A stretch of DNA of 64,000 nucleotides from assembly GCA_944324915.1 (NCBI GenBank), contig CALUYD010000001.1, forward strand, positions 124,001 to 188,000, written 5' to 3'. This stretch comes from Candidatus Gastranaerophilales bacterium. Its GTDB lineage: Bacteria > Cyanobacteriota > Vampirovibrionia > Gastranaerophilales > Gastranaerophilaceae. A model generated the notes under the pieces. That model worked only from the letters and a program-made list of their open reading frames with translations. It made no database searches and had not been told where the DNA came from. Below are positions 1-64,000 of the stretch, piece by piece. Made by a program: the position numbers and the translations under genes. Numbering within the stretch: position 1 is the stretch's first letter; the number at the start of each line of letters is the position of its first letter.

Positions 1-772
1 CAATATAATCACCCTTAATATTCACAAGTCCGAATATATAATCTCCCGTATTTGGAACTTTAATAAATTTTGAATTATTAACCTTATAAAACTCCTTAAC
101 GCTTGCCATATTGATATAATATTTGACATTATCAATAGCAAAAGAAACCCCGCTATCATAAAGAGCCTTTTGAGTATGAACTTCAGTATTTACTTTATCT
201 AATACATCTTTTCTTGTTTTTAAAACTTCTCTTGATTTTTCATCATCAACAATATATTTCAATCTATTATCTTGATTTTCAAATTTTTGAGCATAATTTT
301 TTGTATAATTCAAAATATTATCTATGTTTAAAATATAGATATTTTCACCATTTTCCGTATACAATCCGTCAAAAAATCCAATATCTTGCTGATATGGAAT
401 TTCTTTAACATTATCTTTATTTAATTTTGTAATATCGCAAACCTTATCGCAAATAATAGCGCAATATGTATCTTTTGTTTTTATAACTATTATTTTTGCG
501 CTTAAATCGTAAGTTATTCTTTCTTTTTTGAATACTTCTCTTAAATCAATAACTCCAATTGGAATTTGCTCATATTTTATTATCCCCAAAACATAAGAAG
601 GCATTTGATGAGAATAATCAAGCTCTACAACTTTAACAATCTCTAAGACATATTGCGTTTTTATTGCATATTTTCTTGAACTTATCTCAATTAAAGTAAA
701 ATTTTCGCTATTTTCTTTTTTTTCTTGAATAGAATTTTCGCTATTCAAAATTAAACTATTTTCATACATCAT
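1..772 (-). CDS. Tandem CheW-domain chemotaxis coupling protein (partial, runs off left edge)
   Basis: The reading frame is open from an ATG at 772 (second ATG at 769) to the window edge, so the C-terminus is missing. Two CheW-like modules are visible. The first has MPSYVLGIIKYEQIPIGVID around residues 55-75. The second has the matching segment VPNTGDYIFGLVNIKGDYI at the edge. CheW domains couple receptors to the CheA kinase at the inner membrane. The start overlaps the 3' end of the upstream response-regulator gene by about 11 bp, so the two are probably cotranscribed and translationally coupled. Two CheW units in one chain could bridge receptor arrays; CheV is another family with a CheW unit, but no REC domain is visible here. 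Seen: the motif pair and the open frame. Inferred: scaffold role. Confidence 0.75.
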   Translation of the reverse strand, partial: MMYENSLILNSENSIQEKKENSENFTLIEISSRKYAIKTQYVLEIVKVVELDYSHQMPSYVLGIIKYEQIPIGVIDLREVFKKERITYDLSAKIIVIKTKDTYCAIICDKVCDITKLNKDNVKEIPYQQDIGFFDGLYTENGENIYILNIDNILNYTKNYAQKFENQDNRLKYIVDDEKSREVLKTRKDVLDKVNTEVHTQKALYDSGVSFAIDNVKYYINMASVKEFYKVNNSKFIKVPNTGDYIFGLVNIKGDYI

Positions 773-2240
773 AAATTACCACGCTTTGTTGATGTATTGT
801 ATCATCAACTAAATATCTTGCATTTTTTTCAGCTTCAACAATATTAAAATTATCATCAATATTACAACTTGCAGCTGCTATAAAACTATTTACATAAGCT
901 CCGTTATGAGAAATTTTACTTAGCATTTTTTCAATATAATCCAAACGATTTTGCGCATGTTTTTTATCTTTTGCAAAAATTATAAGATTATATTCATCTT
1001 CATCATTTTTATGAATTTGCTCATCTTTTTCAAGACATTCAATAATACTTTCTGAAATTTTCAAATTTAAAATATCTAAATCTTGAAAAGATAATTTTTG
1101 AGAAATATCAGAATAATTTGAAATTTGAATTATGGTAAAATAAGCATCCAATGTACTTTTTAAATTATTAAACTTATTTTTAACTTGGATATATCTTCTG
1201 CCTTTATTATCTTTTTTATTTGCTTTAATAATTTTTTGAATATATCTGGCTTTTGAAAAATTATATAAAATACGCTCAACAAGATTTATTTGCTCATTAT
1301 TATCCCATTTATGTTCGCTTCTGGAATAGCAAACAAAATCAGCAATTTTTTCGCCTCTATATTCAAAATCAAATTCAATTTTTGATAAAAATTCTTCTTC
1401 TTTTGTTGCAACTTCAAGATTTGGAGAATATTTTTTATACATAACAGCAGATTTTGAATGATACTTATTTAAAATCGTATTTTTTAAAATCGGACTTAAA
1501 ATTATATTTTTAATATCAAAATAGCTTTTTATTTCTTTGTTATCAAAAGAATATACGCTTACAATCGCCATATCATAATCAAAAATATCATACAAATTCA
1601 TAAATAACTTAGAAAAAATAGCTTCATCACTAAGCGAAAAATTACTTATTTCTTTTACTTTTTCTTCAAAATCTTCAATGTTATGTTCGATTAATTCTTC
1701 TTCAGATTCTTCTTCAATATCTTCTTTTATTTCCTCATTTGATACAATTTCATCATCTTGAGGCTCTATCTGTTCATTTTGTTCATCTTTTTCAATTTTT
1801 AAATCTTGCAAAACTTTATAATTATCAAAACCTGCTCTTAAAATTTCATCTTTATAATCTTTACTTAGGGGATATTTTTCAATTATTTTTTCTGCCATAG
1901 CCAAAAGTTCGAATTGATTATTATCTTTTTTAAAGAAATACTCACTTAATTCTTCTTTTATATAAAATTTAGCATTTGCTTCATCTAATACGCTATAAAC
2001 AATAACAGGAATTTTAGAGATAAATTGATTTTCTCTAATTTGTCTTACAAGCTGAAATCCGCCCATTAAAGGCATAATTGCATCAGTAATTATTAAATCC
2101 GGCGCAAAATCAAAAATAACTTCATAACCTATTTTTGCACTTTGAACCGCACATACTTCCCATCCGTTATTTGTAAAAAAATTTTTTAAAATATTCAGCT
2201 GGGTTGAGCTATCATCTATAATAACTAGTTTTTTTGTCAT
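762..2240 (-). CDS. Response regulator with C-terminal degenerate GGDEF-like domain
   Basis: 492 aa. Residues 1-120 are a REC domain: acidic pair D9-D10, phospho-acceptor D53 in ITDAIMP, and the conserved lysine in the FFKKD stretch near 104. An acidic linker follows (about 140-200, rich in E/D/Q). The middle (about 200-330) looks like a GAF-type or otherwise unassigned sensor fold. The last 130 residues follow the layout of a GGDEF domain (LDAYFTIIQISNYSDI..., EYNLIIF, ARYLVDD) but lack the GGDEF signature, so no diguanylate cyclase activity is expected. The tail may instead bind nucleotide or protein partners. It is divergent from the MCP gene across a 65-bp spacer and runs into the CheW gene, so a chemotaxis or motility output is likely. 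Confidence 0.75.
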   Translation of the reverse strand: MTKKLVIIDDSSTQLNILKNFFTNNGWEVCAVQSAKIGYEVIFDFAPDLIITDAIMPLMGGFQLVRQIRENQFISKIPVIVYSVLDEANAKFYIKEELSEYFFKKDNNQFELLAMAEKIIEKYPLSKDYKDEILRAGFDNYKVLQDLKIEKDEQNEQIEPQDDEIVSNEEIKEDIEEESEEELIEHNIEDFEEKVKEISNFSLSDEAIFSKLFMNLYDIFDYDMAIVSVYSFDNKEIKSYFDIKNIILSPILKNTILNKYHSKSAVMYKKYSPNLEVATKEEEFLSKIEFDFEYRGEKIADFVCYSRSEHKWDNNEQINLVERILYNFSKARYIQKIIKANKKDNKGRRYIQVKNKFNNLKSTLDAYFTIIQISNYSDISQKLSFQDLDILNLKISESIIECLEKDEQIHKNDEDEYNLIIFAKDKKHAQNRLDYIEKMLSKISHNGAYVNSFIAAASCNIDDNFNIVEAEKNARYLVDDTIHQQSVVIYDV

Positions 2241-2305
2241 AGCTTAACTTATTTTATATAATTAATTATAATATAATTATACATTTTTTTATTTAAAGGT
2301 GGAAT

Positions 2306-3358
2306 ATGTCAAAAGAAGTAAATAATAACAATAACGTCAATATAAATAAAGAACTTACAAGAAAACAAATTTTCGATTGTGCAATTTTATTTATTGCTCT
2401 TTGTGTGGTTTTTTATTTTGTCAGATTTTTAGCTTTTGAAAGCTATGATTTATTAATGGTAATTTTTGTTGTATATTTAGTAGCGCTTTTTCTTTTTGAA
2501 TATAGCAAAAACGCCGTTAAAACCCCTCTTAATAAAATTGTTTTTGAATCATTTGAAAAAACAATAGATGAAATAAATACAATCCAAACTTCAAACAATA
2601 ATCAAAAAGAAAACAATGCAAACTCAAACAGCAAAATTAAAAATGCACAAAATCATATATACAGTCTGCAAAAATATTCAAATCAAATGAACAGTTTAAC
2701 TAACCAAATTATGGAAAAAACTGACCAATCTCTTGATTTTACAAATAATGAATATAATGCAGTTAAAACAAATATTGAAAAAATGTTTTCTATAAGACAT
2801 AAAATTCAAACTATCGCAGAATTAATTTTAGAATTATCCGATTTTGTTCAATCTATTTCATCAACCGTAGGACTTGTTGAAGATATAGCAGAGCAAACAA
2901 ACCTTTTAGCACTAAACGCAGCAGTAGAAGCCGCTCGTGCAGGAGAACACGGCAAAGGTTTTGCTGTTGTAGCGTCTGAAATTAGAAAACTAGCAGACGA
3001 ATCAAAACAAGCAACAGCTAAAATTATTTCTTTAATTAATGATATTCAGCAAACCGCAAATTCAACAGTATTAGCTACCGAAGAAGGCACAAAAGAAATT
3101 GAATCCGGTCTTGAATTAGCTCATGTAATAAGCGAAAACATAGAACACTTGATTAGCGTTATGAATGAAATTTCAAACAACATGAAAGAAATCATAACCT
3201 CATCAAAACAAATTAATAGTGACTCAAATGCAACAGAAAATTATATTCAAGAAATTTCAAAAATTGTTGAAGAAAACCAAAAAATAACAACAGAAAACGA
3301 AACTATATTTGAAAAAATTGAATCAACTTCAAATAACCTAAAACAATCAGTAATATAG
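2306..3358 (+). CDS. Methyl-accepting chemotaxis protein without periplasmic sensor domain
   Basis: 350 aa. The N-terminus is cytoplasmic and Asn-rich, followed by two closely spaced hydrophobic helices (about 23-42 and 48-66) that leave only a few residues outside the membrane. The rest is a long coiled coil with a canonical MCP hairpin tip: [20 protein letters not shown] and [16 protein letters not shown]. This tip binds CheA and CheW. With no ligand-binding domain, it probably senses membrane or cytoplasmic state, or acts with a partner. A good Shine-Dalgarno (AAAGGTGG) precedes the ATG. The CheA hybrid starts about 20 bp downstream, so the two form an operon. Confidence 0.9.
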
Positions 3359-3377
3359 TGCTCTTAAGGCGAAAGTG

Positions 3378-6300
3378 ATGGAATTTCAAAAGAGCGAGTT
3401 AGATGAAATATTAAATATTTTTCAGCAGGAAAGCGCTGAAATAATTGCTTCAATGGATGAAAAACTCCTAAAACTTGAACAAGAAGGAGATACCAAAGAA
3501 ATAGCAATGCATCTTTTTAGAGATGCTCATTCTCTAAAAGGGTCTGCTCGTATGTTAGGCTTTGAAGAAATTCAAAATATAGCACATAAAATTGAAGATA
3601 TAATAAGCCTTATTAAAGAAGATAAACTAAAAATTACAAGCAAAATCACAGACACAATTTCAGAATGTCTTGATTTTATATCAACACTAATTAACAAAAC
3701 AGTCGAGCAAAAAACAGAATTTAAAAGCCCTGAATATCAAACATACATAGAAAAACTTGAAAAAATATCTCAAGAAGAAGAAAAAATCGACTATATAGAT
3801 TTAAAATCAGAAATTACACAAGCTCAAAAAGAAATACTGTCTAAATTTAATAAAATCGAAGAAATAGTGATTGAAATACTATATATTATCTCGATTACAA
3901 GAAAAGAAAAAAACTACAATGAAATTTATAAAATAGAAAAAATATTAAACGAATTTAATTCACTTTGCTCTAATATCAATGATGAACATTTTGAAACAGT
4001 AAAAAATCAAACACATAATATTTTAGCTTCAATTGATAAATTCAGAACCTCAGACAACAAAGCGTTTTCTTTTCTTGAGATGAACAACACAATAACATCT
4101 TTTATTGAAGCACTTTGCGCTTATTGCGACAGTGAAAAAATTCAGCGAAAAGATTACTATGAAATTGTTGAAAACAAACTAAACTCAAAACCACAAGAAG
4201 AAAAAGAAGCAAATATAATTCATTTTGATAATCTAAATAAAATTATCGAAAGAATTCCTTTAATGGAGCTTAATTGCGGATTTTATGATGAAGTTTTAAA
4301 TCTTATAAATAATTCAATTTCTAATGAATTAAATACAACAATTAAACAAATATATTCTGATTTAAAAGAAATAATTCAATCTTTCAAAGATTGCGAAACA
4401 ACCCTTCCAAAAGACCTTTCGATGGGATTATCAGAAATACTTGAAAGCATAAAAAATAAAAATATTGAATTAATCAACGAAGCAAAAATAAAAATCAATG
4501 TCATTAAAACAATGACAAAATTCCAAAATAAACCTCATAATAAAAAAATTAAAACTCTAAGACAAACAGAGCTTAATCAAAAAGATATTTTAAACACCAT
4601 CACAAACACAGAAATTAAAACCTTGCGTGTTGATTCAGCTAAACTTGATAGTTTAGTAGGTCAAATTGGGGAGTTAATTGTATCTAAAATCAAAACAAAC
4701 GAACAACTTTCTTTAGCTAAAAAAATCAACAATGAAATGATTGATTGGCAAAAAAACTTTGCCAAAATGAGCTATTATCTTAAATATTTTGATAAAAAAT
4801 ATTTATCGGAACAAAAAAACAATGAAATCCAAGATTTTAGAAAAATTCTTGCGCATAATTCCCAACTTTACACTCTAACCGAGATGCATAATGAAAAAAT
4901 TACAAATTTAATTAAAGAGATGTCTAATCTTTTTAAACAACTGCAAGAAAGCGAAACAAAACTAAATTCAACCACAACAGAAATTGAAGAAATGGTTAAA
5001 AACATGAGAATTTTACCTCTTTCAACCATTTTTCAACTGTTCCCCAGAATGGTTCACAATATCGCACGTGATAAAAATAAAAAAATCGATTTAATTATAG
5101 ATGGCGCCGAAGTTACAGCCGATAAAACAATTATAGAAGAATTAAAAATTCCTCTTATGCATATTATCAGAAACTCTATTGATCATGGTATAGAAAATGT
5201 TGAAACAAGAAAAGCCTTAGGTAAAAACCCGATAGGTAAAATAGAAATCAAAGCTCGCTATAAAGATAATAAAGTTATAGTTGATGTTAAAGACGATGGC
5301 AGAGGGCTTGATATAGAAAAAATTAAAGCTAAAGCATTAGAAAAAAAATTACTTACAAAAGAAGAAATATCAGCTATTAATGATGAAGAATTAACAAATC
5401 TTATATTCTACCCCGGTTTTTCAACTGAAGATTTTGTAACGGAATTATCAGGAAGAGGCTTGGGTCTTGATATTGTAAATAATAAAATTAATCACTTACA
5501 AGGAAGAATAGATGTATTTTCGCAACTAAACCAAGGAACACTTGTTAGAATTATTCTACCTTCAACAGTTGCAACCAAAAAAGTGTTCATCATAGAAGAA
5601 CAAAAACAACTCTGGGCAATTGAAACATCAGCAATTAAAACAATTATTCGAATAAATTCTGATGAAATATTTGAAAAAGATAACAGAAATTACTATATCT
5701 ATGATAAAAACCCAATTGTGATTTATACTCTTTCTCAAATTTTAAACTTTGAAAATAGCCCCAGAGAATCAAACAAATATACTCTTTTAATCATAGAAAT
5801 AGAAAGCACAACTTTTGGAATTATTGTTGAAAAATTAATATCTGACCAAGAAATTGTACACAAAAAACTAGCTCCGCCGTTATACAAAGTAAAACATATA
5901 TCAGGCATTACAACGCTTGCTAACGGCGAAGCCTGCTTGATTTTAAGCGTATCTGATATTATTACAACAATTAACTCTAAAAAAATCGGCACTAAAATTA
6001 TCTCTAAAAATGGTATTTTAAAAACAAAAGATAATTTTAAATATAAAATTTTAGTTGTTGACGATTCTCATACAACAAGAATTCTGCAAAAAAATATTCT
6101 ATCTAACCATGGATACAATGTATCAACCGCTACAAATCCTATTAATGCGCTTGATAAAACTCTTAATACTAATTTTGACCTTATTATTTCAGATATTCAA
6201 ATGCCTGAGATGAATGGTTTTGAATTTATACAAAAATTAAGAAAATATTCTAACTACGAAAAAACACCTGTAATTATAGTAAGCTCTGAACCTAAAGAAA

Positions 6301-6407
6301 AACACATCCAAGAAATACGCGAAACAAAAATCACAAAATATATTGAAAAAAATCTATTTAAACAGGATGATTTAATTGATTGTATAGAAAATATTCTGGA
6401 TTACTAA
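3378..6407 (+). CDS. cheA: Hybrid chemotaxis histidine kinase CheA with C-terminal receiver
   Basis: About 1009 aa from the ATG at 3378; a GTG three bases upstream is an alternative start, and AAGG at 3366 fits either. Domains in order: HPt (H51 in RDAHSLKGSA); a long helical linker; dimerisation helix near LRVDSAKLDSLVGQIGELIV; HATPase with N box (IIRNSIDHG), G1 (DDGRG) and G2 (SGRGLGLD); a CheW-like regulatory domain; and a receiver with VVDDS and phospho-acceptor D939 (ISDIQMPEMNG). The architecture matches CheA/PilL-type hybrid kinases used for flagellar or twitching chemotaxis. The fused receiver may act as a phosphate sink or output. It follows the MCP gene directly, and a strong hairpin ends the transcript. 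Confidence 0.92.
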   Translation: MEFQKSELDEILNIFQQESAEIIASMDEKLLKLEQEGDTKEIAMHLFRDAHSLKGSARMLGFEEIQNIAHKIEDIISLIKEDKLKITSKITDTISECLDFISTLINKTVEQKTEFKSPEYQTYIEKLEKISQEEEKIDYIDLKSEITQAQKEILSKFNKIEEIVIEILYIISITRKEKNYNEIYKIEKILNEFNSLCSNINDEHFETVKNQTHNILASIDKFRTSDNKAFSFLEMNNTITSFIEALCAYCDSEKIQRKDYYEIVENKLNSKPQEEKEANIIHFDNLNKIIERIPLMELNCGFYDEVLNLINNSISNELNTTIKQIYSDLKEIIQSFKDCETTLPKDLSMGLSEILESIKNKNIELINEAKIKINVIKTMTKFQNKPHNKKIKTLRQTELNQKDILNTITNTEIKTLRVDSAKLDSLVGQIGELIVSKIKTNEQLSLAKKINNEMIDWQKNFAKMSYYLKYFDKKYLSEQKNNEIQDFRKILAHNSQLYTLTEMHNEKITNLIKEMSNLFKQLQESETKLNSTTTEIEEMVKNMRILPLSTIFQLFPRMVHNIARDKNKKIDLIIDGAEVTADKTIIEELKIPLMHIIRNSIDHGIENVETRKALGKNPIGKIEIKARYKDNKVIVDVKDDGRGLDIEKIKAKALEKKLLTKEEISAINDEELTNLIFYPGFSTEDFVTELSGRGLGLDIVNNKINHLQGRIDVFSQLNQGTLVRIILPSTVATKKVFIIEEQKQLWAIETSAIKTIIRINSDEIFEKDNRNYYIYDKNPIVIYTLSQILNFENSPRESNKYTLLIIEIESTTFGIIVEKLISDQEIVHKKLAPPLYKVKHISGITTLANGEACLILSVSDIITTINSKKIGTKIISKNGILKTKDNFKYKILVVDDSHTTRILQKNILSNHGYNVSTATNPINALDKTLNTNFDLIISDIQMPEMNGFEFIQKLRKYSNYEKTPVIIVSSEPKEKHIQEIRETKITKYIEKNLFKQDDLIDCIENILDY

Positions 6408-6412
6408 TAAAT

Positions 6413-6440
6413 TAAAAGCTCAGGAAATCCTGAGCTTTTA
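6413..6440. terminator. Bidirectional intrinsic terminator between cheA and clpP
   Basis: A perfect 13-bp inverted repeat (TAAAAGCTCAGGA, two-base centre, then its complement) sits in the 34-bp gap between convergent cheA and clpP. A/T tails on both sides allow termination from either direction. Confidence 0.85.
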
Positions 6441-6441
6441 G

Positions 6442-7050
6442 CTAATCTCTTGTAATAATTTTATCAATCAGACCGTATTCCAGAGCTTCTTGTGCTGTCA
6501 TAAAATTATCTCTTTCAGTATCTTTAGCAATTTTTTCAATTTTTTGACCTGTATGCTCTGCTAAAAGTCCATTTAACATTGCTTTCATTCTTAAAATTTC
6601 TTTTGCTTCAATTTCAATATCGGTTGCTTGACCTTTAGCTCCGCCTAACGGTTGGTGAATCATAATTCTTGCATTAGGAAGGGCAAGGCGTTTTCCTTTT
6701 GTTCCGCCTGATAGCAAAAATGCACCCATTGAAGCCGCATCACCAAGGCAAATAGTTGATACAGGAGCTTTTATAAGTTTCATTGTATCATATATTGCCA
6801 TACCCGCAGTTATAACACCGCCTGGGGAATTTATATATAACATAATATCTTTTTCAGAATTTTCGCTATCTAAAAGCAATAATTGAGCTACAACAGAATT
6901 TGCAACATCATCATCAATTTCAGAACCTAAGAAAATAATTCTTTCTCTTAAAAGTCTTGAAAAAATATCAAAACTTCTTTCCCCTCTGCTTGAATTTTCA
7001 ATAACAGTAGGTACATAATCCACAATTTTAAATTCGTTTATTCCGTACAT
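6442..7050 (-). CDS. clpP: ATP-dependent Clp protease proteolytic subunit
   Basis: 202 aa from the ATG at 7050, chosen because AAGGAT lies about 8 nt upstream; an in-frame TTG at 7077 has no such support. The catalytic triad is visible: S107 in [10 protein letters not shown]132 in MIHQPLGG and D181 in TERDNFM. YINSPGG and the Gly-rich region ([10 protein letters not shown]) are typical. ClpP forms a tetradecameric cytoplasmic chamber fed by ClpX or ClpA/C unfoldases. The length is normal. No clpX is adjacent, so the gene stands alone between cheA and a divergent flavoprotein gene. Confidence 0.96.
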
Positions 7051-7194
7051 TTTCTTATCCTTATAAACGTATATCAATACTATATTAAAGGAATGTTAAA
7101 AATTCAAGATGAAATAAAGCGATTTAGTTTATTTGTTGTAAAATAAGATAGGATGCTTTTTCCCGTTAGATGTTAATAAAAAAGGAAGAAAAGA

Positions 7195-8571
7195 ATGTAC
7201 AATGTTGCAATAGTTGGTGGTGGTCCGGCCGGAATTTTTACTGCTTTAGAATTGGCAAAATTAAAACCCGATTGGAAAATTTTATTAATCGAAAAAGGCA
7301 GAAAAATTGAAAACAGAATTTGTCCCATAAGAGAAGGTCAAAAGAAATGTTTAAGTTGCAAAACTTGCGGACTTTTGTGCGGATGGGGCGGAGCAGGCGC
7401 TTTTTCAGACGGAAAATTAACCCTAACTCCTGAAGTTGGCGGACATTTAGTTGATTATATGCCATATAGCGAAGTTGAAGATTTAATTAAATATTGTGAT
7501 GATATATATCTTGAACATGGCGCTACAACAACCGTTTTCGGTCAAAACAGACAAGAATTTGCAGATATTGAACATGCTGCAACTTTAGCCGAGTTAAAAC
7601 TCGTACATTCCCCTGTTCGTCATTTAGGAACAGAAAAATCTCTATCAGTATTAAAATCAATGCAAGATTACTTAATGGAGCGCATTGATATTATAAACAA
7701 CGAATTTGTTGATGAATTAATCATAAAAGATAAAGTTATCAAAGGCTTTACAACAAAAGAAGGTAAAGAATATTTAGCAGACTATGTTGTAGTAGCCCCC
7801 GGAAGAGAAGGTGCTGATTGGTTATCTAATCAATTCTTGAAAAATAAAATTGAAATGGTGAATAACGCAGTAGATGTAGGTGTTAGAGTTGAATTACCTG
7901 CTCCTGTTATGGAACCTATAACATCAAGATTATATGAATCAAAATTAATCTATCACACACCAACATTCGGTGATGAAGTTAGAACATTCTGCATGAATCC
8001 AAACGGCGAAGTTGTAAATGAAAACTATAACGGTATTTCAACCGTTAACGGACACTCTTATGCAGATAAGAAAACTCCAAACACAAACTTTGCACTTCTT
8101 GTTTCAAAGAAATTCACAGAACCATTCCACGAACCAATTAAATACGGTCAACATATAGCTTCTTTAGCTAATATGTTATCAGGCGGTATCTTAGTTCAAA
8201 GATTTGGCGATTTAATAGACGGTCGCCGCTCTACTCCTCAAAGAATTAAAGAATCAATCATTCAACCAACCTTAGAATGTGCAACTCCCGGGGATTTGAG
8301 CTTAGTTTTACCATATCGCCAATTATTAAGCATAATTGAAATGCTTTATGCACTTGATAAAATCGCCCCCGGTGTCGCTTCAAGATACACTTTATTATAC
8401 GGCGTTGAAGTGAAATTCTATTCTGCAAGAGTTCTTGTTTCCAACGAACTTGAAACACTAGGAATTAAGAATTTATTTGCAATAGGTGACGGTGCAGGCG
8501 TAACAAGAGGCTTAATGCAAGCAAGCGCTTCAGGTGTACACGTTGCAAGAACAATTGCTTCAAGAGGGTGA
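7195..8571 (+). CDS. FAD-dependent dehydrogenase (COG2509-type flavoprotein)
   Basis: 458 aa. An N-terminal Rossmann motif, VGGGPAGIFTALELA (residues 7-21), binds FAD. It is followed by a Cys-rich segment (CPIREGQKKCLSCKTCGLLC, residues 43-62) and GWGGAGAFSDGKL, the signature of this family of uncharacterised flavoproteins. The C-terminal FAIGDGAGVTRGLMQA closes the FAD site. The cysteines might hold a metal centre or disulfide. The substrate is unknown. AGGA precedes the ATG with normal spacing. It stands alone, divergent from clpP. Confidence 0.85.
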   Translation: MYNVAIVGGGPAGIFTALELAKLKPDWKILLIEKGRKIENRICPIREGQKKCLSCKTCGLLCGWGGAGAFSDGKLTLTPEVGGHLVDYMPYSEVEDLIKYCDDIYLEHGATTTVFGQNRQEFADIEHAATLAELKLVHSPVRHLGTEKSLSVLKSMQDYLMERIDIINNEFVDELIIKDKVIKGFTTKEGKEYLADYVVVAPGREGADWLSNQFLKNKIEMVNNAVDVGVRVELPAPVMEPITSRLYESKLIYHTPTFGDEVRTFCMNPNGEVVNENYNGISTVNGHSYADKKTPNTNFALLVSKKFTEPFHEPIKYGQHIASLANMLSGGILVQRFGDLIDGRRSTPQRIKESIIQPTLECATPGDLSLVLPYRQLLSIIEMLYALDKIAPGVASRYTLLYGVEVKFYSARVLVSNELETLGIKNLFAIGDGAGVTRGLMQASASGVHVARTIASRG

Positions 8572-8584
8572 AATTGTGGAAATA

Positions 8585-8610
8585 TTAAGAAATAAACCGA
8601 TATTTCTTAA
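8585..8610. repeat. AT-rich inverted repeat between flavoprotein gene and rpsU promoter
   Basis: TTAAGAAATA and TATTTCTTAA form a perfect 10-bp stem with a 6-base loop. It lies just after the flavoprotein stop and just before the rpsU promoter. Without GC pairs or a T-run it is a weak terminator; it could be a protein-binding site. Confidence 0.4.
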
Positions 8611-8617
8611 AAACCCA

Positions 8618-8646
8618 TTGACGACAAGATTTTAGCATGATAGTAT
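8618..8646 (+). promoter_or_regulatory. Promoter of rpsU
   Basis: TTGACG, 17-bp spacer, TAGTAT, with an upstream TG (TGaTAGTAT, extended -10). The predicted start near 8653 gives a leader of about 35 nt with a strong Shine-Dalgarno (AAGGAGG). Confidence 0.7.
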
Positions 8647-8687
8647 CAATTCTATAAAGAAAGATAACTCCGAAGGAGGTGAAAACA

Positions 8688-8861
8688 ATGCCAGAAGTAA
8701 GAGTTCGTGAAAACGAAAGTATCGAATCAGCTCTAAAAAGATTTAAAAAGAAAATACAAAAAGCAGGTATTCTGTCTGAAATCAAACGTAGAGAAAGATA
8801 TGAAAAACCTTCAGTAAAGAAAAAAAGAAAATCTGAAGCTGCAAGAAAAAGAAAAGTATAA
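8688..8861 (+). CDS. rpsU: Small ribosomal subunit protein bS21
   Basis: 57 aa from the ATG at 8688, which follows AAGGAGGTG by about 7 nt; a GTG at 8679 lies inside that site and is unlikely. The sequence begins [20 protein letters not shown] and ends in a Lys/Arg-rich tail ([14 protein letters not shown]), both typical of bS21. It binds the 30S platform and helps initiation. It has its own promoter and its own terminator, so it is monocistronic. Confidence 0.95.
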
Positions 8862-8867
8862 CAATTT

Positions 8868-8896
8868 AAAAGGGACTTAAATTAAGTCCCTTTTTT
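8868..8896 (+). terminator. Intrinsic terminator of rpsU, probably bidirectional
   Basis: AAAAGGGACTTA, a three-base loop, then TAAGTCCCTTTT followed by further Ts. It overlaps the flhA stop region and can also end minus-strand transcripts coming from flhA. Confidence 0.85.
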
Positions 8897-10979
8897 AATA
8901 TCCTTCTCCAATTGTATCAATTGCTTCAACTCTAATATCTGTTATTAATTCAGAATATGAAATAACAACAATCGTTGGAATATGACGCTCAAGCATTTGA
9001 TACAAGGGCAACCTAATTCTTGGCGAGCATAATATTACAGGTTGCACTCCGACAGCGCTTTGCGCCCTCATTAATGTTGTTGCCGTTGTTTCAATTAATT
9101 CCTGTACTTGCATAGGGTTCAATAAGAACATTGTTCCTAATTCTGTTCTTTGACAGCTATCATCTAATATTTTTTCCCATTCTGATGATAATGTTAAAGC
9201 GTATAAAACCTTATCCTTATTAGAATTTGATAAGCATATTTGACGACCGAGTGCAGCTCTTAAACGTTCTGATAAAATATCGGGCTCTTTTGAAAATCTT
9301 GCATAATCACAAAGCCTTTCAAAAATAAAAATAATATCCTTAATTGAAACCTTTTCTCTGATTAAATTTACAAAAATCTTTCTTAAATCTGATGTTGAAA
9401 TAATAGTAGGAACAAGGTCATTAACCAATGTTGGGTCTTGAGATTTAACAAGCTCCATAAGTTTCAATACATCAGTTTTAGTCATTATCTCATCAACATA
9501 TTTGCGAACGCACTCTTGCAAGTGTGTAACAATAACATCAACCGCATCAACCGCTTGAATTTTATCATTTTTACCGATATGTTGAGGATTTAACCAATAT
9601 GCTTGAGATTGGAAAGTAGGTTCAACCGCAACAATAGCATTATCAGGCAATTTTTTGCCCAATGCCTCATATTGATCAGCAATAACCATAAGTTTTCCGG
9701 GATACACTGTACCTGTTGCAACAGGGTTCCCACGAATAGAAATCAAATATTCGTTATCGCCGATAGCTGATGAATCCATAATTCTAATATTTGGAATAAT
9801 ATAACCTAAATCATCAGTAACTCTTTGTCTTAAGGCTGCAATTTTAGCTAATAATTGCCCATCTTGCTCAGGATCTGCTATAACTAACAAACCTGCACCA
9901 ACTTGCAAAGATAAAACATCAACGCCCAATCTTTCATACATTTTATTAGGATTAACTAAATCCTGCATATTTTGTTTAACTGCGTCCAATTGCCCTAATT
10001 GTTGTTGAACATCTTGATTAACTAAAACAGATAAACCGCCTAAAATCAAAATTACTGCAAACACTAAGAAAGGAAACCAAGGTAAGCCTGTTATTCCTGA
10101 TGTAGCTGAAATCAAAAGCAAAAAGCCTGAAGCTAAAAATAAACTTGTAGGTTTTGATAAAATCTGAACAGACAAATCAGAACCCAAAGCAACACCGCCG
10201 CCTGTCGCTCTTGTCATAACTATACCGGATGAAATAGCCATTAATAAAGATGGAACTTGGGCAGCTAAACCGTCACCAATAGTTAATATTGTATATTTAG
10301 AAACAGCATCTGCCGGCTGCATTCCGTTTAATAAAATACCAATAATCAAACCGCCTATGATATTAATCAAAGTAATGATGATACCTGCGATAGTATCACC
10401 TTTTACGAATTTCATTGCACCATCCATAGAACCATACAAACTTGATTCTCTTTGTAAATCCTCACGGCGCCTTACCGCTTCTTCAGGCGAAATTAACCCT
10501 GCGTTAAAATCGGCATCAATTGTCATTTGTTTACCTGGCATCGCATCAAGTGCAAAACGAGCGGAAACCTCAGCAATACGCTCCGCACCTTTTGTGATAA
10601 CCATAAACTGTACAACGGTGATAATTAAGAAAATTACACCGCCAACAACCATATTACCGCCTGTAACGAAATTACCAAACGCTTCAACTACTTGACCGGC
10701 ATCACCCTTAGCCAAAATTAAACGAGTTGAAGCAATTGATAAAACAAGTCTAAAAACCGTGCCAATCAATAGAATTGATGGAAAAGCCGCCAATTCCAAG
10801 GGTTTATTTACATACAATGAAATCATCAATAAGACAATTCCAAGAGTAATATTAAAGCTGATAGAAAAATTGATAACCCAAGTAGGCATTTCTAAAAGCA
10901 AAATTAATACCGCAATAATAACAAATCCAGCTAGCGCTATTTCTGATATAGGATTGCTTCCACCTCTAGGAGCGGCCAT
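8895..10979 (-). CDS. flhA: Flagellar type III export gate protein FlhA
   Basis: 694 aa, normal family length. The N-terminal half has about eight transmembrane helices. It contains the family stretches GTVFRLVLSIASTRLIL, VITKGAERIAEVSARFALDA, and the FHIPEP segment PGKQMTIDADFNAGLI with RRREDLQRESSLYGSMDGA. The C-terminal half is the cytoplasmic export-gate ring domain. Virulence-type homologues (SctV) share the fold, but the neighbouring fliE favours a flagellar role. Its ATG shares a base with the stop of the fliH-like gene (TAATG), indicating coupling. It is the last gene of module A. Confidence 0.95.
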   Translation of the reverse strand: MAAPRGGSNPISEIALAGFVIIAVLILLLEMPTWVINFSISFNITLGIVLLMISLYVNKPLELAAFPSILLIGTVFRLVLSIASTRLILAKGDAGQVVEAFGNFVTGGNMVVGGVIFLIITVVQFMVITKGAERIAEVSARFALDAMPGKQMTIDADFNAGLISPEEAVRRREDLQRESSLYGSMDGAMKFVKGDTIAGIIITLINIIGGLIIGILLNGMQPADAVSKYTILTIGDGLAAQVPSLLMAISSGIVMTRATGGGVALGSDLSVQILSKPTSLFLASGFLLLISATSGITGLPWFPFLVFAVILILGGLSVLVNQDVQQQLGQLDAVKQNMQDLVNPNKMYERLGVDVLSLQVGAGLLVIADPEQDGQLLAKIAALRQRVTDDLGYIIPNIRIMDSSAIGDNEYLISIRGNPVATGTVYPGKLMVIADQYEALGKKLPDNAIVAVEPTFQSQAYWLNPQHIGKNDKIQAVDAVDVIVTHLQECVRKYVDEIMTKTDVLKLMELVKSQDPTLVNDLVPTIISTSDLRKIFVNLIREKVSIKDIIFIFERLCDYARFSKEPDILSERLRAALGRQICLSNSNKDKVLYALTLSSEWEKILDDSCQRTELGTMFLLNPMQVQELIETTATTLMRAQSAVGVQPVILCSPRIRLPLYQMLERHIPTIVVISYSELITDIRVEAIDTIGEGY

Positions 10980-11779
10980 TATAACCCTCCTTTATATATT
11001 CCAAAGGTATTTTGCAACACCGCAAGCTGAGTTTTAAAATTAGCGTCAATTACTCCATTATTTGCAACAACAACGCAGCTTCCTTTATCCACACTTTCAT
11101 CTTGAGTAATTATCACTTTGACATCTAAATTACTATCTTTAATAACCTCAGGCAAAGATACGTTAGCAAATTCGACATCCAAAGGATTAACTTTAACTTC
11201 AAGCCTTTGCGTTTCAGAGTTAAAGCTATCTAAAACAGATTTAAAAATTTCTTTTAAAATATCATCGGACATCTCTGTTTCTTTTTTAATGATTCTTTTT
11301 GCAATTGCAAAAGCAAGCTCCATAATATGAGGATAAAATTCATCATACATTTCATCTTTCATAGAAAGAAACTCGACTAAATTTTCTTTTATTTTTTCAA
11401 GTTCGCTTTGAGCTTCTAAAAATCCATTTTTATAGCCTTCTTTAGCTGCAAGCTCTTTAATAGAATGGGCTTCTTGTTGCGCTCTTGTAACTAAAGACCT
11501 TTCATCAATTCTGCGATAACCACGCCTTCTATCACCCCTTCTTCTTTCAACTCTTTCTTTAAATTCAATCACTGAAATATCGATTTTTTCAAAATCTTCG
11601 AGTTTTTCAACCTTTTTTTCAGGCATTTTAGAAGGCATTGGAGCTTCATTATTTTTATTTGTATTTTGAACTTTTTCAACATCTAAAATAGCATCTTCTT
11701 TTTTTATAATATTTCCTTTTTTGGATTGATTTGAAGATGTAGATTTTTTATTTGAAATGTTCTTTTTTCTTATTATCAT
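10979..11779 (-). CDS. FliH-like flagellar export ATPase regulator (module A copy)
   Basis: 266 aa. The N-terminal 100 residues are low-complexity and basic (RRRGDRRRGYRR around 80-92). The C-terminal part has the FliH pattern: helical AKEGYKNGFLEAQSELEKIK, then FAIAKRIIKKE, and SCVVVANNGVIDANFKTQL, which matches the conserved C-terminal domain of FliH/SctL. These proteins hold and inhibit the FliI ATPase at the export gate. Its stop and the flhA start share one base, and its ATG overlaps the upstream stop by 4 bp. A second FliH lies at 41435-42397, next to fliI. No ATPase gene is in this module. Confidence 0.8.
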   Translation of the reverse strand: MIIRKKNISNKKSTSSNQSKKGNIIKKEDAILDVEKVQNTNKNNEAPMPSKMPEKKVEKLEDFEKIDISVIEFKERVERRRGDRRRGYRRIDERSLVTRAQQEAHSIKELAAKEGYKNGFLEAQSELEKIKENLVEFLSMKDEMYDEFYPHIMELAFAIAKRIIKKETEMSDDILKEIFKSVLDSFNSETQRLEVKVNPLDVEFANVSLPEVIKDSNLDVKVIITQDESVDKGSCVVVANNGVIDANFKTQLAVLQNTFGIYKGGL

Positions 11780-12729
11780 TTAATTTTTTCTTCTAAATAT
11801 TTAGATACAATATCAGCTATATGAGCAGGTACTTTTTTCTTTTTATTCAAAAAACAAGCACCAACAAGCTCCCTAATTAAAGGTCTTTCTTTATTAATAA
11901 TATTCAAAACCTCATCTTTAGACGAATTTTTAACAATTTTACATATTTTTTTATGCGCTTTATCATAACTAACTACAATTGCTTCAGGCAAAGTGCTTTT
12001 CATTTCTTCTAAACAGCGCATAGTAGCCCCCTCGTCTAATTTTTCTTCTAAATCAGGCATTTTTAGATATTTCATTAAAACATCACGCTCAGGTTTATTG
12101 AATTTTTGAAGAATATTTCTCAATTTTTCAGTTGGAAAATTCTTAATCAAAACCGCTAGTGAGGCTAATTTAATAATCTTTGAATCGCTCATCATAGCAA
12201 TATCTTTGGCTGTTTCTTCTTCAACCTGCTGCATTGCCATAGCATCAATATTAGATTGAGAAAGAGCATTTTGAGTAGCTTGCTCAGTTAATATTCCACG
12301 AGATTTCAAATCTTCCATTGCCTTAGCGAAAGATTTTTTAACTTGCGCTTCAACTAAAGAAATAAGCTGATCTTGAGGTAAATCCTTTTCAACTGCTCTT
12401 TTTGCAATATCAAAAACAGTAAACGCAACTTTTTGCAAAATTGCCTCACGATATTTTAGCTCAATTCCTGCTCTAATAATATCTACTGATTTATGAAAAA
12501 TCCATTCGCCTATAAATTGAGTGATTAAACTTGCTTGAGAAGCATTCAATTTTGAATTTTCTTCCCCAACTAAAGCGTCACCAGCCATTTTGCAAAAACG
12601 ATAAATTATATCTACTATAAAATCTTTATCGGGCTGTTTTATATCATTTGGCACAACTTGGCTTGCTTGCGATGAAAGGTCTTTAGCAAACGCATCAGAA
12701 TTAAAATTTTTTAAATCGGTTTCCGCCAT
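11776..12729 (-). CDS. Uncharacterised helical protein in the fliG position of module A
   Basis: 317 aa, soluble, strongly helical and charged, with no signal peptide or membrane segment. It sits between the divergent fliF and the fliH-like gene, where fliG is normally found. I cannot see the FliG signatures that are clear in the copy at 42390-43412. Residues about 200-300 (KIIKLASLAVLIKNFPTEKL... MKYLKMPDLEEKL) could be armadillo-like helical repeats comparable to FliG middle domains. A very diverged FliG or a lineage-specific switch or adaptor protein are both possible. A good Shine-Dalgarno (GGGGG) precedes the ATG. Confidence 0.6.
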   Translation of the reverse strand: MAETDLKNFNSDAFAKDLSSQASQVVPNDIKQPDKDFIVDIIYRFCKMAGDALVGEENSKLNASQASLITQFIGEWIFHKSVDIIRAGIELKYREAILQKVAFTVFDIAKRAVEKDLPQDQLISLVEAQVKKSFAKAMEDLKSRGILTEQATQNALSQSNIDAMAMQQVEEETAKDIAMMSDSKIIKLASLAVLIKNFPTEKLRNILQKFNKPERDVLMKYLKMPDLEEKLDEGATMRCLEEMKSTLPEAIVVSYDKAHKKICKIVKNSSKDEVLNIINKERPLIRELVGACFLNKKKKVPAHIADIVSKYLEEKIK

Positions 12730-12749
12730 TATCCCCCAAATATAACGCT

Positions 12750-14459
12750 CTATGCGCTTTCAATCCAATTTTTTATTTTTTCGATTGCCTCATTTTCATC
12801 CATTGAATTAAAATCGGATTCTAATTCATCTATTGCTTCAGATAATCCTGTTTTTCTCGGTGCATTTTGCGCCATAGATTTTGCTTGCTCAAGCGCAAGT
12901 GCGTATTGATTTTTTTGCTCAATAAAACTTTGAGCTATTTGTTCTTGTTGAGCAATTAAATTGCTAGCTTGAGCACTAACATCTTTTAATTGTTGTTCTT
13001 GAGTAGCTGCTATTTGTCTTAAATATTCAAGTTCTTCTTCTTGCTTTTTAGCTTCATTTTTAACTTTTTTACCAATATGACCCAAGCCAAAAATTAAACC
13101 CACTAAAAGCATAGCACCCACAACCCACCAAGGATTGCCTGATTCTTCCGGTTTTGGAAGTTCATTTTCTTTATCTGGTGCTAAAATTAAGCTGTTTGAT
13201 TCAATAAATGCAATTGAAACATTTTCGGGTTTTACTTTTGGGCTTGCAGCGTTTGCAATCAATGTTTTTAATTCATATAAACTCATATTGGATGGTATTG
13301 CGCTTTCATCGATTGAAACAGCGACAGAAATTTCTTCAATAATTCCTGCTTGCATATATTCATTTATTTGAGTTTTTGATACGCCATATTGAGTTTCTGT
13401 TGCAGACCTTGAGTATTGTCTATCTTGGGAAGAAGAACCTGTTTGAACAGATGTTCTAATTCCGGATGGAACATAAACGCTAACAGGATTCATACCTGAT
13501 GATGTAGCATTATTATTGTTATCACCAAGATTTTCATTAAAATGTTGCTCGGATACTGAAGTTTTTTGGTCAGGATTATATAAAATGCTTGATTTTTCAA
13601 CAGGTGCTTGAGTTAAAAATGTTGAAACAGTAGCAATATAATTGCCCTTACCAATTAATTTATCTAATTGAGCATTAACTTTTGATTGCATATATTTATC
13701 GTTTTCTTCGATTTTTGCAATTGCATCATCAGAAGCACCGATAATTGAATTATATACGGTTCCATTTGTATCGGTTATTGAAATATTATCCGCTTCAAGT
13801 CCATGAACTGCGCCTAAAAGCAGATTAGATATTGCTTTTACTTTCATATTATCTAATCTTTCGCCTGATGGCATAGTAATTTGAACAGTAGCGGTAATTG
13901 GTTTTTGATTTTGAGCAAAGAAAGTTTGCTCCGGAATTGAAATAAATACTTGCGCATTTTCAATCGGAGGTATTTTTCTGATTAATCTAGCTAATTCGCC
14001 ATTTATAGCTCTTACTAATCTTATCTTTTTATCATCTTTAGTAGATGTAAAATCGCTCTTATCAAATATTTCTAAACCTGTATGCTCATCTAACATACCG
14101 CTTTTAACAATGGCTAATAAGGCTCTATCTCTTTGATCTTTAGTATATTCTTTTAATACAAGACTTATTTTAGAACCATTTTCAACTCTTGTAGCAGTAA
14201 TTTGTTCACGAGCCAAAAGAGCTTGAACTTCAAGAACTTTACCTGCGTTATCTGTTGTAAATAAAGTTACAGGGTCATTTTTAATAACGCGTTCAGCAAC
14301 TTTTATTTGACCATCGGGACTTTTAGCTCCTGTTGAATTAACGTGAGCTAACGTAGCTATGACAATTACGAACATCACAACAAAAAGTCCCACACAAGTA
14401 ATTATTGTGTAGAATAAAGGTTTATTTTCAGTTATTTGTTTTAGGTCAAATTTTTCCAT
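12750..14459 (-). CDS. FliF-family MS-ring protein, divergent second copy
   Basis: 569 aa. An N-terminal membrane helix (about 17-38) is followed by the YscJ/FliF ring-building domain: PVTLFTTDNAGKVLEVQALL, LEIFDKSDF, RAINGELARLIRKIPPIENA, VFISIPEQTFF and LLLGAVHGLEADNISITD. A Ser/Asn-rich insertion (about 290-350) and a second helix (WWVVGAMLLVGLIFGLG) follow. Last comes a coiled-coil tail ending EAIEKIKNWIES, which resembles the C-terminal FliG-binding motif of FliF. The tail is longer than in the copy at 43431-45206. It probably forms an inner-membrane ring. Either the ring is hetero-oligomeric or there are two export machines; the sequence cannot decide. Confidence 0.85.
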   Translation of the reverse strand: MEKFDLKQITENKPLFYTIITCVGLFVVMFVIVIATLAHVNSTGAKSPDGQIKVAERVIKNDPVTLFTTDNAGKVLEVQALLAREQITATRVENGSKISLVLKEYTKDQRDRALLAIVKSGMLDEHTGLEIFDKSDFTSTKDDKKIRLVRAINGELARLIRKIPPIENAQVFISIPEQTFFAQNQKPITATVQITMPSGERLDNMKVKAISNLLLGAVHGLEADNISITDTNGTVYNSIIGASDDAIAKIEENDKYMQSKVNAQLDKLIGKGNYIATVSTFLTQAPVEKSSILYNPDQKTSVSEQHFNENLGDNNNNATSSGMNPVSVYVPSGIRTSVQTGSSSQDRQYSRSATETQYGVSKTQINEYMQAGIIEEISVAVSIDESAIPSNMSLYELKTLIANAASPKVKPENVSIAFIESNSLILAPDKENELPKPEESGNPWWVVGAMLLVGLIFGLGHIGKKVKNEAKKQEEELEYLRQIAATQEQQLKDVSAQASNLIAQQEQIAQSFIEQKNQYALALEQAKSMAQNAPRKTGLSEAIDELESDFNSMDENEAIEKIKNWIESA

Positions 14460-14483
14460 ATTGCGTGATGTTCTATACTTTCA

Positions 14484-14512
14484 ATTATACTATCATAATT
14501 GACTAAATTAAA
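14484..14512 (-). promoter_or_regulatory. Candidate internal promoter for the module A fliF-like gene
   Basis: On the minus strand TTTAAT, 17-bp spacer, TATAAT, in the 55-bp gap after fliE. The predicted start near 14477 leaves an 18-nt leader. No clear Shine-Dalgarno is seen before the fliF-like ATG. Confidence 0.45.
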
Positions 14513-14514
14513 AA

Positions 14515-14838
14515 TTAAATTTGAATCTGCATGATTTTTTCATACGTTTGTAGGATTTTTCCTGTTATAGTAGTTGCCGCTTGAACTGTTAATTCACTTT
14601 GAGCAACTGCAGCCATAACATCATGGATATCTGCTTTTCCTTGCATTGCAGCATTAACCATTTGCTCCGGCTTATTTGTAACTTCGTTGATTTGGCTCAT
14701 CATATCGCCAACAACTTCTTTAAAACTTTTAACATTTTGACTGTCTGAATTTATTGAAATATTGCCATTCAATTTCATTGTAGGCATTTCATCAATACCA
14801 TTCATCTTAAAAAAATTAACTTTACCTATTTCATTCAT
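14515..14838 (-). CDS. fliE: Flagellar hook-basal body complex protein FliE
   Basis: 107 aa. The C-terminal half is diagnostic: ADIHDVMAAVAQSELTVQAA, then a helix ending LQTYEKIMQIQI, as in FliE. FliE is the MS-ring/rod junction protein and an early type III export substrate. The N-terminus is variable. It follows the lytic transglycosylase by 10 bp and precedes the fliF-like gene, matching the usual fliE-fliF order. Confidence 0.93.
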   Translation of the reverse strand: MNEIGKVNFFKMNGIDEMPTMKLNGNISINSDSQNVKSFKEVVGDMMSQINEVTNKPEQMVNAAMQGKADIHDVMAAVAQSELTVQAATTITGKILQTYEKIMQIQI

Positions 14839-14848
14839 ATCTTATTCC

Positions 14849-15523
14849 TTACAGATAATTAGATAGTATCGCTCTTACATAATTTTGCGTTTCTTTATAA
14901 GGGGGTATTCCATTATATTTATCCACAGCCCCAGGGCCTGCATTATAAGCCGCAAGGGCTAAAATTTTATTTCCGTTATATTTATCAAGCATTTGTTTTA
15001 AATATTTAACACCGCCATCAATATTTTCTTTTGGGTTAAAAACATCATTAACACCTAAGGATTGTGCTGTTTTTGGCATTAATTGCATTAAGCCTTTAGC
15101 GCCTGCTTTTGACACTGCATTAGGATTAAAACCTGACTCTTGCTTAATTAGCGCATTTATAAGGCGTTCTTCAACACCATATTTTTCAGACGCTTCTTTA
15201 ACATAACCTAAAATTGCTTCTTTTGTTTTTGAAATTGGTTTTGAATAATCTTTAGTATCAAGTTTAGTTAAAGAGCCAAAAGGCAAAGGTTTAATCTTTT
15301 TTTCATCCAAATTAGGAGGCAAGTCAAGATTAAAAACGCTTGGCGCTCTATCTTCATTTTTAGATTCGGCTAAAATTTCTTGAAAAGCTGATAATTCTTT
15401 TCCTTTAGGGGTTTCAGTCGTTGGATAAATAGAATTAATATAGTTATTTATCTCATTAATTCTATTGAATGCTTGAGCTTGCGAAGAACTATTTATATAA
15501 TTTTGTATCTGCGGACTAAACAT
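14849..15523 (-). CDS. Lytic transglycosylase (SLT domain), likely for flagellar rod passage
   Basis: 224 aa. Residues about 105-220 form a soluble lytic transglycosylase domain with catalytic Glu in [11 protein letters not shown], then [17 protein letters not shown] and [20 protein letters not shown]. It cleaves peptidoglycan between MurNAc and GlcNAc. There is no N-terminal signal peptide; the first 100 residues are polar. It may therefore leave through the flagellar export gate, as some rod-type muramidases do. Its place before fliE supports a role in opening the wall for the rod. AGGT lies before the ATG. Confidence 0.88.
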
Positions 15524-15679
15524 AATTTACCTAAATCCCCTTATAATCAGCTTACGACCCTAAAAAATTCAAATTAAATTAAATTTTTAAAAATCATACA
15601 TAAGTATTAGTTAAAAATGGTTTTTAAAGGGAAATCGACCAAATTATATTTAATGTTTTTTTAAAAAAAGTAAAAAATA

Positions 15680-16105
15680 TTATTGAACAACTATTTCAAA
15701 TTCATCTGAACCAAAATGTTTAAGACGAACGTTTTTCTTACCATAAATAGTTATCAATGACTTAATTTCGCCATTTTTATACTCTTGAAATTCATCTCTT
15801 GAGCTTGTAGGATAAATAAAAAAGTTATGAAAAGTCCTTGTATCATTATTTAAAAGCAAAACTTTTTTTGTTTTAAATAATGAATTTTTTAGGTAATATT
15901 TTCTATTTTTATCAAATTTAGAAATTAAAATCACTTCATAAGAAGGGAAAAGCTCTTGAACTTCTTTTTTAGATAATGTTATTGAATTTTCGTAGAATTT
16001 TAGAGTATCAGGGTTATAAGTTATTGTTCTATCACCTATTTCAAACTCATAAGCAAAAACAGATGATAACATCATCAAAAAAGAAAATATCAAGAATTTT
16101 CTCAT
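15680..16105 (-). CDS. Small secreted protein of unknown function
   Basis: 141 aa with a clear signal peptide (MRKFLIFSFLMMLSSVFA, cleavage after about 18). The mature part is polar and beta-rich with no motif I recognise. The ATG shares one base with the gpsA stop (TAATG), so it is translated after gpsA. It is the last gene of a five- or six-gene minus-strand run. Confidence 0.7.
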   Translation of the reverse strand: MRKFLIFSFLMMLSSVFAYEFEIGDRTITYNPDTLKFYENSITLSKKEVQELFPSYEVILISKFDKNRKYYLKNSLFKTKKVLLLNNDTRTFHNFFIYPTSSRDEFQEYKNGEIKSLITIYGKKNVRLKHFGSDEFEIVVQ

Positions 16106-17097
16106 TAATCTTCTTCCTTTAATTTTCTATTCATTAATTTTTCTAGGATTTCTTTAGGTGTAATATCAGTATAAACCGCTTCATAAATAGCATTTGAAAC
16201 AGGTGTATCAATATTTAATTTTTTAGCTAATTCACACAATGCTTTTGAAGTTTTAACACCTTCAGCAACTGAACCTAATTCAGCTAAAATATCATCAATT
16301 TTCTTGCCTTTTGCAATCATTGAGCCTACGGTATAATTTCTTGAATAAGGGCTTGATGCCGTTGCAATCAAATCGCCCATGCCGGATAATCCATATAATG
16401 TTTGAGCTTTAGCACCCAAAGCACAACCCACTCTTACCATTTCAGCCATACCGCGAGTTAACAATGAACCTCTTAAATTATCACCAAGACCCATTTCGCT
16501 TGCAAAACCTGATGCTATTGCTATAACGTTTTTCAAACTTCCGCCTAATTCAACACCGATTAAATCATCGCTTGAATATAATCTGAATAATGATGAAACA
16601 TTAAGCGCTTTTTGAACTTTTTTCGCTATTTCAATATCGCTTGAAGCAACAGTAGCTAGTGTCGGTTTGCCTTCAATAATTTCACGAGCTAATGTCGGAC
16701 CTGATAAAACAGCAAAATTAATATCAGGTAAAACCTCTAAAATAACTTCTGACATTCTTTTTAGAGAAGGTAATTCAATACCTTTTGATAAATTAACTAA
16801 AATTTGATTATCTTTAATTCCAACTTTTTTTAATTGTTCACAAACAGGACGAATGCCTGATGTTGCAACAACAAGAAGAATAAACTCTGCATCTTTAATG
16901 GCACTTGCTAAGTCTGATGTTATTTCAACTTTTTTATCAAGTTGTATAGCAAGAGGCTTTTCTATTCTTTTTTCATTCAAAAGCATAGGGGTAATATCTT
17001 GAACTCTACCCCAAACGCAAATTTCATCAAAATTATTATTTAACAACTTTGCTATTGTAAGTCCCCAGCAACCCGGCCCTAAAACTGCTAATTTCAT
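16105..17097 (-). CDS. gpsA: Glycerol-3-phosphate dehydrogenase [NAD(P)+]
   Basis: 330 aa. The N-terminal Rossmann motif is LGPGCWGLTIAKLL (residues 5-18), a variant of GxGxWGxA. Further family segments are NLSKGIE, LSGPTLAREI (substrate lysine region), ELGGSLKNVIAIASG and LSGMGDLIATASSPYSRNY. The enzyme reduces dihydroxyacetone phosphate to sn-glycerol 3-phosphate for phospholipid synthesis in the cytoplasm. The length is normal. It shares TAATG junctions with both neighbours. Confidence 0.95.
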   Translation of the reverse strand: MKLAVLGPGCWGLTIAKLLNNNFDEICVWGRVQDITPMLLNEKRIEKPLAIQLDKKVEITSDLASAIKDAEFILLVVATSGIRPVCEQLKKVGIKDNQILVNLSKGIELPSLKRMSEVILEVLPDINFAVLSGPTLAREIIEGKPTLATVASSDIEIAKKVQKALNVSSLFRLYSSDDLIGVELGGSLKNVIAIASGFASEMGLGDNLRGSLLTRGMAEMVRVGCALGAKAQTLYGLSGMGDLIATASSPYSRNYTVGSMIAKGKKIDDILAELGSVAEGVKTSKALCELAKKLNIDTPVSNAIYEAVYTDITPKEILEKLMNRKLKEED

Positions 17098-18947
17098 TAT
17101 TGTTCCTCTTGTGTTTCCATTTTATCTATAAAAGGTGAAGTTTTTTCCATTTTAATTCTTGTTATTTTAATATTATCAAGCTCTAAAACGGTATATTTAA
17201 TATTCTTATCTTCAACAACATCGTTCAATTCTGGTTCTCTGCCTAATAAACCAAAGACATAACCGCCTATTGTTTGAAAATCTTCATCAGGAATATCTTG
17301 ATCAAATCTTTCGTTAAAATCTTCAATACTTGTTTTTGCTGCAACACTTAAAGTATTATCGTCAATTTTAACAATTTCGGGAGTTTCAATTTTATCAAAT
17401 TCATCATAAATTTCTCCCACGATTTCTTCAATAATATCTTCAATAGTAACAATACCAACCAAACCGCCATGTTCATCCATAACGGCCGCAATTTGAGTTT
17501 TTGACGATGTTAAATCAGACAATAAATCAGAAATAAATTTATTCTCAGGCACCATCGATAAATCTCTTACAATAGATTTAATAGAAAAGTTTTCATCGAT
17601 ATTGTTATTTTTGATTACTTTTAAAACATCTTTAGCATTAATTACACCTATAATATTATCGATATTATCTTCATATATAGGTATTCTTGTATGTCCTGAA
17701 TTTATTATTATATCAGCAACTTCATAAATTGAACTTTGAATATCGGCAAAAACAATTTCTGTTCTTGGTATCATAATTTCTTTTACTACTGCATTTGCAA
17801 AAGAAAAGAAATTAGAGAGCATATTTGCTTCATGACTATCTATGGCATTAATTTTTTTGCCTTCATCAATCAACTTTTCAAATTTTTCTTCCCAATTATT
17901 TTCTTCATCATGCGCTTGAAGCTCAATAGTTACGTCATTTACGTTTCTTATATATTTTCTAATTTTGCGCTCTAACATTTGAGCAATATCATCAGCATCT
18001 TTCATCTGAGTTTCAGGGTCAACCTCGATAGTCATATTAATAACAACACCTGTTGAGCCTAAATCTATCGTTTTTAATTCAACAACTTGGCTAATGCCAT
18101 AAATTGTACTTGCAACGTTTCTGATAATTTCTTCAACTCTTGGTTCTGCTGATTGAACAGTTAGTACATTAACATTGTTTTTCAATAAAAAGAATGCTAA
18201 ACATAACAATATAAAACCGATAATAATTGAAGCAACAGCATCAGGAATATGCGCTAATTCATAAGGCATAGCAAATTTTGATAAAGTCAGCGCAAATAAA
18301 GCTATAAATACGCCCACAAAAGCAGCGCTATCTTCAAACCAAACAAATTTTGTTGTTGGAGATTGTATTTTTTTAATATGTTTCAATGAAATAAAGAATT
18401 TTTTTAATATATTTTTTTCTTCGATTTGTAATTCGTCTAATACAGCACTTGCAGCACTCGATACTGCCCAGCCTTCAAAAAACATACTTATTAAAAGAGC
18501 AATCGCAATATAATTATAATTTTTCAATAAATCATCTATTCCATGAGGATGAATAAATTTTTCTGCCCCATGATATATAGCAACTCCGGAACCTAAAAGC
18601 ATTAATAAAGAAGCAAGCATTGCCCAAATATTAGCTTCTAAGCCATAACCAAAAGGATGCTCGCTATCAGCAGGTCTTGCCCCTCTTTTAACACCTATCC
18701 AAAGGCAAATACTATTAAATGAATCAACTCCTGAATGAATTGCTTCAGCAAGCATTGCGGAGCTTCGAGAAACCAAAAAACATACCAATTTTACCAAAGC
18801 TATACCGATATTAGCCAAAAAAGCTCGGATAATTGCTCTTTTTTTGGTATTATCTATCCTCTTTTTTTCTTCGGTTATTTCTGTTGTATCTTTGCTATCT
18901 AAAATATCTATACCGCTTTGCTCAATATTGCTCTCGGAAGATGACAT
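17097..18947 (-). CDS. Fusion of a CDF cation transporter with CBS-pair and CorC domains
   Basis: 616 aa. Residues about 35-260 are a cation diffusion facilitator: six membrane helices, metal residues H71 and D75 in AEAIHSGVDS, SEHPFGYG, FEDSAAF and HIPDAVAS. A cytoplasmic CDF dimerisation domain follows (about 265-345). From about 370 the protein continues as the soluble half of CorC/HlyC proteins: VVKEIMIPRTEIVFADI, two CBS motifs (TRIPIYEDNIDNIIGVI; AVMDEHGGLVGIVTIED) and the C-terminal CorC_HlyC domain. In CNNM/MpfA proteins these follow a DUF21 membrane domain; here a CDF domain replaces it. CBS domains often bind adenine nucleotides, so transport may be energy- or Mg-gated. AAGAGGA precedes the ATG. 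Confidence 0.88.
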   Translation of the reverse strand: MSSSESNIEQSGIDILDSKDTTEITEEKKRIDNTKKRAIIRAFLANIGIALVKLVCFLVSRSSAMLAEAIHSGVDSFNSICLWIGVKRGARPADSEHPFGYGLEANIWAMLASLLMLLGSGVAIYHGAEKFIHPHGIDDLLKNYNYIAIALLISMFFEGWAVSSAASAVLDELQIEEKNILKKFFISLKHIKKIQSPTTKFVWFEDSAAFVGVFIALFALTLSKFAMPYELAHIPDAVASIIIGFILLCLAFFLLKNNVNVLTVQSAEPRVEEIIRNVASTIYGISQVVELKTIDLGSTGVVINMTIEVDPETQMKDADDIAQMLERKIRKYIRNVNDVTIELQAHDEENNWEEKFEKLIDEGKKINAIDSHEANMLSNFFSFANAVVKEIMIPRTEIVFADIQSSIYEVADIIINSGHTRIPIYEDNIDNIIGVINAKDVLKVIKNNNIDENFSIKSIVRDLSMVPENKFISDLLSDLTSSKTQIAAVMDEHGGLVGIVTIEDIIEEIVGEIYDEFDKIETPEIVKIDDNTLSVAAKTSIEDFNERFDQDIPDEDFQTIGGYVFGLLGREPELNDVVEDKNIKYTVLELDNIKITRIKMEKTSPFIDKMETQEEQ

Positions 18948-19006
18948 TATTTTCCTCTTATTTCATTGATACAAATATAATAATCGTAAAATGCGATTTT
19001 TGCAAA

Positions 19007-20524
19007 TTAAAAACTTCTCATTTGAAGCGCTTGAGCTACATGATTTAATTCAATATTTTCTTTTTCATCTAAATCAGCAATAGTTCTTGAAATCTTAAGA
19101 ATTCTATCATAGGCTCTAGCAGATAAATTAAATTGATTTATTGCATTTTTCAAAAATTGTTTTGTAGTTTCATCAATTGAACAATATTTTTTTATTAATT
19201 TAGGATTAAGCTCGCTATTAGTTAAAATATTATCGTTTTTATATCGCTCAAGCTGAATTTTTCTTGCTTTTATAACTCTTTTTTTAATATCTGCCGATTT
19301 TTCCGCTTCATTATTATTAGATAATAATTCATCATCAGTTAATCTTTGAACTTTTAATTGGATATCAATTCTATCCAACAATGGCCCTGATAATCTTGAT
19401 TTATAACGGTTTATCATGGCTTCTGTGCATGTACATCTTTTTCTTGAATCCCCTAAAAAACCACAAGGACAAGGGTTCATTGCTCCAATTAAAATAAAAT
19501 TAGCAGGATATTGAACGCTTGTTTGAGCTCTTGAAATTGTAACTACATTATCTTCAATGGGTTGCCTTAAAACTTCTAAAGTTGATCTTGGAAATTCTAC
19601 CATTTCATCTAAAAATAAAACCCCTCTATGAGCCAAAGTAATCTCCCCCGGTTTTGGATTAGAGCCGCCGCCAATAATACCCACAGCGCTTGCGCTATGA
19701 TGAGGCGCTCTGTATGGTCTTTGAGTAATTAAGGGGTTATTTCTATCTAAAAGTCCGCAAATAGAATAAATTTTAGTTAATTCAATCGCTTCTTTTGTAG
19801 TTAATGGAGGTAAAATTGACATAAATGCTTTAGCAAGCATTGTTTTGCCTGAGCCGGGTGAGCCTGACATTAAAACATTATGCGCACCTGCTGCTGCTAT
19901 TTCTAGGGCTTTTTTTGCAACAGCTTGTCCTTTAACGTTTGCAAAATCAACATCAAAATTATGTTCTTGATTTATATATTCATCAATATTTTGCTTTAAT
20001 TTTTTTAATTCACAATTGCCGTTTAAATATTCTACAACTTGAGATAAATTATCCGCCCCTAAAGGCTCTATATCATCTATAAAACTAGCCTCTTTAAGAT
20101 TATCGTTAGCTAAAATTACTTTTTTAAAACCAAGCTCAGCCAAACCGCAAACAATGGGCAAAACTCCATTTACCGCTCTAATTGAACCATCTAGGGATAA
20201 TTCTCCCAAAAAAGCAATTTCGCTATTATTAAAATCTTTTATTATTCCTTCTTTTGCCAAAATCCCCACCGCCATAGCTAAATCATAGGATGAACCTTCT
20301 TTTTTTAAATCAGCAGGCGCAAGATTTATTACAACTTTAACCTGTGGAAAAGAATATCCGGAGTTTTTAATTGCAAGTCTTAATCGTTCTTTTGCTTCAG
20401 AAATTGCTGTATCGGGTAAACCTATAATTGAAACTTGAGGAATTGAGTTAATTGTATCTACTTCAACATCTATTTCATAAACCTTAAGCCCTATGATAGT
20501 TGCGCTTTTGGTGGATACAATCAT
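19007..20524 (-). CDS. YifB/ComM family Mg-chelatase-like AAA+ ATPase
   Basis: 505 aa. The N-terminal domain (IIGLPDTAISEAKERLRLAI; APADLKKEGSSYDLAMAVG) is typical of YifB/ComM. The AAA+ core has Walker A GSPGSGKTMLAK near 218 and Walker B VLFLDEM. A Cys cluster (NPCPCGFLGDSRKRCTC) and the C-terminal Mg_chelatase_C domain follow. ComM is a branch-migration helicase acting in natural transformation; a role here is inference. Its ATG shares a base with the stop of the TPR gene. Confidence 0.92.
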   Translation of the reverse strand: MIVSTKSATIIGLKVYEIDVEVDTINSIPQVSIIGLPDTAISEAKERLRLAIKNSGYSFPQVKVVINLAPADLKKEGSSYDLAMAVGILAKEGIIKDFNNSEIAFLGELSLDGSIRAVNGVLPIVCGLAELGFKKVILANDNLKEASFIDDIEPLGADNLSQVVEYLNGNCELKKLKQNIDEYINQEHNFDVDFANVKGQAVAKKALEIAAAGAHNVLMSGSPGSGKTMLAKAFMSILPPLTTKEAIELTKIYSICGLLDRNNPLITQRPYRAPHHSASAVGIIGGGSNPKPGEITLAHRGVLFLDEMVEFPRSTLEVLRQPIEDNVVTISRAQTSVQYPANFILIGAMNPCPCGFLGDSRKRCTCTEAMINRYKSRLSGPLLDRIDIQLKVQRLTDDELLSNNNEAEKSADIKKRVIKARKIQLERYKNDNILTNSELNPKLIKKYCSIDETTKQFLKNAINQFNLSARAYDRILKISRTIADLDEKENIELNHVAQALQMRSF

Positions 20525-22152
20525 TATATATCCTCGCTATAACTATCAGGAATTAATTTTAAAAGTCTTGTATTTGCTATTTCAAAATTAGGATTTAAAT
20601 TCAATGAAGTTTTGAAAAATTGAATAGCTTCATCTTTTTTATTTAATGCTTGGCTATATAGCGCACAAAGGTAATAATAGTAATAATTTTTCTCTAAAGT
20701 AAATGAAACATTATAAATTAAACCTTTTGCAACTTTATAATTTTTATTTTTTAAATTTAATTCAATCAATTCGCCTAGCGCATTTTCATACAATGGATTA
20801 ACTCCAAGCGCTCTTTTTAGATAATCTTCTTTTAAAACAGTGTTTTTTTGAGCAACGCTTATCGCACAATTATAATAAGCTAAATAGTCATTTTTAGGCA
20901 TTTTATCGAGCAAAAGCTCAAGTTTTTTTATTTCTTTAGGATATTTTGCATATTGCCTTTGAGCAAGAGCAAGTTTTATTATAATTTCATAATTTTTATC
21001 ATCCTTACTTCTTGCTTTTTTATACATCTTAACAGCATTTTTATAATCGCCATGAAGATATCTTATATCCCCTAAACCAATTAAGGTATCGATATTATTT
21101 TTATTAATTTTATATGAATTTACAAAATAAACGTTAGCTCGCTCAACATTACCTAAAGCAAGCTCACTTTTAGCGTATAGGGAAGTAATTTCATCATTAT
21201 CTTTGTCAAAATTTAAAATACTCAAGCAATCTTTTTTTACTTTTTCAAAATTTCCCTCAAGAAAATTTTTATTTGCTATATAATATTTTTTCTCATTTAT
21301 ATCAGAAGAAACTTGAGCTAAGACAGTTTGCTTTAATATTTCAAGTTTTGGTTTATAAGCAATTAATAATTTTGTTTTTTCTATTTTTTCAATTAATTTT
21401 TTTGCTTCAGAATATTTTTTATTTTGTATCAATGTTTCAACTTTGAAAATTTGATAACTGATATTTGAAGGATTTAGAGAAATCGCTTTATTTATCATAT
21501 TCAGCGCAAGATTATATTGTCTTGTTTCAAAATAAGCACGAGCAAGAATAGAATTATAAAAATCATTTTTAACGTATTGAGTTTTCTTTTCTAAAAGCTC
21601 TGCTATTGTTTCATCTGCGCTATTGTTAAAATAGATATTTGAATATGCTTTTGCAAAGTATATTTCATCTTCGTTTGATAAAATTGATTTAGGTTTATAG
21701 CTTGATTCTAAGTCTAAAATATTGTCATAAAACTGATTTTTATAGACGATTTTTTCAATAGCGCTATCGCCCAAAGAGAAAAAGCCTATTTCATAAAAAA
21801 CTTTTGATAAAGCCAACAATGATGTATCATTTTGAACCTTAGCAATAAGTTTAGTATATTCATCATAAGCAACTTTAGCGTTGCCTTGGTTAAATTTTGA
21901 AGTTATAGCAATAAACTCTTTTCTTACTTTTGATTTTTCATCAATAGCAGAATCATTTTGGGTATTATCATTAGTTAAAAAGCTATCTACAATATTTGCT
22001 AAATTAAAAATACTAGAATTTGTTTTTGTTCCATGATTAATTTCAGACTTAACAGGAATGAGCAAGTCATCACTTTGAGCCATTATAGGATTTATAAAAC
22101 CCAAAATTATAAATGAAGATAAAATAATTTTTTTTCTTGCTTCTTTTAACAA
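20524..22152 (-). CDS. Exported tetratricopeptide-repeat protein
   Basis: 542 aa. It has an N-terminal signal or anchor (KKIILSSFIILGFINPIMA), then many TPR-like helical pairs, such as YNLALNMINKAISLNPSN, YKNAVKMYKKARSKDDKNYE and DEAIQFFKTSLNLNPN. It is probably a periplasmic or envelope scaffold. The start is a TTG at 22152, with AAAGGG about 10 nt upstream, overlapping the end of the upstream gene's leader; no better start precedes the signal peptide. It lies between the HD-GYP gene (6 bp away) and yifB. Confidence 0.75.
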   Translation of the reverse strand: MLKEARKKIILSSFIILGFINPIMAQSDDLLIPVKSEINHGTKTNSSIFNLANIVDSFLTNDNTQNDSAIDEKSKVRKEFIAITSKFNQGNAKVAYDEYTKLIAKVQNDTSLLALSKVFYEIGFFSLGDSAIEKIVYKNQFYDNILDLESSYKPKSILSNEDEIYFAKAYSNIYFNNSADETIAELLEKKTQYVKNDFYNSILARAYFETRQYNLALNMINKAISLNPSNISYQIFKVETLIQNKKYSEAKKLIEKIEKTKLLIAYKPKLEILKQTVLAQVSSDINEKKYYIANKNFLEGNFEKVKKDCLSILNFDKDNDEITSLYAKSELALGNVERANVYFVNSYKINKNNIDTLIGLGDIRYLHGDYKNAVKMYKKARSKDDKNYEIIIKLALAQRQYAKYPKEIKKLELLLDKMPKNDYLAYYNCAISVAQKNTVLKEDYLKRALGVNPLYENALGELIELNLKNKNYKVAKGLIYNVSFTLEKNYYYYYLCALYSQALNKKDEAIQFFKTSLNLNPNFEIANTRLLKLIPDSYSEDI

Positions 22153-22158
22153 ACCAAA

Positions 22159-23919
22159 TTAACCCTTTGAATTGTAATAATACTTGTCAAATGTTTTAAT
22201 TAACTCTTTTTGTTTTTCTGTGATGGAATCCTCATCCATATTTAGAATATCATATAATTGGGATAAATTAAACTCTTTTAATAAAATTTCATCATCTTTG
22301 AAATCACAATTTACGTCATTTACAATAATTTTCAATATTTCATAAGCTGAAATTGACATAAAAGCATTAACAAGATTTTCATCAAAATGCTTATTTTTGC
22401 CATCAACCATTATCTTTAGCGCATCTTTCATGCGCATTTTATCACGATAATGTCTTTTTGATGTAATAGCATCAAAAACATCACAAACAGCTAAAATTCT
22501 TCCGCCTAGGGGAATTTGCTCTCCTTTTAAGCCTTTAAAATAGCCTGTACCGTCAAATTTTTCATGGTGGGATGAAGCAATATTTGCAACATTTTTAAAG
22601 TTATTAGTAATATAAACTTTACTTAAAATATTATGAGTTAAGCGAACATGTTCTTTAATATGCTCATATTCTTCAGGAGTTAATTTTCCTTCTTTTTGCA
22701 AGACAGAATCTTTGATACCTATTTTTCCAATATCATGCAAAAGCGAAGCATTTTTAATTATCTCTTTTTCTTCATCAGATAATTTACATTTTTCGCAAAT
22801 TAATTCAGCATACAAAGTAACCCTTTTTGAATGACCGGAAGTAATCTTATCACGAGCATCTATGGATACTGAAAGAGTATTAATAAAACTTGAGAATAAT
22901 TTTTTCTGTTCTTCAATTAATTTTTTTTGTTTAGAAAACAAATTAGCATTTTCAAGTGCAATACCTGCCGATGAACCTATTGCAATCAATAAATCTTCGT
23001 CTTTTTGGGTAAAATCACCGCTAAATTTATTCAAGACTTGAAAAACGCCGACAATTTGGTGGGATAGGTTACGAATTGGCATACAAAGGATATTTCTTGT
23101 TTTATATCCTGTTTGCATATCTATATCTTTATTAAAATATTCGCTTTCATAAGCATTTTTTATATTAATCGTTTCACCACTCATAGCAACATGACCTGCT
23201 AAACCTTTATTTGCGGCAAATCTTATTTCTTGCATTTCTAAACCAAGCGCAACTTTGCTCCATAACTCATTATGCTCATCATCAAGCAAAAATACTGTAC
23301 ATCTATCAGCTTGCAGAGCTTGTTGAATTTGTTGCGCTATTATTGTCAATAATGAATCGATATTTGTTTCTATCGCTATTGTTCTTCCGACTTGCAAAAG
23401 TGCTAAAAGAGCGTCATCTTTAATTTCATTTGGGATAAAAGATGGAGGGGTAGAAGATATTATTTTTTGTTGATTTTCATTTTCAATTTTTTGTTTATAT
23501 TTTAAAATTGCCTCATCAAAATTATGTTTAGATAATGTTTTTATATACAAACTCGCTTTTATCAAATTAAGCGAAACTTCAATATTTTTTTCATAATATT
23601 CAATTAAACCGGAGCAAAAAAGATTAATTTTTTGAGCAACCAAATCATTAGATGAATTTGCAAGATACTTTGCATCATTTAATAAACTAAGGGTCTGATA
23701 GTATCTTGCTCCTTGTTTATAATTGTTTATTGCCATATATGACATAGCAATTGAAACCATATCAAAAGATTTTGAAGCAATAAAAAATTTATGAATGTTA
23801 TTTAATTCTTTATTATTAAAAAGTTTATCCGAGCAAACATGGCTAAAAAAAGAGCTCAACAAAAACTCTTTCAGCTTAGAGGCATTTTTATCTTCAATAT
23901 CTTGCAAAAATTTGCTCAT
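22159..23919 (-). CDS. GAF and HD-GYP domain protein, probable c-di-GMP phosphodiesterase
   Basis: 586 aa. The N-terminal 180 residues are helical and unassigned. A GAF domain spans about 185-330 (LLTIIAQQIQQALQADRCTV; LCMPIRNLSHQIVGVFQVLN). An HD-GYP domain follows (about 350-520): GHSKRV, LLHDIGKIG, HVRLTHNIL, SSHHEKFDGTGYF and GGRILAVCDVFDAITSKRHY. The metal-binding HD and HH residues are present. The GYP signature reads GYF. It probably hydrolyses c-di-GMP under control of a small ligand bound by GAF. GGGA precedes the ATG. Confidence 0.87.
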   Translation of the reverse strand: MSKFLQDIEDKNASKLKEFLLSSFFSHVCSDKLFNNKELNNIHKFFIASKSFDMVSIAMSYMAINNYKQGARYYQTLSLLNDAKYLANSSNDLVAQKINLFCSGLIEYYEKNIEVSLNLIKASLYIKTLSKHNFDEAILKYKQKIENENQQKIISSTPPSFIPNEIKDDALLALLQVGRTIAIETNIDSLLTIIAQQIQQALQADRCTVFLLDDEHNELWSKVALGLEMQEIRFAANKGLAGHVAMSGETINIKNAYESEYFNKDIDMQTGYKTRNILCMPIRNLSHQIVGVFQVLNKFSGDFTQKDEDLLIAIGSSAGIALENANLFSKQKKLIEEQKKLFSSFINTLSVSIDARDKITSGHSKRVTLYAELICEKCKLSDEEKEIIKNASLLHDIGKIGIKDSVLQKEGKLTPEEYEHIKEHVRLTHNILSKVYITNNFKNVANIASSHHEKFDGTGYFKGLKGEQIPLGGRILAVCDVFDAITSKRHYRDKMRMKDALKIMVDGKNKHFDENLVNAFMSISAYEILKIIVNDVNCDFKDDEILLKEFNLSQLYDILNMDEDSITEKQKELIKTFDKYYYNSKG

Positions 23920-23979
23920 ATTCTATCCCATTAACATTTTAGGATTATAATTACACCATGTCAAATAAGATAAATAAAA

Positions 23980-25092
23980 TTAATCTAAATCCTTAACTTT
24001 CAATTCGCAACACATCTGGCAAGACGAAAAAACTTTAGAATACTTTAAATTTTTCCTAAAACAACAATATTTTGGAGAATTTATAATTTCTTTTAGCGTC
24101 TTTTCTTTTAAATTGCCCATTTTATATGATAAACAAGGATAAACATCTCCTGATGGGTTAATTATTGCGTTAGAATAAGGATATAAACAAGGTTTATAAA
24201 TATCAGCTACATTTTTATCATTGTATTTAGTAAAAAATTTTTTAATTAAATCAAGCTCTTTTTTGCTATCAGAATTATCAAACTTAGGCGCAAAGCGGAT
24301 TTTTGTTTTAGAATATTTTTTCATTTTTTGAATTTCAAGATAAATTTCTTCAAATTTATCTAAATCAAAATAAAGTTCAATAGGGTAATTTTTATTATAA
24401 AAAACCTCATCAAAACTATCATATAAATTTGAATTTTGCTTTAAATTGTTATTTCTTAAAAATGAAATTGAAAGATAATCAAAACCTTTATTTGTGCAAT
24501 ATTGATAAAGTTTTAAGATGTCTTCTAAATTATCTTTTAGAACAATTGTTTTAATATCAATCGCTAAATTACTATGAGAATTTTTGCATTGGTCTGCTAA
24601 ATTTTCCAAATTATCGGTAATTTTATCAAAAATTCCTTCTTTTTGTCTGTTTTTATCGTGATTTTTTCCCAAACCATCCAATGATACACTCAACAAAAGC
24701 ATTTTTGATTTTATAAAAGCATTAATTATCTTATCATCAATCAAAACCCCATTTGTAACAACATTCACTTTACCTAAAGTCTTTTTTGAAACTTCAAATA
24801 AAATATCGCAAAAATCAGGTCTAATTAAAGGTTCACCCCCAACCAACGTTACAAAAGAATAAAAAGGAATTTGCTTTATAATATCAAACCATTGAGATGT
24901 ATTCAATTCATTTTTTACCCTATTTGTACCAACGTAACAATAAGGACAGTTTAGGTTGCAAAGATAAGTAAGCTCAAAAAAATACCTTAAAGGTAAAATT
25001 GCCTTGTTTCTTTTTTCCATAAAGCGAGAATAATTAATCGCCCCATAAGCGTCACGAATAAAATCAAAAATTTTAGACGAGCTTAAATCCAT
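23980..25092 (-). CDS. Radical SAM protein with SPASM-type C-terminus
   Basis: 370 aa. The radical-SAM cluster motif is C45xxxC49xxC52 (CNLNCPYCYV). GGEPLIRPDF and VVTNGVLID follow as in SAM-binding barrels. The C-terminus has clustered cysteines (CLYPYSNAIINPSGDVYPCL; SSCQMCCELK) consistent with an auxiliary Fe-S cluster of the SPASM/twitch type. Such enzymes modify peptides or small metabolites; no peptide substrate gene is visible nearby. A TATAAT ends 6 nt before the ATG and there is no Shine-Dalgarno, so the mRNA is probably leaderless. It is divergent from the ferredoxin-nitroreductase gene. Confidence 0.85.
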   Translation of the reverse strand: MDLSSSKIFDFIRDAYGAINYSRFMEKRNKAILPLRYFFELTYLCNLNCPYCYVGTNRVKNELNTSQWFDIIKQIPFYSFVTLVGGEPLIRPDFCDILFEVSKKTLGKVNVVTNGVLIDDKIINAFIKSKMLLLSVSLDGLGKNHDKNRQKEGIFDKITDNLENLADQCKNSHSNLAIDIKTIVLKDNLEDILKLYQYCTNKGFDYLSISFLRNNNLKQNSNLYDSFDEVFYNKNYPIELYFDLDKFEEIYLEIQKMKKYSKTKIRFAPKFDNSDSKKELDLIKKFFTKYNDKNVADIYKPCLYPYSNAIINPSGDVYPCLSYKMGNLKEKTLKEIINSPKYCCFRKNLKYSKVFSSCQMCCELKVKDLD

Positions 25093-25098
25093 AGCTTG

Positions 25099-25128
25099 AT
25101 TATATACTATTTTATATTTTTAAGTAAG
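25099..25128 (-). promoter_or_regulatory. Probable leaderless promoter of the radical SAM gene
   Basis: TATAAT at 25104-25099 is followed by exactly six bases and then the ATG, placing the transcription start on the A of the start codon. A weak -35 (CTTACT, 18-bp spacing) is upstream. Confidence 0.6.
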
Positions 25129-25137
25129 CAAATTATA

Positions 25138-25146
25138 TGATATTAT
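25138..25146 (+). promoter_or_regulatory. Extended -10 element before the ferredoxin-nitroreductase gene
   Basis: TGaTATTAT. The predicted start is near 25153, about 22 nt before the ATG at 25175. No good -35 is visible. Confidence 0.4.
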
Positions 25147-25174
25147 TAATTTATTGAAATATTTGGAGGGTTTT

Positions 25175-26059
25175 ATGAATCATAAATTTAAAGTTGACTA
25201 TGAAAAATGTATAAAATGCGGATTATGTATTGAAAATTGTTCTACTCGTGCGCTAGCTTATGATGATTATAACTCTCCAAAAATGGATAAACCAAAAAAC
25301 TGTATGGAATGTCAGCATTGTTTTGCAATTTGTCCCGTTGGCGCCATTTCCATTATGGGAAAAGAAGCTCAAAATTCTAGTGAAATAAGACAAATTAACC
25401 CTGATGATATTTTAAATTTAATTCAATCAAGAAGAAGTATCAGAAAATATAAACAAGAAAATGTATCAAAAGAAACAATACAAAAATTAAAAGATATGTT
25501 GAACTATGTCCCCACAGGCAAAAACAATCACAGACTTCATTTTTCTTTTATTGAAGATATTGATGTTATGAACGATTTTAGAGGAAAAGTTAACACAACT
25601 ATCGTTAATTTTTTCAACAAAAAACCTGTCAAATTCTTATCTGAAAAATTTAAAAAACTTGAAAAAATGAGAAATGCAATTCTAAAAGGAAATGATGTAA
25701 TTTTTAGAGGCGCACCTCATCTTGTGGTTGCATGTGCTCCTGTTAATTCTTCTTGTCCTAATCAAGATGGCATAATTGCGCTATCATACTTTGAATTATA
25801 TGCAAATTCTCTTAATTTAGGCACTTGCTGGTGCGGATATGCTTATGCGGTTTTAAAATTATTCCCCGAATTTTGCGAGTATCTGCAAATTCCTGACGGA
25901 TACCAACCAATTTATGTAATGCTTTTTGGAAATAAAGATATTGAATACAAAAGAACAACACAACCAAATCCTTATTCATTTTTAACCATTGAAAAGCAGG
26001 ATTTAAATGTTGATATTTTTACAAAAATCAAAAGATTTTTCTTAAACATTGCTCGATAA
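25175..26059 (+). CDS. Ferredoxin-fused nitroreductase family oxidoreductase
   Basis: 294 aa from the ATG at 25175, chosen because TTGGAGGG lies 5-6 nt upstream; an in-frame ATG at 25154 precedes that site. Two 4Fe-4S motifs are in the first 60 residues: CIKCGLCIENC and CMECQHCFAICPVGAI. A nitroreductase fold follows with the FMN-binding start SRRSIRKYKQENVS and GTCWCGYAY later. Such fusions use ferredoxin-type electrons to reduce nitro or quinone-like substrates under anaerobic conditions. The substrate is unknown. It is divergent from the radical SAM gene. Confidence 0.88.
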   Translation: MNHKFKVDYEKCIKCGLCIENCSTRALAYDDYNSPKMDKPKNCMECQHCFAICPVGAISIMGKEAQNSSEIRQINPDDILNLIQSRRSIRKYKQENVSKETIQKLKDMLNYVPTGKNNHRLHFSFIEDIDVMNDFRGKVNTTIVNFFNKKPVKFLSEKFKKLEKMRNAILKGNDVIFRGAPHLVVACAPVNSSCPNQDGIIALSYFELYANSLNLGTCWCGYAYAVLKLFPEFCEYLQIPDGYQPIYVMLFGNKDIEYKRTTQPNPYSFLTIEKQDLNVDIFTKIKRFFLNIAR

Positions 26060-26064
26060 AACCA

Positions 26065-26093
26065 TTTACAGAAATTTTCTTTTATAGTAATAT
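26065..26093 (+). promoter_or_regulatory. Candidate promoter of the GT5 gene
   Basis: TTTACA, 17-bp spacer, TAATAT. The predicted start is near 26100, giving a leader of about 60 nt. Confidence 0.5.
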
Positions 26094-26160
26094 TGCTCTA
26101 TACTAGACTAATTTAGAGTGTCGAAAAATTGTGTTGTTAGAGTAATAGGAAATTTGTGCT

Positions 26161-28704
26161 ATGAAAATTTCTCCTGTCAATTTTGGTTATAAAAATAACC
26201 AAATACATTTTCAAAAAAAGACTAAAAAAGTAAATGAAGTTACCCCTGGTAAAACAAAAGCAAAATTTAAAAAAGCTCTGCCTTTCATCTTTGGTGCAAC
26301 ATTAGGATTAGCAGGACTTGGAGCAGGGATTTTAATAGGAGCAAAAAATAATAAAATCCAAGGAAAAATAAACAATAAAAACACTAAAGATATAATGCTT
26401 GCTCTGCTTGCCCTTGGCGGATACGGTATTTATACAAAAAATGAGCTTGATAGTATAGAAATAAATCAAAAACTTGATGAAATTAAAAATGGTAAAGCAC
26501 CAAGCCAACAAGCTCTTAAATCTCAAGGAAATCAATTAAATGAGTTAAGAAGAACACAAACCAATCCGACATTAAATAAACATGCCGGATATTTTCATGA
26601 CATTCTGCTTTTAAAGCAAAATAATGCTCTAAATAAAAACTCTCAAAAATATGCAAAAGCAATAGATTACATACAAAACATAGGTTATGAAAAATTAACT
26701 TCAAGCGCACCTGTTGAACCTCTAACAAAACAAAATCCAACTATTTGGTCTATAACATCAGAATTTGCACCAATCAAAGAAGGCGGTTTAGGCTCAGTTC
26801 CGCCTGAAATAAGAAATAACGCAGAAAAAATCGGTGTTAATATGCCGACTTTTGTTCCTATGTATTTAAATGAAGGAATATCTACTCTTGAAAGCTCTGC
26901 TGATTTCTTTGGAGATAAAACATATACATATACATACAAAGGCAAACAAATGCCTCTTAAAAAGCTCGCAACAATCAATTTAGACGTTTATAAAAATGGC
27001 ATTGCAAAATCAATTCCTGTAAATTACTTCTTATATGAGGATAAAGATTCAAAAGGCACAACAAGACAACTTATATTTATTCATGCAAATGATTATTTTG
27101 ACGGCACAATTTATGAGGGCAATTCTAAAACCGAAGAACCTGAAAAATTTGCATTAATGTCAAAAGCAGTATATGAATTTGCAAAAATAAAACTAGAAGG
27201 ATTAAAAGCAACAAAAGAAATTTCCATAAATGATACAGAAGCATTTAAAAGCGTTAAAGCTCCCGATGGAATGATTTTAAACGATTGGCAAGCAAGCCCC
27301 ACTGCTGCTTTATTAAGATATAAATCAGCAATGGAAAATGCTTATAGCCAATTAAGCGATGAAACAGCTCAAAAACTAAAAAATATGAGATTAATCACCA
27401 TTGGTCATAATGCAACATATCAAGGCTCAACTCAAAATAATAACGATTATTATCAGAAAAAAGCATCAACATCCAATATTTTAAATACTTTATTTGATAA
27501 ATATACTTATGACATCGTATCAAATGCGCAACTAAAAGCAAGCTCAACAGATGAAAAAGACGAAGGCTTAAAAGCATTAGATAACGTATTAGTTATGGAA
27601 TATCAAAAAGATGGAGAAAACTATACTAATTTCTTAAATATGGGTATAGTTTTATCCGATTACTTCAACCCTGTATCTCAAAATTATGCCAATGAATTAA
27701 TTTCACCGCAACATCCTGAATTATCTTATGCGCTTCAATGGGCATTAACTCAAAAAGCAAAAGCAGGCAAATTAATAGGCGTAATTAACGGAAACGACTT
27801 TAATAATTTATCAATTGAAGCAAAAGCAAAACAAATAAAACAAACAACAGGTCTTGATTTTGAAACATATCAAAAAACAAGCTCCATAGAAGAAATTAAA
27901 CAAAAAAGATTTAAAAACAAAATGAATTTATATCAAAATTTTGCTTTGCCATTTTCACATTCCGGCGCTTGTTCAAATGATGAAATTAAAAAAGTTGAAA
28001 ATATTACATCAAGATTAGAATTTTGCGAAGGTGCGCAAGGCACAAATCTTCCTATATTAACAAAAGAAGAACTTGAAGAAACTCCGATTTTAATGTCAGG
28101 CGGAAGATTAGTTTCTCAAAAAGGTATGGATGTATTGTGTGACGCTATAAAAATTCTTTTTGATAATTGGGAAAAAGATTTCAAAGGACACAATAAACCA
28201 ATATTCTATATCGCAGGAGCAGACGGCGAAGGCGGAATTCAAAGAAAAATAATAGAAGATTTAAAAGACAAAAAACTATCTAAAGAAGATAATGACAGAA
28301 TCTTATTTGCACACGGCTTTGCCCCTATGGCAGGAATGATGGCAGGAGCTGACTATTTCTTAATGCCAAGTAAGTTTGAGCCTTGCGGATTAACTCAAGG
28401 AGAATCTTTAGCATTAGGTACACCTGTTATAGCTTCAGCTGTCGGAGGTATTGTAGATACAATCAATCGTGACGGCAAATTTAACGGCGTATTAACAGAT
28501 AAAAATAAACCGCTTGATGCTCAAGAGTTTTATGAAGCAATCAAAAAAGGTCTTGAAATTTATTACAATCAAAAATCAACTTATACAGATATGGTTAAAG
28601 ATTCAATAGATGAAGACTTTAGCTGGATAAAAGAAGGTAAAACAGGACCTGTTTATGATTACTTAGAACTTTTCGGCATAAACAGAAATAGCCTAAATAG
28701 CTAA
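26161..28704 (+). CDS. Membrane-anchored GT5 glycogen/starch-synthase-like glycosyltransferase
   Basis: 847 aa, far longer than usual GlgA (about 480). The first 20 residues (MKISPVNFGY, then IHFQKK) resemble the start of other proteins in this window. Two hydrophobic segments follow (about 40-61 and 78-92). The catalytic GT-B part begins near 195: WSITSEFAPIKEGGLGSVP carries the K-x-G-G-L nucleotide-sugar motif (206-210). Later come SGGRLVSQKGMDVL, FAHGFAPMAGMMAGADYF and SKFEPCGLTQGESLALGTPV, which hold the acceptor and nucleotide residues. Extra inserts lie between the two halves. It may make an alpha-glucan at the membrane. Its 3' end overlaps convergent pdxA by 12 bp. Confidence 0.82.
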   Translation: MKISPVNFGYKNNQIHFQKKTKKVNEVTPGKTKAKFKKALPFIFGATLGLAGLGAGILIGAKNNKIQGKINNKNTKDIMLALLALGGYGIYTKNELDSIEINQKLDEIKNGKAPSQQALKSQGNQLNELRRTQTNPTLNKHAGYFHDILLLKQNNALNKNSQKYAKAIDYIQNIGYEKLTSSAPVEPLTKQNPTIWSITSEFAPIKEGGLGSVPPEIRNNAEKIGVNMPTFVPMYLNEGISTLESSADFFGDKTYTYTYKGKQMPLKKLATINLDVYKNGIAKSIPVNYFLYEDKDSKGTTRQLIFIHANDYFDGTIYEGNSKTEEPEKFALMSKAVYEFAKIKLEGLKATKEISINDTEAFKSVKAPDGMILNDWQASPTAALLRYKSAMENAYSQLSDETAQKLKNMRLITIGHNATYQGSTQNNNDYYQKKASTSNILNTLFDKYTYDIVSNAQLKASSTDEKDEGLKALDNVLVMEYQKDGENYTNFLNMGIVLSDYFNPVSQNYANELISPQHPELSYALQWALTQKAKAGKLIGVINGNDFNNLSIEAKAKQIKQTTGLDFETYQKTSSIEEIKQKRFKNKMNLYQNFALPFSHSGACSNDEIKKVENITSRLEFCEGAQGTNLPILTKEELEETPILMSGGRLVSQKGMDVLCDAIKILFDNWEKDFKGHNKPIFYIAGADGEGGIQRKIIEDLKDKKLSKEDNDRILFAHGFAPMAGMMAGADYFLMPSKFEPCGLTQGESLALGTPVIASAVGGIVDTINRDGKFNGVLTDKNKPLDAQEFYEAIKKGLEIYYNQKSTYTDMVKDSIDEDFSWIKEGKTGPVYDYLELFGINRNSLNS

Positions 28705-29583
28705 TTTTAAAGCCAATTTTATAGCTTCTTCCATGCTTGAAAAATCAGCAATGCCTTTTCCTGCAATATCATAAGCAGTGCCTGATGAAGGTGAAGTTCT
28801 GATAACATCAAGCCCTATGGTTGTATTAATTGCCTTGTCAAAGGCTAGAGCCTTAACAGGACAAAGCCCTTGGTCATGATAACAAGCTAAAATAGCGTCA
28901 TAGCTTAATTTTTTATTATTTAGATATTCTTTTCCGACTTTTGCAAATAACGCATCAGCACTAATCGGATAAGTAATATCTATGCCTTTTTTTAATAAAA
29001 TTTCAACCGCCGGATTTAAAACTTCTATTTCTTCATTTCCTAAAATTCCACCCTCACCACAATGAGGATTTAGCGCACACAATGCAATTTTAGGCTTCTT
29101 GATTTGATATTTTTCGAATAAAAAACTGTTTAAAATTTCACTTTGTAAAACAATATCTTCGATATTTAATTTAACTTCATTTAGCGCACAATGGCGAGTT
29201 AAGAGCATAACTTTTAAATCATCAGCTATAAAAATCATTTGAGCTTTTTGATTATCATGCGCCAATAAACTTTCAATAACTTCTGTTTGACCTGAAAAAT
29301 TGTAATTCGATTTATGAAGCTCATATTTTGAAACAGGAGCAGTTACTATACCTTTAATAATTCCTTCTTTAGCTAAATTACAAGCACATTCAAGCGATTT
29401 ATAGCAAAATGTGCCGTTATCTTTTTCATAAATTTCTAAAAAATCATAATCAACATCAATCTTTTCGCCGATTATTAAAACATCTTCCTTAGAAATTTTA
29501 AGACTATCCAAAGATTTTTTAACTATTTCTTTGCCAATCCCTTTTTTATCGCCTGTCGTAATTGCAATTTTATATGTTTTCAT
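28693..29583 (-). CDS. pdxA: PdxA-family 4-hydroxythreonine-4-phosphate dehydrogenase, possibly PdxA2 type
   Basis: 296 aa. Metal-binding histidines are in place: TRHCALNEV, LNPHCGEGG and CYHDQGLCP. The substrate and C-terminal motif TTIGLDVIRTSPSSGTAYDI is typical. The N-terminal GDKKGIGKEI is a variant of GEPAGIGPE. PdxA acts in vitamin B6 synthesis; PdxA2 paralogues oxidise 4-phospho-threonate or erythronate after a DUF1537 kinase. The overlapping upstream kinase gene (14 bp) favours the second role, though one enzyme could serve both. Confidence 0.88.
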   Translation of the reverse strand: MKTYKIAITTGDKKGIGKEIVKKSLDSLKISKEDVLIIGEKIDVDYDFLEIYEKDNGTFCYKSLECACNLAKEGIIKGIVTAPVSKYELHKSNYNFSGQTEVIESLLAHDNQKAQMIFIADDLKVMLLTRHCALNEVKLNIEDIVLQSEILNSFLFEKYQIKKPKIALCALNPHCGEGGILGNEEIEVLNPAVEILLKKGIDITYPISADALFAKVGKEYLNNKKLSYDAILACYHDQGLCPVKALAFDKAINTTIGLDVIRTSPSSGTAYDIAGKGIADFSSMEEAIKLALKLAI

Positions 29584-30883
29584 TTCTTTTTTTATTAAAA
29601 TACTCTATAATCTCTGACAATGTATTCACTGTACCAAAATTACCGGATTTAGTAACTATAAATTTATTATTTTTATCTATGCACAAAGGTACAGCGGGCA
29701 AAATAACATCTAAAATGTTTAAATAAGTAGAATTTATCTTAATAGCGCATTTATAAGATGTTTCTCCGCCAACCATTATCAATATGAAATTACATTTTTC
29801 ATTAACTAAACTAACCAATTCAGAAAGAAAATCGGTAATTCTTGTAGCAAATTCTTGTTTTGAAATGCCCGCATCAATTAATTGATTAACGTCTTGTTCA
29901 TCTAATATTTCACGATTTATATAAGAAGAATGTATCGCAACATCAACCCCTGCGGTTAATTTAGCAACTATATTATCAACAAATTCTTCATTTACGCCAT
30001 TAATTATGTCTTTCGTTTCTAAATCGATAAAATGAATATCTTTGTTATTTTCTTTTAAATTTCCTATTTGTTTCAAAGTTAATTGCGTTGCAGAACCTGA
30101 CACAATGAACCTTGGTATATTAGGAGTGCAAAAAGAAACTCTATTTTCAGTATCATCATCATCAATTTTTGTCATTGCACTAGCTAAGCCGGCACTTCCG
30201 CAAGGCAAAATATCATAGGAACTTTTATGAATAGCAAGAGCAATTTGCTCTAAATCAACATTAGACATAGCGTCAGCAATAATAATCTTTTTGCCGTTTT
30301 GAATAAGCTCATTTATTTTAAGAGCAATAGGACCAGCGCCTTTTGTAATTACATTAAAGCCGATTTTACCAATGTATGAATGTAATTGAGGATTTAAATC
30401 CTTTTTTATAATATCAGGAATATATGATTCAAAAATAGGTGCTTTAGGATCAAGCGCACATTGAGTTCTCTCTATTGCAACGCCATCTAATAATTGATAA
30501 GAACCTATTGTTGTTCTATTTTCTTCAATATATGCAGGAGCAACAATAGCAGCGTCTTTCCCCACTGCTTCAAGCAAAGCGGTTATTTCGATACCAACAT
30601 TACCCCTCAGGGTTGAATCAATTTTTTTATAGATATTATCAACCGATAAAATTTCTTTTAATTTTTGTGCTACTTTAAGTATTCTATCAAGCGCTGTTTG
30701 CTTATCTACATTTCTGCTTTCTGTTGAAATTGACCAAACTTTAGTTATTTTATCGTTTTCAAAATCATAATTGCAATCAAAAAGTATCTTTGCATTTTTA
30801 CCTTTTTTAAAAAATTGCAAAGCAGTATCATTGGCGCCTGTAAGGTCATCGGCTATTATAACGGTAGAATCAATTAAAGTCAT
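29570..30883 (-). CDS. Four-carbon acid sugar kinase family protein (DUF1537)
   Basis: 437 aa. The N-terminal substrate domain begins VIIADDLTGANDTALQFFKK, with KKIDSTLRGNVG and APAYIEENRTT. The C-terminal nucleotide domain has VSGSATQLTLKQI and MVGGETSYKCAIKI. Characterised relatives phosphorylate D-threonate, D-erythronate or similar acid sugars. It is cotranscribed with the overlapping pdxA-family gene, so a phosphorylation-then-oxidation pathway is likely. AGGTG precedes the ATG. ssb lies 9 bp upstream. Confidence 0.88.
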   Translation of the reverse strand: MTLIDSTVIIADDLTGANDTALQFFKKGKNAKILFDCNYDFENDKITKVWSISTESRNVDKQTALDRILKVAQKLKEILSVDNIYKKIDSTLRGNVGIEITALLEAVGKDAAIVAPAYIEENRTTIGSYQLLDGVAIERTQCALDPKAPIFESYIPDIIKKDLNPQLHSYIGKIGFNVITKGAGPIALKINELIQNGKKIIIADAMSNVDLEQIALAIHKSSYDILPCGSAGLASAMTKIDDDDTENRVSFCTPNIPRFIVSGSATQLTLKQIGNLKENNKDIHFIDLETKDIINGVNEEFVDNIVAKLTAGVDVAIHSSYINREILDEQDVNQLIDAGISKQEFATRITDFLSELVSLVNEKCNFILIMVGGETSYKCAIKINSTYLNILDVILPAVPLCIDKNNKFIVTKSGNFGTVNTLSEIIEYFNKKRNENI

Positions 30884-30892
30884 AGCACCTCG

Positions 30893-31225
30893 CTATTGCG
30901 CTTGAGCATCCTTTTTGCTGCCTACAAAACCGAAATCAGTAGCATTGATTAAATATCTTTCAACCATTTCTCCATCAGGAGCTTGCCATTTTGAAACTAA
31001 AATTTTGCCTTCAACTGAAACCATTGAACCTTTTTTAACCCATTCAGCGGCAGATTCAGCTTTTTTATCCCAAAGTTGAATATTAAACCAATCAGCTTCT
31101 CTTTGCTTAGTTTTTGGATTCCATCTGTCTACTGCGATTGAAAAAGTTGTTTTGCTTTTTCCGCTTTCAAAATATTTAATTTCAGGATCTTGTCCTACTC
31201 TTCCCACTAAAATTGCGCAATTCAT
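30893..31225 (-). CDS. ssb: Single-stranded DNA-binding protein
   Basis: 110 aa from the ATG at 31225, chosen because AAAGG lies about 8 nt upstream. It has an OB fold with AILVGRVGQDPEIKYF at the start, then TTFSIAVDRW, DWFNIQLWDKKAE and GSMVSVEGKI. It ends soon after the fold (SKKDAQAQ) and lacks the acidic D/E-rich tip that recruits repair and replication partners in many bacteria. It is the first gene of the acid-sugar operon by position, but may be only a neighbour. Confidence 0.9.
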   Translation of the reverse strand: MNCAILVGRVGQDPEIKYFESGKSKTTFSIAVDRWNPKTKQREADWFNIQLWDKKAESAAEWVKKGSMVSVEGKILVSKWQAPDGEMVERYLINATDFGFVGSKKDAQAQ

Positions 31226-31273
31226 ATTTATACCTTTATTTTTAATCCTTAAATAAATTATATTATGCAAAAT

Positions 31274-31876
31274 TTAGTTTTGCAAATACACCCTTGCCAG
31301 CGCACATTTTGTATCAGACAAAGTTGAATAAACTATCCTTACAAGTTCGTCTGATACAATATCTACTCTTGAATAGACTAAATCATTTTCTTTTTTTAAA
31401 TTGTCCTCGAATAATTTTAATTTTAACATTCCAATTTCTTGATGACCTTGATAAAACACAAGCATAGGTCTATTATTTAACATTTTTTCTTGTATTTTAT
31501 AATTGCCTAAAGGAATAATTTTATTATCTTCACCCACGATAGAAACAAGCAATTTTATATAATAAACGCCATTTTTAAGGTCTTGAATTGCTTTTTGTTC
31601 TCCACCTATATCAAATTCTTTATCTTGACCTTTTGCTTGAGGTTCAACCCCATATTTTCTTCCAAAAAGAAACGCTTTTAATTTGCCTCCAAAAGTATTT
31701 TCAACAGGTTGAGGAGTTAATTTATTAATAGTATCATTAAATTCTTTATCAGTTACAGGCTTTATTCCATCAAAAGCCGTATCAATAAAATTATAGTCAA
31801 CATCTAGCATTTCAGCTGCTTTTAGCTGAGAAAAAGAAAAAAACAAAAGGAAAATTACAAAAAATATCTTTTTCAT
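31274..31876 (-). CDS. Secreted protein of unknown function
   Basis: 200 aa with a signal peptide (MKKIFFVIFLLFFSFSQLKA). The mature part is soluble with no motif I recognise; a beta-rich segment (YYIKLLVSIVGEDNKIIPLG) sits in the middle. There is no Shine-Dalgarno; TAAAAT ends seven bases before the ATG, suggesting a leaderless mRNA. It is divergent from the TPR gene at 31971. Confidence 0.65.
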   Translation of the reverse strand: MKKIFFVIFLLFFSFSQLKAAEMLDVDYNFIDTAFDGIKPVTDKEFNDTINKLTPQPVENTFGGKLKAFLFGRKYGVEPQAKGQDKEFDIGGEQKAIQDLKNGVYYIKLLVSIVGEDNKIIPLGNYKIQEKMLNNRPMLVFYQGHQEIGMLKLKLFEDNLKKENDLVYSRVDIVSDELVRIVYSTLSDTKCALARVYLQN

Positions 31877-31883
31877 ATTACTA

Positions 31884-31911
31884 ATTTTAATATTTTTTTG
31901 CTCAAAGTAAA
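31884..31911 (-). promoter_or_regulatory. Probable leaderless promoter of the secreted-protein gene
   Basis: On the minus strand TTTACT, 16-bp spacer, TAAAAT, then seven bases to the ATG at 31876. Confidence 0.55.
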
Positions 31912-31934
31912 GAAAAATACACGATTTATTCTAG

Positions 31935-31963
31935 TTTACTAATATGCTTGCAAATAGTATAAT
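31935..31963 (+). promoter_or_regulatory. Probable leaderless promoter of the TPR gene
   Basis: TTTACT, 17-bp spacer, TATAAT, then seven bases to the ATG at 31971. The in-frame ATG at 31944 lies inside this promoter, so it is not the start. Confidence 0.65.
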
Positions 31964-31970
31964 TATTATT

Positions 31971-33884
31971 ATGAATATTCTTCTTATTGTAGGATTAGTA
32001 TTATTTATAGGAACAGTATTTTGGCTTCATTATATCTTCATTACAAACACAGTTAGTGAAATTAAAAAGCCGGAGCCTGTTAAAGAACCTGTTTATGACA
32101 GCGCAATAGACCGTTGCAAAAAACTATATGAGCAAGGGTTACACGCCGAGCTTCAAAGATATGCTCAAAGAGAGCTATCTAAAAATTATGGTGATACAGA
32201 ACTAAGAAGAATTTTAGCTCAATCCCTTATGGAATCAGGCAATGAGCAAATGGCGATTATGCATTATGAAGCGCTATTAAACATAAATTCTTACGATATA
32301 GAAACACAAGAAATTCTAGCAAAATATTATAGCGAAAACGGCCCTAAATCAAAAGCAATAGACCACTACGAACAAATTTTAATGTACGATAGCGGAAATA
32401 TTGAAGCCGTAGAATCATTAGCAAAGTTATATGAAGAAACCCAAAACTTTGAAAAATCAATTGAAATGTATCAAATGATTTTAGATGCGGAATTAGATGA
32501 AGCAAGAAAAATAGAATTAAAATATGTTCTTGCTGATTTATATTTAAAAATTGATGATAATGAAAAATCATTCCAAATGTATGAAGAAATTCATAAAGCT
32601 GATGAAGAAAACCTTGAAGTTTTAATATTATTAGCTGATTTAGCATACAAAAATAAATATTGGCAAGATTGCTTAAAATATTATAAAAAAATTATCTCTA
32701 TTGTTGGAGATGACTTTGAAATCTTGGAAAAAATCGCTCAAATTCAAGTTACGCTTGAAAATTGGGAAGAAGCAATTGAAGCCTACAATAAAATAATTTC
32801 TCTTGAAGATTCGTCAAGCATTAATTATCTATACCACCAAAACGAACTATGTAATGCAATGCTTAAAAATGGTCAATATAGAGAAGCAATAAGTCTTTTA
32901 AAAGATTTATTGGCACAAAACCCAAAAGAAACATCTTTTGCGTTTACCTTAGCTCAAGCATACACTCTAGCAGGCGAATTTCAAATAGGAATTAATATCT
33001 ATAACAAACTTTTAGGCGAATTACCGAGCGAACAAAGCGAAATTATTATAAAATATATCTCTAACATTATCTGCGCTTGGGCGCAAGATTTATTCAAAAA
33101 AGGTCAATACAATCAAGCATTCGATAAATTCTTTGAAGCATTAAAATATAACGAAGAAAATGACGAAGTTTATTGGCAATTAGGCAAATGCAATTACTAC
33201 ATAAAAAGTTTCCAAGACTCAATAGCACATTTCAAAAGAGCTATTGCAATCAAACCGCAAGAATCAATGTATTATTTTGGTTTAGGCTGTGCTTATGATG
33301 AAATGGGCTCAACTAAAAACGCTAAAGTAGCTTTTTATGACGCTATAAACATTAATCCTATGAACACTCAAGCAAGAATTGCTTATGCAATTAGCTTAAC
33401 AAAAGAATTAGAATACGCTCAAAGTATCGAGCAATTTAATACAGTTTTAAAATATATCCCTGATAACGCCGATACTATGTATAATCTTGCTCTTGCTTAT
33501 GAGCTTGTTGGGGACAACGAAAGAGCTATAAAATTCTACAAAAAAGCGCTAGATGTTGAGCCTGAGCATAAAGAGGCAAAACACAATCTTGAATTAATTT
33601 TAGGAGAACCATACAGTCCTAATGAAGCAATAGAATATATTGAAGAAATTCAAGATGATATTTTAGATAAAGATGAAATATCACCTATAATAGAAGCGCA
33701 AGAAATTCCTCAGAAAGAAATAGCTCAAGAAGAAATACCTCAAGAGCAAGAAGAAACAACTCAAGAGCTTCAAGAAGAAAATATTCAAGAAGAAATGCCT
33801 CAAGAACAAGAAGAAATACTTCAAGAAACAGAAGAAGAAATTAACCAAGAAGTAACAATTCAAGAAGAAACTAAAGAAAACTAA
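31971..33884 (+). CDS. Membrane-anchored TPR protein with Gln/Glu-rich tail
   Basis: 637 aa from the ATG at 31971, selected by the promoter position (no Shine-Dalgarno). One N-terminal membrane helix (ILLIVGLVLFIGTVFWLHYI) anchors it. About twelve TPR-like units follow, such as KSKAIDHYEQILMYDSGNIE, QDSIAHFKRAIAIKPQ and NERAIKFYKKALDVEPEHKE. The last 80 residues are a repetitive Q/E-rich tail. It is likely a scaffold for an envelope complex. The stop overlaps that of the convergent small gene by 4 bp. Confidence 0.8.
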   Translation: MNILLIVGLVLFIGTVFWLHYIFITNTVSEIKKPEPVKEPVYDSAIDRCKKLYEQGLHAELQRYAQRELSKNYGDTELRRILAQSLMESGNEQMAIMHYEALLNINSYDIETQEILAKYYSENGPKSKAIDHYEQILMYDSGNIEAVESLAKLYEETQNFEKSIEMYQMILDAELDEARKIELKYVLADLYLKIDDNEKSFQMYEEIHKADEENLEVLILLADLAYKNKYWQDCLKYYKKIISIVGDDFEILEKIAQIQVTLENWEEAIEAYNKIISLEDSSSINYLYHQNELCNAMLKNGQYREAISLLKDLLAQNPKETSFAFTLAQAYTLAGEFQIGINIYNKLLGELPSEQSEIIIKYISNIICAWAQDLFKKGQYNQAFDKFFEALKYNEENDEVYWQLGKCNYYIKSFQDSIAHFKRAIAIKPQESMYYFGLGCAYDEMGSTKNAKVAFYDAININPMNTQARIAYAISLTKELEYAQSIEQFNTVLKYIPDNADTMYNLALAYELVGDNERAIKFYKKALDVEPEHKEAKHNLELILGEPYSPNEAIEYIEEIQDDILDKDEISPIIEAQEIPQKEIAQEEIPQEQEETTQELQEENIQEEMPQEQEEILQETEEEINQEVTIQEETKEN

Positions 33885-34159
33885 AAGGCAACCGTATTAT
33901 CTAGCATAAAACGGTAAAGTCTAACATCATCTTGGACTTCTTTGGGTTTATCTTTTTCTTTTTCAATTCTTTCTTGTTCCTCTTTTGTTTCAGATTTTAT
34001 CTGCACTAGAGGCTGATTTTCTTCTCGATTAAAGAAATTCCACTTAAAGCCGTCTATTAAACCATAATCTGTTTCAGATTTATACGAGCCAAAATTAACG
34101 GCAAGTGATAAACCTTGAAAAACCAATAAAGTAAAAAGTGTGAATAAAATCTTTTTCAT
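33881..34159 (-). CDS. Small secreted protein of unknown function
   Basis: 92 aa. It has a signal peptide (MKKILFTLFTLLVFQGLSLA) and a short mature part with a highly charged stretch (EEQERIEKEKDKPKE). No family recognised. The start has TAATAT ending six bases before it and no Shine-Dalgarno. It is tail-to-tail with the TPR gene and head-to-head with the winged-helix gene. Confidence 0.6.
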   Translation of the reverse strand: MKKILFTLFTLLVFQGLSLAVNFGSYKSETDYGLIDGFKWNFFNREENQPLVQIKSETKEEQERIEKEKDKPKEVQDDVRLYRFMLDNTVAF

Positions 34160-34196
34160 ACTTAAATATTAACACATTTTAGGGTATTATAGAAGT
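34160..34196. promoter_or_regulatory. Compact divergent promoter region with two predicted leaderless starts
   Basis: Only 37 bp separate the two start codons. Minus strand: TAATAT (34171-34166), six bases, ATG at 34159. Plus strand: TATTAT (34185-34190), six bases, ATG at 34197. Each -35 region would overlap the other promoter, so the two are likely in competition. Confidence 0.55.
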
Positions 34197-34520
34197 ATGT
34201 TTGAATATGATTATGAAAATGAGGATAAAGAATTAAAGCTCGTAGGTTTAGAGCTTATGTTTTTGACGCCTGAAAAATATTCAAACCCGCAAGGAATAAC
34301 AGCAGTTGAATTATCAAAAAGAGTAAATTTAAATCTTGATACAGTTAAAAAGAAATTAAAAATTTTATACGAGCACAATATAATTCGTTGTAGCGGAATT
34401 AATCCAAAATATTGGAAATTTGATGAATATAAATATCAAAGACTTGATGAAGAAGATGAAATCTATCAACTTCTTTGTTCTTTTGATGATGTAGATTTTG
34501 ACAGGTATTTTGTATATTGA
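34197..34520 (+). CDS. Small winged-helix DNA-binding protein
   Basis: 107 aa. Residues about 30-70 form a helix-turn-helix with wing: GITAVELSKRVNLNLDTVKK, KLKILYEHNIIRC, then YWKFDEYKY. The rest is acidic. It is probably a transcription regulator; the ligand and targets are unknown. Its stop overlaps the TTG start of the methyltransferase gene (TTGA), suggesting coupling. Autoregulation at the 37-bp divergent promoter is plausible but inferred. Confidence 0.65.
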   Translation: MFEYDYENEDKELKLVGLELMFLTPEKYSNPQGITAVELSKRVNLNLDTVKKKLKILYEHNIIRCSGINPKYWKFDEYKYQRLDEEDEIYQLLCSFDDVDFDRYFVY

Positions 34521-35887
34521 TTAAATTAGGCGATATTGTTGATGTTGTTATTGAAAAAACCGTCTATCAAGGAGAGGGTTTAGCTAGAATTGGAGAAGAA
34601 AAATTCGTTGTTTTTGTTAAAGATGCCATTTCGGAAGATAAATTAAAAATAAAAATAACTTCGCTAAATAAAAAACATGCAAAAGGCGAAATAATAGAAA
34701 TAATTGAACCTTCAAAAAATAGGGTTAAGCCTTTTTGTGCGCTATATAACGCTTGCGGAAGTTGCGATTGCCAAATTTTAAATTATGAAAATTTAATTAA
34801 AGAAAAACATAAAATTTTAGAAGATATTTTTTGCGATATTATTCCTAAAGATAAAATTTATCCGATTATAAAAAGCCCTCAAGATAAGCAATATAGACAC
34901 AAAATCCAATTTCCTGCAAGACAAACAAAAAACTCAAAAAGAATTTTATTGGGCTATTTTAAAGAAAATTCTCACGATTTAACAAACATAAAATATTGCC
35001 CCATGCAACCTGAAATAATCAATGAAATGGCGCAATTTATAAGAGATAACTTTGAGCTTGATTGTTATTGCGAAAAAACCCATAAAGGGCTTTTAAAAAA
35101 TGTCATAACAAGAATTTCAAGCCATAATAACGATATACTCTTGACTTTGGTATTAAATTGTTCGCAAAATGATTTTATAAATTATGAAAACCCTATTTTT
35201 AGATTTTTCAAAAAAATTATGGCTAAATTTAACTCTATTAAAGGATGTTTTGTAAATTTCAATCCTCAAAAATCAAATAAAATTTTAGGAAATGAAACAA
35301 TAAAAGTCCTAGGACAAGATTTTATAATAGAAAAATTAGAAAATAAAAGCTATAAAATCGGAGCAACGAGCTTTTTTCAAGTTAATCCAAAATCAGCTGT
35401 TAATTTATTCAATGTTGTAAAAGATAATATTAAACCAAATTCAACAATCCTTGATGCCTATGGCGGAGTAGGCGCAATAGGAATATTTGTTTCATCTGGG
35501 GCAAATAAAATAACTCTTGTTGAAGAAAATGAAAATGCTATTTTAATGGCAAATGAAAATTTTAAAATAAATAACATTGAAAATTATGAAATTTTATCAG
35601 GGGACGCTAAAGTTCACTTTTTAAATTTTGAAAAAGAAAATAGAAAATTTGACTATGTAATTTTAGACCCGCCTCGCTCCGGTTGCGAAAAAGAAGGTCT
35701 TGAAGCAATTATAAAACTTACTCAAAATATAATTTATGTTTCATGCAACCCTCAAACCCTAAGACGTGATATGCTTTTGTTAATTAATAAGGGATTTAAA
35801 CCAAAATTTGTTCAAGGGGTGGATTTATTCCCCTACACACATCATATTGAATCGGTTGTTTTATTTGAAAGGGTAGAAAATGTTTAA
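34517..35887 (+). CDS. TrmA/RlmD-family RNA (uracil-5-)-methyltransferase
   Basis: 456 aa, starting with TTG at 34517 that overlaps the preceding stop. The N-terminal TRAM domain (residues 1-60, VIEKTVYQGEGLARI) binds RNA. Cysteines for a 4Fe-4S cluster follow (CALYNACGSCDC, then CPM). The methyltransferase domain has FFQVNP, LDAYGGVGAIGIF, DPPRSGC and catalytic Cys in YVSCNPQTLRRD. The family makes 5-methyluridine in 23S rRNA (U1939 for RlmD, U747 for RlmC) or tRNA (TrmA); the exact target is not decided by sequence. Confidence 0.88.
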   Translation: MIKLGDIVDVVIEKTVYQGEGLARIGEEKFVVFVKDAISEDKLKIKITSLNKKHAKGEIIEIIEPSKNRVKPFCALYNACGSCDCQILNYENLIKEKHKILEDIFCDIIPKDKIYPIIKSPQDKQYRHKIQFPARQTKNSKRILLGYFKENSHDLTNIKYCPMQPEIINEMAQFIRDNFELDCYCEKTHKGLLKNVITRISSHNNDILLTLVLNCSQNDFINYENPIFRFFKKIMAKFNSIKGCFVNFNPQKSNKILGNETIKVLGQDFIIEKLENKSYKIGATSFFQVNPKSAVNLFNVVKDNIKPNSTILDAYGGVGAIGIFVSSGANKITLVEENENAILMANENFKINNIENYEILSGDAKVHFLNFEKENRKFDYVILDPPRSGCEKEGLEAIIKLTQNIIYVSCNPQTLRRDMLLLINKGFKPKFVQGVDLFPYTHHIESVVLFERVENV

Positions 35888-36416
35888 TACAAGAATTGAA
35901 AACCTTAAAAAACTAAACGAAATGCAAGATATAATAAAAAATACCGCTTCAATAATCAAAAATGCCATCTTAGACGGCAATAAAATCTTATTTTGCGGAA
36001 ATGGGGGGTCTGCTTCTGATTCTAATCATTTATGCGCTGAATTTATCTGTCGATTTCAAAAAGAAAGAAAATCAATCCCTGCCATATCGCTTGTATCAAA
36101 TAATTCAGTTATTTCAGCAATAGCAAATGATTATTCTTTTGATGATATTTTCAAAAGACAAATTGAAAGTTTAGGAAAAAAAGGAGATATTTTAGTTGCA
36201 ATATCTACAAGCTCAAAAAGCAAAAATGTAATAAACGCCATAGAGCAAGCAAAAAAACAAGATATGACAGTAATTTTATTAACAGGAGAAAATAATATTA
36301 AAACAAAAGCCGATATAACAATAAATGCTCCAAGCAAAATTACATGCGAAATTCAAGAAATGCACATCGCCATTGGTCATATTCTTTGTGAAATTATCGA
36401 AAATGAATTATTTTAA
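35880..36416 (+). CDS. gmhA: Sedoheptulose-7-phosphate isomerase
   Basis: 178 aa SIS-domain protein. FCGNGGSASDSNHLCAEF and ICRFQKERKSIPAISL match GmhA closely; later ISTSSKS and CEIQEMHIAIGHILC complete the active site. It makes D-glycero-D-manno-heptose 7-phosphate for LPS core or surface glycans, which suggests a Gram-negative envelope. It overlaps the methyltransferase gene by 8 bp and shares a 4-bp stop overlap with the convergent gene. Confidence 0.9.
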   Translation: MFNTRIENLKKLNEMQDIIKNTASIIKNAILDGNKILFCGNGGSASDSNHLCAEFICRFQKERKSIPAISLVSNNSVISAIANDYSFDDIFKRQIESLGKKGDILVAISTSSKSKNVINAIEQAKKQDMTVILLTGENNIKTKADITINAPSKITCEIQEMHIAIGHILCEIIENELF

Positions 36417-37309
36417 GCAGTCGTTGGGTCGTTAAAAATTATCTTCGCATTTTTAAATAAATTATTTTCTTTTACTTCACGATAGTAATCTTTAGCTAAA
36501 ATCTGACTTTTAGAAATTTCTTCAAGATTATTTTCCCTTAAAATCGCTAAAAGCTCTTTTGAATTCATAGAATAATCTTTAACTTTAATAAACAAATTAA
36601 AATTTTTATTTTTTCTTTTTAATTTTGAATAAATAAATCGTATCGCATCGATTATATAGATATTATAGGCAAAATCAATCACAAAATTTATATAAAAATC
36701 TATATTGTTTTTAGTTGCTACTTCAAAATACCCTAAAATTTTAGATTCATCATCGCTATAAAAAACATATTTATCAAAACCATTATCAAATTGATAATTT
36801 TGACGAGAAAACAAAGGTTTATTGAATGAATTTATGTTTTCATTATAAAAACTGCAAATTTCACTGACTTTATCTTTTCTAAAAGGTCTTAAAGGCATAT
36901 TCTGAGCAACATTCATAAAATCAACCTTAAAAAGATATTCGCAACCGCAAGCTCTAAAATTCATCTCATTTTTAAAAATATTCAATAAATCCGCTTGCCT
37001 TTCATCAACAACCGCATAAAAAGAATGCGCCCCTTGAGCTCTATATTTAGATATTACATAATTTACGAGCTGTCCTGCAAGAGCAGATGAGCAATCCTCT
37101 AAAATCAATTTTGTAATTTTAAAGCGAAAATAGCTTTTTGAATCCTTATCAAGAGTAATTAAAGCGCTTTTTTTGTTATCTTCAAGCGCTATATAGCTTT
37201 CGTTTTTAAATTTCAGCCTTATAGGCAAAAGATAATTTATAAAACACATTATGCGTCTTATAAAGTTTAAACTACAAGGCACAAAAACTATATTTTTAAT
37301 TTCTATCAT
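36413..37309 (-). CDS. GNAT-like protein of unknown function
   Basis: 298 aa, soluble. Segments such as LAGQLVNYVISKYRAQGA followed by a beta strand and a repeat of this layout later (ILGYFEVATKN... YIIDAIRFIYSKLKRKNK) suggest one or two GNAT acetyltransferase-type folds. Catalytic residues cannot be assigned. It follows folE2 by 14 bp. TAAAAT ends six bases before its ATG, but with no -35 this may be chance. Confidence 0.5.
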   Translation of the reverse strand: MIEIKNIVFVPCSLNFIRRIMCFINYLLPIRLKFKNESYIALEDNKKSALITLDKDSKSYFRFKITKLILEDCSSALAGQLVNYVISKYRAQGAHSFYAVVDERQADLLNIFKNEMNFRACGCEYLFKVDFMNVAQNMPLRPFRKDKVSEICSFYNENINSFNKPLFSRQNYQFDNGFDKYVFYSDDESKILGYFEVATKNNIDFYINFVIDFAYNIYIIDAIRFIYSKLKRKNKNFNLFIKVKDYSMNSKELLAILRENNLEEISKSQILAKDYYREVKENNLFKNAKIIFNDPTTA

Positions 37310-37323
37310 ATATTTATTTTAAC

Positions 37324-38124
37324 TTATTTTGTAAATTTTTGGTATGCCCAAGCGTTATGAGAATGTATTGATTCAAATGCTTCCATTTCGACTTCATAAA
37401 AGTCTATTATTTCATTTTTATTTAATTTTGAAACTACATCCCTAATAACATCTTCCACAAATTTCGGATTTTCATACGCACGTTCTGTAACAAATTTTTC
37501 ATCTTCACGCTTTAATAATGGGTAAATCTCGCTTGAAGCACATTCTTCAGCCATTTTTATTAAATCTTCAAGCCAAATATGATTTTTACTATCATCATAG
37601 CCCACTTTTATCCTTAATAGTGCTCTTTGATTGTGCGCACCAAATTTTGAAATTTCCTTAGAACAAGGACAAAGTGTTGTTATAGGCACTTTTACAATAA
37701 GATAAAATTTATATCCCAAATCTTCATCTATTTCGCCTTCAAAAGCGCAATCATAGCACATTAAAGACTCAAGATTGCTTACGGGCGCATGTTTTTTTAT
37801 AAAATATTTAAAACTGAATTTTAAATATGCACTGTTAGCATTTAATCTTTTTTTCATTTCATAAAGAACATCTTTAATATCGGTAGAAACAAAACTTTCC
37901 TTATGATAATGATTTAAAATTTCGATAAAACGTGACATGTGTGTCCCTTTAAATTCGGACAACAAACTAACAGACATCTTCGCTCTTGCATAAACCACTT
38001 CAAGCTCAGATTTATTATCTTGAGTTTTTCGCTCGATTTTTAAAGGTATTTCAACGTCCTTTACTCCAACTTTTTGAATTGGAATATTTCTTAAATCTTT
38101 TTGATTTTGAACATCTTTTATCAT
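37324..38124 (-). CDS. folE2: GTP cyclohydrolase FolE2 (type IB)
   Basis: 266 aa. Diagnostic motifs are PLKIERK near the N-terminus, VYARAKMSVSL, and the active-site segment CPCSKEISKFGAHNQRA. YEVEMEAFESIHSHNAWA lies near the C-terminus. FolE2 converts GTP to dihydroneopterin triphosphate for folate and can use metals other than zinc. There is no Shine-Dalgarno; an extended -10 (TGaTAAAAT) ends nine bases before the ATG. It follows the alcohol dehydrogenase gene by 25 bp. Confidence 0.92.
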   Translation of the reverse strand: MIKDVQNQKDLRNIPIQKVGVKDVEIPLKIERKTQDNKSELEVVYARAKMSVSLLSEFKGTHMSRFIEILNHYHKESFVSTDIKDVLYEMKKRLNANSAYLKFSFKYFIKKHAPVSNLESLMCYDCAFEGEIDEDLGYKFYLIVKVPITTLCPCSKEISKFGAHNQRALLRIKVGYDDSKNHIWLEDLIKMAEECASSEIYPLLKREDEKFVTERAYENPKFVEDVIRDVVSKLNKNEIIDFYEVEMEAFESIHSHNAWAYQKFTK

Positions 38125-38149
38125 ACTTATTTTATTTTATCATCAAAAA

Positions 38150-39118
38150 TTAAAACTTAACCAAAACTTTTAATGTTCCTTTTTGAGAATTTTTATCAAA
38201 TGCTTCTTTGAAATCATCAACATCATATATTCCGCTAACTAAAGGCGAAACATCAATTCTTTTGTCTTCTAAAAGTCTTAAAACAGGCTTAAATTGACCA
38301 CATCTTGAACCTTGTATTGTAATTTCATCTACAACAATTGAAGCTAAATTTAAGCCCTCACGAGCTACAATTGTGCTTTTTAAAACCAAAATTCCTCTTG
38401 GTTTAACTAAAGAAGCGCTTGTTTCAAATCCGCCTGTTGAGCCTGTTGCTTCAACTACAACATCAAAAGATTTCATATCTTTTTCATCAAGTTCACTAAC
38501 AAGTTTTATTTTTGCACCAAGATTTTTTGATATTTCAAGTTTATCTAAATGTTTTCCTATATGAGTATAATCCACATTCATAGCTTTGAAAATAAGAGAA
38601 ATGCAAAGCCCTAATTTGCCATCGCCCAATATTGCAACTTTATCATCAGGTTTAATATGAATTTGCTCTAATATTTCATAAGCAGCAGCCAAAGGCTCGC
38701 AAAATGTTGCTGTAATATCATCAATGTTATCTGAAATAGTTAAAACATTTTCCTTTGGCAGTGTAAAATATTCGCTAAAACATCCGTCTTTTTGCCAAAT
38801 TCCTAATGTAGAGCGATTTGGGCAATGTCTTTGAAGGTTTTTATGACACATCTCACAATCATTGCAAGCGCAATTTATTTCACCTACAACTCTTTTACCT
38901 ATTAAATTTTTATCGCAATTTGCCCCAACTTCACTTACAACACCCACGAATTCATGCCCTAAAACACCTTTATAGCCCATATAACCTTTGGTTATTTCAT
39001 AATCAGTGTTGCAAATTCCAACCATTGAAGTTTTAATTAATACCTCATTATCTTTAATTTTTGGCATAGGATAATTTAAATCTAATTTTAATTTGCCATC
39101 AAAAACTAATGCTTTCAT
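38150..39118 (-). CDS. Zinc-dependent alcohol dehydrogenase-like (MDR) oxidoreductase
   Basis: 322 aa. The catalytic zinc ligands are C in GICNTDYE and H in LGHEFVG. The structural zinc site CACNDCEMCHKNLQRHC is complete. The NAD(P) motif is LGDGKLGLCIS. The C-terminal half has VVEATGSTGG. It oxidises an alcohol or polyol; the substrate is not evident. It starts one base after the trxB stop, so they form an operon. Confidence 0.88.
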   Translation of the reverse strand: MKALVFDGKLKLDLNYPMPKIKDNEVLIKTSMVGICNTDYEITKGYMGYKGVLGHEFVGVVSEVGANCDKNLIGKRVVGEINCACNDCEMCHKNLQRHCPNRSTLGIWQKDGCFSEYFTLPKENVLTISDNIDDITATFCEPLAAAYEILEQIHIKPDDKVAILGDGKLGLCISLIFKAMNVDYTHIGKHLDKLEISKNLGAKIKLVSELDEKDMKSFDVVVEATGSTGGFETSASLVKPRGILVLKSTIVAREGLNLASIVVDEITIQGSRCGQFKPVLRLLEDKRIDVSPLVSGIYDVDDFKEAFDKNSQKGTLKVLVKF

Positions 39119-39119
39119 C

Positions 39120-40064
39120 TTATTTCCTTACTACTCTTTCTTTTAAATTCATTAAATATTTTGAAGCCTCAACTCCGGCAATAGCACCGTCTGAAACAGC
39201 TGTTATAACTTGTCTTAGAGGTGTTTTTCTAACATCACCGATTGCATAAACGCCATCTATATTAGTTTTCATAAATTCATCAGTAATAATAAAACCGGAT
39301 TCATCAAGTTTTAATTGAGCTCCAAATTGCTCTATATTAGGTTCTAAGCCGATATATGGAAAAATTCCGTCTATTTTTATTTTTGATTTTTTATCAGAAT
39401 TTACACTTTTTACAACTACACTATTTACCTTATTATCGCCTAAAATCTCATCTACTGTTGAATTTAAAACTAATTCTATTTTTTTGTTTGAATAAAGTTT
39501 ATCTTGAATAATTTTATCCGCTCTAAATGAATCTCTGCGATGAATTAAATAAACTTTTTTAGCATGTTGAGTTAAATATATCGCTTCTTCAAGGGCAGAA
39601 TTTCCACCGCCAACAACGGCTACAATTTTATCTTTATAAAAAGCTCCGTCACAAACGGCACAATAGCTAACCCCGCGCCCTATAAAATCATTTTCGCCTT
39701 TAACATTTAATTTTTTATTTTTAGCCCCAACTGCGATAATAACTGTTTTTGCGCTAAATTCGCCGTTGAGAGTTATTATTTTTTTATCTTCAGAAATTAA
39801 ATCTATGCTCTGAATTTCTTCATAAGGAAATTTTTCAACTTCAAACTCATCAATATGATTTTCAAATCTTTCGCATAATTCATAGCCTTGAATTTTTCCA
39901 AATCCAAGATAATTTTCAATCTCGCAATAATTAGCAGGAGTTCCTCCAATAGCGCTAACATCTATTATTGCAGTTTTTAAACCGCTTCTTATTGCATATA
40001 AAGCGCAAGATAAACCCGCAGGGCCTGCGCCTAAAATTATGCAATCAAAAACTTTTTTTGACAT
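39120..40064 (-). CDS. trxB: Thioredoxin-disulfide reductase
   Basis: 314 aa. FAD motif IILGAGPAGLSCALYA (9-24), redox-active C135-A-V-C138 in SYCAVCDGAF, NADPH motif VVGGGNSALEEAIYL, and the C-terminal FAD segment YAIGDVRKTPLRQVITA. It reduces thioredoxin with NADPH. GAGGA precedes the ATG. It lies 76 bp after the fliI stop and heads a run with the dehydrogenase and folE2. Confidence 0.95.
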   Translation of the reverse strand: MSKKVFDCIILGAGPAGLSCALYAIRSGLKTAIIDVSAIGGTPANYCEIENYLGFGKIQGYELCERFENHIDEFEVEKFPYEEIQSIDLISEDKKIITLNGEFSAKTVIIAVGAKNKKLNVKGENDFIGRGVSYCAVCDGAFYKDKIVAVVGGGNSALEEAIYLTQHAKKVYLIHRRDSFRADKIIQDKLYSNKKIELVLNSTVDEILGDNKVNSVVVKSVNSDKKSKIKIDGIFPYIGLEPNIEQFGAQLKLDESGFIITDEFMKTNIDGVYAIGDVRKTPLRQVITAVSDGAIAGVEASKYLMNLKERVVRK

Positions 40065-40140
40065 AATTAAATCCTCGTCATTGCCATTTTAACATAAATC
40101 CTTATTTTTTAGACGAGAAAACTCAACTTTTGTTCCATAT

Positions 40141-41448
40141 CTACATTTTTGATAAATTAATTAATTCATTTTTAGCTATTTCATAATCAGCACTATCTTC
40201 GCTTGATTGAATTAAATAAGCATTTATTTTATCATACATCACAATTGCTTTATCAACATTTGGGTCAGTTCCCTTCGCATAAGCACCGATTGAAATTAAA
40301 TCTTCATTTTTTGCATAACTTGCCAATAAATTCCTTATTTTCCCTGCTGCAAGTTTATGTTCATCATCTACAACATTATTCATAACACGAGAAATACTTG
40401 CTAAAACATCAATCGCAGGATAATGATTTTTATGAGCCAAAGCACGAGATAAAACAATATGCCCATCTAAAATACTTCTTGCAGCATCAGCAATAGGTTC
40501 GTTCATATCATCGCCTTCAACTAAAACTGTATATAGCCCTGTAATTGTACCAAATTTATTAGCACCGGCTCTTTCTAAAAATTTTGGTAAAAGCGCAAAA
40601 ACAGAAGGTGTATAACCTCTTGTAGCAGGCGGTTCTCCTACTGCCAGACCCACTTCTCTTTGAGCTAGTGCAATACGAGTAACGCTATCCAGCATAAATA
40701 ACACATCTTTACCTTTATCTCTAAAATATTCAGCAATGGCACATGCTACAAAACTTGCTTTAATTTTAACTAAAGCGGGTTGCTCTGATGTAGCACAAAC
40801 TACAATAGAGCGCTTCATACCTTCCACACCCATAGTGTGTTCAATAAATTCTCTAACTTCTCTGCCACGTTCTCCAATTAGAGCAATAACATTAATATCA
40901 GCAGATGTATTTTTTGCTATCATTGCTAATGTTGTTGATTTTCCAACGCCTGAACCGGCAAAAATACCTACCCTTTGCCCTTTTCCTATGGTATTTAAGC
41001 CGTCAATTGCCCTCAAACCCAATGAAAGAGGTTCATCAATCGGTTTTCTATCCATAGGATTAATAATATCAGCGTTAGTCGGATAATATTCATCAGCAAT
41101 TATATCGCCCTTGCCGTCTATCGGGTTTCCTAAACCGTCTAAAACTCTACCTAATAAAGTTTCAGACACTTTTACTTTCATGGTAGAGCCTGTATTTATA
41201 ACTTTAGCGCCCGCTCTTAAACCCTCAATTGAACCTAGAGGCATTAAAAGAATACAATCTTTTCTAAAACCAACTACTTCGCAATAAATAAAGCCGTCTA
41301 ATCCGTCTTGAACAATATGACATAAATCGCCGATAGATGACACAGGGCCATCTGCAACTATTGTAAGTCCAATAATTTCTACAATCCTGCCAATTTTTGA
41401 AACAGGTTTTGAATTATTCACTATTTCATTTAATTCATTCAGCTTCAT
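40141..41448 (-). CDS. fliI: Flagellum-specific ATP synthase FliI
   Basis: 435 aa, normal length. Walker A is GIFAGSGVGKSTTL (about 158-171), Walker B VLFMLDSVTRIA, and ALIGERGREVREFIEHT and YTVLVEGDDMNEPIADA are family signatures. FliI is the cytoplasmic hexameric ATPase that feeds substrates to the export gate. It overlaps the fliH gene by 14 bp. It is the only export ATPase in the window, although two FliH copies exist. Confidence 0.95.
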   Translation of the reverse strand: MKLNELNEIVNNSKPVSKIGRIVEIIGLTIVADGPVSSIGDLCHIVQDGLDGFIYCEVVGFRKDCILLMPLGSIEGLRAGAKVINTGSTMKVKVSETLLGRVLDGLGNPIDGKGDIIADEYYPTNADIINPMDRKPIDEPLSLGLRAIDGLNTIGKGQRVGIFAGSGVGKSTTLAMIAKNTSADINVIALIGERGREVREFIEHTMGVEGMKRSIVVCATSEQPALVKIKASFVACAIAEYFRDKGKDVLFMLDSVTRIALAQREVGLAVGEPPATRGYTPSVFALLPKFLERAGANKFGTITGLYTVLVEGDDMNEPIADAARSILDGHIVLSRALAHKNHYPAIDVLASISRVMNNVVDDEHKLAAGKIRNLLASYAKNEDLISIGAYAKGTDPNVDKAIVMYDKINAYLIQSSEDSADYEIAKNELINLSKM

Positions 41449-42397
41449 TTTCGTATTGTTCTAAGTCAAGTTTTCCGTTTTGAGAATTATCATAAATATT
41501 TCTTATAATAACATCCAATTGAGCGCCTAAAGAAGCGTCATATCTTTCTTTTAGGTTCTCGATTATAATCGTATCATCATCAAAATCAGGATTAAAAACA
41601 ATATTAAAGTTTTCATATTGATTAAATTCTTCAAACTTAAACTCAATATCCTCATCAAGCGATTTTTTTTGATGTTCAAAAAGCAATTTTGCATACTTTT
41701 CAGACACAATTATGTTGATATTTTCCTTTTTTTCAAGCAAAGTAATGGCATTTTTTATAATTTTATCCAAAATAACTGCATTTACTTCAGATAAAAGAAC
41801 TTTCTTTGAAATATTTAAAATTAAATCCAAAATATCCTTATTAGCTGATTTTAAAATTTTATCCCTTAGCTCATATTGAGAAGCAAAAAATTTATCAAAA
41901 TCAGCAATTTTATCTTCGAGCTCCTCTTGAATTTTTTCTAAACCGTCCTTATGACCTTCTTCATAGGCTTCTTTGATTGTTTTAATTCTTTCTTGCTCTA
42001 AATCTTGCTTTGTTTTTTCAACTAATTGCGCTATATCAACCTCGCAATTTGCTTTTGCTTCTTCAATAATTTTTGAAGCCTCTAAATTAGCGTTTTCAAT
42101 TATTTGAGCACTTTTTTCTTCGGCTTGTGATAGTGTATGCTCTTTAATATTTTTTGCTTCTTGTTGAGCAGTTTCTATAATATTTTGAGCTTCATCTTTT
42201 GCACGATTTATAATCAAGTCGGCTTCTTCAGTAATTTTTTTCGCTTTTTGTACCTCTTGTTGAAGTTCTTTTTGCATCTCGAGGTTTTCCTGCAAAGTTT
42301 TTGTAGATTTCTTTTTTTCTATACGAACATCATTTGCAACTTCAACAAGAAAATCGTCATCATCAAAATTAATTTTATCAAGCCTTAACTTACTCAA
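41435..42397 (-). CDS. fliH: FliH, flagellar export ATPase regulator (module B copy)
   Basis: 320 aa. A long Ala/Glu-rich coiled coil (about 40-150; IINRAKDEAQNIIETAQQEA and similar units) is followed by EAYEEGHKDGLEKIQEEL and a C-terminal domain with LDLILNISKKVLLSEV. FliH dimers hold FliI at the membrane. It overlaps fliG by 8 bp and fliI by 14 bp, so translation is tightly coupled. It is clearly different in sequence from the module A copy. Confidence 0.85.
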   Translation of the reverse strand: MSKLRLDKINFDDDDFLVEVANDVRIEKKKSTKTLQENLEMQKELQQEVQKAKKITEEADLIINRAKDEAQNIIETAQQEAKNIKEHTLSQAEEKSAQIIENANLEASKIIEEAKANCEVDIAQLVEKTKQDLEQERIKTIKEAYEEGHKDGLEKIQEELEDKIADFDKFFASQYELRDKILKSANKDILDLILNISKKVLLSEVNAVILDKIIKNAITLLEKKENINIIVSEKYAKLLFEHQKKSLDEDIEFKFEEFNQYENFNIVFNPDFDDDTIIIENLKERYDASLGAQLDVIIRNIYDNSQNGKLDLEQYENEAE

Positions 42398-43412
42398 TTA
42401 ATTCGTCCTCTTGTCCGCCACGATAGATTGTAACTTCACCAACCGCTTCAAGCGCCTTAATTACACCAACAATCTTAGATTGAGCTTTTTGAACTTCTTT
42501 TGTTCTGACAGGTCCCATATATTCGATATCTTCCAACAATACGCTTTGAGCACGCTCTGACATATTCTTAAGAATTTTTTGTTTAACTTCTTCTTTAGAA
42601 CCTTTCAAAGATGTTGCTAAATCCCTTGAATCAACTTCTCTTAATACCCTTTGAATAGAAGAATCATCAAGATGAATAATATCTTCAAATACAAACATAA
42701 GACTTCTAACATCTTCGGCAAGCTCCGGAGTTTCTATTTCCATCATCTCAATAACATTCTTTTCAGTTGCTCTATCAGTGCTATTTAAGATATTAGCAAG
42801 AGTTTTTGTACCGCCTGCTTTAGAAAAGTCTGATGCCACAACGTTTGAAAATCTTGATTCAACAATCTTTTCAACTTCTGATATAACTTCAGGGTTTGTT
42901 GTCTCCATTTGAGCAATCTTAAGCGCAACTCTATGTTGAATATTAGGAGCAAGACAATTCAAAACTTTTGCCGATTGCTCGGGTTTTAAATAAGCCAAAA
43001 TAAGCGCAATCAGCTGAGGGTTTTCATTTTGAAATGAAGTTGCTAATTGAACAGGATCAGCCTCATTAAAAAATTGAAAAGGATTTGAATTTAAAATTGT
43101 AACCAAACGATTTAAAATATCGTTTGCTTCATTTGCCCCGTATGCTTTTTCCAATAACTCACGAGCATAAGCCATACCGCCCGCAGCTAATACTGATGAA
43201 GCCTGAAAAACTGTATGAAATTCATCCACAACAGCCTCGATAACTTCTTGAGGAAGTTTAGATAAACCCGCAATTTCAATTGTTATTTGCTCAAGAGCAT
43301 TATCGTCTTCAATATTTTTCATAATTTCAGACGCAGCAGAAGGCCCCAGAGTTATTAATAACGCTGCTACTTTTTGGGTTGGAGTCATTTGTTCTATTCG
43401 AATATTGGGCAT
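42390..43412 (-). CDS. fliG: Flagellar motor switch protein FliG
   Basis: 340 aa, full length. Domains: N (QKVAALLITLGPSAASEIMK), middle (NPQLIALILAYLKPEQSAKVL, the EHPQ-like motif being ENPQ) and C (FEDIIHLDDSSIQRVLREVD and SKEEVKQKILKNMSERA, with the torque-helix charges). FliG binds FliF, FliM and the stator. It is the only clear FliG in the window. It follows fliF by 18 bp. Confidence 0.95.
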   Translation of the reverse strand: MPNIRIEQMTPTQKVAALLITLGPSAASEIMKNIEDDNALEQITIEIAGLSKLPQEVIEAVVDEFHTVFQASSVLAAGGMAYARELLEKAYGANEANDILNRLVTILNSNPFQFFNEADPVQLATSFQNENPQLIALILAYLKPEQSAKVLNCLAPNIQHRVALKIAQMETTNPEVISEVEKIVESRFSNVVASDFSKAGGTKTLANILNSTDRATEKNVIEMMEIETPELAEDVRSLMFVFEDIIHLDDSSIQRVLREVDSRDLATSLKGSKEEVKQKILKNMSERAQSVLLEDIEYMGPVRTKEVQKAQSKIVGVIKALEAVGEVTIYRGGQEDELIE

Positions 43413-43430
43413 TTTTTATTTTTGTCTTTC

Positions 43431-45206
43431 TTATTCCTTGATATATGACGTTAAAATTCTTGCGGCTTCTTCTGGATTTTCAAGAATTGAGTTTATAATT
43501 TCACTTTTCTTCTTATCAATAGCAGAAGTATATTGAATATCCGGCTGATAAAAATCATCAGTATTTGTATAATTATTTTGCAAAGCTAAATAAGGATCAA
43601 AACTTGGCAAAATATCTTGAGGTTCTTCTTCTTTAGGAATAACTTCTTCTTCCTCGGGTTTTGGAGTTTTAAATATATTTCCAAAATTATGCAATGCAAT
43701 TAAACCTAAAATTAAGATTATAAATACAGGTGAAACATTTTTAAATATAAATGTTAGAATTTCTAAAATAAACTCTTGTTGTTCGCGTTTATCTTTTTCA
43801 ATTTCTTCGGAATTATCAATTCCTGTAAATTTAAGACTTGAAACGTTAACAACATCTCCTCTTGTTATATCCATGCCTGCTGCTGCTATTACAAGATTTT
43901 TAATTTCTTCTTTTTCAGCATCAGTTAATATCTTATTTACTGCAACCGCTACACTCATTCTAACAACAGACCCCGGAGCATATACCACTTGTTTTATTTC
44001 TTTTGTTACAGCATAAGTTGTAGCTGATTTTTCTTTTTCATAGCTTAATTTTTTAACATCGTCCTTATTTTTACCATTTTCGGTGTCATAATAATTTGTT
44101 GTTTTTGCAGGTGTTTCATTTAAAGGTAAATCAGCAACATTTTGAGCAGCGCTTGCCCCTTGAGCTTGGTTTAGCGTAGGATTTTGCTCTTGCTCATTAT
44201 TGATATTATTCATCTGCTCTTGAGCTAATTGTTGAGCTTGAGTTGGATTAGGTGTATCATTTTGAGCTTCTTTTTCTTTTTTGTTAGAAGGCAAATCCTT
44301 TGGATTTGAATAAACTTCTTTTTCGCCTTGGCGAGATAAGATAACCCCGCTGTCTCCGCCATTATTAGGCGTATAGCTTTCTATTGTTGCTCTTGTTTGA
44401 TTAAAATCCATAACACTTGAAACTTGAACTGAAACATTGTCTTTACCCATGATTGTTTCAAGAGTATCTTGGATTTTTTTAGCTGCTTCTTTTTCAAAAT
44501 TTGTTCTATATGTTTGCATATCTGAAGAATTTTTAGAAACATCTTCAGATAAAGCGTTTCCGTATTGGTCAGTCAAAAATACTTTATCATTGGTTAATCT
44601 TGGTACAGAATATGCAACAAGATTTTTAATAGCTAAAATTTGACTTGCTTTTAATTTAAACCCAGGCTCTAAAATAAGCACAACGCTAGCTGATGGGTCT
44701 TCATCATTATCAGAAAATATAGAGCGCTCAGGCTCTGCTAATTGTACTCTCGCTTTTTTAACACCATGGATTTTTTCAATAGAGCGAGTTAATTCCCCTT
44801 GAAAAATTCTTTGCTTTGTTAGTTTATTTTTAAAATCGGTAGAACCTAACTGCAAATCATCTAAAAGCTCAAAACCGCCTGCTGTATCTTTTATAAGGTC
44901 ATTTTCAGCTACAAAAAGTCTTAAATCTTCTTTGTCTTGATTTCTTACTAAAATTGTTGTCCTATCATCAGACAATTTATAGCCATATCCGCTTTTTTTA
45001 AGGCTTTCTGTAATAGCTTTAACGTCTTCTTTTGATAAATCAGAATATAATACAGTCCAATTAGGTTCTGTTGCCTTAAAAATGAAAAATATACCAACAA
45101 CTATCATTGCAACAATTAGCGCTGCAATTGAAAATTTTTGATTTATATCAAGTTTTAGCCATAATTTTTTAATATCATCAATTAATAATTTAAAATGTTC
45201 GTTCAC
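43431..45206 (-). CDS. fliF: Flagellar MS-ring protein FliF (module B copy)
   Basis: 591 aa, starting with GTG at 45206 after GGA. It has an N-terminal helix (about 23-45), the ring domain with VLYSDLSKEDVKAITESLKK, FELLDDLQLG, QGELTRSIEKIHGVKKARVQ and IKNLVAYSVPRLT, and a Gln/Asn-rich insertion (about 280-370). A C-terminal helix (VSPVFIILILGLIALHNFG) precedes the tail KKSEIINSILENPEEAARIL, the FliG-binding region. It is followed by fliG, fliH and fliI in canonical order and is probably the housekeeping MS ring. Confidence 0.94.
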   Translation of the reverse strand: MNEHFKLLIDDIKKLWLKLDINQKFSIAALIVAMIVVGIFFIFKATEPNWTVLYSDLSKEDVKAITESLKKSGYGYKLSDDRTTILVRNQDKEDLRLFVAENDLIKDTAGGFELLDDLQLGSTDFKNKLTKQRIFQGELTRSIEKIHGVKKARVQLAEPERSIFSDNDEDPSASVVLILEPGFKLKASQILAIKNLVAYSVPRLTNDKVFLTDQYGNALSEDVSKNSSDMQTYRTNFEKEAAKKIQDTLETIMGKDNVSVQVSSVMDFNQTRATIESYTPNNGGDSGVILSRQGEKEVYSNPKDLPSNKKEKEAQNDTPNPTQAQQLAQEQMNNINNEQEQNPTLNQAQGASAAQNVADLPLNETPAKTTNYYDTENGKNKDDVKKLSYEKEKSATTYAVTKEIKQVVYAPGSVVRMSVAVAVNKILTDAEKEEIKNLVIAAAGMDITRGDVVNVSSLKFTGIDNSEEIEKDKREQQEFILEILTFIFKNVSPVFIILILGLIALHNFGNIFKTPKPEEEEVIPKEEEPQDILPSFDPYLALQNNYTNTDDFYQPDIQYTSAIDKKKSEIINSILENPEEAARILTSYIKE

Positions 45207-45304
45207 TGATTTTTTCCAATACTAATTTTATCCAAATATAATTACTCCCAATAATATAATATATCATTGATAGCGTTTTTCAACGTTGTAAAGATTTATG
45301 AACA

Positions 45305-45333
45305 AAAAACCCTCCTTAATAAGGAGGGTTTTT
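45305..45333 (-). terminator. Intrinsic terminator of the SLH gene
   Basis: CCCTCCTT, three-base loop, AAGGAGGG, flanked by A5 and T5. On the minus strand the stem is followed by a run of Ts just after the SLH stop. Confidence 0.88.
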
Positions 45334-45348
45334 ATATATTAGAAAAAA

Positions 45349-46557
45349 TTATATTTCTTCTGCTTCTTTAATGATTTTAATTTTTAGCGGTTCAAGTAAT
45401 ACAAAGTTAACTCTTTGACCTTTGTGTATATACATATTTTGACCTTTTACAACATTGTATCTTGTTCTTGTTAAATAAGGGTCATTTCTGATTATTCTCA
45501 TATCTGCATCTCTTTCACCAAGAGCCGCTACGATTTTAATTTCAGGATTTCCTTGATCATCAAGAATATTTGATGTTGTTAGAGCCATATATCCATTTTT
45601 AAAGAATCTGTGAGGTCTTTTTACTTTATGAACTTTACCGTCAATTTGTACACCGATAGGAATAACAACATATTTTTCTCTTGTTACAAAGTTAAACGGA
45701 GTTCTTGCGATAAATGTTTCGCCTTCTTTAACTTCTTTTGCGTTAATACATTTTTGAATTGTTAAAGGCAACACTGTTCCTTTTGGAATTACGGCATATT
45801 CTTCATCGTAATATACGTTATCTAAAACATAGCCGTTTGCTTTTTTAGGTTCTTCATATTTTTTCTTAGGAGCCATTTCTTCTTTTAATTTATCATTTGG
45901 AATAACTTTTACAGCTTCCACCATATTAAATAAGAATTTTGCTAACTCACCACGAACAGCGTGTCTGTTTGGCTCAAGCATTGTTTCATGCCCCGGAAGA
46001 TTATACATAAGTCCTAGCATTTGGCATTGACCGGCTTTAATTAACGCCCAATCAGGAATTTCTGAATAATCGCTATATATTGAAATAAAGTGTCTTGCTT
46101 GTTCAGAATCAATATTTTGAGGGGATAAAGCGTTCAACACAACTGTCAACGCTTCCAATCTTGTAACAGGGTCATTTGGATGGAATGATCCGTCTGAATA
46201 TCCCTTAACAAGTCCATAATATGAAGCTACTTGGATATTTCTATCTGCCCAATGTCCTTTTGTATCTGTATAATTAAAAACTTGAGGAATATTTTTTTCA
46301 TATATACCAAGAGCTTTAATTGCCATAGTAGCAAATTCACCTCTTGTTACTTTTTGATCAGGTCTGAATAAACCATCCGGATAACCAACAACAACTTGTT
46401 TATCTGTTAAAAAAGTAACCGCTTCATAAGCCCAATGGTTAGAAGGTAAGTCAGGATAACTATCAGGACCTTGCTCTAAAACGTAATCTGCCATAGCCGG
46501 TGCAGCAAATAAAGCTAATGCAATAATGGCGATAACATTCAAAAATAATTTTTTCAT
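45349..46557 (-). CDS. SLH-domain cell-surface protein
   Basis: 402 aa. It has a signal peptide (about 1-23, ending PAMA). Residues about 30-225 hold three S-layer homology units: LPSNHWAYEAVTFLTDKQVV with GYPDGLFRPDQKVTRGEFA; HWADRNIQVASYYGLVKGYS with DGSFHPNDPVTRLEAL; and a more diverged third unit. A Lys/Pro-rich linker precedes a beta-rich C-terminal domain. It probably links the outer envelope to the wall. The promoter has a 20-bp palindrome in its spacer, and GGAG precedes the ATG. Confidence 0.88.
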   Translation of the reverse strand: MKKLFLNVIAIIALALFAAPAMADYVLEQGPDSYPDLPSNHWAYEAVTFLTDKQVVVGYPDGLFRPDQKVTRGEFATMAIKALGIYEKNIPQVFNYTDTKGHWADRNIQVASYYGLVKGYSDGSFHPNDPVTRLEALTVVLNALSPQNIDSEQARHFISIYSDYSEIPDWALIKAGQCQMLGLMYNLPGHETMLEPNRHAVRGELAKFLFNMVEAVKVIPNDKLKEEMAPKKKYEEPKKANGYVLDNVYYDEEYAVIPKGTVLPLTIQKCINAKEVKEGETFIARTPFNFVTREKYVVIPIGVQIDGKVHKVKRPHRFFKNGYMALTTSNILDDQGNPEIKIVAALGERDADMRIIRNDPYLTRTRYNVVKGQNMYIHKGQRVNFVLLEPLKIKIIKEAEEI

Positions 46558-46585
46558 TTATACTTGCTCCATTCTTAATAAGATA

Positions 46586-46614
46586 ATTTTACATGCTAAT
46601 GCATTAGCATGCAA
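46586..46614 (-). promoter_or_regulatory. SLH gene promoter with 20-bp palindromic operator in its spacer
   Basis: Minus strand: TTGCAT (46614-46609), 17-bp spacer, TAAAAT (46591-46586). The perfect palindrome CATGCTAATGCATTAGCATG at 46592-46611 fills the spacer and enters the -35. The leader is about 22 nt. A regulator bound here would block RNA polymerase. The site is also upstream of the divergent DXS-like gene. Confidence 0.65.
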
Positions 46615-46663
46615 TATTTTATTAATATTTTCATCTATACAACGCACAAAAATAAAAAAATTT

Positions 46664-46692
46664 TTGCTTAGTTTTTTTGAAAATGATAAAAT
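46664..46692 (+). promoter_or_regulatory. Promoter of the DXS-like gene
   Basis: TTGCTT, 17-bp spacer, TAAAAT with extended TG (TGaTAAAAT). The predicted start near 46699 leaves a leader of about 29 nt with AAGAAGGA. Confidence 0.6.
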
Positions 46693-46727
46693 CTAGTAAA
46701 AGAAAATTAAACCAAGAAGGAATTAGT

Positions 46728-48473
46728 ATGATTTTAGATAAAATTAACTCACCAATTGACTTAAAAAAGTTAAACATAGAAGAATTGAATTTACTAAGCG
46801 ATGAAATGAGAGAATTAATAGTTAAAAAAGTTGACTTCACAGGCGGACATCTGGCGCCTAATTTAGGCATATTAGAAGCAACAATAGCTATGCATTATGT
46901 TTTTAATTCTCCAAAAGATAAATTTATCTTTGATGTTTCACATCAATGTTATCCGCACAAAATCCTAACAGGAAGAAAAGAAGGCTTTTTAAAAACTGAA
47001 GATTATCTTAAATATACAGGATACACTGCCCCTGAAGAATCTGAACATGATTTATTCAAAGTAGGACATACATCAACTTCAATTTCATTAGCATGCGGAG
47101 TTGCAAAAGCAAGAGATTTAAAAAATGAAAATTATAATGTTATAGCTCTTATAGGTGATGGTTCTTTATCAGGCGGTGAGGCTCTGGAGGGGCTTAATTT
47201 CGGAGCTAAATTAAACAGTAATTTTATTATTATTTTAAATGATAATCAAATGTCCATAGCGCAAAACTATGGCGGTTTATATGACAATTTAAAACTTTTA
47301 AGAGATACAAAAGGTAAAGCTGAAAATAATTTCTTTAAAGCTCTGGGATACGATTATTGCTTTATTGAAAACGGTAATAATATCAAAGAAACCATTGAAA
47401 AATTAGAACAAATAAAAGACATTAATCATCCTATTGTTGTTCATTTATGTACAGAAAAAGGACATGGATTAATCCAAGCAACTCAAAACAAGGAAAAATT
47501 CCATTGGATTATGCCTAATACACTGAATAATCAAGAACCTTTAGCTCTTAAAGAAGATTATAGTTCAATTACGGTTGATTATTTATTAAAAAAAGCAAAA
47601 CAAGATCCAACTTTAGCAGTAATAAATGCAGCTACCCCGGGGGTTTTCGGTTTCAACTCTCAAGTAAGAGAAAAATTAGCAAATCAATATATTGATGTTG
47701 CAATAGCAGAAGAACATGCAACAGCTATGGCTTCAGCCATGGCAAAAAATGGTGCAAAACCTGTATTTTGCGTTATGAGCTCATTTATTCAAAGAGCTTA
47801 TGATCAACTATCTCAAGATTTATGCTTAAATTCAAATCCTGCAACAATTCTTGTATATTGGGGAGCAATAACATCAGCTGATGCTACGCATTTAACAACG
47901 TTTGATATTCCATTAATGTCAAATATACCAAATTTAGTATATTTAGCACCGACAAACAAAGAGGAATATCTAAGAATGCTTGATTGGGCAGTTGAGCAAA
48001 AAGAATATTCAACCGCAATTCGTGTTCCAAGTGTTGAATTAAAATCCACAGGAGTTGAAGATACAACAGATTATTCAATTTTAAATAAATATAAAGTAAC
48101 TAAAGAAGGCGAAAAAGTAGCTATCTTAGGCTTGGGTAATTTCTATTATTTAGCTTTAGAATTAGGAGATTACCTAAAAGAAAAATTAAATATTGATGCA
48201 ACAATAATCAATCCAAGATTTATCACAGGAGTTGACAATGAATTAATGGAAAACTTAAAGAAAAACCATGATATTGTTGTAACGCTGGAAGATGGCGAAT
48301 TAGACGGTGGTTTTGGAGAAAAAATTGCAAGATATTTTGGCTCATCAAATATGAAAGTTCTAAATTATGGCTCATTTAAAGAATTCAGCGACAGAGAACC
48401 GATTGATAAGCTATATACAAAATATCGCCTAACAAAAGAATTAATAACAGAAGATATAGAAAAATTATTATAA
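46728..48473 (+). CDS. 1-deoxy-D-xylulose-5-phosphate synthase-like thiamine-PP enzyme
   Basis: 581 aa from the ATG at 46728, which follows AAGAAGGA. DXS-type motifs are present: FTGGHLAPNLGILEATIAMH, DVSHQCYPHKILTGR, GHTSTSIS, the TPP motif IGDGSLSGGEALEGLN, then IAEEHATAMASAMA and QRAYDQLSQDLCL. It is about 40 residues shorter than E. coli Dxs. The DRAGxVGxDGxTH segment reads VYWGAITSADATH, so the phosphate-binding Arg (R420 in E. coli, from memory) is replaced by Trp. It may still make DXP for isoprenoids, or be a divergent enzyme for another acceptor. Confidence 0.8.
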   Translation: MILDKINSPIDLKKLNIEELNLLSDEMRELIVKKVDFTGGHLAPNLGILEATIAMHYVFNSPKDKFIFDVSHQCYPHKILTGRKEGFLKTEDYLKYTGYTAPEESEHDLFKVGHTSTSISLACGVAKARDLKNENYNVIALIGDGSLSGGEALEGLNFGAKLNSNFIIILNDNQMSIAQNYGGLYDNLKLLRDTKGKAENNFFKALGYDYCFIENGNNIKETIEKLEQIKDINHPIVVHLCTEKGHGLIQATQNKEKFHWIMPNTLNNQEPLALKEDYSSITVDYLLKKAKQDPTLAVINAATPGVFGFNSQVREKLANQYIDVAIAEEHATAMASAMAKNGAKPVFCVMSSFIQRAYDQLSQDLCLNSNPATILVYWGAITSADATHLTTFDIPLMSNIPNLVYLAPTNKEEYLRMLDWAVEQKEYSTAIRVPSVELKSTGVEDTTDYSILNKYKVTKEGEKVAILGLGNFYYLALELGDYLKEKLNIDATIINPRFITGVDNELMENLKKNHDIVVTLEDGELDGGFGEKIARYFGSSNMKVLNYGSFKEFSDREPIDKLYTKYRLTKELITEDIEKLL

Positions 48474-48486
48474 AAGTAGCAAAATA

Positions 48487-48506
48487 TTTTTTTCACGAGT
48501 TTTAAA
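48487..48506 (+). repeat. Shared 20-mer, copy 1
   Basis: TTTTTTTCACGAGTTTTAAA lies between the DXS-like stop and the next gene's promoter. The same 20 bases occur on the minus strand at 55924-55943, also upstream of a gene of unknown function and in the same orientation relative to it. Confidence 0.6.
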
Positions 48507-48520
48507 AGACCAAGAAAGTA

Positions 48521-48549
48521 TTGTTTTTTAAATAAAAAAATGATATTAT
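48521..48549 (+). promoter_or_regulatory. Promoter of the 112-aa gene
   Basis: TTGTTT, 17-bp spacer, TATTAT with extended TG (TGaTATTAT). A GAGGG-type Shine-Dalgarno lies before the ATG at 48576. Confidence 0.6.
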
Positions 48550-48575
48550 CAAGTAAATTTAAACGAGGGTAAAAT

Positions 48576-48914
48576 ATGGTTGATAACAGAGGCATATCAC
48601 CAATAATCGCTTCAAATTTCAGCGCTGATAATGCATCAGCTAATAAAATGTCTGAAGAAAAATATGGTCAAGGTGGCGAATATTTTGCTCAAGAATTGGA
48701 AGAAGAAGAAAATAAATTCAACCAACAACACTATCAAGATAGATCAGCCCAACTAAGAGCCTCACTAAACGGACTTGCTATGGCAAATGCAGGTTCAATT
48801 ATGCTTATGAAAATGCTTAAAGAAAAAGAAGAGCAAGAAAAAAAGAAAAAATTTAAGCAAACTCAAGAACAAAAACAAGAAGAAAAAGAAGAAGAAAGCA
48901 ATATCGAGGATTAA
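48576..48914 (+). CDS. Small charged protein of unknown function
   Basis: 112 aa. No signal peptide. The N-terminus (MVDNRGISPIIASNFSADNA) is polar, a short hydrophobic helix (LNGLAMANAGSIMLMKML) lies at about 66-84, and the C-terminus is a charged coiled coil (KEKEEQEKKKKFKQTQEQKQ). It looks lineage-specific; no family recognised. The Shine-Dalgarno and promoter are good. It ends in a 4-bp stop overlap with the convergent gene. Confidence 0.6.
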   Translation: MVDNRGISPIIASNFSADNASANKMSEEKYGQGGEYFAQELEEEENKFNQQHYQDRSAQLRASLNGLAMANAGSIMLMKMLKEKEEQEKKKKFKQTQEQKQEEKEEESNIED

Positions 48915-49423
48915 TCGTAAATTATTTTAACGCCTGTTGAGTTTGATAATCCGCCTGTTCTATCTATATATTCGCCATTTGAATAATATGCACCGTTTGA
49001 AGTCGGAGTTGAAAATATATTTGTTGTGCAATTAGGAGCTAACTTTTTATTTAAATCATCCCAATTACTATAACCCATTTGTTGATAAACATTTTGATTA
49101 ATCGGAGTTGAATAACCCGTTAAAGTACCGTTATTATTCCTGTTAAAATTCCAGCTTAAAATATTATTTTTAAGCCTGTTTATATTTCTCCACCTGTTAA
49201 TTTGTTGTATTCTTTTTGCATTATTGTAATAAGGTCTTTTATATCGATAAGAATTATAATAAGACCCATAAGGATTATAATAAGTTGTGCCATAAGGATT
49301 ATAAACAGGTCTTTGATATATGCGATTATTAAATGTTGAGGGTTGTTGAAGATAAATTTTTTCAACTGCAAAAGCCTCAAAACATAATAAAAATAAACCC
49401 AAAATAATTAAACTTCTTTTCAT
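48911..49423 (-). CDS. Secreted Tyr/Asn-rich protein of unknown function
   Basis: 170 aa from the ATG at 49423, chosen because it directly precedes a clean signal peptide (MKRSLIILGLFLLCFEAFA); further upstream ATGs would bury it. The mature part is rich in Tyr, Asn, Pro and Arg (PVYNPYGTTYYNPYGSYYNS). TATATT ends six bases before this ATG and there is no Shine-Dalgarno. It may be a surface or outer-membrane-associated protein. Confidence 0.6.
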   Translation of the reverse strand: MKRSLIILGLFLLCFEAFAVEKIYLQQPSTFNNRIYQRPVYNPYGTTYYNPYGSYYNSYRYKRPYYNNAKRIQQINRWRNINRLKNNILSWNFNRNNNGTLTGYSTPINQNVYQQMGYSNWDDLNKKLAPNCTTNIFSTPTSNGAYYSNGEYIDRTGGLSNSTGVKIIYD

Positions 49424-49538
49424 ATTCAAAATATAATTTGCTTTTTTGTTGAATACATTGGACATTTTGGTTATAGAAAAAAGCATAATATTTTTTGTAA
49501 AGTTATGTAACAAAATCAGTGTTTTTCCTGTTAAAAAC

Positions 49539-49566
49539 TAAAGTTTTCAGCGAATTTTGCCGATAA
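49539..49566 (+). promoter_or_regulatory. Sigma28 (FliA)-type flagellar promoter
   Basis: TAAAGTTT, 12-bp spacer, GCCGATAA. Both halves match the enterobacterial FliA consensus exactly (TAAAGTTT-N11-GCCGATAA); the spacer is one base longer. It lies 36 bp before the next ATG, which has AAGGAG. Confidence 0.85.
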
Positions 49567-49602
49567 CGAAAGTGTTAAACAATAAAGTTAAGGAGAATAA
49601 CC

Positions 49603-50514
49603 ATGGGGCTTTCAGCAACCCAAGCCAGATTTTTAGGACTAACCAAAAGAAGGGGTGATATTGAATATGAAGTTCAACAAATCAACCTTGAAAGGCTTAA
49701 ATTGTCTGAAAAAAATGCTCAAGCGTCTGAGAAATATCAAGACGCTATGAACAATAGAAAACTTATTTTCTCCTTCAACAATGGTCAAGGAGTACAAGAT
49801 GTTGATATTTCATATAATAACTATAAAAACTATATGAACCAACAACTTGAGGGACTTACAACTTCACAAGACAAATATTATCTTGTTTCTTCTTCAGGCA
49901 ACAAACTTGTTGTAGCTTCAGAAGCTGAAAGAGATGATATGATTAAAAAGAATACAACAAGAATTCCCCTTAATGATATTAATGAAGCTAAAACCAAATA
50001 TAATGAAGCCTTAGCTCAAGGAACAGAGGGCGAATTAGACGCTTATACTTTATCGTTAGCTAAAATCGATTTAACAGTTTATGAAAGCGAAATCGATACC
50101 GATGAAAACGGCAACGAAGTAGAATATTATGTTAAAAGAGAATTTCATGAAGATGATTTCATAATAGTTGAAGACTTAGACAATACTGAAAACTTCCAAA
50201 ATGCAATTAAAGAAGGTGTTTATTACTTTGCTAAATATGTTGAAAACGAATCAACAAATGAAATGGAATTAAAAACCCTAGAATGGTCAACACTTGGAGG
50301 CGGTGCAATTTCTGAAATACTCGATACATCAGATGATGCCGCTGCTCAAGCAGAATATGAAGCAGTACAAGACGAAGTTCAAACAATGGATAAAAAACTT
50401 GAAATGAGAATAAATGAACTTGAAACAGAAAGAGAAGCAATCCAAACAGAAATGGATTCAGTTAAAAAAATCATTGAAGATAATATTGAAGGAAGTTTTA
50501 CAGCATTAAGCTAA
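49603..50514 (+). CDS. Coiled-coil protein of unknown function under a flagellar-type promoter
   Basis: 303 aa. The N-terminus is MGLSATQARFLGLT followed by a helix (EVQQINLERLKLSEKNAQAS). The centre is beta-rich and acidic, and the C-terminus is a helical coiled coil (KKLEMRINELETEREAIQTE). Helical ends with a variable centre resemble flagellar rod, hook and filament-type secreted proteins, but no family can be assigned. No Sec signal peptide is present. The sigma28-type promoter suggests late flagellar expression, perhaps as a substrate of the export gate. A hairpin terminator follows. Confidence 0.7.
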   Translation: MGLSATQARFLGLTKRRGDIEYEVQQINLERLKLSEKNAQASEKYQDAMNNRKLIFSFNNGQGVQDVDISYNNYKNYMNQQLEGLTTSQDKYYLVSSSGNKLVVASEAERDDMIKKNTTRIPLNDINEAKTKYNEALAQGTEGELDAYTLSLAKIDLTVYESEIDTDENGNEVEYYVKREFHEDDFIIVEDLDNTENFQNAIKEGVYYFAKYVENESTNEMELKTLEWSTLGGGAISEILDTSDDAAAQAEYEAVQDEVQTMDKKLEMRINELETEREAIQTEMDSVKKIIEDNIEGSFTALS

Positions 50515-50543
50515 AATAACTAGGTCATATATAAACACAGGAA

Positions 50544-50572
50544 AAAAATGAGCCCTCTTGAGGCTCATTTTT
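50544..50572. terminator. Bidirectional intrinsic terminator
   Basis: AAAAATGAGCC, seven-base loop, GGCTCATTTTT, between convergent genes ending at 50514 and 50579. Confidence 0.87.
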
Positions 50573-50578
50573 CAATAG

Positions 50579-50959
50579 TTAAACATATAATTCTTGTTTT
50601 CCCCAAGCCTTATTTTCAATACCTTGAAGATCAAGATGATAGCCTAACTCACTTCCGCTAATATCGCTATTTTCTAATTCTCTAGACTCATTTTGTGGAC
50701 GTGTAAAATAATTTTTTTCTGAAGTCTTGTTAATTCCTGTTGCTTTAACGCCCTCAAAAGGATTAATTTCAGCTATCCTTTGAGCCTGTTCCATATCTTG
50801 AGTTGTAGGAATAAATAAAGAAGGTGCTTGCGTATTTATATAAGCATTTTCTTTATACTCATAACTTTGCGGTCTTTCTTTTGGTGTTGTTAAAGTGCCA
50901 AAACCGCTTTGTTGATAACTTTGATATGGATATTTTTGTTCGTGAATTCCTGAAATCAT
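50579..50959 (-). CDS. Small protein of unknown function
   Basis: 126 aa, polar, rich in Gln, Tyr, Ser and Pro (EQKYPYQSYQQSGFGTLT; NPFEGVKATGINKT), no signal peptide and probably disordered. AGGATT precedes the ATG. It is convergent with the sigma28-controlled gene. No family recognised. Confidence 0.5.
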   Translation of the reverse strand: MISGIHEQKYPYQSYQQSGFGTLTTPKERPQSYEYKENAYINTQAPSLFIPTTQDMEQAQRIAEINPFEGVKATGINKTSEKNYFTRPQNESRELENSDISGSELGYHLDLQGIENKAWGKQELYV

Positions 50960-51100
50960 ATTAATCCTAATACTAATCTATATATTTAAAAAGTATTTTT
51001 CTGTTCTGGAATTGCCAATATTTATCCTATATTTACAAATCTTAATAAATAACTTTTCAATAGTGAATATTTTAATGATATTATTAATTCAAGAGGTTTT

Positions 51101-51676
51101 ATGAAAATAAAAAATGCAAAATTTTTAATAAGTTCCCCCAATCTTAAATTATGTCCTAATTTAAATTTAGCCGAATTTGCGCTTTTAGGGCGCTCAAACG
51201 TTGGTAAATCAACATTTATAAATACTTTGGTAAACCAATCAAAACTTGCTAAAACCTCAAACACCCCAGGGAAAACAAGACTAATCAACCTTTTTGAAGT
51301 TCAAACAGATAAAAAACCTTTTATTTTAGCGGATTTACCGGGGTATGGCTATGCTAAAGTTTCTAAAAAAGAGCAAGAAACTTGGCAAAAAAATCTTGAA
51401 GAATATCTTCTGAAACGCCCTTTGACTTCAACAATTCAATTTATTGACGCTCGACACGATATTCAAAAAAACGATATTTTAATGCAGGAATGGCTGAAAT
51501 TCAACAATATTCCTTGCTTCAACATTCTAACAAAATGTGATTACATTTCAAGAAATGAATTAAATAAAAAACTTGCTCAAATTGAAAAACAATTCCAAAA
51601 TAAAGCTCTTGCTTTTTCATCAAAAGATAAAATGTATATAGATGGCGTTTTAGCTTACATTTCAAGCCTAATTTAA
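51101..51676 (+). CDS. engB: Ribosome biogenesis GTPase EngB (YsxC/YihA)
   Basis: 191 aa. G1 GRSNVGKS (30-37), then TSNTPGKTRLINLFEV (G2 region), G3 DLPGYGYAKV and G4 TKCD. The length is normal. It acts in 50S assembly. AGAGG precedes the ATG. It ends in a 4-bp stop overlap with the convergent secreted-protein gene. Confidence 0.95.
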   Translation: MKIKNAKFLISSPNLKLCPNLNLAEFALLGRSNVGKSTFINTLVNQSKLAKTSNTPGKTRLINLFEVQTDKKPFILADLPGYGYAKVSKKEQETWQKNLEEYLLKRPLTSTIQFIDARHDIQKNDILMQEWLKFNNIPCFNILTKCDYISRNELNKKLAQIEKQFQNKALAFSSKDKMYIDGVLAYISSLI

Positions 51677-52167
51677 TAAGGGGTTTTGCCTGAAATTTTT
51701 ACACCTTCTACAACGTATTTTGCTTCGTCTTTTTTAATCAAAGTATTGTTTTCATCATATTTTTCGACAATAAATTTATCCGTACCTGAAAAATTATTCC
51801 CTAAAAGCATAAATTGAACTATTTCACGATAAATTATTTTAGTAGAATCCTTATTTTCGACTACTTTTTCTCTTTCAAACTTTAGCGTTCTATTGTCTTT
51901 TGATTTATCTTTTACCGTTATTTCAGACCTTGCACCACTTTCAAGATTTTGAAGAATTAAAATATTATCATGACCTGATAATGTCCAGATATCTCTGCTT
52001 TGATAATTAAAAAGGGTAGGGTTATTAGAGCTGTCTAATTTTGAAATAACGCCCCATGAACCAAAAAACCCTTGCGGGATATATTCTTCGCTAACTCCGC
52101 CTTTTAACAATTGAGCATGAGCGCAAAGAAAAACAAAAGACAAAACAACTAAAAGAATTTTTCTCAT
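51673..52167 (-). CDS. Secreted protein of unknown function
   Basis: 164 aa with a signal peptide (MRKILLVVLSFVFLCAHA). The mature part is beta-rich (GFFGSWGVISKLDSSNNP; SGHDNILILQNLESGARS), possibly a lipocalin-like or small barrel domain. No family recognised. Its ATG is preceded by a -10 hexamer at exactly leaderless spacing. Confidence 0.65.
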   Translation of the reverse strand: MRKILLVVLSFVFLCAHAQLLKGGVSEEYIPQGFFGSWGVISKLDSSNNPTLFNYQSRDIWTLSGHDNILILQNLESGARSEITVKDKSKDNRTLKFEREKVVENKDSTKIIYREIVQFMLLGNNFSGTDKFIVEKYDENNTLIKKDEAKYVVEGVKISGKTPY

Positions 52168-52173
52168 AAACTA

Positions 52174-52201
52174 ATTTTAATGAATTTCAAGAAAAATTCA
52201 A
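52174..52201 (-). promoter_or_regulatory. Leaderless promoter of the secreted-protein gene
   Basis: Minus strand TTGAAT, 16-bp spacer, TAAAAT, six bases, ATG at 52167. No Shine-Dalgarno is possible. Confidence 0.65.
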
Positions 52202-52262
52202 CCGCAAGATTGAGGAATTTTAAAAATATTATTGTAATATTACAGTAGATGGGGAGCTAATT

Positions 52263-52730
52263 TTGAAACAAACTTTATCAGTTTTAATACCTTTAATGTT
52301 ACTTGTGGCGCTTATTTTAAATCAAGCACTGCCTGCTGATGCAGCAAAGAAAAGTGCGAAGAAAAAAGGCGTTAGCCAAGAAGTTATTGATAATTTATCA
52401 ACCCAAATTAACACCCTGACTCAAAAAATATACGAAAGAGAATTATATACACCGGAAGATTCTAAAACGCTTATCACTCTTAAATTAGAGCTTGATGCTC
52501 ACATGGATACATTACCTGAAGCGTCTTTTGCGCCTTTATATTATAAAATAGGCAACATTTACAGATTAAGAGGAGAAGAAAAAGACGCAATCGTATGCTA
52601 TCAAACAATTTTAGAAAATTTTTCAGATACAGCATACGGACCTAAAGCAAGAGATGTCTTAACTCAAATGGGCGTAGAAATAAGAGTTCCGATTGAAGAA
52701 GACGAAGAAGAATTTGAAGATGAAATTTAA
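52263..52730 (+). CDS. Secreted small TPR-like protein
   Basis: 155 aa, starting with TTG at 52263 after a strong GGGGAG site. It has a signal peptide (LSVLIPLMLLVALILNQALPADA), then a helical part with one TPR-like pair (YYKIGNIYRLRGEEKDAIVC) and an acidic tail (EEDEEEFEDEI). It is likely periplasmic. The promoter of the next transcription unit overlaps its stop codon. Confidence 0.7.
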   Translation: MKQTLSVLIPLMLLVALILNQALPADAAKKSAKKKGVSQEVIDNLSTQINTLTQKIYERELYTPEDSKTLITLKLELDAHMDTLPEASFAPLYYKIGNIYRLRGEEKDAIVCYQTILENFSDTAYGPKARDVLTQMGVEIRVPIEEDEEEFEDEI

Positions 52731-52755
52731 CATTAAAACGATTTTGTGTTAAAAT
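52727..52755 (+). promoter_or_regulatory. Promoter of the riboswitch-like leader
   Basis: TTAACA, 17-bp spacer, TAAAAT with extended TG (TGtTAAAAT). The -35 overlaps the stop codon of the preceding gene. The predicted start is near 52762. Confidence 0.7.
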
Positions 52756-52761
52756 AATTTT

Positions 52762-52922
52762 CAAAAGAGAGTTACAAATAGGAAATAGAGGTGAAATTCC
52801 TCAGCTGGGCCGCAGCCGTTATAGCCGGAACACTAAATTTTAAAGCATTGTGCGGAAAACCAAGTGCTTTATAGGATTTAAAATCTGACTTATAATTTTG
52901 CGGCCCAAGAAAGGGTCGAATT
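52762..52922 (+). promoter_or_regulatory. Structured leader RNA, cobalamin-riboswitch-like
   Basis: About 160 nt between a strong promoter and a TTG start. GGAAATA and a hairpin GAGG-TGAAATT-CCTC (52788-52802) are followed by GCTGGGCCGCAGCCGTTATA and GCCGGAACAC. This order resembles the conserved core of cobalamin riboswitches, including the short class-II type. GGGCCGC (52807-52813) is perfectly complementary to GCGGCCC (52900-52906). The latter's GGCCC can instead pair with GGGTC (52913-52917), which covers the Shine-Dalgarno AAAGGG (52910-52915). The two pairings exclude each other. A classical 3' B12 box is not obvious, so the ligand is uncertain. Confidence 0.65.
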
Positions 52923-53630
52923 TTGGTAGCACCGGCAGGAGCAGCAACCGTACAAAACACAGGAAAATGTCCGCATGGATTGCCTATTGGCACATGCCCT
53001 ATCTGCAACGGCATGAGTGGCGGTGGCGGTGTTAGAAAAGATAAAGATAAACCCCGTGTAGCAGGCGAGATGAGCTATAATGAATGTATGGCAGCATGGA
53101 TTAAAATTCAAGCGGCCAAAGAAGCTAAAATTCAAGCTCAAATCGAAAGAATGGAAAATCTGCAAGCAAGATATGCGGAAAATAGATTAATCCATGGGCT
53201 TGATAAAATAAATAAAACTTTAGATAAAATAACTCAAAATTTAGAGCAAATGCCTAAAATTATTGCAATTCCTGCTAAAGTTTTTATAAATGTGATAGTT
53301 AAACCGATTTTAAATCTTATAGCTAAAATACCTCAAATTATCAATAATATTCAAACTTTAATTACAAATATCAAAAATTTCATATCATCAGTTAGCGAAA
53401 AATTAGCCTCAGTTTTTGGCGAAGTAAAGAATTTTATTGATGCAAAAATAACTCAACCTCTTAAAAAAGCAATTAAAACAGTTCTTTCATTCTTTAGCCA
53501 AGGCGAAGAAGAAGAAAATGAAGAAGTAGAAAAATTAAAATCAAGAGAAATTAAAAAAGTTCTAAAAGGATTATTCAGAATTAAAAATAAAAACGAAAAA
53601 GATTTAGAAGAAAATGAAGAAGAACAATGA
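52923..53630 (+). CDS. CPHGxPxGxCPxC-motif protein under riboswitch-like leader
   Basis: 235 aa, starting with TTG at 52923 seven bases after AAAGGG. The N-terminus carries C16-P-H18-G...C25-P-x-C28, a likely metal-binding knuckle, then a Gly-rich turn. The centre has amphipathic helices (about 100-190; LNLIAKIPQIINNIQTLITN) that may lie on a membrane. The C-terminus is charged (EEEENEEVEKLKSREIKK). No known family. Its stop overlaps the next ATG (ATGA), so the two proteins are probably partners. Confidence 0.65.
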   Translation: MVAPAGAATVQNTGKCPHGLPIGTCPICNGMSGGGGVRKDKDKPRVAGEMSYNECMAAWIKIQAAKEAKIQAQIERMENLQARYAENRLIHGLDKINKTLDKITQNLEQMPKIIAIPAKVFINVIVKPILNLIAKIPQIINNIQTLITNIKNFISSVSEKLASVFGEVKNFIDAKITQPLKKAIKTVLSFFSQGEEEENEEVEKLKSREIKKVLKGLFRIKNKNEKDLEENEEEQ

Positions 53631-55123
53631 AAATAAGTAATTTTGAAACATTTAAAAATAGAGTATTGCCAACAAATCAATCAAATCATCCTAATAACGA
53701 CACTATTAAGGGTTTGCTTTTAAATACTTATATCAAAAAAGATACAACTGAAAAAATCGAAGATTTCAATAGAATATCTAACGAGCTTTTAATTCCAAGC
53801 AAAATAGAATTGCCAAAAGAAGACAAAAAAGAAGAAAAAAAAGAAAACTTTGACTATAAAAAAGCGCTAAAACCTGTTTTAATAACTACTCTAGCAACTA
53901 TTGCGACACTTGGAGCAGTTAGTTTTGCAACAAAAAGATATTCAAGCGTGCTTGCAAACAAAGAAGATTTTATACGCCCGGGAGATTTAGCAAGAAACGT
54001 AAATATCCTTGAAGAACCACATTTTGCAGCATATAGAATGCTACGAGATCCCAACGCTAAAAATGTTGCAGGCTTTATCGGCGTTGGCTTAATGAGCGCT
54101 ATTACGTTAATTTGCAAAAATTTCTTTAGCGCAGTTAAAGAAATTTGGATTAAAAAACAAAATTGCGATATAGAACATGACCTGCAAGAAAATCTAATTC
54201 AAGTTGAAACAGACGCATTTAGCGGAAAATTAAATGTTGTTAATACTCTTTTGAGTGATACAACAAAATATTTTAAAGAAGTTTTATCAAACAATAATAA
54301 AACCAATGTAAATTTTAAGAATTACATTAATTTTAAAGGTGCAAATAAAGATAAAAATAATGAAAATGATGAAAAAAAGAAAAATCTAAAAACCTTTTTA
54401 GCCCTTTCTGCTGGCGTTATAGGCTTTGTTGGAATATCATTTATCCTATTTAAAAATTATCAAAAAACATTGAAAAATCTTGATACATTTACTCAAAAAT
54501 ATGAACATGAAAAAATTAAAGCGCAAATTGCCGATGCAATTAATAATAGCGATAAATCAAGCGCTATTAAAAAACTAACTGATTTATTTAAAGTAATTAA
54601 TGCTAAAGATGAAACAATGAAGGAAAATTTCTCTAAAATCAGAGGAATTACGCCTGATGAAATAAAAAGTGCAATTCAAGAAGTTCAAAACGCACAAATA
54701 TATGCGCAAGCCCCTGAAGCCCTAGGCGGTATAAGCGAAAAAATCCAATATTATTGCTATATCAATGAAGATAGAGGACATTTATACAATTGGATTTTAA
54801 ATCCTGAAAACAAATTCAATAAATATTTATTTATCTGCTTTAGCGCTATAAGCGCAATAGGATATATTGCAAAAGAAACAGCAGACGCCGTTAGAGAAGT
54901 CATTGTAAATCGTGAAAACTCTAAAAGCGAATTATCGCTAAAGAAAAAACTTGTTGATACTGAAATTAGAAACTTTAAAGCTAAAAAAATGAGCGCAATT
55001 AACCCTATGATAGATAATTTTATTTGTAAATTAGAGCAAAATCGCCCTAAAGAAGAATTAAAACACATAGCTGAAAATATCTTAATTGAAATTAAAAACG
55101 GTCCGCCTTATGTTTATTCATAA
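53627..55123 (+). CDS. Polytopic membrane protein of unknown function
   Basis: 498 aa. It starts MKISNFETFK, like two other proteins here. Four hydrophobic segments lie at about 82-101, 147-164, 257-280 and 400-420. They are separated by large helical cytoplasmic or periplasmic regions; two pairs each show a TM, a charged helix and a second TM, suggesting an internal duplication (compare CKNFFSAVKEIW with AKETADAVREVI). A segment NYINFKGANK lies between the halves. It is translated with the CPHG protein and ends in a strong terminator. Confidence 0.65.
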   Translation: MKISNFETFKNRVLPTNQSNHPNNDTIKGLLLNTYIKKDTTEKIEDFNRISNELLIPSKIELPKEDKKEEKKENFDYKKALKPVLITTLATIATLGAVSFATKRYSSVLANKEDFIRPGDLARNVNILEEPHFAAYRMLRDPNAKNVAGFIGVGLMSAITLICKNFFSAVKEIWIKKQNCDIEHDLQENLIQVETDAFSGKLNVVNTLLSDTTKYFKEVLSNNNKTNVNFKNYINFKGANKDKNNENDEKKKNLKTFLALSAGVIGFVGISFILFKNYQKTLKNLDTFTQKYEHEKIKAQIADAINNSDKSSAIKKLTDLFKVINAKDETMKENFSKIRGITPDEIKSAIQEVQNAQIYAQAPEALGGISEKIQYYCYINEDRGHLYNWILNPENKFNKYLFICFSAISAIGYIAKETADAVREVIVNRENSKSELSLKKKLVDTEIRNFKAKKMSAINPMIDNFICKLEQNRPKEELKHIAENILIEIKNGPPYVYS

Positions 55124-55125
55124 AA

Positions 55126-55153
55126 AAAATCGATGGCTAAAACCATCGATTTT
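55126..55153. terminator. Bidirectional intrinsic terminator
   Basis: AAAATCGATGG, six-base loop, CCATCGATTTT, between genes converging at 55123 and 55163. Confidence 0.87.
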
Positions 55154-55162
55154 TATGTATTA

Positions 55163-55894
55163 TTAAGAATTTTCAAGCCTTTTTTCGTTTTCTTCATCTA
55201 TTTTATCGGCTTTATCAAAGATTTCTTGAGCTTTTTTATCGCCTAAAATTTCTCTATGTGCGTCTAAAATTTCTTCATTATGGATATATGCTTTTTGAGT
55301 ATAACCTTCGCTATCTTTAGCTAAAAGTCCTTCTTCAAAAACAGGAATAGCTTTTTCTTCTAAAATTAAAGCATAAGTAAATAATAATTTTTTATTTCTT
55401 ACACCTGATAAAGCAGTAAATCCATCAGCATCTTTTACAAGAAGCCCTTGCGCAAAAACTTCTTTTGCTTCGTCACCCAAAATATCGGCATATAAATTTA
55501 CTTTATCTATATCGTTATAAGAACGCATATAATGCAAAGGTGTAAAACCCTTATAGTCGTAGGTTTTAAAAGCGCACCTTACCATAAGAGGACTAATTAA
55601 AGGTTTTACTTTTTTTAATTGTTCATAACTGCATTGATGGAAAAATGTTCTACCTTCCCTATCTTGCTTTAATAAAGGAGAGCGCAACATTGCAACAGTT
55701 GAAGCTACAATTTCATTTCTATCAGATTCGTCTAAATTTCCCTTAAATGAAATATTATTCATAGCTTGCATTTTATCTAATGAAACCTTAGCTAAAGCAC
55801 TTTCTTGAATAGAATTTTGAGCAAAATTTACTTTTTTTGCTTGAGGTTTTTGATTAATTGAATTTAATCTAAGGCTAATTGGAGAAATTTTCAT
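55163..55894 (-). CDS. Ankyrin-like repeat protein with MKIS-type N-terminus
   Basis: 243 aa from the ATG at 55894, which has AAAGGA upstream; an in-frame TTG at 55909 precedes this site. The N-terminus MKISPISLRL then KKVNFAQN and NNISFKGN resembles other MKIS proteins here. The rest has repeating ankyrin-like units: DREGRTFFHQCS, DYKGFTPLHYMRSYN, DADGFTALSGVRNKK and DSEGYTQKAYIHNEE. It probably binds proteins; there is no signal peptide. The shared 20-mer lies 30 bp upstream. Confidence 0.65.
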   Translation of the reverse strand: MKISPISLRLNSINQKPQAKKVNFAQNSIQESALAKVSLDKMQAMNNISFKGNLDESDRNEIVASTVAMLRSPLLKQDREGRTFFHQCSYEQLKKVKPLISPLMVRCAFKTYDYKGFTPLHYMRSYNDIDKVNLYADILGDEAKEVFAQGLLVKDADGFTALSGVRNKKLLFTYALILEEKAIPVFEEGLLAKDSEGYTQKAYIHNEEILDAHREILGDKKAQEIFDKADKIDEENEKRLENS

Positions 55895-55923
55895 TTTTAT
55901 TCCTTTCAAATAAGTGATAATAA

Positions 55924-55943
55924 TTTAAAACTCGTGAAAAAAA
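55924..55943 (-). repeat. Shared 20-mer, copy 2
   Basis: Reads TTTTTTTCACGAGTTTTAAA on the minus strand, toward the ankyrin-like gene. It is identical to 48487-48506 on the plus strand. It could serve as the -35 region for a TATTAT further downstream. Confidence 0.6.
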
Positions 55944-55957
55944 ATTTTGCACAAAAA

Positions 55958-55981
55958 AATGCCTGCAAGAATGCAGGCATT
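55958..55981 (-). terminator. Intrinsic terminator of fabF
   Basis: AATGCCTGCA, four-base loop, TGCAGGCATT, followed on the minus strand by seven Ts. Confidence 0.88.
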
Positions 55982-55997
55982 AATATATTTTTTAAAA

Positions 55998-57263
55998 TTA
56001 ACCTTTGTATTTTTTAAATACTAAAGAAGCATTTTGACCGCCAAAACCAAATGAATTAGATAAAGCATAATCAACATTAGCACTAAGCGCTTTATTTGGA
56101 ACATAATTCAAATTAGCAACTTCGCTATCTTGATTTTCAAGGTTAATTGTAGGTGGAATTATGCTATTTTCAATAGCTTTAACACATACGATACTCTCAA
56201 TAGCTCCTGTTGCACCAATCATATGACCATGCATTGATTTTGTAGATGAAACTTTTAAGTTTTTATTAACGCTTAAATCACCAAAAACTTTAGCAATAGC
56301 GTGAGATTCAGCTATATCGCCAAGATGAGTTGATGTACCGTGGGCATTAATGTAGTCAATTTTACTTGGTTCAATTTGAGCATTTCTAACAGCAAGCTCC
56401 ATAGCTTTTGCAGCCCCTGCTCCTGTTGGGTCCGGTGCTACCATATCATAAGCATCCCCTGTTTGACCATAACCAACTATCTCGGCATAAATTTTAGCCC
56501 CACGTTTAAGTGCGTGATTTAATTCTTCTAAAATTAATATAGCACCGCCTTCACCCATAACAAAACCATCTCTATCAACGTCATAAGGTCTTGAAGCACG
56601 AGTCGGTTCATCATTTCTTCTTGATAATGTTCTTGCAGTTGTAAATGCACCAACTCCTATATGAGTCATAACAGCTTCTGCACCGCCTGCAATAATAACA
56701 TCAGCGTCATCATATTGAATTGCTCTAAAAGCATCACCTAAAGAATGTGCGCTTGAAGCACAAGCAGTTACTATACATTTATTTAAACCTTTAGCCCCAT
56801 GGCGCATTGAAATTCTACCTGCTGCCATGTTTGAAATTATCATAGGAATTGTAAAAGGTGAACATTTTGTAGGGCCTCTATCGATTATGGCTTTATGTTG
56901 CTTTTCAAAAGTATCAAAACCGCCGGCACCTGAGCCTACTATAACACCAACTCTATATGGATCTTCTTTTGACATGTCAATTTTAGAATCCTTCATTGCT
57001 TCATCGGCTGCAACACAAGCAAATTGAGCAAATCTATCCATACGTTTTTTATCTTTTACATCCAGCAAATTATTTTGTTCAACTTCATCATCAAAAGTTG
57101 TAACTTCACCGCCAAAAGTAACCAAATGACCTTCAAGAGGCATTCTTGTAAATCTTTTAATACCTGATTTGCCTTCGATTATCGAATTCCAAAATTTTTC
57201 AACACCGCAACCATAAGGGCTAACAGCACCCAAACCGGTGATAACTACACGTCTTTTTTCCAT
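55998..57263 (-). CDS. fabF: 3-oxoacyl-[acyl-carrier-protein] synthase II
   Basis: 421 aa, normal length. The catalytic Cys is C168 in VTACASSAHS; the two His are in NAHGTSTHLGD and SMHGHMIGA. The N-terminal VVITGLGAVSPYG is typical. It elongates acyl-ACP in fatty acid synthesis, here next to its carrier acpP. AGGAG precedes the ATG. A hairpin lies in the 120-bp gap from acpP and might tune expression. Confidence 0.97.
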   Translation of the reverse strand: MEKRRVVITGLGAVSPYGCGVEKFWNSIIEGKSGIKRFTRMPLEGHLVTFGGEVTTFDDEVEQNNLLDVKDKKRMDRFAQFACVAADEAMKDSKIDMSKEDPYRVGVIVGSGAGGFDTFEKQHKAIIDRGPTKCSPFTIPMIISNMAAGRISMRHGAKGLNKCIVTACASSAHSLGDAFRAIQYDDADVIIAGGAEAVMTHIGVGAFTTARTLSRRNDEPTRASRPYDVDRDGFVMGEGGAILILEELNHALKRGAKIYAEIVGYGQTGDAYDMVAPDPTGAGAAKAMELAVRNAQIEPSKIDYINAHGTSTHLGDIAESHAIAKVFGDLSVNKNLKVSSTKSMHGHMIGATGAIESIVCVKAIENSIIPPTINLENQDSEVANLNYVPNKALSANVDYALSNSFGFGGQNASLVFKKYKG

Positions 57264-57288
57264 ATATCTCCTTTTACCGTATTTTAAA

Positions 57289-57326
57289 CAATAAAGACCA
57301 CAGTATTAATTCCGCAGTCTTTATTG
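57289..57326 (-). terminator. Hairpin between acpP and fabF, possible attenuator
   Basis: CAATAAAGAC and GTCTTTATTG form a 10-bp perfect stem with an 18-base loop. On the minus strand it is followed by TTTAAAA, so termination is partial at best. Confidence 0.5.
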
Positions 57327-57383
57327 TAATTTCAATTCTGACTTCTGCCAAAATATGCAGTAAGTTTACTTAGAACAAAAAGC

Positions 57384-57620
57384 TTATTGATGAGCTTCGA
57401 TATAGTTAACAGCGTCTTGAACAGTAGCGATTTTTTCTGCATCTTCATCAGGAATTTCGCAACCGAAAGCTTCTTCAAAAGCCATTACTAATTCAACTGT
57501 ATCTAATGAATCAGCACCAAGGTCTGCTGTAAATGAAGCTGTTGGAGTAACTAGGCTTTCATCAACGCTTAATTGGTCTATAACAACTTTTTTTACTTTT
57601 TCTAAAATTTCTGTACTCAT
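57384..57620 (-). CDS. acpP: Acyl carrier protein
   Basis: 78 aa. The phosphopantetheine serine is S38 in [12 protein letters not shown]. It is acidic and helical as expected. It carries acyl chains for FabF and other synthases in the cytoplasm. GAGGT precedes the ATG. It is upstream of fabF on the same strand. Confidence 0.97.
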
Positions 57621-57773
57621 TTTTACCTCAATTAAATAATACTAAACTTTTTACATGCTCAATTATATAAGGCAAAAGATAATTTTGCAAATCTATTTAA
57701 ACATTCTATGAACCAAAGGGCAATTTTGCGCAATTTTTAGGGATTTTTTTATGTAGTTTTGTAAATAAATTAA

Positions 57774-59036
57774 TTAATAACCTTTTTCAATCTCGCGCTC
57801 TAGATATTTTTTTGCATAAGCCAATTGAGTATCTATATTATTCACAAAATCGCTATGACTGAACATAACATTGTAATCAGGAGTTATCCCTTTTTCGTTA
57901 ATATCTTTGCCGTTTGGTGTTAAATATCTTGCAATTGTAAGGTTTATTCCTGTTTTATTCGGAAGTGAGAAAACCTTTTGAACTAAACCTTTTCCATAAG
58001 TTTTAGTACCTATTAAAACCGCTCTTTTATTATCTCTTAGGGCAGATGATAAAATCTCGGAAGCTGAAGCAGATGTTCCATCTATTAAAACGACCATAGG
58101 ATTATTATAAATACAGCCTTCATCTGTTGCGCTATATGTATTTACTTTTCCTTGACGAGCTATAACATTAACAATAGTGCCTTCTTTCATAAATAAATTT
58201 GAAATAACTATTGCATTTTGAAATAAACCTCCGGAATTACCCCTTAAATCAAGAATTAGAGCTTTGGTATCCTGTAATCTATTTAGTGCAATAATAAATT
58301 CTTTTGGAGTATCCAAACCAATAAAACTTGAAATTCTGATATAGCCTATATCATCTGTAATTTTTTTATAATCAATCGTCTTAACTTTAATTTCTTCGCG
58401 CTTTACAACCTTTTGAAGTCTTTCATTTCCTCTTAAAATATCCAAAGTAAGACTTTCATTAATTCCACCCTTTATAAGCTGAGCAACATAATAAATAGAT
58501 TGACCGCTAACGTCTATTCCGTTAACTTTAAGAATAATATCGCCCAAGCGAATTCCTTGATTGTAGGCAGGTGCATTTTCTATGACATTTGCAATATAGA
58601 TTTTACCCGAAATTGAAGCAATATTAATGCCAATTCCATACAATTTAGAATTAATCGCATTATTTTGCGCCCCAAACTCGTCAGGACCCATAAATTTTGA
58701 ATATGAATCATCCAAAGAAGCAAGCATGGTATTAATAGCAACATAAGCATCTTCTTTTGTTTTGATTTTATGAGCGTATCTTCTTTTCCATTTTGCCCAA
58801 TTTTGCTTATTCATATTAGGAGAATAATAATTTGATTTTATGATTTGCCATGATTCTAAAAATAAAGCTCTTGGAGAAACATTTTCATCATTAATGATAT
58901 TTACTCCTGAAATATCGTTAATTCTTTGATTTTGCCTTATTTTCACATCTTGATATGAAATCAAAAACAAAATAACGACACTCAAAACAAGCATCAAAAA
59001 ATGTTTCAATTTGTATTTATTTATTTTTTCTATCAT
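57774..59036 (-). CDS. S41-family C-terminal processing peptidase with PDZ domain
   Basis: 420 aa. One N-terminal membrane helix (FLMLVLSVVILFLISY) anchors it. A PDZ domain lies at about 130-215 (APAYNQGIRLGDIILKVNGI). The protease has LILDLRGNSGG, the catalytic Ser in DGTSASASEIL and the Lys in GTKTYGKGLVQ. It is CtpA/Prc type and cleaves C-termini of periplasmic proteins. It starts 6 bp after the response regulator stop, so the two are cotranscribed. Confidence 0.93.
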   Translation of the reverse strand: MIEKINKYKLKHFLMLVLSVVILFLISYQDVKIRQNQRINDISGVNIINDENVSPRALFLESWQIIKSNYYSPNMNKQNWAKWKRRYAHKIKTKEDAYVAINTMLASLDDSYSKFMGPDEFGAQNNAINSKLYGIGINIASISGKIYIANVIENAPAYNQGIRLGDIILKVNGIDVSGQSIYYVAQLIKGGINESLTLDILRGNERLQKVVKREEIKVKTIDYKKITDDIGYIRISSFIGLDTPKEFIIALNRLQDTKALILDLRGNSGGLFQNAIVISNLFMKEGTIVNVIARQGKVNTYSATDEGCIYNNPMVVLIDGTSASASEILSSALRDNKRAVLIGTKTYGKGLVQKVFSLPNKTGINLTIARYLTPNGKDINEKGITPDYNVMFSHSDFVNNIDTQLAYAKKYLEREIEKGY

Positions 59037-59042
59037 GACTAT

Positions 59043-59756
59043 TTATTTTTCTACACCATCTGCTAAAAGTCTGTATCCGCCACCATATATAGTCTTGATA
59101 TATTTATTTTTTTCTGAAGAAATTTTATTAATCTTAGCTCTTAAATGAGTAATATGAACTCTAATTGTATCTATATCATCATCCTCGCCATATCCCCAAA
59201 CCTCTTTTAAAAGAGTTTTTGATGATACCATTGAGCCTTCATGTTGCATTAATACATTTAAAATATCAAATTCTATCGGGGTTAGTTGTGTTTTTTTATC
59301 TAAAATTTGAACGCAATAACTTTCAGGAATTAAAGTAATATCTCCTTTTGATAATATCTCTTTAACCCTCAGTGAAGGCATTTCCTGCCCACTTCGATTT
59401 AAAAGAGCAAGAACTCTTGCTTTTAGTTCCTCTATTTCAAAAGGTTTTGTAATATAATCGTCAACTCCGGAGTTAAAGCCTTCTAGTTTGTTGTTAAGCT
59501 CGCCCAATGCAGTAAGCATTATAATGGGAGTTTTAGATATTTGCTCAGTTTGTCTGATTTTTTGAGCAACGTCATAACCGCTAACTGAGCCCATCATTAC
59601 ATCTAAAATAACTAAATTAGGCTGCTCTTGTTTAACTAAAGCAAACCCCCTAATCGGATCAGTTGAATATATGCAATTATACCCTTGAAGCTCAAGATTT
59701 ACCTTAACAAGCTCGCAAATTGCCACATCATCATCAATTATAATTATCTTAGCCAT
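59043..59756 (-). CDS. OmpR/PhoB-family response regulator
   Basis: 237 aa. Receiver: acidic D8-D10, D52 in VILDVMMG, and K in DDYITKPFE. The winged-helix DNA-binding domain (about 140-235) has LTPIEFDILNVLMQHEG, IRVHITHLRAKI and the wing IKTIYGGGYRL. No histidine kinase is nearby, so it is an orphan here. The promoter is of the leaderless type. It probably controls the downstream protease gene as well as others. Confidence 0.94.
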   Translation of the reverse strand: MAKIIIIDDDVAICELVKVNLELQGYNCIYSTDPIRGFALVKQEQPNLVILDVMMGSVSGYDVAQKIRQTEQISKTPIIMLTALGELNNKLEGFNSGVDDYITKPFEIEELKARVLALLNRSGQEMPSLRVKEILSKGDITLIPESYCVQILDKKTQLTPIEFDILNVLMQHEGSMVSSKTLLKEVWGYGEDDDIDTIRVHITHLRAKINKISSEKNKYIKTIYGGGYRLLADGVEK

Positions 59757-59762
59757 AATAAA

Positions 59763-59791
59763 ATTTTATATCTAAATTTAGTTTGATACAA
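59763..59791 (-). promoter_or_regulatory. Leaderless promoter of the response regulator gene
   Basis: Minus strand TTGTAT, 17-bp spacer, TAAAAT, six bases, ATG at 59756. This is the best-formed example of the leaderless pattern in the window. Confidence 0.7.
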
Positions 59792-59812
59792 TAAAATGTG
59801 TATATTTTTTAA

Positions 59813-60679
59813 CTATTTAACAGCCTTTATTAATGCGGTGTTTGAGCTAACCGAAATTTCTTTATCGGATAATGCTTCTTGGACTTCTAAAATAAAATTA
59901 TCTACTTTTTTTTCATCAAAATATTCTAAAAATCTTTCTTTCATAGTTTTTTTCTCAGGCGCCGGAGGAGCAATAAACCAATTTAAAATGCCTTCTTTTG
60001 ATGGAACATAATTTGATTTTACCGCTTGAACATTAACTAAAACATCGCTAAAACCAGCTTTGGTCATATTCTCATCAAGGCTTTGAGCGTTGAAATTTAC
60101 TAAAGAATCAGAAGGATTTTCCATAAATTCTTTTTCTGCTTTCATAAAATCATCATAATCTGTTATTTGATTTTTATCTAAAAGCTCATAATAGCGAGTA
60201 TTTTCAGATATTATAGGTTCAAAAGCACAATAATATCCGCCAAATTTTAAAACTCTATATAACTCATCAAAAACAGGCTGTTTTTCTTTTACATGAACCA
60301 AAACAGAACGTGTCATAGCTCTATCTAAATAATTTGAACTCAATTTAATATCTGAAATATCGGTTTTTAAAAATTGAACATTATTTTTAATATTTGTTTG
60401 AGATAATATTTTTTCACATTCATCTAAACAATCTTGAAATTTATCGGAAAATATAAGCTCAACTCTATCTTCAAATTTTTCTAAAACGCCAAAAGCCAAA
60501 AGACCTGAACCGCAACCAAAATCAGCCACTTTTTGCCCATCTTTTATATCTGCTAAAGCCAAAACCTCATCCCTTATTGCCATAAGCCAATTAAGAGTTT
60601 GTTGCATTTGTAGTTCATTCATATATGAAAATCTTGTTTTTTTAAGCCAAGTTGACCAATTTTTGCATATTTCGCTCAT
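59813..60679 (-). CDS. Class I SAM-dependent methyltransferase
   Basis: 288 aa. Motif I is VADFGCGSGLLAFGVL; then IFSDKFQDCLDECEKI, DRAMTRSVLVHVKEKQ and GGYYCAFEPI. It is of the UbiE/Methyltransf_11 type; the substrate is unknown. GGAGG precedes the ATG. It is divergent from the diguanylate cyclase gene and upstream of the response regulator. Confidence 0.85.
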   Translation of the reverse strand: MSEICKNWSTWLKKTRFSYMNELQMQQTLNWLMAIRDEVLALADIKDGQKVADFGCGSGLLAFGVLEKFEDRVELIFSDKFQDCLDECEKILSQTNIKNNVQFLKTDISDIKLSSNYLDRAMTRSVLVHVKEKQPVFDELYRVLKFGGYYCAFEPIISENTRYYELLDKNQITDYDDFMKAEKEFMENPSDSLVNFNAQSLDENMTKAGFSDVLVNVQAVKSNYVPSKEGILNWFIAPPAPEKKTMKERFLEYFDEKKVDNFILEVQEALSDKEISVSSNTALIKAVK

Positions 60680-60753
60680 TTTTCCTCCAAAAGTTGTATT
60701 TAGCCTTATATAGAATGATTTTTGATGATTTAAGAATTATAATTATCTATGTT

Positions 60754-62394
60754 ATGTCAGATTTTGAAAAGCTATCCATAGAAAACAACATAAAACATCT
60801 TAACATGATGTTTGAAGTTAGCACAATTGCTAATCAAACGGATGATGTATATGATTTATTGGAAAGAATTAAAGATTATTGTTCAAAAATAATCAATTCT
60901 TGCGATATAACATTTTTTCTACTTGAAAATCAAAGATACAAATGCGTTGTAAACTCTGACGAACATTTAAGAACAAGCGAATTTGTTGAAGGAAACGAAG
61001 AAAATCTTTCGTTTTGGGAAGCTGTTAATAAAGCAAAATTAACCTCAATGAAAGATGAACACGGCGCACATTTATTTAAAAGTTTTCTTGAAAAAAATAA
61101 TATTTTATCGCTTGACCCAAGCCATGTAAGAGTGTTTTTCAATCATCAAGTGCCAATTTGTTTTTGCTTTATAAAAGAAAATAAACTTGAACCTATTCAA
61201 GATGAAAATATTTCAAATTTGAATAAAATTTTCGATTATATGGAGCCTGTAATTGCAAAATATCATAAAAGATTAAAAAGACACGAAGAAATGGTTCAGC
61301 TTCAAAAATCTCTACATAACATTTCAATTCTTTATAATATTTCGCAAGCAGTTAATTTTATTGATGACCTTAAAAGACTTTTACAAGTTATCATTCAAAA
61401 AGCCTTAATCACGCTTGATGCTGAAAAAGGGTCATTAATGCTTTATGATTATTCAATAAATGCTCTACAAGTAAGAATTGTATCAGGCTTGCAAGATAAA
61501 AAACTTGAAGAAGCTATTAATAACGGTGCTGTTCAATGTGCTAAAATCGGCATAGGCGAAGGTATCGCAGGTACAGTATTTTTAGAGCGTAAACCGATTA
61601 TAACAAACTTAGGCTCAGCCGATCCAAGATTTATCGTTAAAGAAACCCTATCAAACACAAAATCACTTCTTTGTGTGCCTTTGATTGCAAAAGGCGAAGT
61701 AATAGGCGTTATCAATATCACAAACAAAAGACACGATAAATTATTCAACCAAAAAGATTTAGAGTTTATAACTTCTCTGGCTAATCAAGCAGCTATTGCA
61801 ATTGATAACGCTAAATTATACGAGCTTGCAACAAAAGACGGCATGACAAAACTCTATATTTATAGACATTTTTATACATTATTGGAAAATGAAATTCGCC
61901 GTTGTGCAAGATATAAGAGAAATATGTCCTTAATTATGATGGATATTGATAATTTCAAAAAAATCAATGATACATACGGACATTTAACAGGAGATATGAT
62001 TTTAAAACGTCTGGCTTCCACTTTACAAGAAACAGTTAGAAAAATTGATATTCCTGCAAGATATGGCGGTGAAGAATTTGTTGTAATTCTTCCTGAAACA
62101 GATAAAAAAGATGCTTGTGTTATAGCAGAGCGTATAAGAAAAAATGTTTCTCAAATTAAAGTTAGAATTAACGAAAAAGAAACTATTTCTCCAACTGTTT
62201 CAATTGGGGTTGCTCAATATACAACAGACGGACAAGAAGCAAAAGAATTAATCAATTCAGCAGATACAGCCTTATATTATTCAAAACATAACGGCAAAAA
62301 CATGGTTTCAACATTTGAAAAAGAAGGTTGCAAAAAGGCTGAAATTGAAACATTTGAACAAATGCAACAAAATAACCCTGATGAATTATTTTAA
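60754..62394 (+). CDS. GAF-GGDEF diguanylate cyclase
   Basis: 546 aa from the ATG at 60754 (MSDFEKLS). It has no Shine-Dalgarno; TATAAT ends ten bases before it. The N-terminal 160 residues look like a diverged GAF or PAS sensor. A clear GAF domain spans about 185-345 (SLMLYDYSINALQVRIVSGL; LLCVPLIAKGEVIGVINITN). The GGDEF domain has MTKLYIYRHF, MDIDNFKKINDTYGH and active site GGEEF (438-442). The I-site R429-K-I-D432 is correctly spaced, so product inhibition by c-di-GMP is expected. Its 3' end overlaps convergent prmC by 9 bp. Confidence 0.93.
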   Translation: MSDFEKLSIENNIKHLNMMFEVSTIANQTDDVYDLLERIKDYCSKIINSCDITFFLLENQRYKCVVNSDEHLRTSEFVEGNEENLSFWEAVNKAKLTSMKDEHGAHLFKSFLEKNNILSLDPSHVRVFFNHQVPICFCFIKENKLEPIQDENISNLNKIFDYMEPVIAKYHKRLKRHEEMVQLQKSLHNISILYNISQAVNFIDDLKRLLQVIIQKALITLDAEKGSLMLYDYSINALQVRIVSGLQDKKLEEAINNGAVQCAKIGIGEGIAGTVFLERKPIITNLGSADPRFIVKETLSNTKSLLCVPLIAKGEVIGVINITNKRHDKLFNQKDLEFITSLANQAAIAIDNAKLYELATKDGMTKLYIYRHFYTLLENEIRRCARYKRNMSLIMMDIDNFKKINDTYGHLTGDMILKRLASTLQETVRKIDIPARYGGEEFVVILPETDKKDACVIAERIRKNVSQIKVRINEKETISPTVSIGVAQYTTDGQEAKELINSADTALYYSKHNGKNMVSTFEKEGCKKAEIETFEQMQQNNPDELF

Positions 62395-63219
62395 TTGAGC
62401 ACAAATTACACGCTCGATATTTGATAAATCTTTTGTTATTTCTATATTTTTAAAATCTTTTTCTAATATTTTAAAAACAATATCGCTTTGATTAATTCCA
62501 AGCTCAAAAGCTATATAACCATTAGCTTTTAAGCAATTTTTAGCACCGTCAATAATTTTTTTATAAAAATCAACCCCCAATTCATCATAAGCAAATAAAG
62601 CTAAATCAGGGTCAAAATTTTTAACTTCATTTTGAAGATTGTTTTTTTCGCTAATTGGAATATAAGGCGGATTTGAAACAATTAAATCAAATTTTTCAAT
62701 AGGTCTTATTTTTGAATAAATATCGGACTTTCTTAAAATAACTTTTCTAACTAAATCCAATTTATTGATATTTTCAATAGCAACTTCAAGAGCATCAAGG
62801 CTTATATCCACCCCTAAAATCTCAATATTTTTATCCTTTAATTTTTTAGCTAAAGCGCAAGAAATACAGCCTGAGCCTACTCCAATATCTAAAATATCTA
62901 TTTTATTTTCGATATTTTTAACCAAATCATAAGCCTTATTTACAAGAATTTCTGTTTCATCTCTTGGAATTAGGACATTTTCGTTAACTATATATTTTTC
63001 GCCCATAAAATAGCTATAACCAAGCAAATGCTGAATTGGGGCTTTTGTTTCAACTCTTTTATTTGCTAATTCAATCATTTTATCTTGATTTGGAATTTCT
63101 TTTTCAAGCATTATTTCTTCTAATTTCATGCCTGATAATTCAAGAACAATTAGCTTTGCTTCTGCCTTATATTCTTCAATACCGCCTTGTTTTAAAATAT
63201 CTTCAATTTTTTTAATCAT
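62386..63219 (-). CDS. prmC: Peptide chain release factor N5-glutamine methyltransferase
   Basis: 277 aa. Motifs: GYSYFMGEKYIVNENVLIPR with the RDET-like segment (PRDETE), SAM motif ILDIGVGSGCISCALAK and the catalytic NPPY in IVSNPPYIP. It methylates the GGQ glutamine of release factors. It follows the ABC ATPase gene by 7 bp. Confidence 0.93.
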   Translation of the reverse strand: MIKKIEDILKQGGIEEYKAEAKLIVLELSGMKLEEIMLEKEIPNQDKMIELANKRVETKAPIQHLLGYSYFMGEKYIVNENVLIPRDETEILVNKAYDLVKNIENKIDILDIGVGSGCISCALAKKLKDKNIEILGVDISLDALEVAIENINKLDLVRKVILRKSDIYSKIRPIEKFDLIVSNPPYIPISEKNNLQNEVKNFDPDLALFAYDELGVDFYKKIIDGAKNCLKANGYIAFELGINQSDIVFKILEKDFKNIEITKDLSNIERVICAQLK

Positions 63220-63226
63220 TTTTTAG

Positions 63227-64000
63227 CTATATTCCAAAGTCCATTTTTTTCACAATAGGCTCTTTTGTATCCACATCAAAGAAATGTAAATCTCTTGGAT
63301 TGATTGCAAAATCCATATCTTCCAATTTTGGAGTTTGACTTGTTGCAACCGCGCAAAAATCCTTATTTGCAAATTTAAAATAAATATTTTTATAAGAGCC
63401 TAAATTCTCCTCAAATTGCACTTTGGCACTAAATTTAATAATATTAAAATGATAATTAGGATTCATCGAAGTTGCTATATCTTCGCTTCTAACGCCAACT
63501 AAAACTTTTTTATACATTTGAAGCTCAAAAGGCAAAGTGTTTAAATTTATCTTAATATCGCCATAGATTAAATTATTTCCCTCGATTTCAGCTTCCACAA
63601 TATTCATAGGGTTTGAACCCATAAACGTTGCAACAAAAACATTCTTAGGATGATTATAAATATTATAAGGTGTATCAACCTGTTGAATATCACCATTATT
63701 TAAAACAACTATTCTATCGCCCATAGTAAGCGCTTCTGTTTGATCATGGGTAACATATATAAATGTTGTTTTTAATTTTTGATGAAGTTTTTTAATTTCA
63801 GCCCTCATCTCGCTTCTTAATTTTGCATCCAAATTAGATAAAGGCTCATCCATCAAAAATACTTTTGGCTCTCTAACAATAGCACGAGCAAGCGCTACTC
63901 TTTGCCTTTGTCCGCCTGAGAGTTCTTTTGGCTTCCTTTTTAGATATTCTTCAAGTTTTAAAATTTCAGCCGCTCTTTTAACACGTCTATCTATTTCACA
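63227..64000 (-). CDS. ABC transporter ATP-binding protein, MalK/UgpC type (partial, runs off right edge)
   Basis: The frame is open to the window edge; the N-terminus with Walker A is missing. Visible parts: signature [19 protein letters not shown], Walker [19 protein letters not shown]-loop [14 protein letters not shown] and a C-terminal TOBE-type region ([14 protein letters not shown]). These are typical of carbohydrate-import ATPases. Partner permease and binding-protein genes are not in the window. prmC follows by 7 bp. Confidence 0.92.

Follow-up and report, generated by a model that had tools for sequence, protein, structure and literature searches.

Genomes of the genus studied here lack most known B12 enzymes and, for the most part, BtuC, yet they keep a B12 switch on an operon that begins with a gene for a CPHG-motif protein, and this puzzle frames the locus described below. 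We asked which class of riboswitch the leader of this operon belongs to, how such a leader might control its genes, and what those genes might do. We addressed these points within a window of 64 kb (the whole stretch of DNA analysed) and in related genomes of the family and order.

The leader and its aptamer

The leader lies between an ORF for a TPR-like protein, which ends at 52730, and a 235-aa ORF that starts with TTG at 52923. A first-pass annotation had proposed a strong extended -10 promoter giving rise to a leader of about 160 nt, and both proposals held: the predicted promoter places the start of transcription near 52762 and hence predicts a leader of ~160 nt, and most relatives in the genus have similar TG-containing -10 elements at the equivalent place. 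The features of the locus are as follows.

52727-52755, + strand: predicted sigma-70-type promoter with an extended -10 (TG), TTAACA, 17 nt, TAAAAT
52768-52841, + strand: cobalamin riboswitch aptamer, AdoCbl-II (RF01689), 41.5 bits
52779-52835, + strand: inner pairs of P3, TAG (52779-52781) with CTA (52833-52835), read from the sequences
52788-52802, + strand: P4 hairpin GAGG-TGAAATT-CCTC, arms 52788-52791 and 52799-52802
52804-52816, + strand: P5/L5 hairpin GCTG-GGCCG-CAGC; candidate partners of L5 are L13 and an RBS-proximal element
52842-52870, + strand: P13/L13 hairpin, 8 bp, stem AAAGCAUU/AGUGCUUU with covariation, loop GUGCGGAAAACCA
52899-52906, + strand: TGCGGCCC, 8-nt complement of L5 (52807-52814), also 5' arm of the RBS hairpin
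52901-52918, + strand: predicted RBS-sequestering hairpin CGGCCC-AAGAAA-GGGUCG, covering the Shine-Dalgarno (SD) sequence AAAGGG (52910-52915)
52923-53630, + strand: operon gene 1, 235-aa CPHGxPxGxCPxC protein with a TTG start, order-specific
53627-55123, + strand: operon gene 2, protein of 498 aa with some four hydrophobic segments; 4-nt overlap with gene 1

The resemblance to a cobalamin riboswitch core, for which the annotation had proposed covariance-model searches, was borne out by Rfam. The only RNA detected in the whole 64-kb window was AdoCbl-II, whose match on the forward strand exceeds the gathering score of 36.5 bits (E=1.6e-6 for the window) and spans the full length of the model (1-81); this is also the one RF01689 match in the whole genome, and the only cobalamin riboswitch detected there. 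The related class-I family with the same ligand, RF00174, reached 29.5 bits at the same site, below its gathering score of 31.5, matched no other position in the genome and was dismissed. The annotation had also suggested a variant class since a classical B12 box is missing. This was not supported: the AdoCbl-II consensus is here also without the classical box, and we dismissed a new class because RF01689 scores above threshold. By its score, its conserved core and its P4 and P5 hairpins, with covariation in homologues, the leader is assigned to a known class of cobalamin riboswitch, AdoCbl-II (Cbl-II), which is carried by 51 of 58 relatives.

With regard to individual helices, 98.7% of P4 cells are paired, with double changes at two of the four pairs. 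The inner pairs of P3 read CAG/CTG, GAG/CTC or AAG/CTT in relatives. The closing helix P1/P2 contains several non-standard pairs in the window, and visible covariation among relatives is limited to these inner P3 pairs. Like other members of the RF01689 class, the window leader combines the aptamer core with an L5 loop and a short P6 that has no large peripheral domain, followed directly by a P13/L13 hairpin and predicted RBS control. It differs from the class in its targets, an uncharacterised operon, and in that the RBS hairpin holds a second, longer complement of L5 in its 5' arm. One leader of the set (L011, genome G004) carries an insertion of ~170 nt, with repeated ACCCGAATGAAGCGAA...GAGCAAAATGAGGGCACAAGGTGT units, between the aptamer and the RBS region. 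Our search of the open-access literature found no paper linking Melainabacteria or Gastranaerophilales to cobalamin riboswitches.

Candidate partners of the L5 loop

The 8-bp hairpin directly 3' of the aptamer, which the first-pass annotation had overlooked, lies where known cobalamin riboswitches have P13/L13, and GCGG in its loop matches CCGC of L5 (CGG with CCG). Across 19 leaders of the genus, five of the eight P13 pairs show double changes, and for P4, P5 and P13 together 81.7% of cells are paired, compared to 35-58% when the strands are slid, with 50 double-change cells compared to 19.5 in shuffles. The arrangement matches that of the Priestia megaterium metE riboswitch, in which mutations define a kissing loop between C70-C71-G72 and C185-G186-G187, that is, CCG with CGG: there too the L13 hairpin lies just 3' of the aptamer and a separate regulatory hairpin follows P13 (PMC10653944). 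In other genera, L5 and the post-aptamer hairpin gave p=0.0026 in a swap test. Within the genus the L5/L13 swap test gave no covariation signal, as there is scarcely any variation in the GCG/CGC part.

L5 has a second potential partner. The long-range pairing noted from the single sequence exists as a perfect complement, and its length is 8 nt and not 7: L5 GGGCCGCA (52807-52814) can pair with all of TGCGGCCC. This exact 8-mer appeared in 37 of 20,000 dinucleotide shuffles of 52842-52922, and ~11% of shuffles contained some 8-nt match between one half of the leader and the other. Because chance matches are this frequent, the complement in a single sequence is only suggestive, and comparative evidence has to carry the claim. 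We counted the pairing on a sequence-only MAFFT alignment of 26 leaders, which placed the downstream element in register without using the pairing (another alignment put the RBS-proximal element in the wrong place). In register, 65% of cells pair, compared to 21-49% when slid by 1-4; the row of the window defined the pairing tested, which favours register 0. Nine well-aligned rows, chosen by eye, gave 83% in register and at most 47% slid.

The covariation proposed as a check by the annotation is seen in three relatives, in which the L5 complement is compensated: over 8 of 8 nt in G010 (GGGTCGCA/TGCGACCC) and over 7 nt in both G006 (TACCGTA/TACGGTA) and G085 (GACCGCA/TGCGGTC). A swap test by L5 type gave p=0.032 for L5 against the RBS-proximal element, and a cruder, sliding version was weak (359 of 5,000 permutations). 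Most other members of the genus retain only GGGC/GCCC (4 bp), and pairing over all 8 nt would require the top of P5 to open. We conclude, with moderate support from these alignments, that the complement between L5 and the RBS-proximal element is conserved, several relatives maintaining it through compensatory changes.

The hairpin said to hide the RBS is also present and slightly larger than described, with 6 bp (52901-52906 with 52913-52918). The proposal of mutually exclusive pairings around the SD is thus supported as a matter of sequence features, with the complement conserved through compensatory changes. Immediately 5' of the start codon many relatives have equivalent SD-covering or terminator hairpins, and many other genera of the family have at this place a hairpin, GTCCTCT...AGAGGATTTTTTAATG, that is SD-covering and terminator-like at once. 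These hairpins point to an OFF output, which would act through translation or termination depending on the lineage. At the family level, leaders of CPHG genes (for example L013, L119 and L129) join the SD-covering arm of this GTCCTCT...AGAGGATTTTTTAATG hairpin to a terminator-like U run, whereas RBS hairpins are shorter in the window's genus. This suggests that control has shifted between termination and translation at one orthologous gene.

The location of the L5 complement bears on which loop L5 would meet when ligand is bound. The complement of G085 is confined to the loop of a hairpin resembling a terminator (CCTTGTG-TTGCGGTCAATAG-CACAAGG-TTTTTT), such that kissing and hairpin are compatible and pairing with L5 could stabilise the hairpin; several genus members likewise hold it in a hairpin loop. 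This raises the alternative that the bound-state kissing is between L5 and TGCGGCCC, with the RBS hairpin acting as P13, cobalamin directly stabilising sequestration and the post-aptamer hairpin being structural only, an alternative also favoured by the fact that this complement covaries with L5 and the post-aptamer loop of the genus does not. In the window and several relatives, however, the complement is in the stem, so that pairing with L5 would open the RBS hairpin, and the post-aptamer hairpin sits where P13 normally lies and, in other genera, covaries with L5. Weighing these points, we regard this alternative as somewhat unlikely, and prefer docking of L5 with L13 in the bound state.

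Ligand, direction of control and proposed mechanism

Within the order, sister copies of the aptamer stand ahead of nrdD, metE, cobT and a TonB receptor gene with a FecCD permease gene behind it, as read from the sequences (FecCD and NrdD were confirmed separately). As these are ordinary B12 genes, the ligand of the window's aptamer is very probably cobalamin. Genes of the nrdD, metE, transport and cobT types are usually repressed by B12 in cobalamin regulons, and from this we take it as most likely that cobalamin turns translation off at the window's operon as well.

The opposite sign has a precedent. The cobT riboswitch of A. halodurans is a known activating corrinoid riboswitch and illustrates how mutual exclusion between P13 and the output hairpin can reverse the sign of control (PMC10653944). 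Since TGCGGCCC in the window cannot form both of its pairings at once, a cobalamin-stabilised L5/TGCGGCCC pairing could in principle remove the 5' arm from the SD and switch the operon on. We consider activation distinctly improbable: unlike the A. halodurans case, nothing in the window is evidence of activation, the sister copies stand on normally B12-repressed genes (nrdD, metE, transport), and in G085 the pairing is compatible with an OFF hairpin.

Repression thus remains our preferred reading. Established parts of it are the aptamer match, the hairpins with their covariation, the conservation of the L5 complement and the conserved association of riboswitch and operon. Building on these, we consider it likely that a class-II cobalamin riboswitch represses a B12-linked two-gene operon, mainly at translation initiation. 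We infer that cobalamin would bind the aptamer, after which L5 would dock with L13 of the directly following hairpin. The RBS hairpin would then have its 5' arm available for the SD, and translation would be off. Without cobalamin, L5 could instead pair with TGCGGCCC, by which the ribosome-binding site would be freed. In a variant of this scheme, L5 would pair with the loop of the RBS hairpin in the bound state and stabilise it, leaving the OFF direction unchanged. P. megaterium metE controls termination through an antiterminator derived from P13 (PMC10653944), whereas the window has L5 itself as candidate competitor strand and the SD hairpin as output. We found no description of L5 serving as both kissing loop and anti-sequestor strand in cobalamin riboswitches.

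The operon and the B12 metabolism of the genus

The first gene of the operon was correctly annotated as a 235-aa ORF with the motif CPHGLPIGTCPIC that is no known B12 gene; to this we add that its association with the riboswitch is conserved across the order. The closest relatives of the CPHG protein are encoded on Candidatus Gastranaerophilales bacterium contigs (up to 95% identical). Among 60 sampled family genomes we detected it in 55, and each of the 55 genes is preceded on its own strand, at a distance of 72-232 nt, by a riboswitch match. It also stands behind a riboswitch in other families of the order, and a sample of genomes from further families, drawn broadly across the class and not the order, yielded none. 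Where downstream DNA was read, the next gene usually encodes a protein of ~500 aa. Outside the window's genus (for example L089, L084 and L059) a conserved 150-210-aa protein with an N-Y-x-[IV]-F ... ALP motif is often encoded 3' of the 500-aa gene.

In the CPHG protein, Cys16, His18, Cys25 and Cys28 do not vary among 15 relatives, as expected of a zinc-knuckle-like site, and are followed by long amphipathic helices. Neither this protein nor its ~500-aa partner has a Pfam or NCBIfam match above cut-off or a convincing relative of solved structure. Matches to the Pfam families Baculo_PEP_C and AI-2E were set aside as below cut-off and on the helical part, as were weak PHROGs hits, in which the helical part aligned with tape-measure proteins among others; a phage origin of the CPHG protein was dismissed, no relative being found among viral contigs. 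Because the AlphaFold models are poor (pLDDT 62 and 58) and a Foldseek search returned nothing at E<=0.001, we draw no function from structure. No curated family match identifies the operon as known cobalamin transport, synthesis or isozyme genes. From its regulation and the membrane-like partner we tentatively suggest, with somewhat less than even confidence, that the operon serves in the acquisition or handling of cobalamin or other corrinoids.

The riboswitch is matched in 25 of the 28 genomes of the genus (all but G012, G014 and G022), in each case before the CPHG gene. In the genus we found neither a full NrdJ nor a QueG over cut-off; it relies on NrdD. FecCD permeases are absent except in two genomes, with no BtuC-type permease in most. 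MetH over cut-off occurs in a single one of the 39 genomes searched, which belongs to the genus (G006:C3:24470-27992, in adjacent ORFs). Of radical SAM proteins with a B12-binding domain, the window's own genome has one clear case, of 469 aa, and one marginal match. A further locus (L174:2745-4040; G000:C9, ~24744-26039) encodes an intact 431-aa relative of NrdJ that is missing N- and C-terminal parts and in which the catalytic NPCGE motif reads DSCAA. Similar ORFs, ~380-455 aa long, are present in almost every genome of the genus that was searched, and the 431-aa protein looks like a retained pseudoenzyme.

The near absence of recognisable B12 enzymes and, in most genomes, of a BtuC-type permease, together with the poor P1/P2 pairing in the window, would fit a cobalamin riboswitch by descent that is now unresponsive or senses something else and is kept for its overlapping RBS structure. 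We think this very unlikely, given that compensatory changes preserve the core, L5 and P13, that most genus genomes keep a significant match and that a B12-binding-domain radical SAM protein remains in most of them. A bolder extension of the repression model, which we put forward as speculation and believe to be improbable, is that a lineage-specific CPHG/500-aa system for acquiring or handling cobalamin (corrinoids) replaces BtuB/BtuFCD in much of Gastranaerophilales and that L5 doubles as kissing loop and anti-sequestor of the RBS hairpin.

Since the riboswitch almost everywhere in Gastranaerophilales precedes the same two-gene operon, the genes for the CPHG and 500-aa proteins are strong candidates for a new vitamin-B12-linked function. 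Orphan genes under riboswitch control have already led to new transporters and enzymes. Here the same two genes are tied to a B12 riboswitch across an order of gut bacteria, even in lineages that have lost most of the known B12 machinery, and this tie makes a B12-linked role directly testable.
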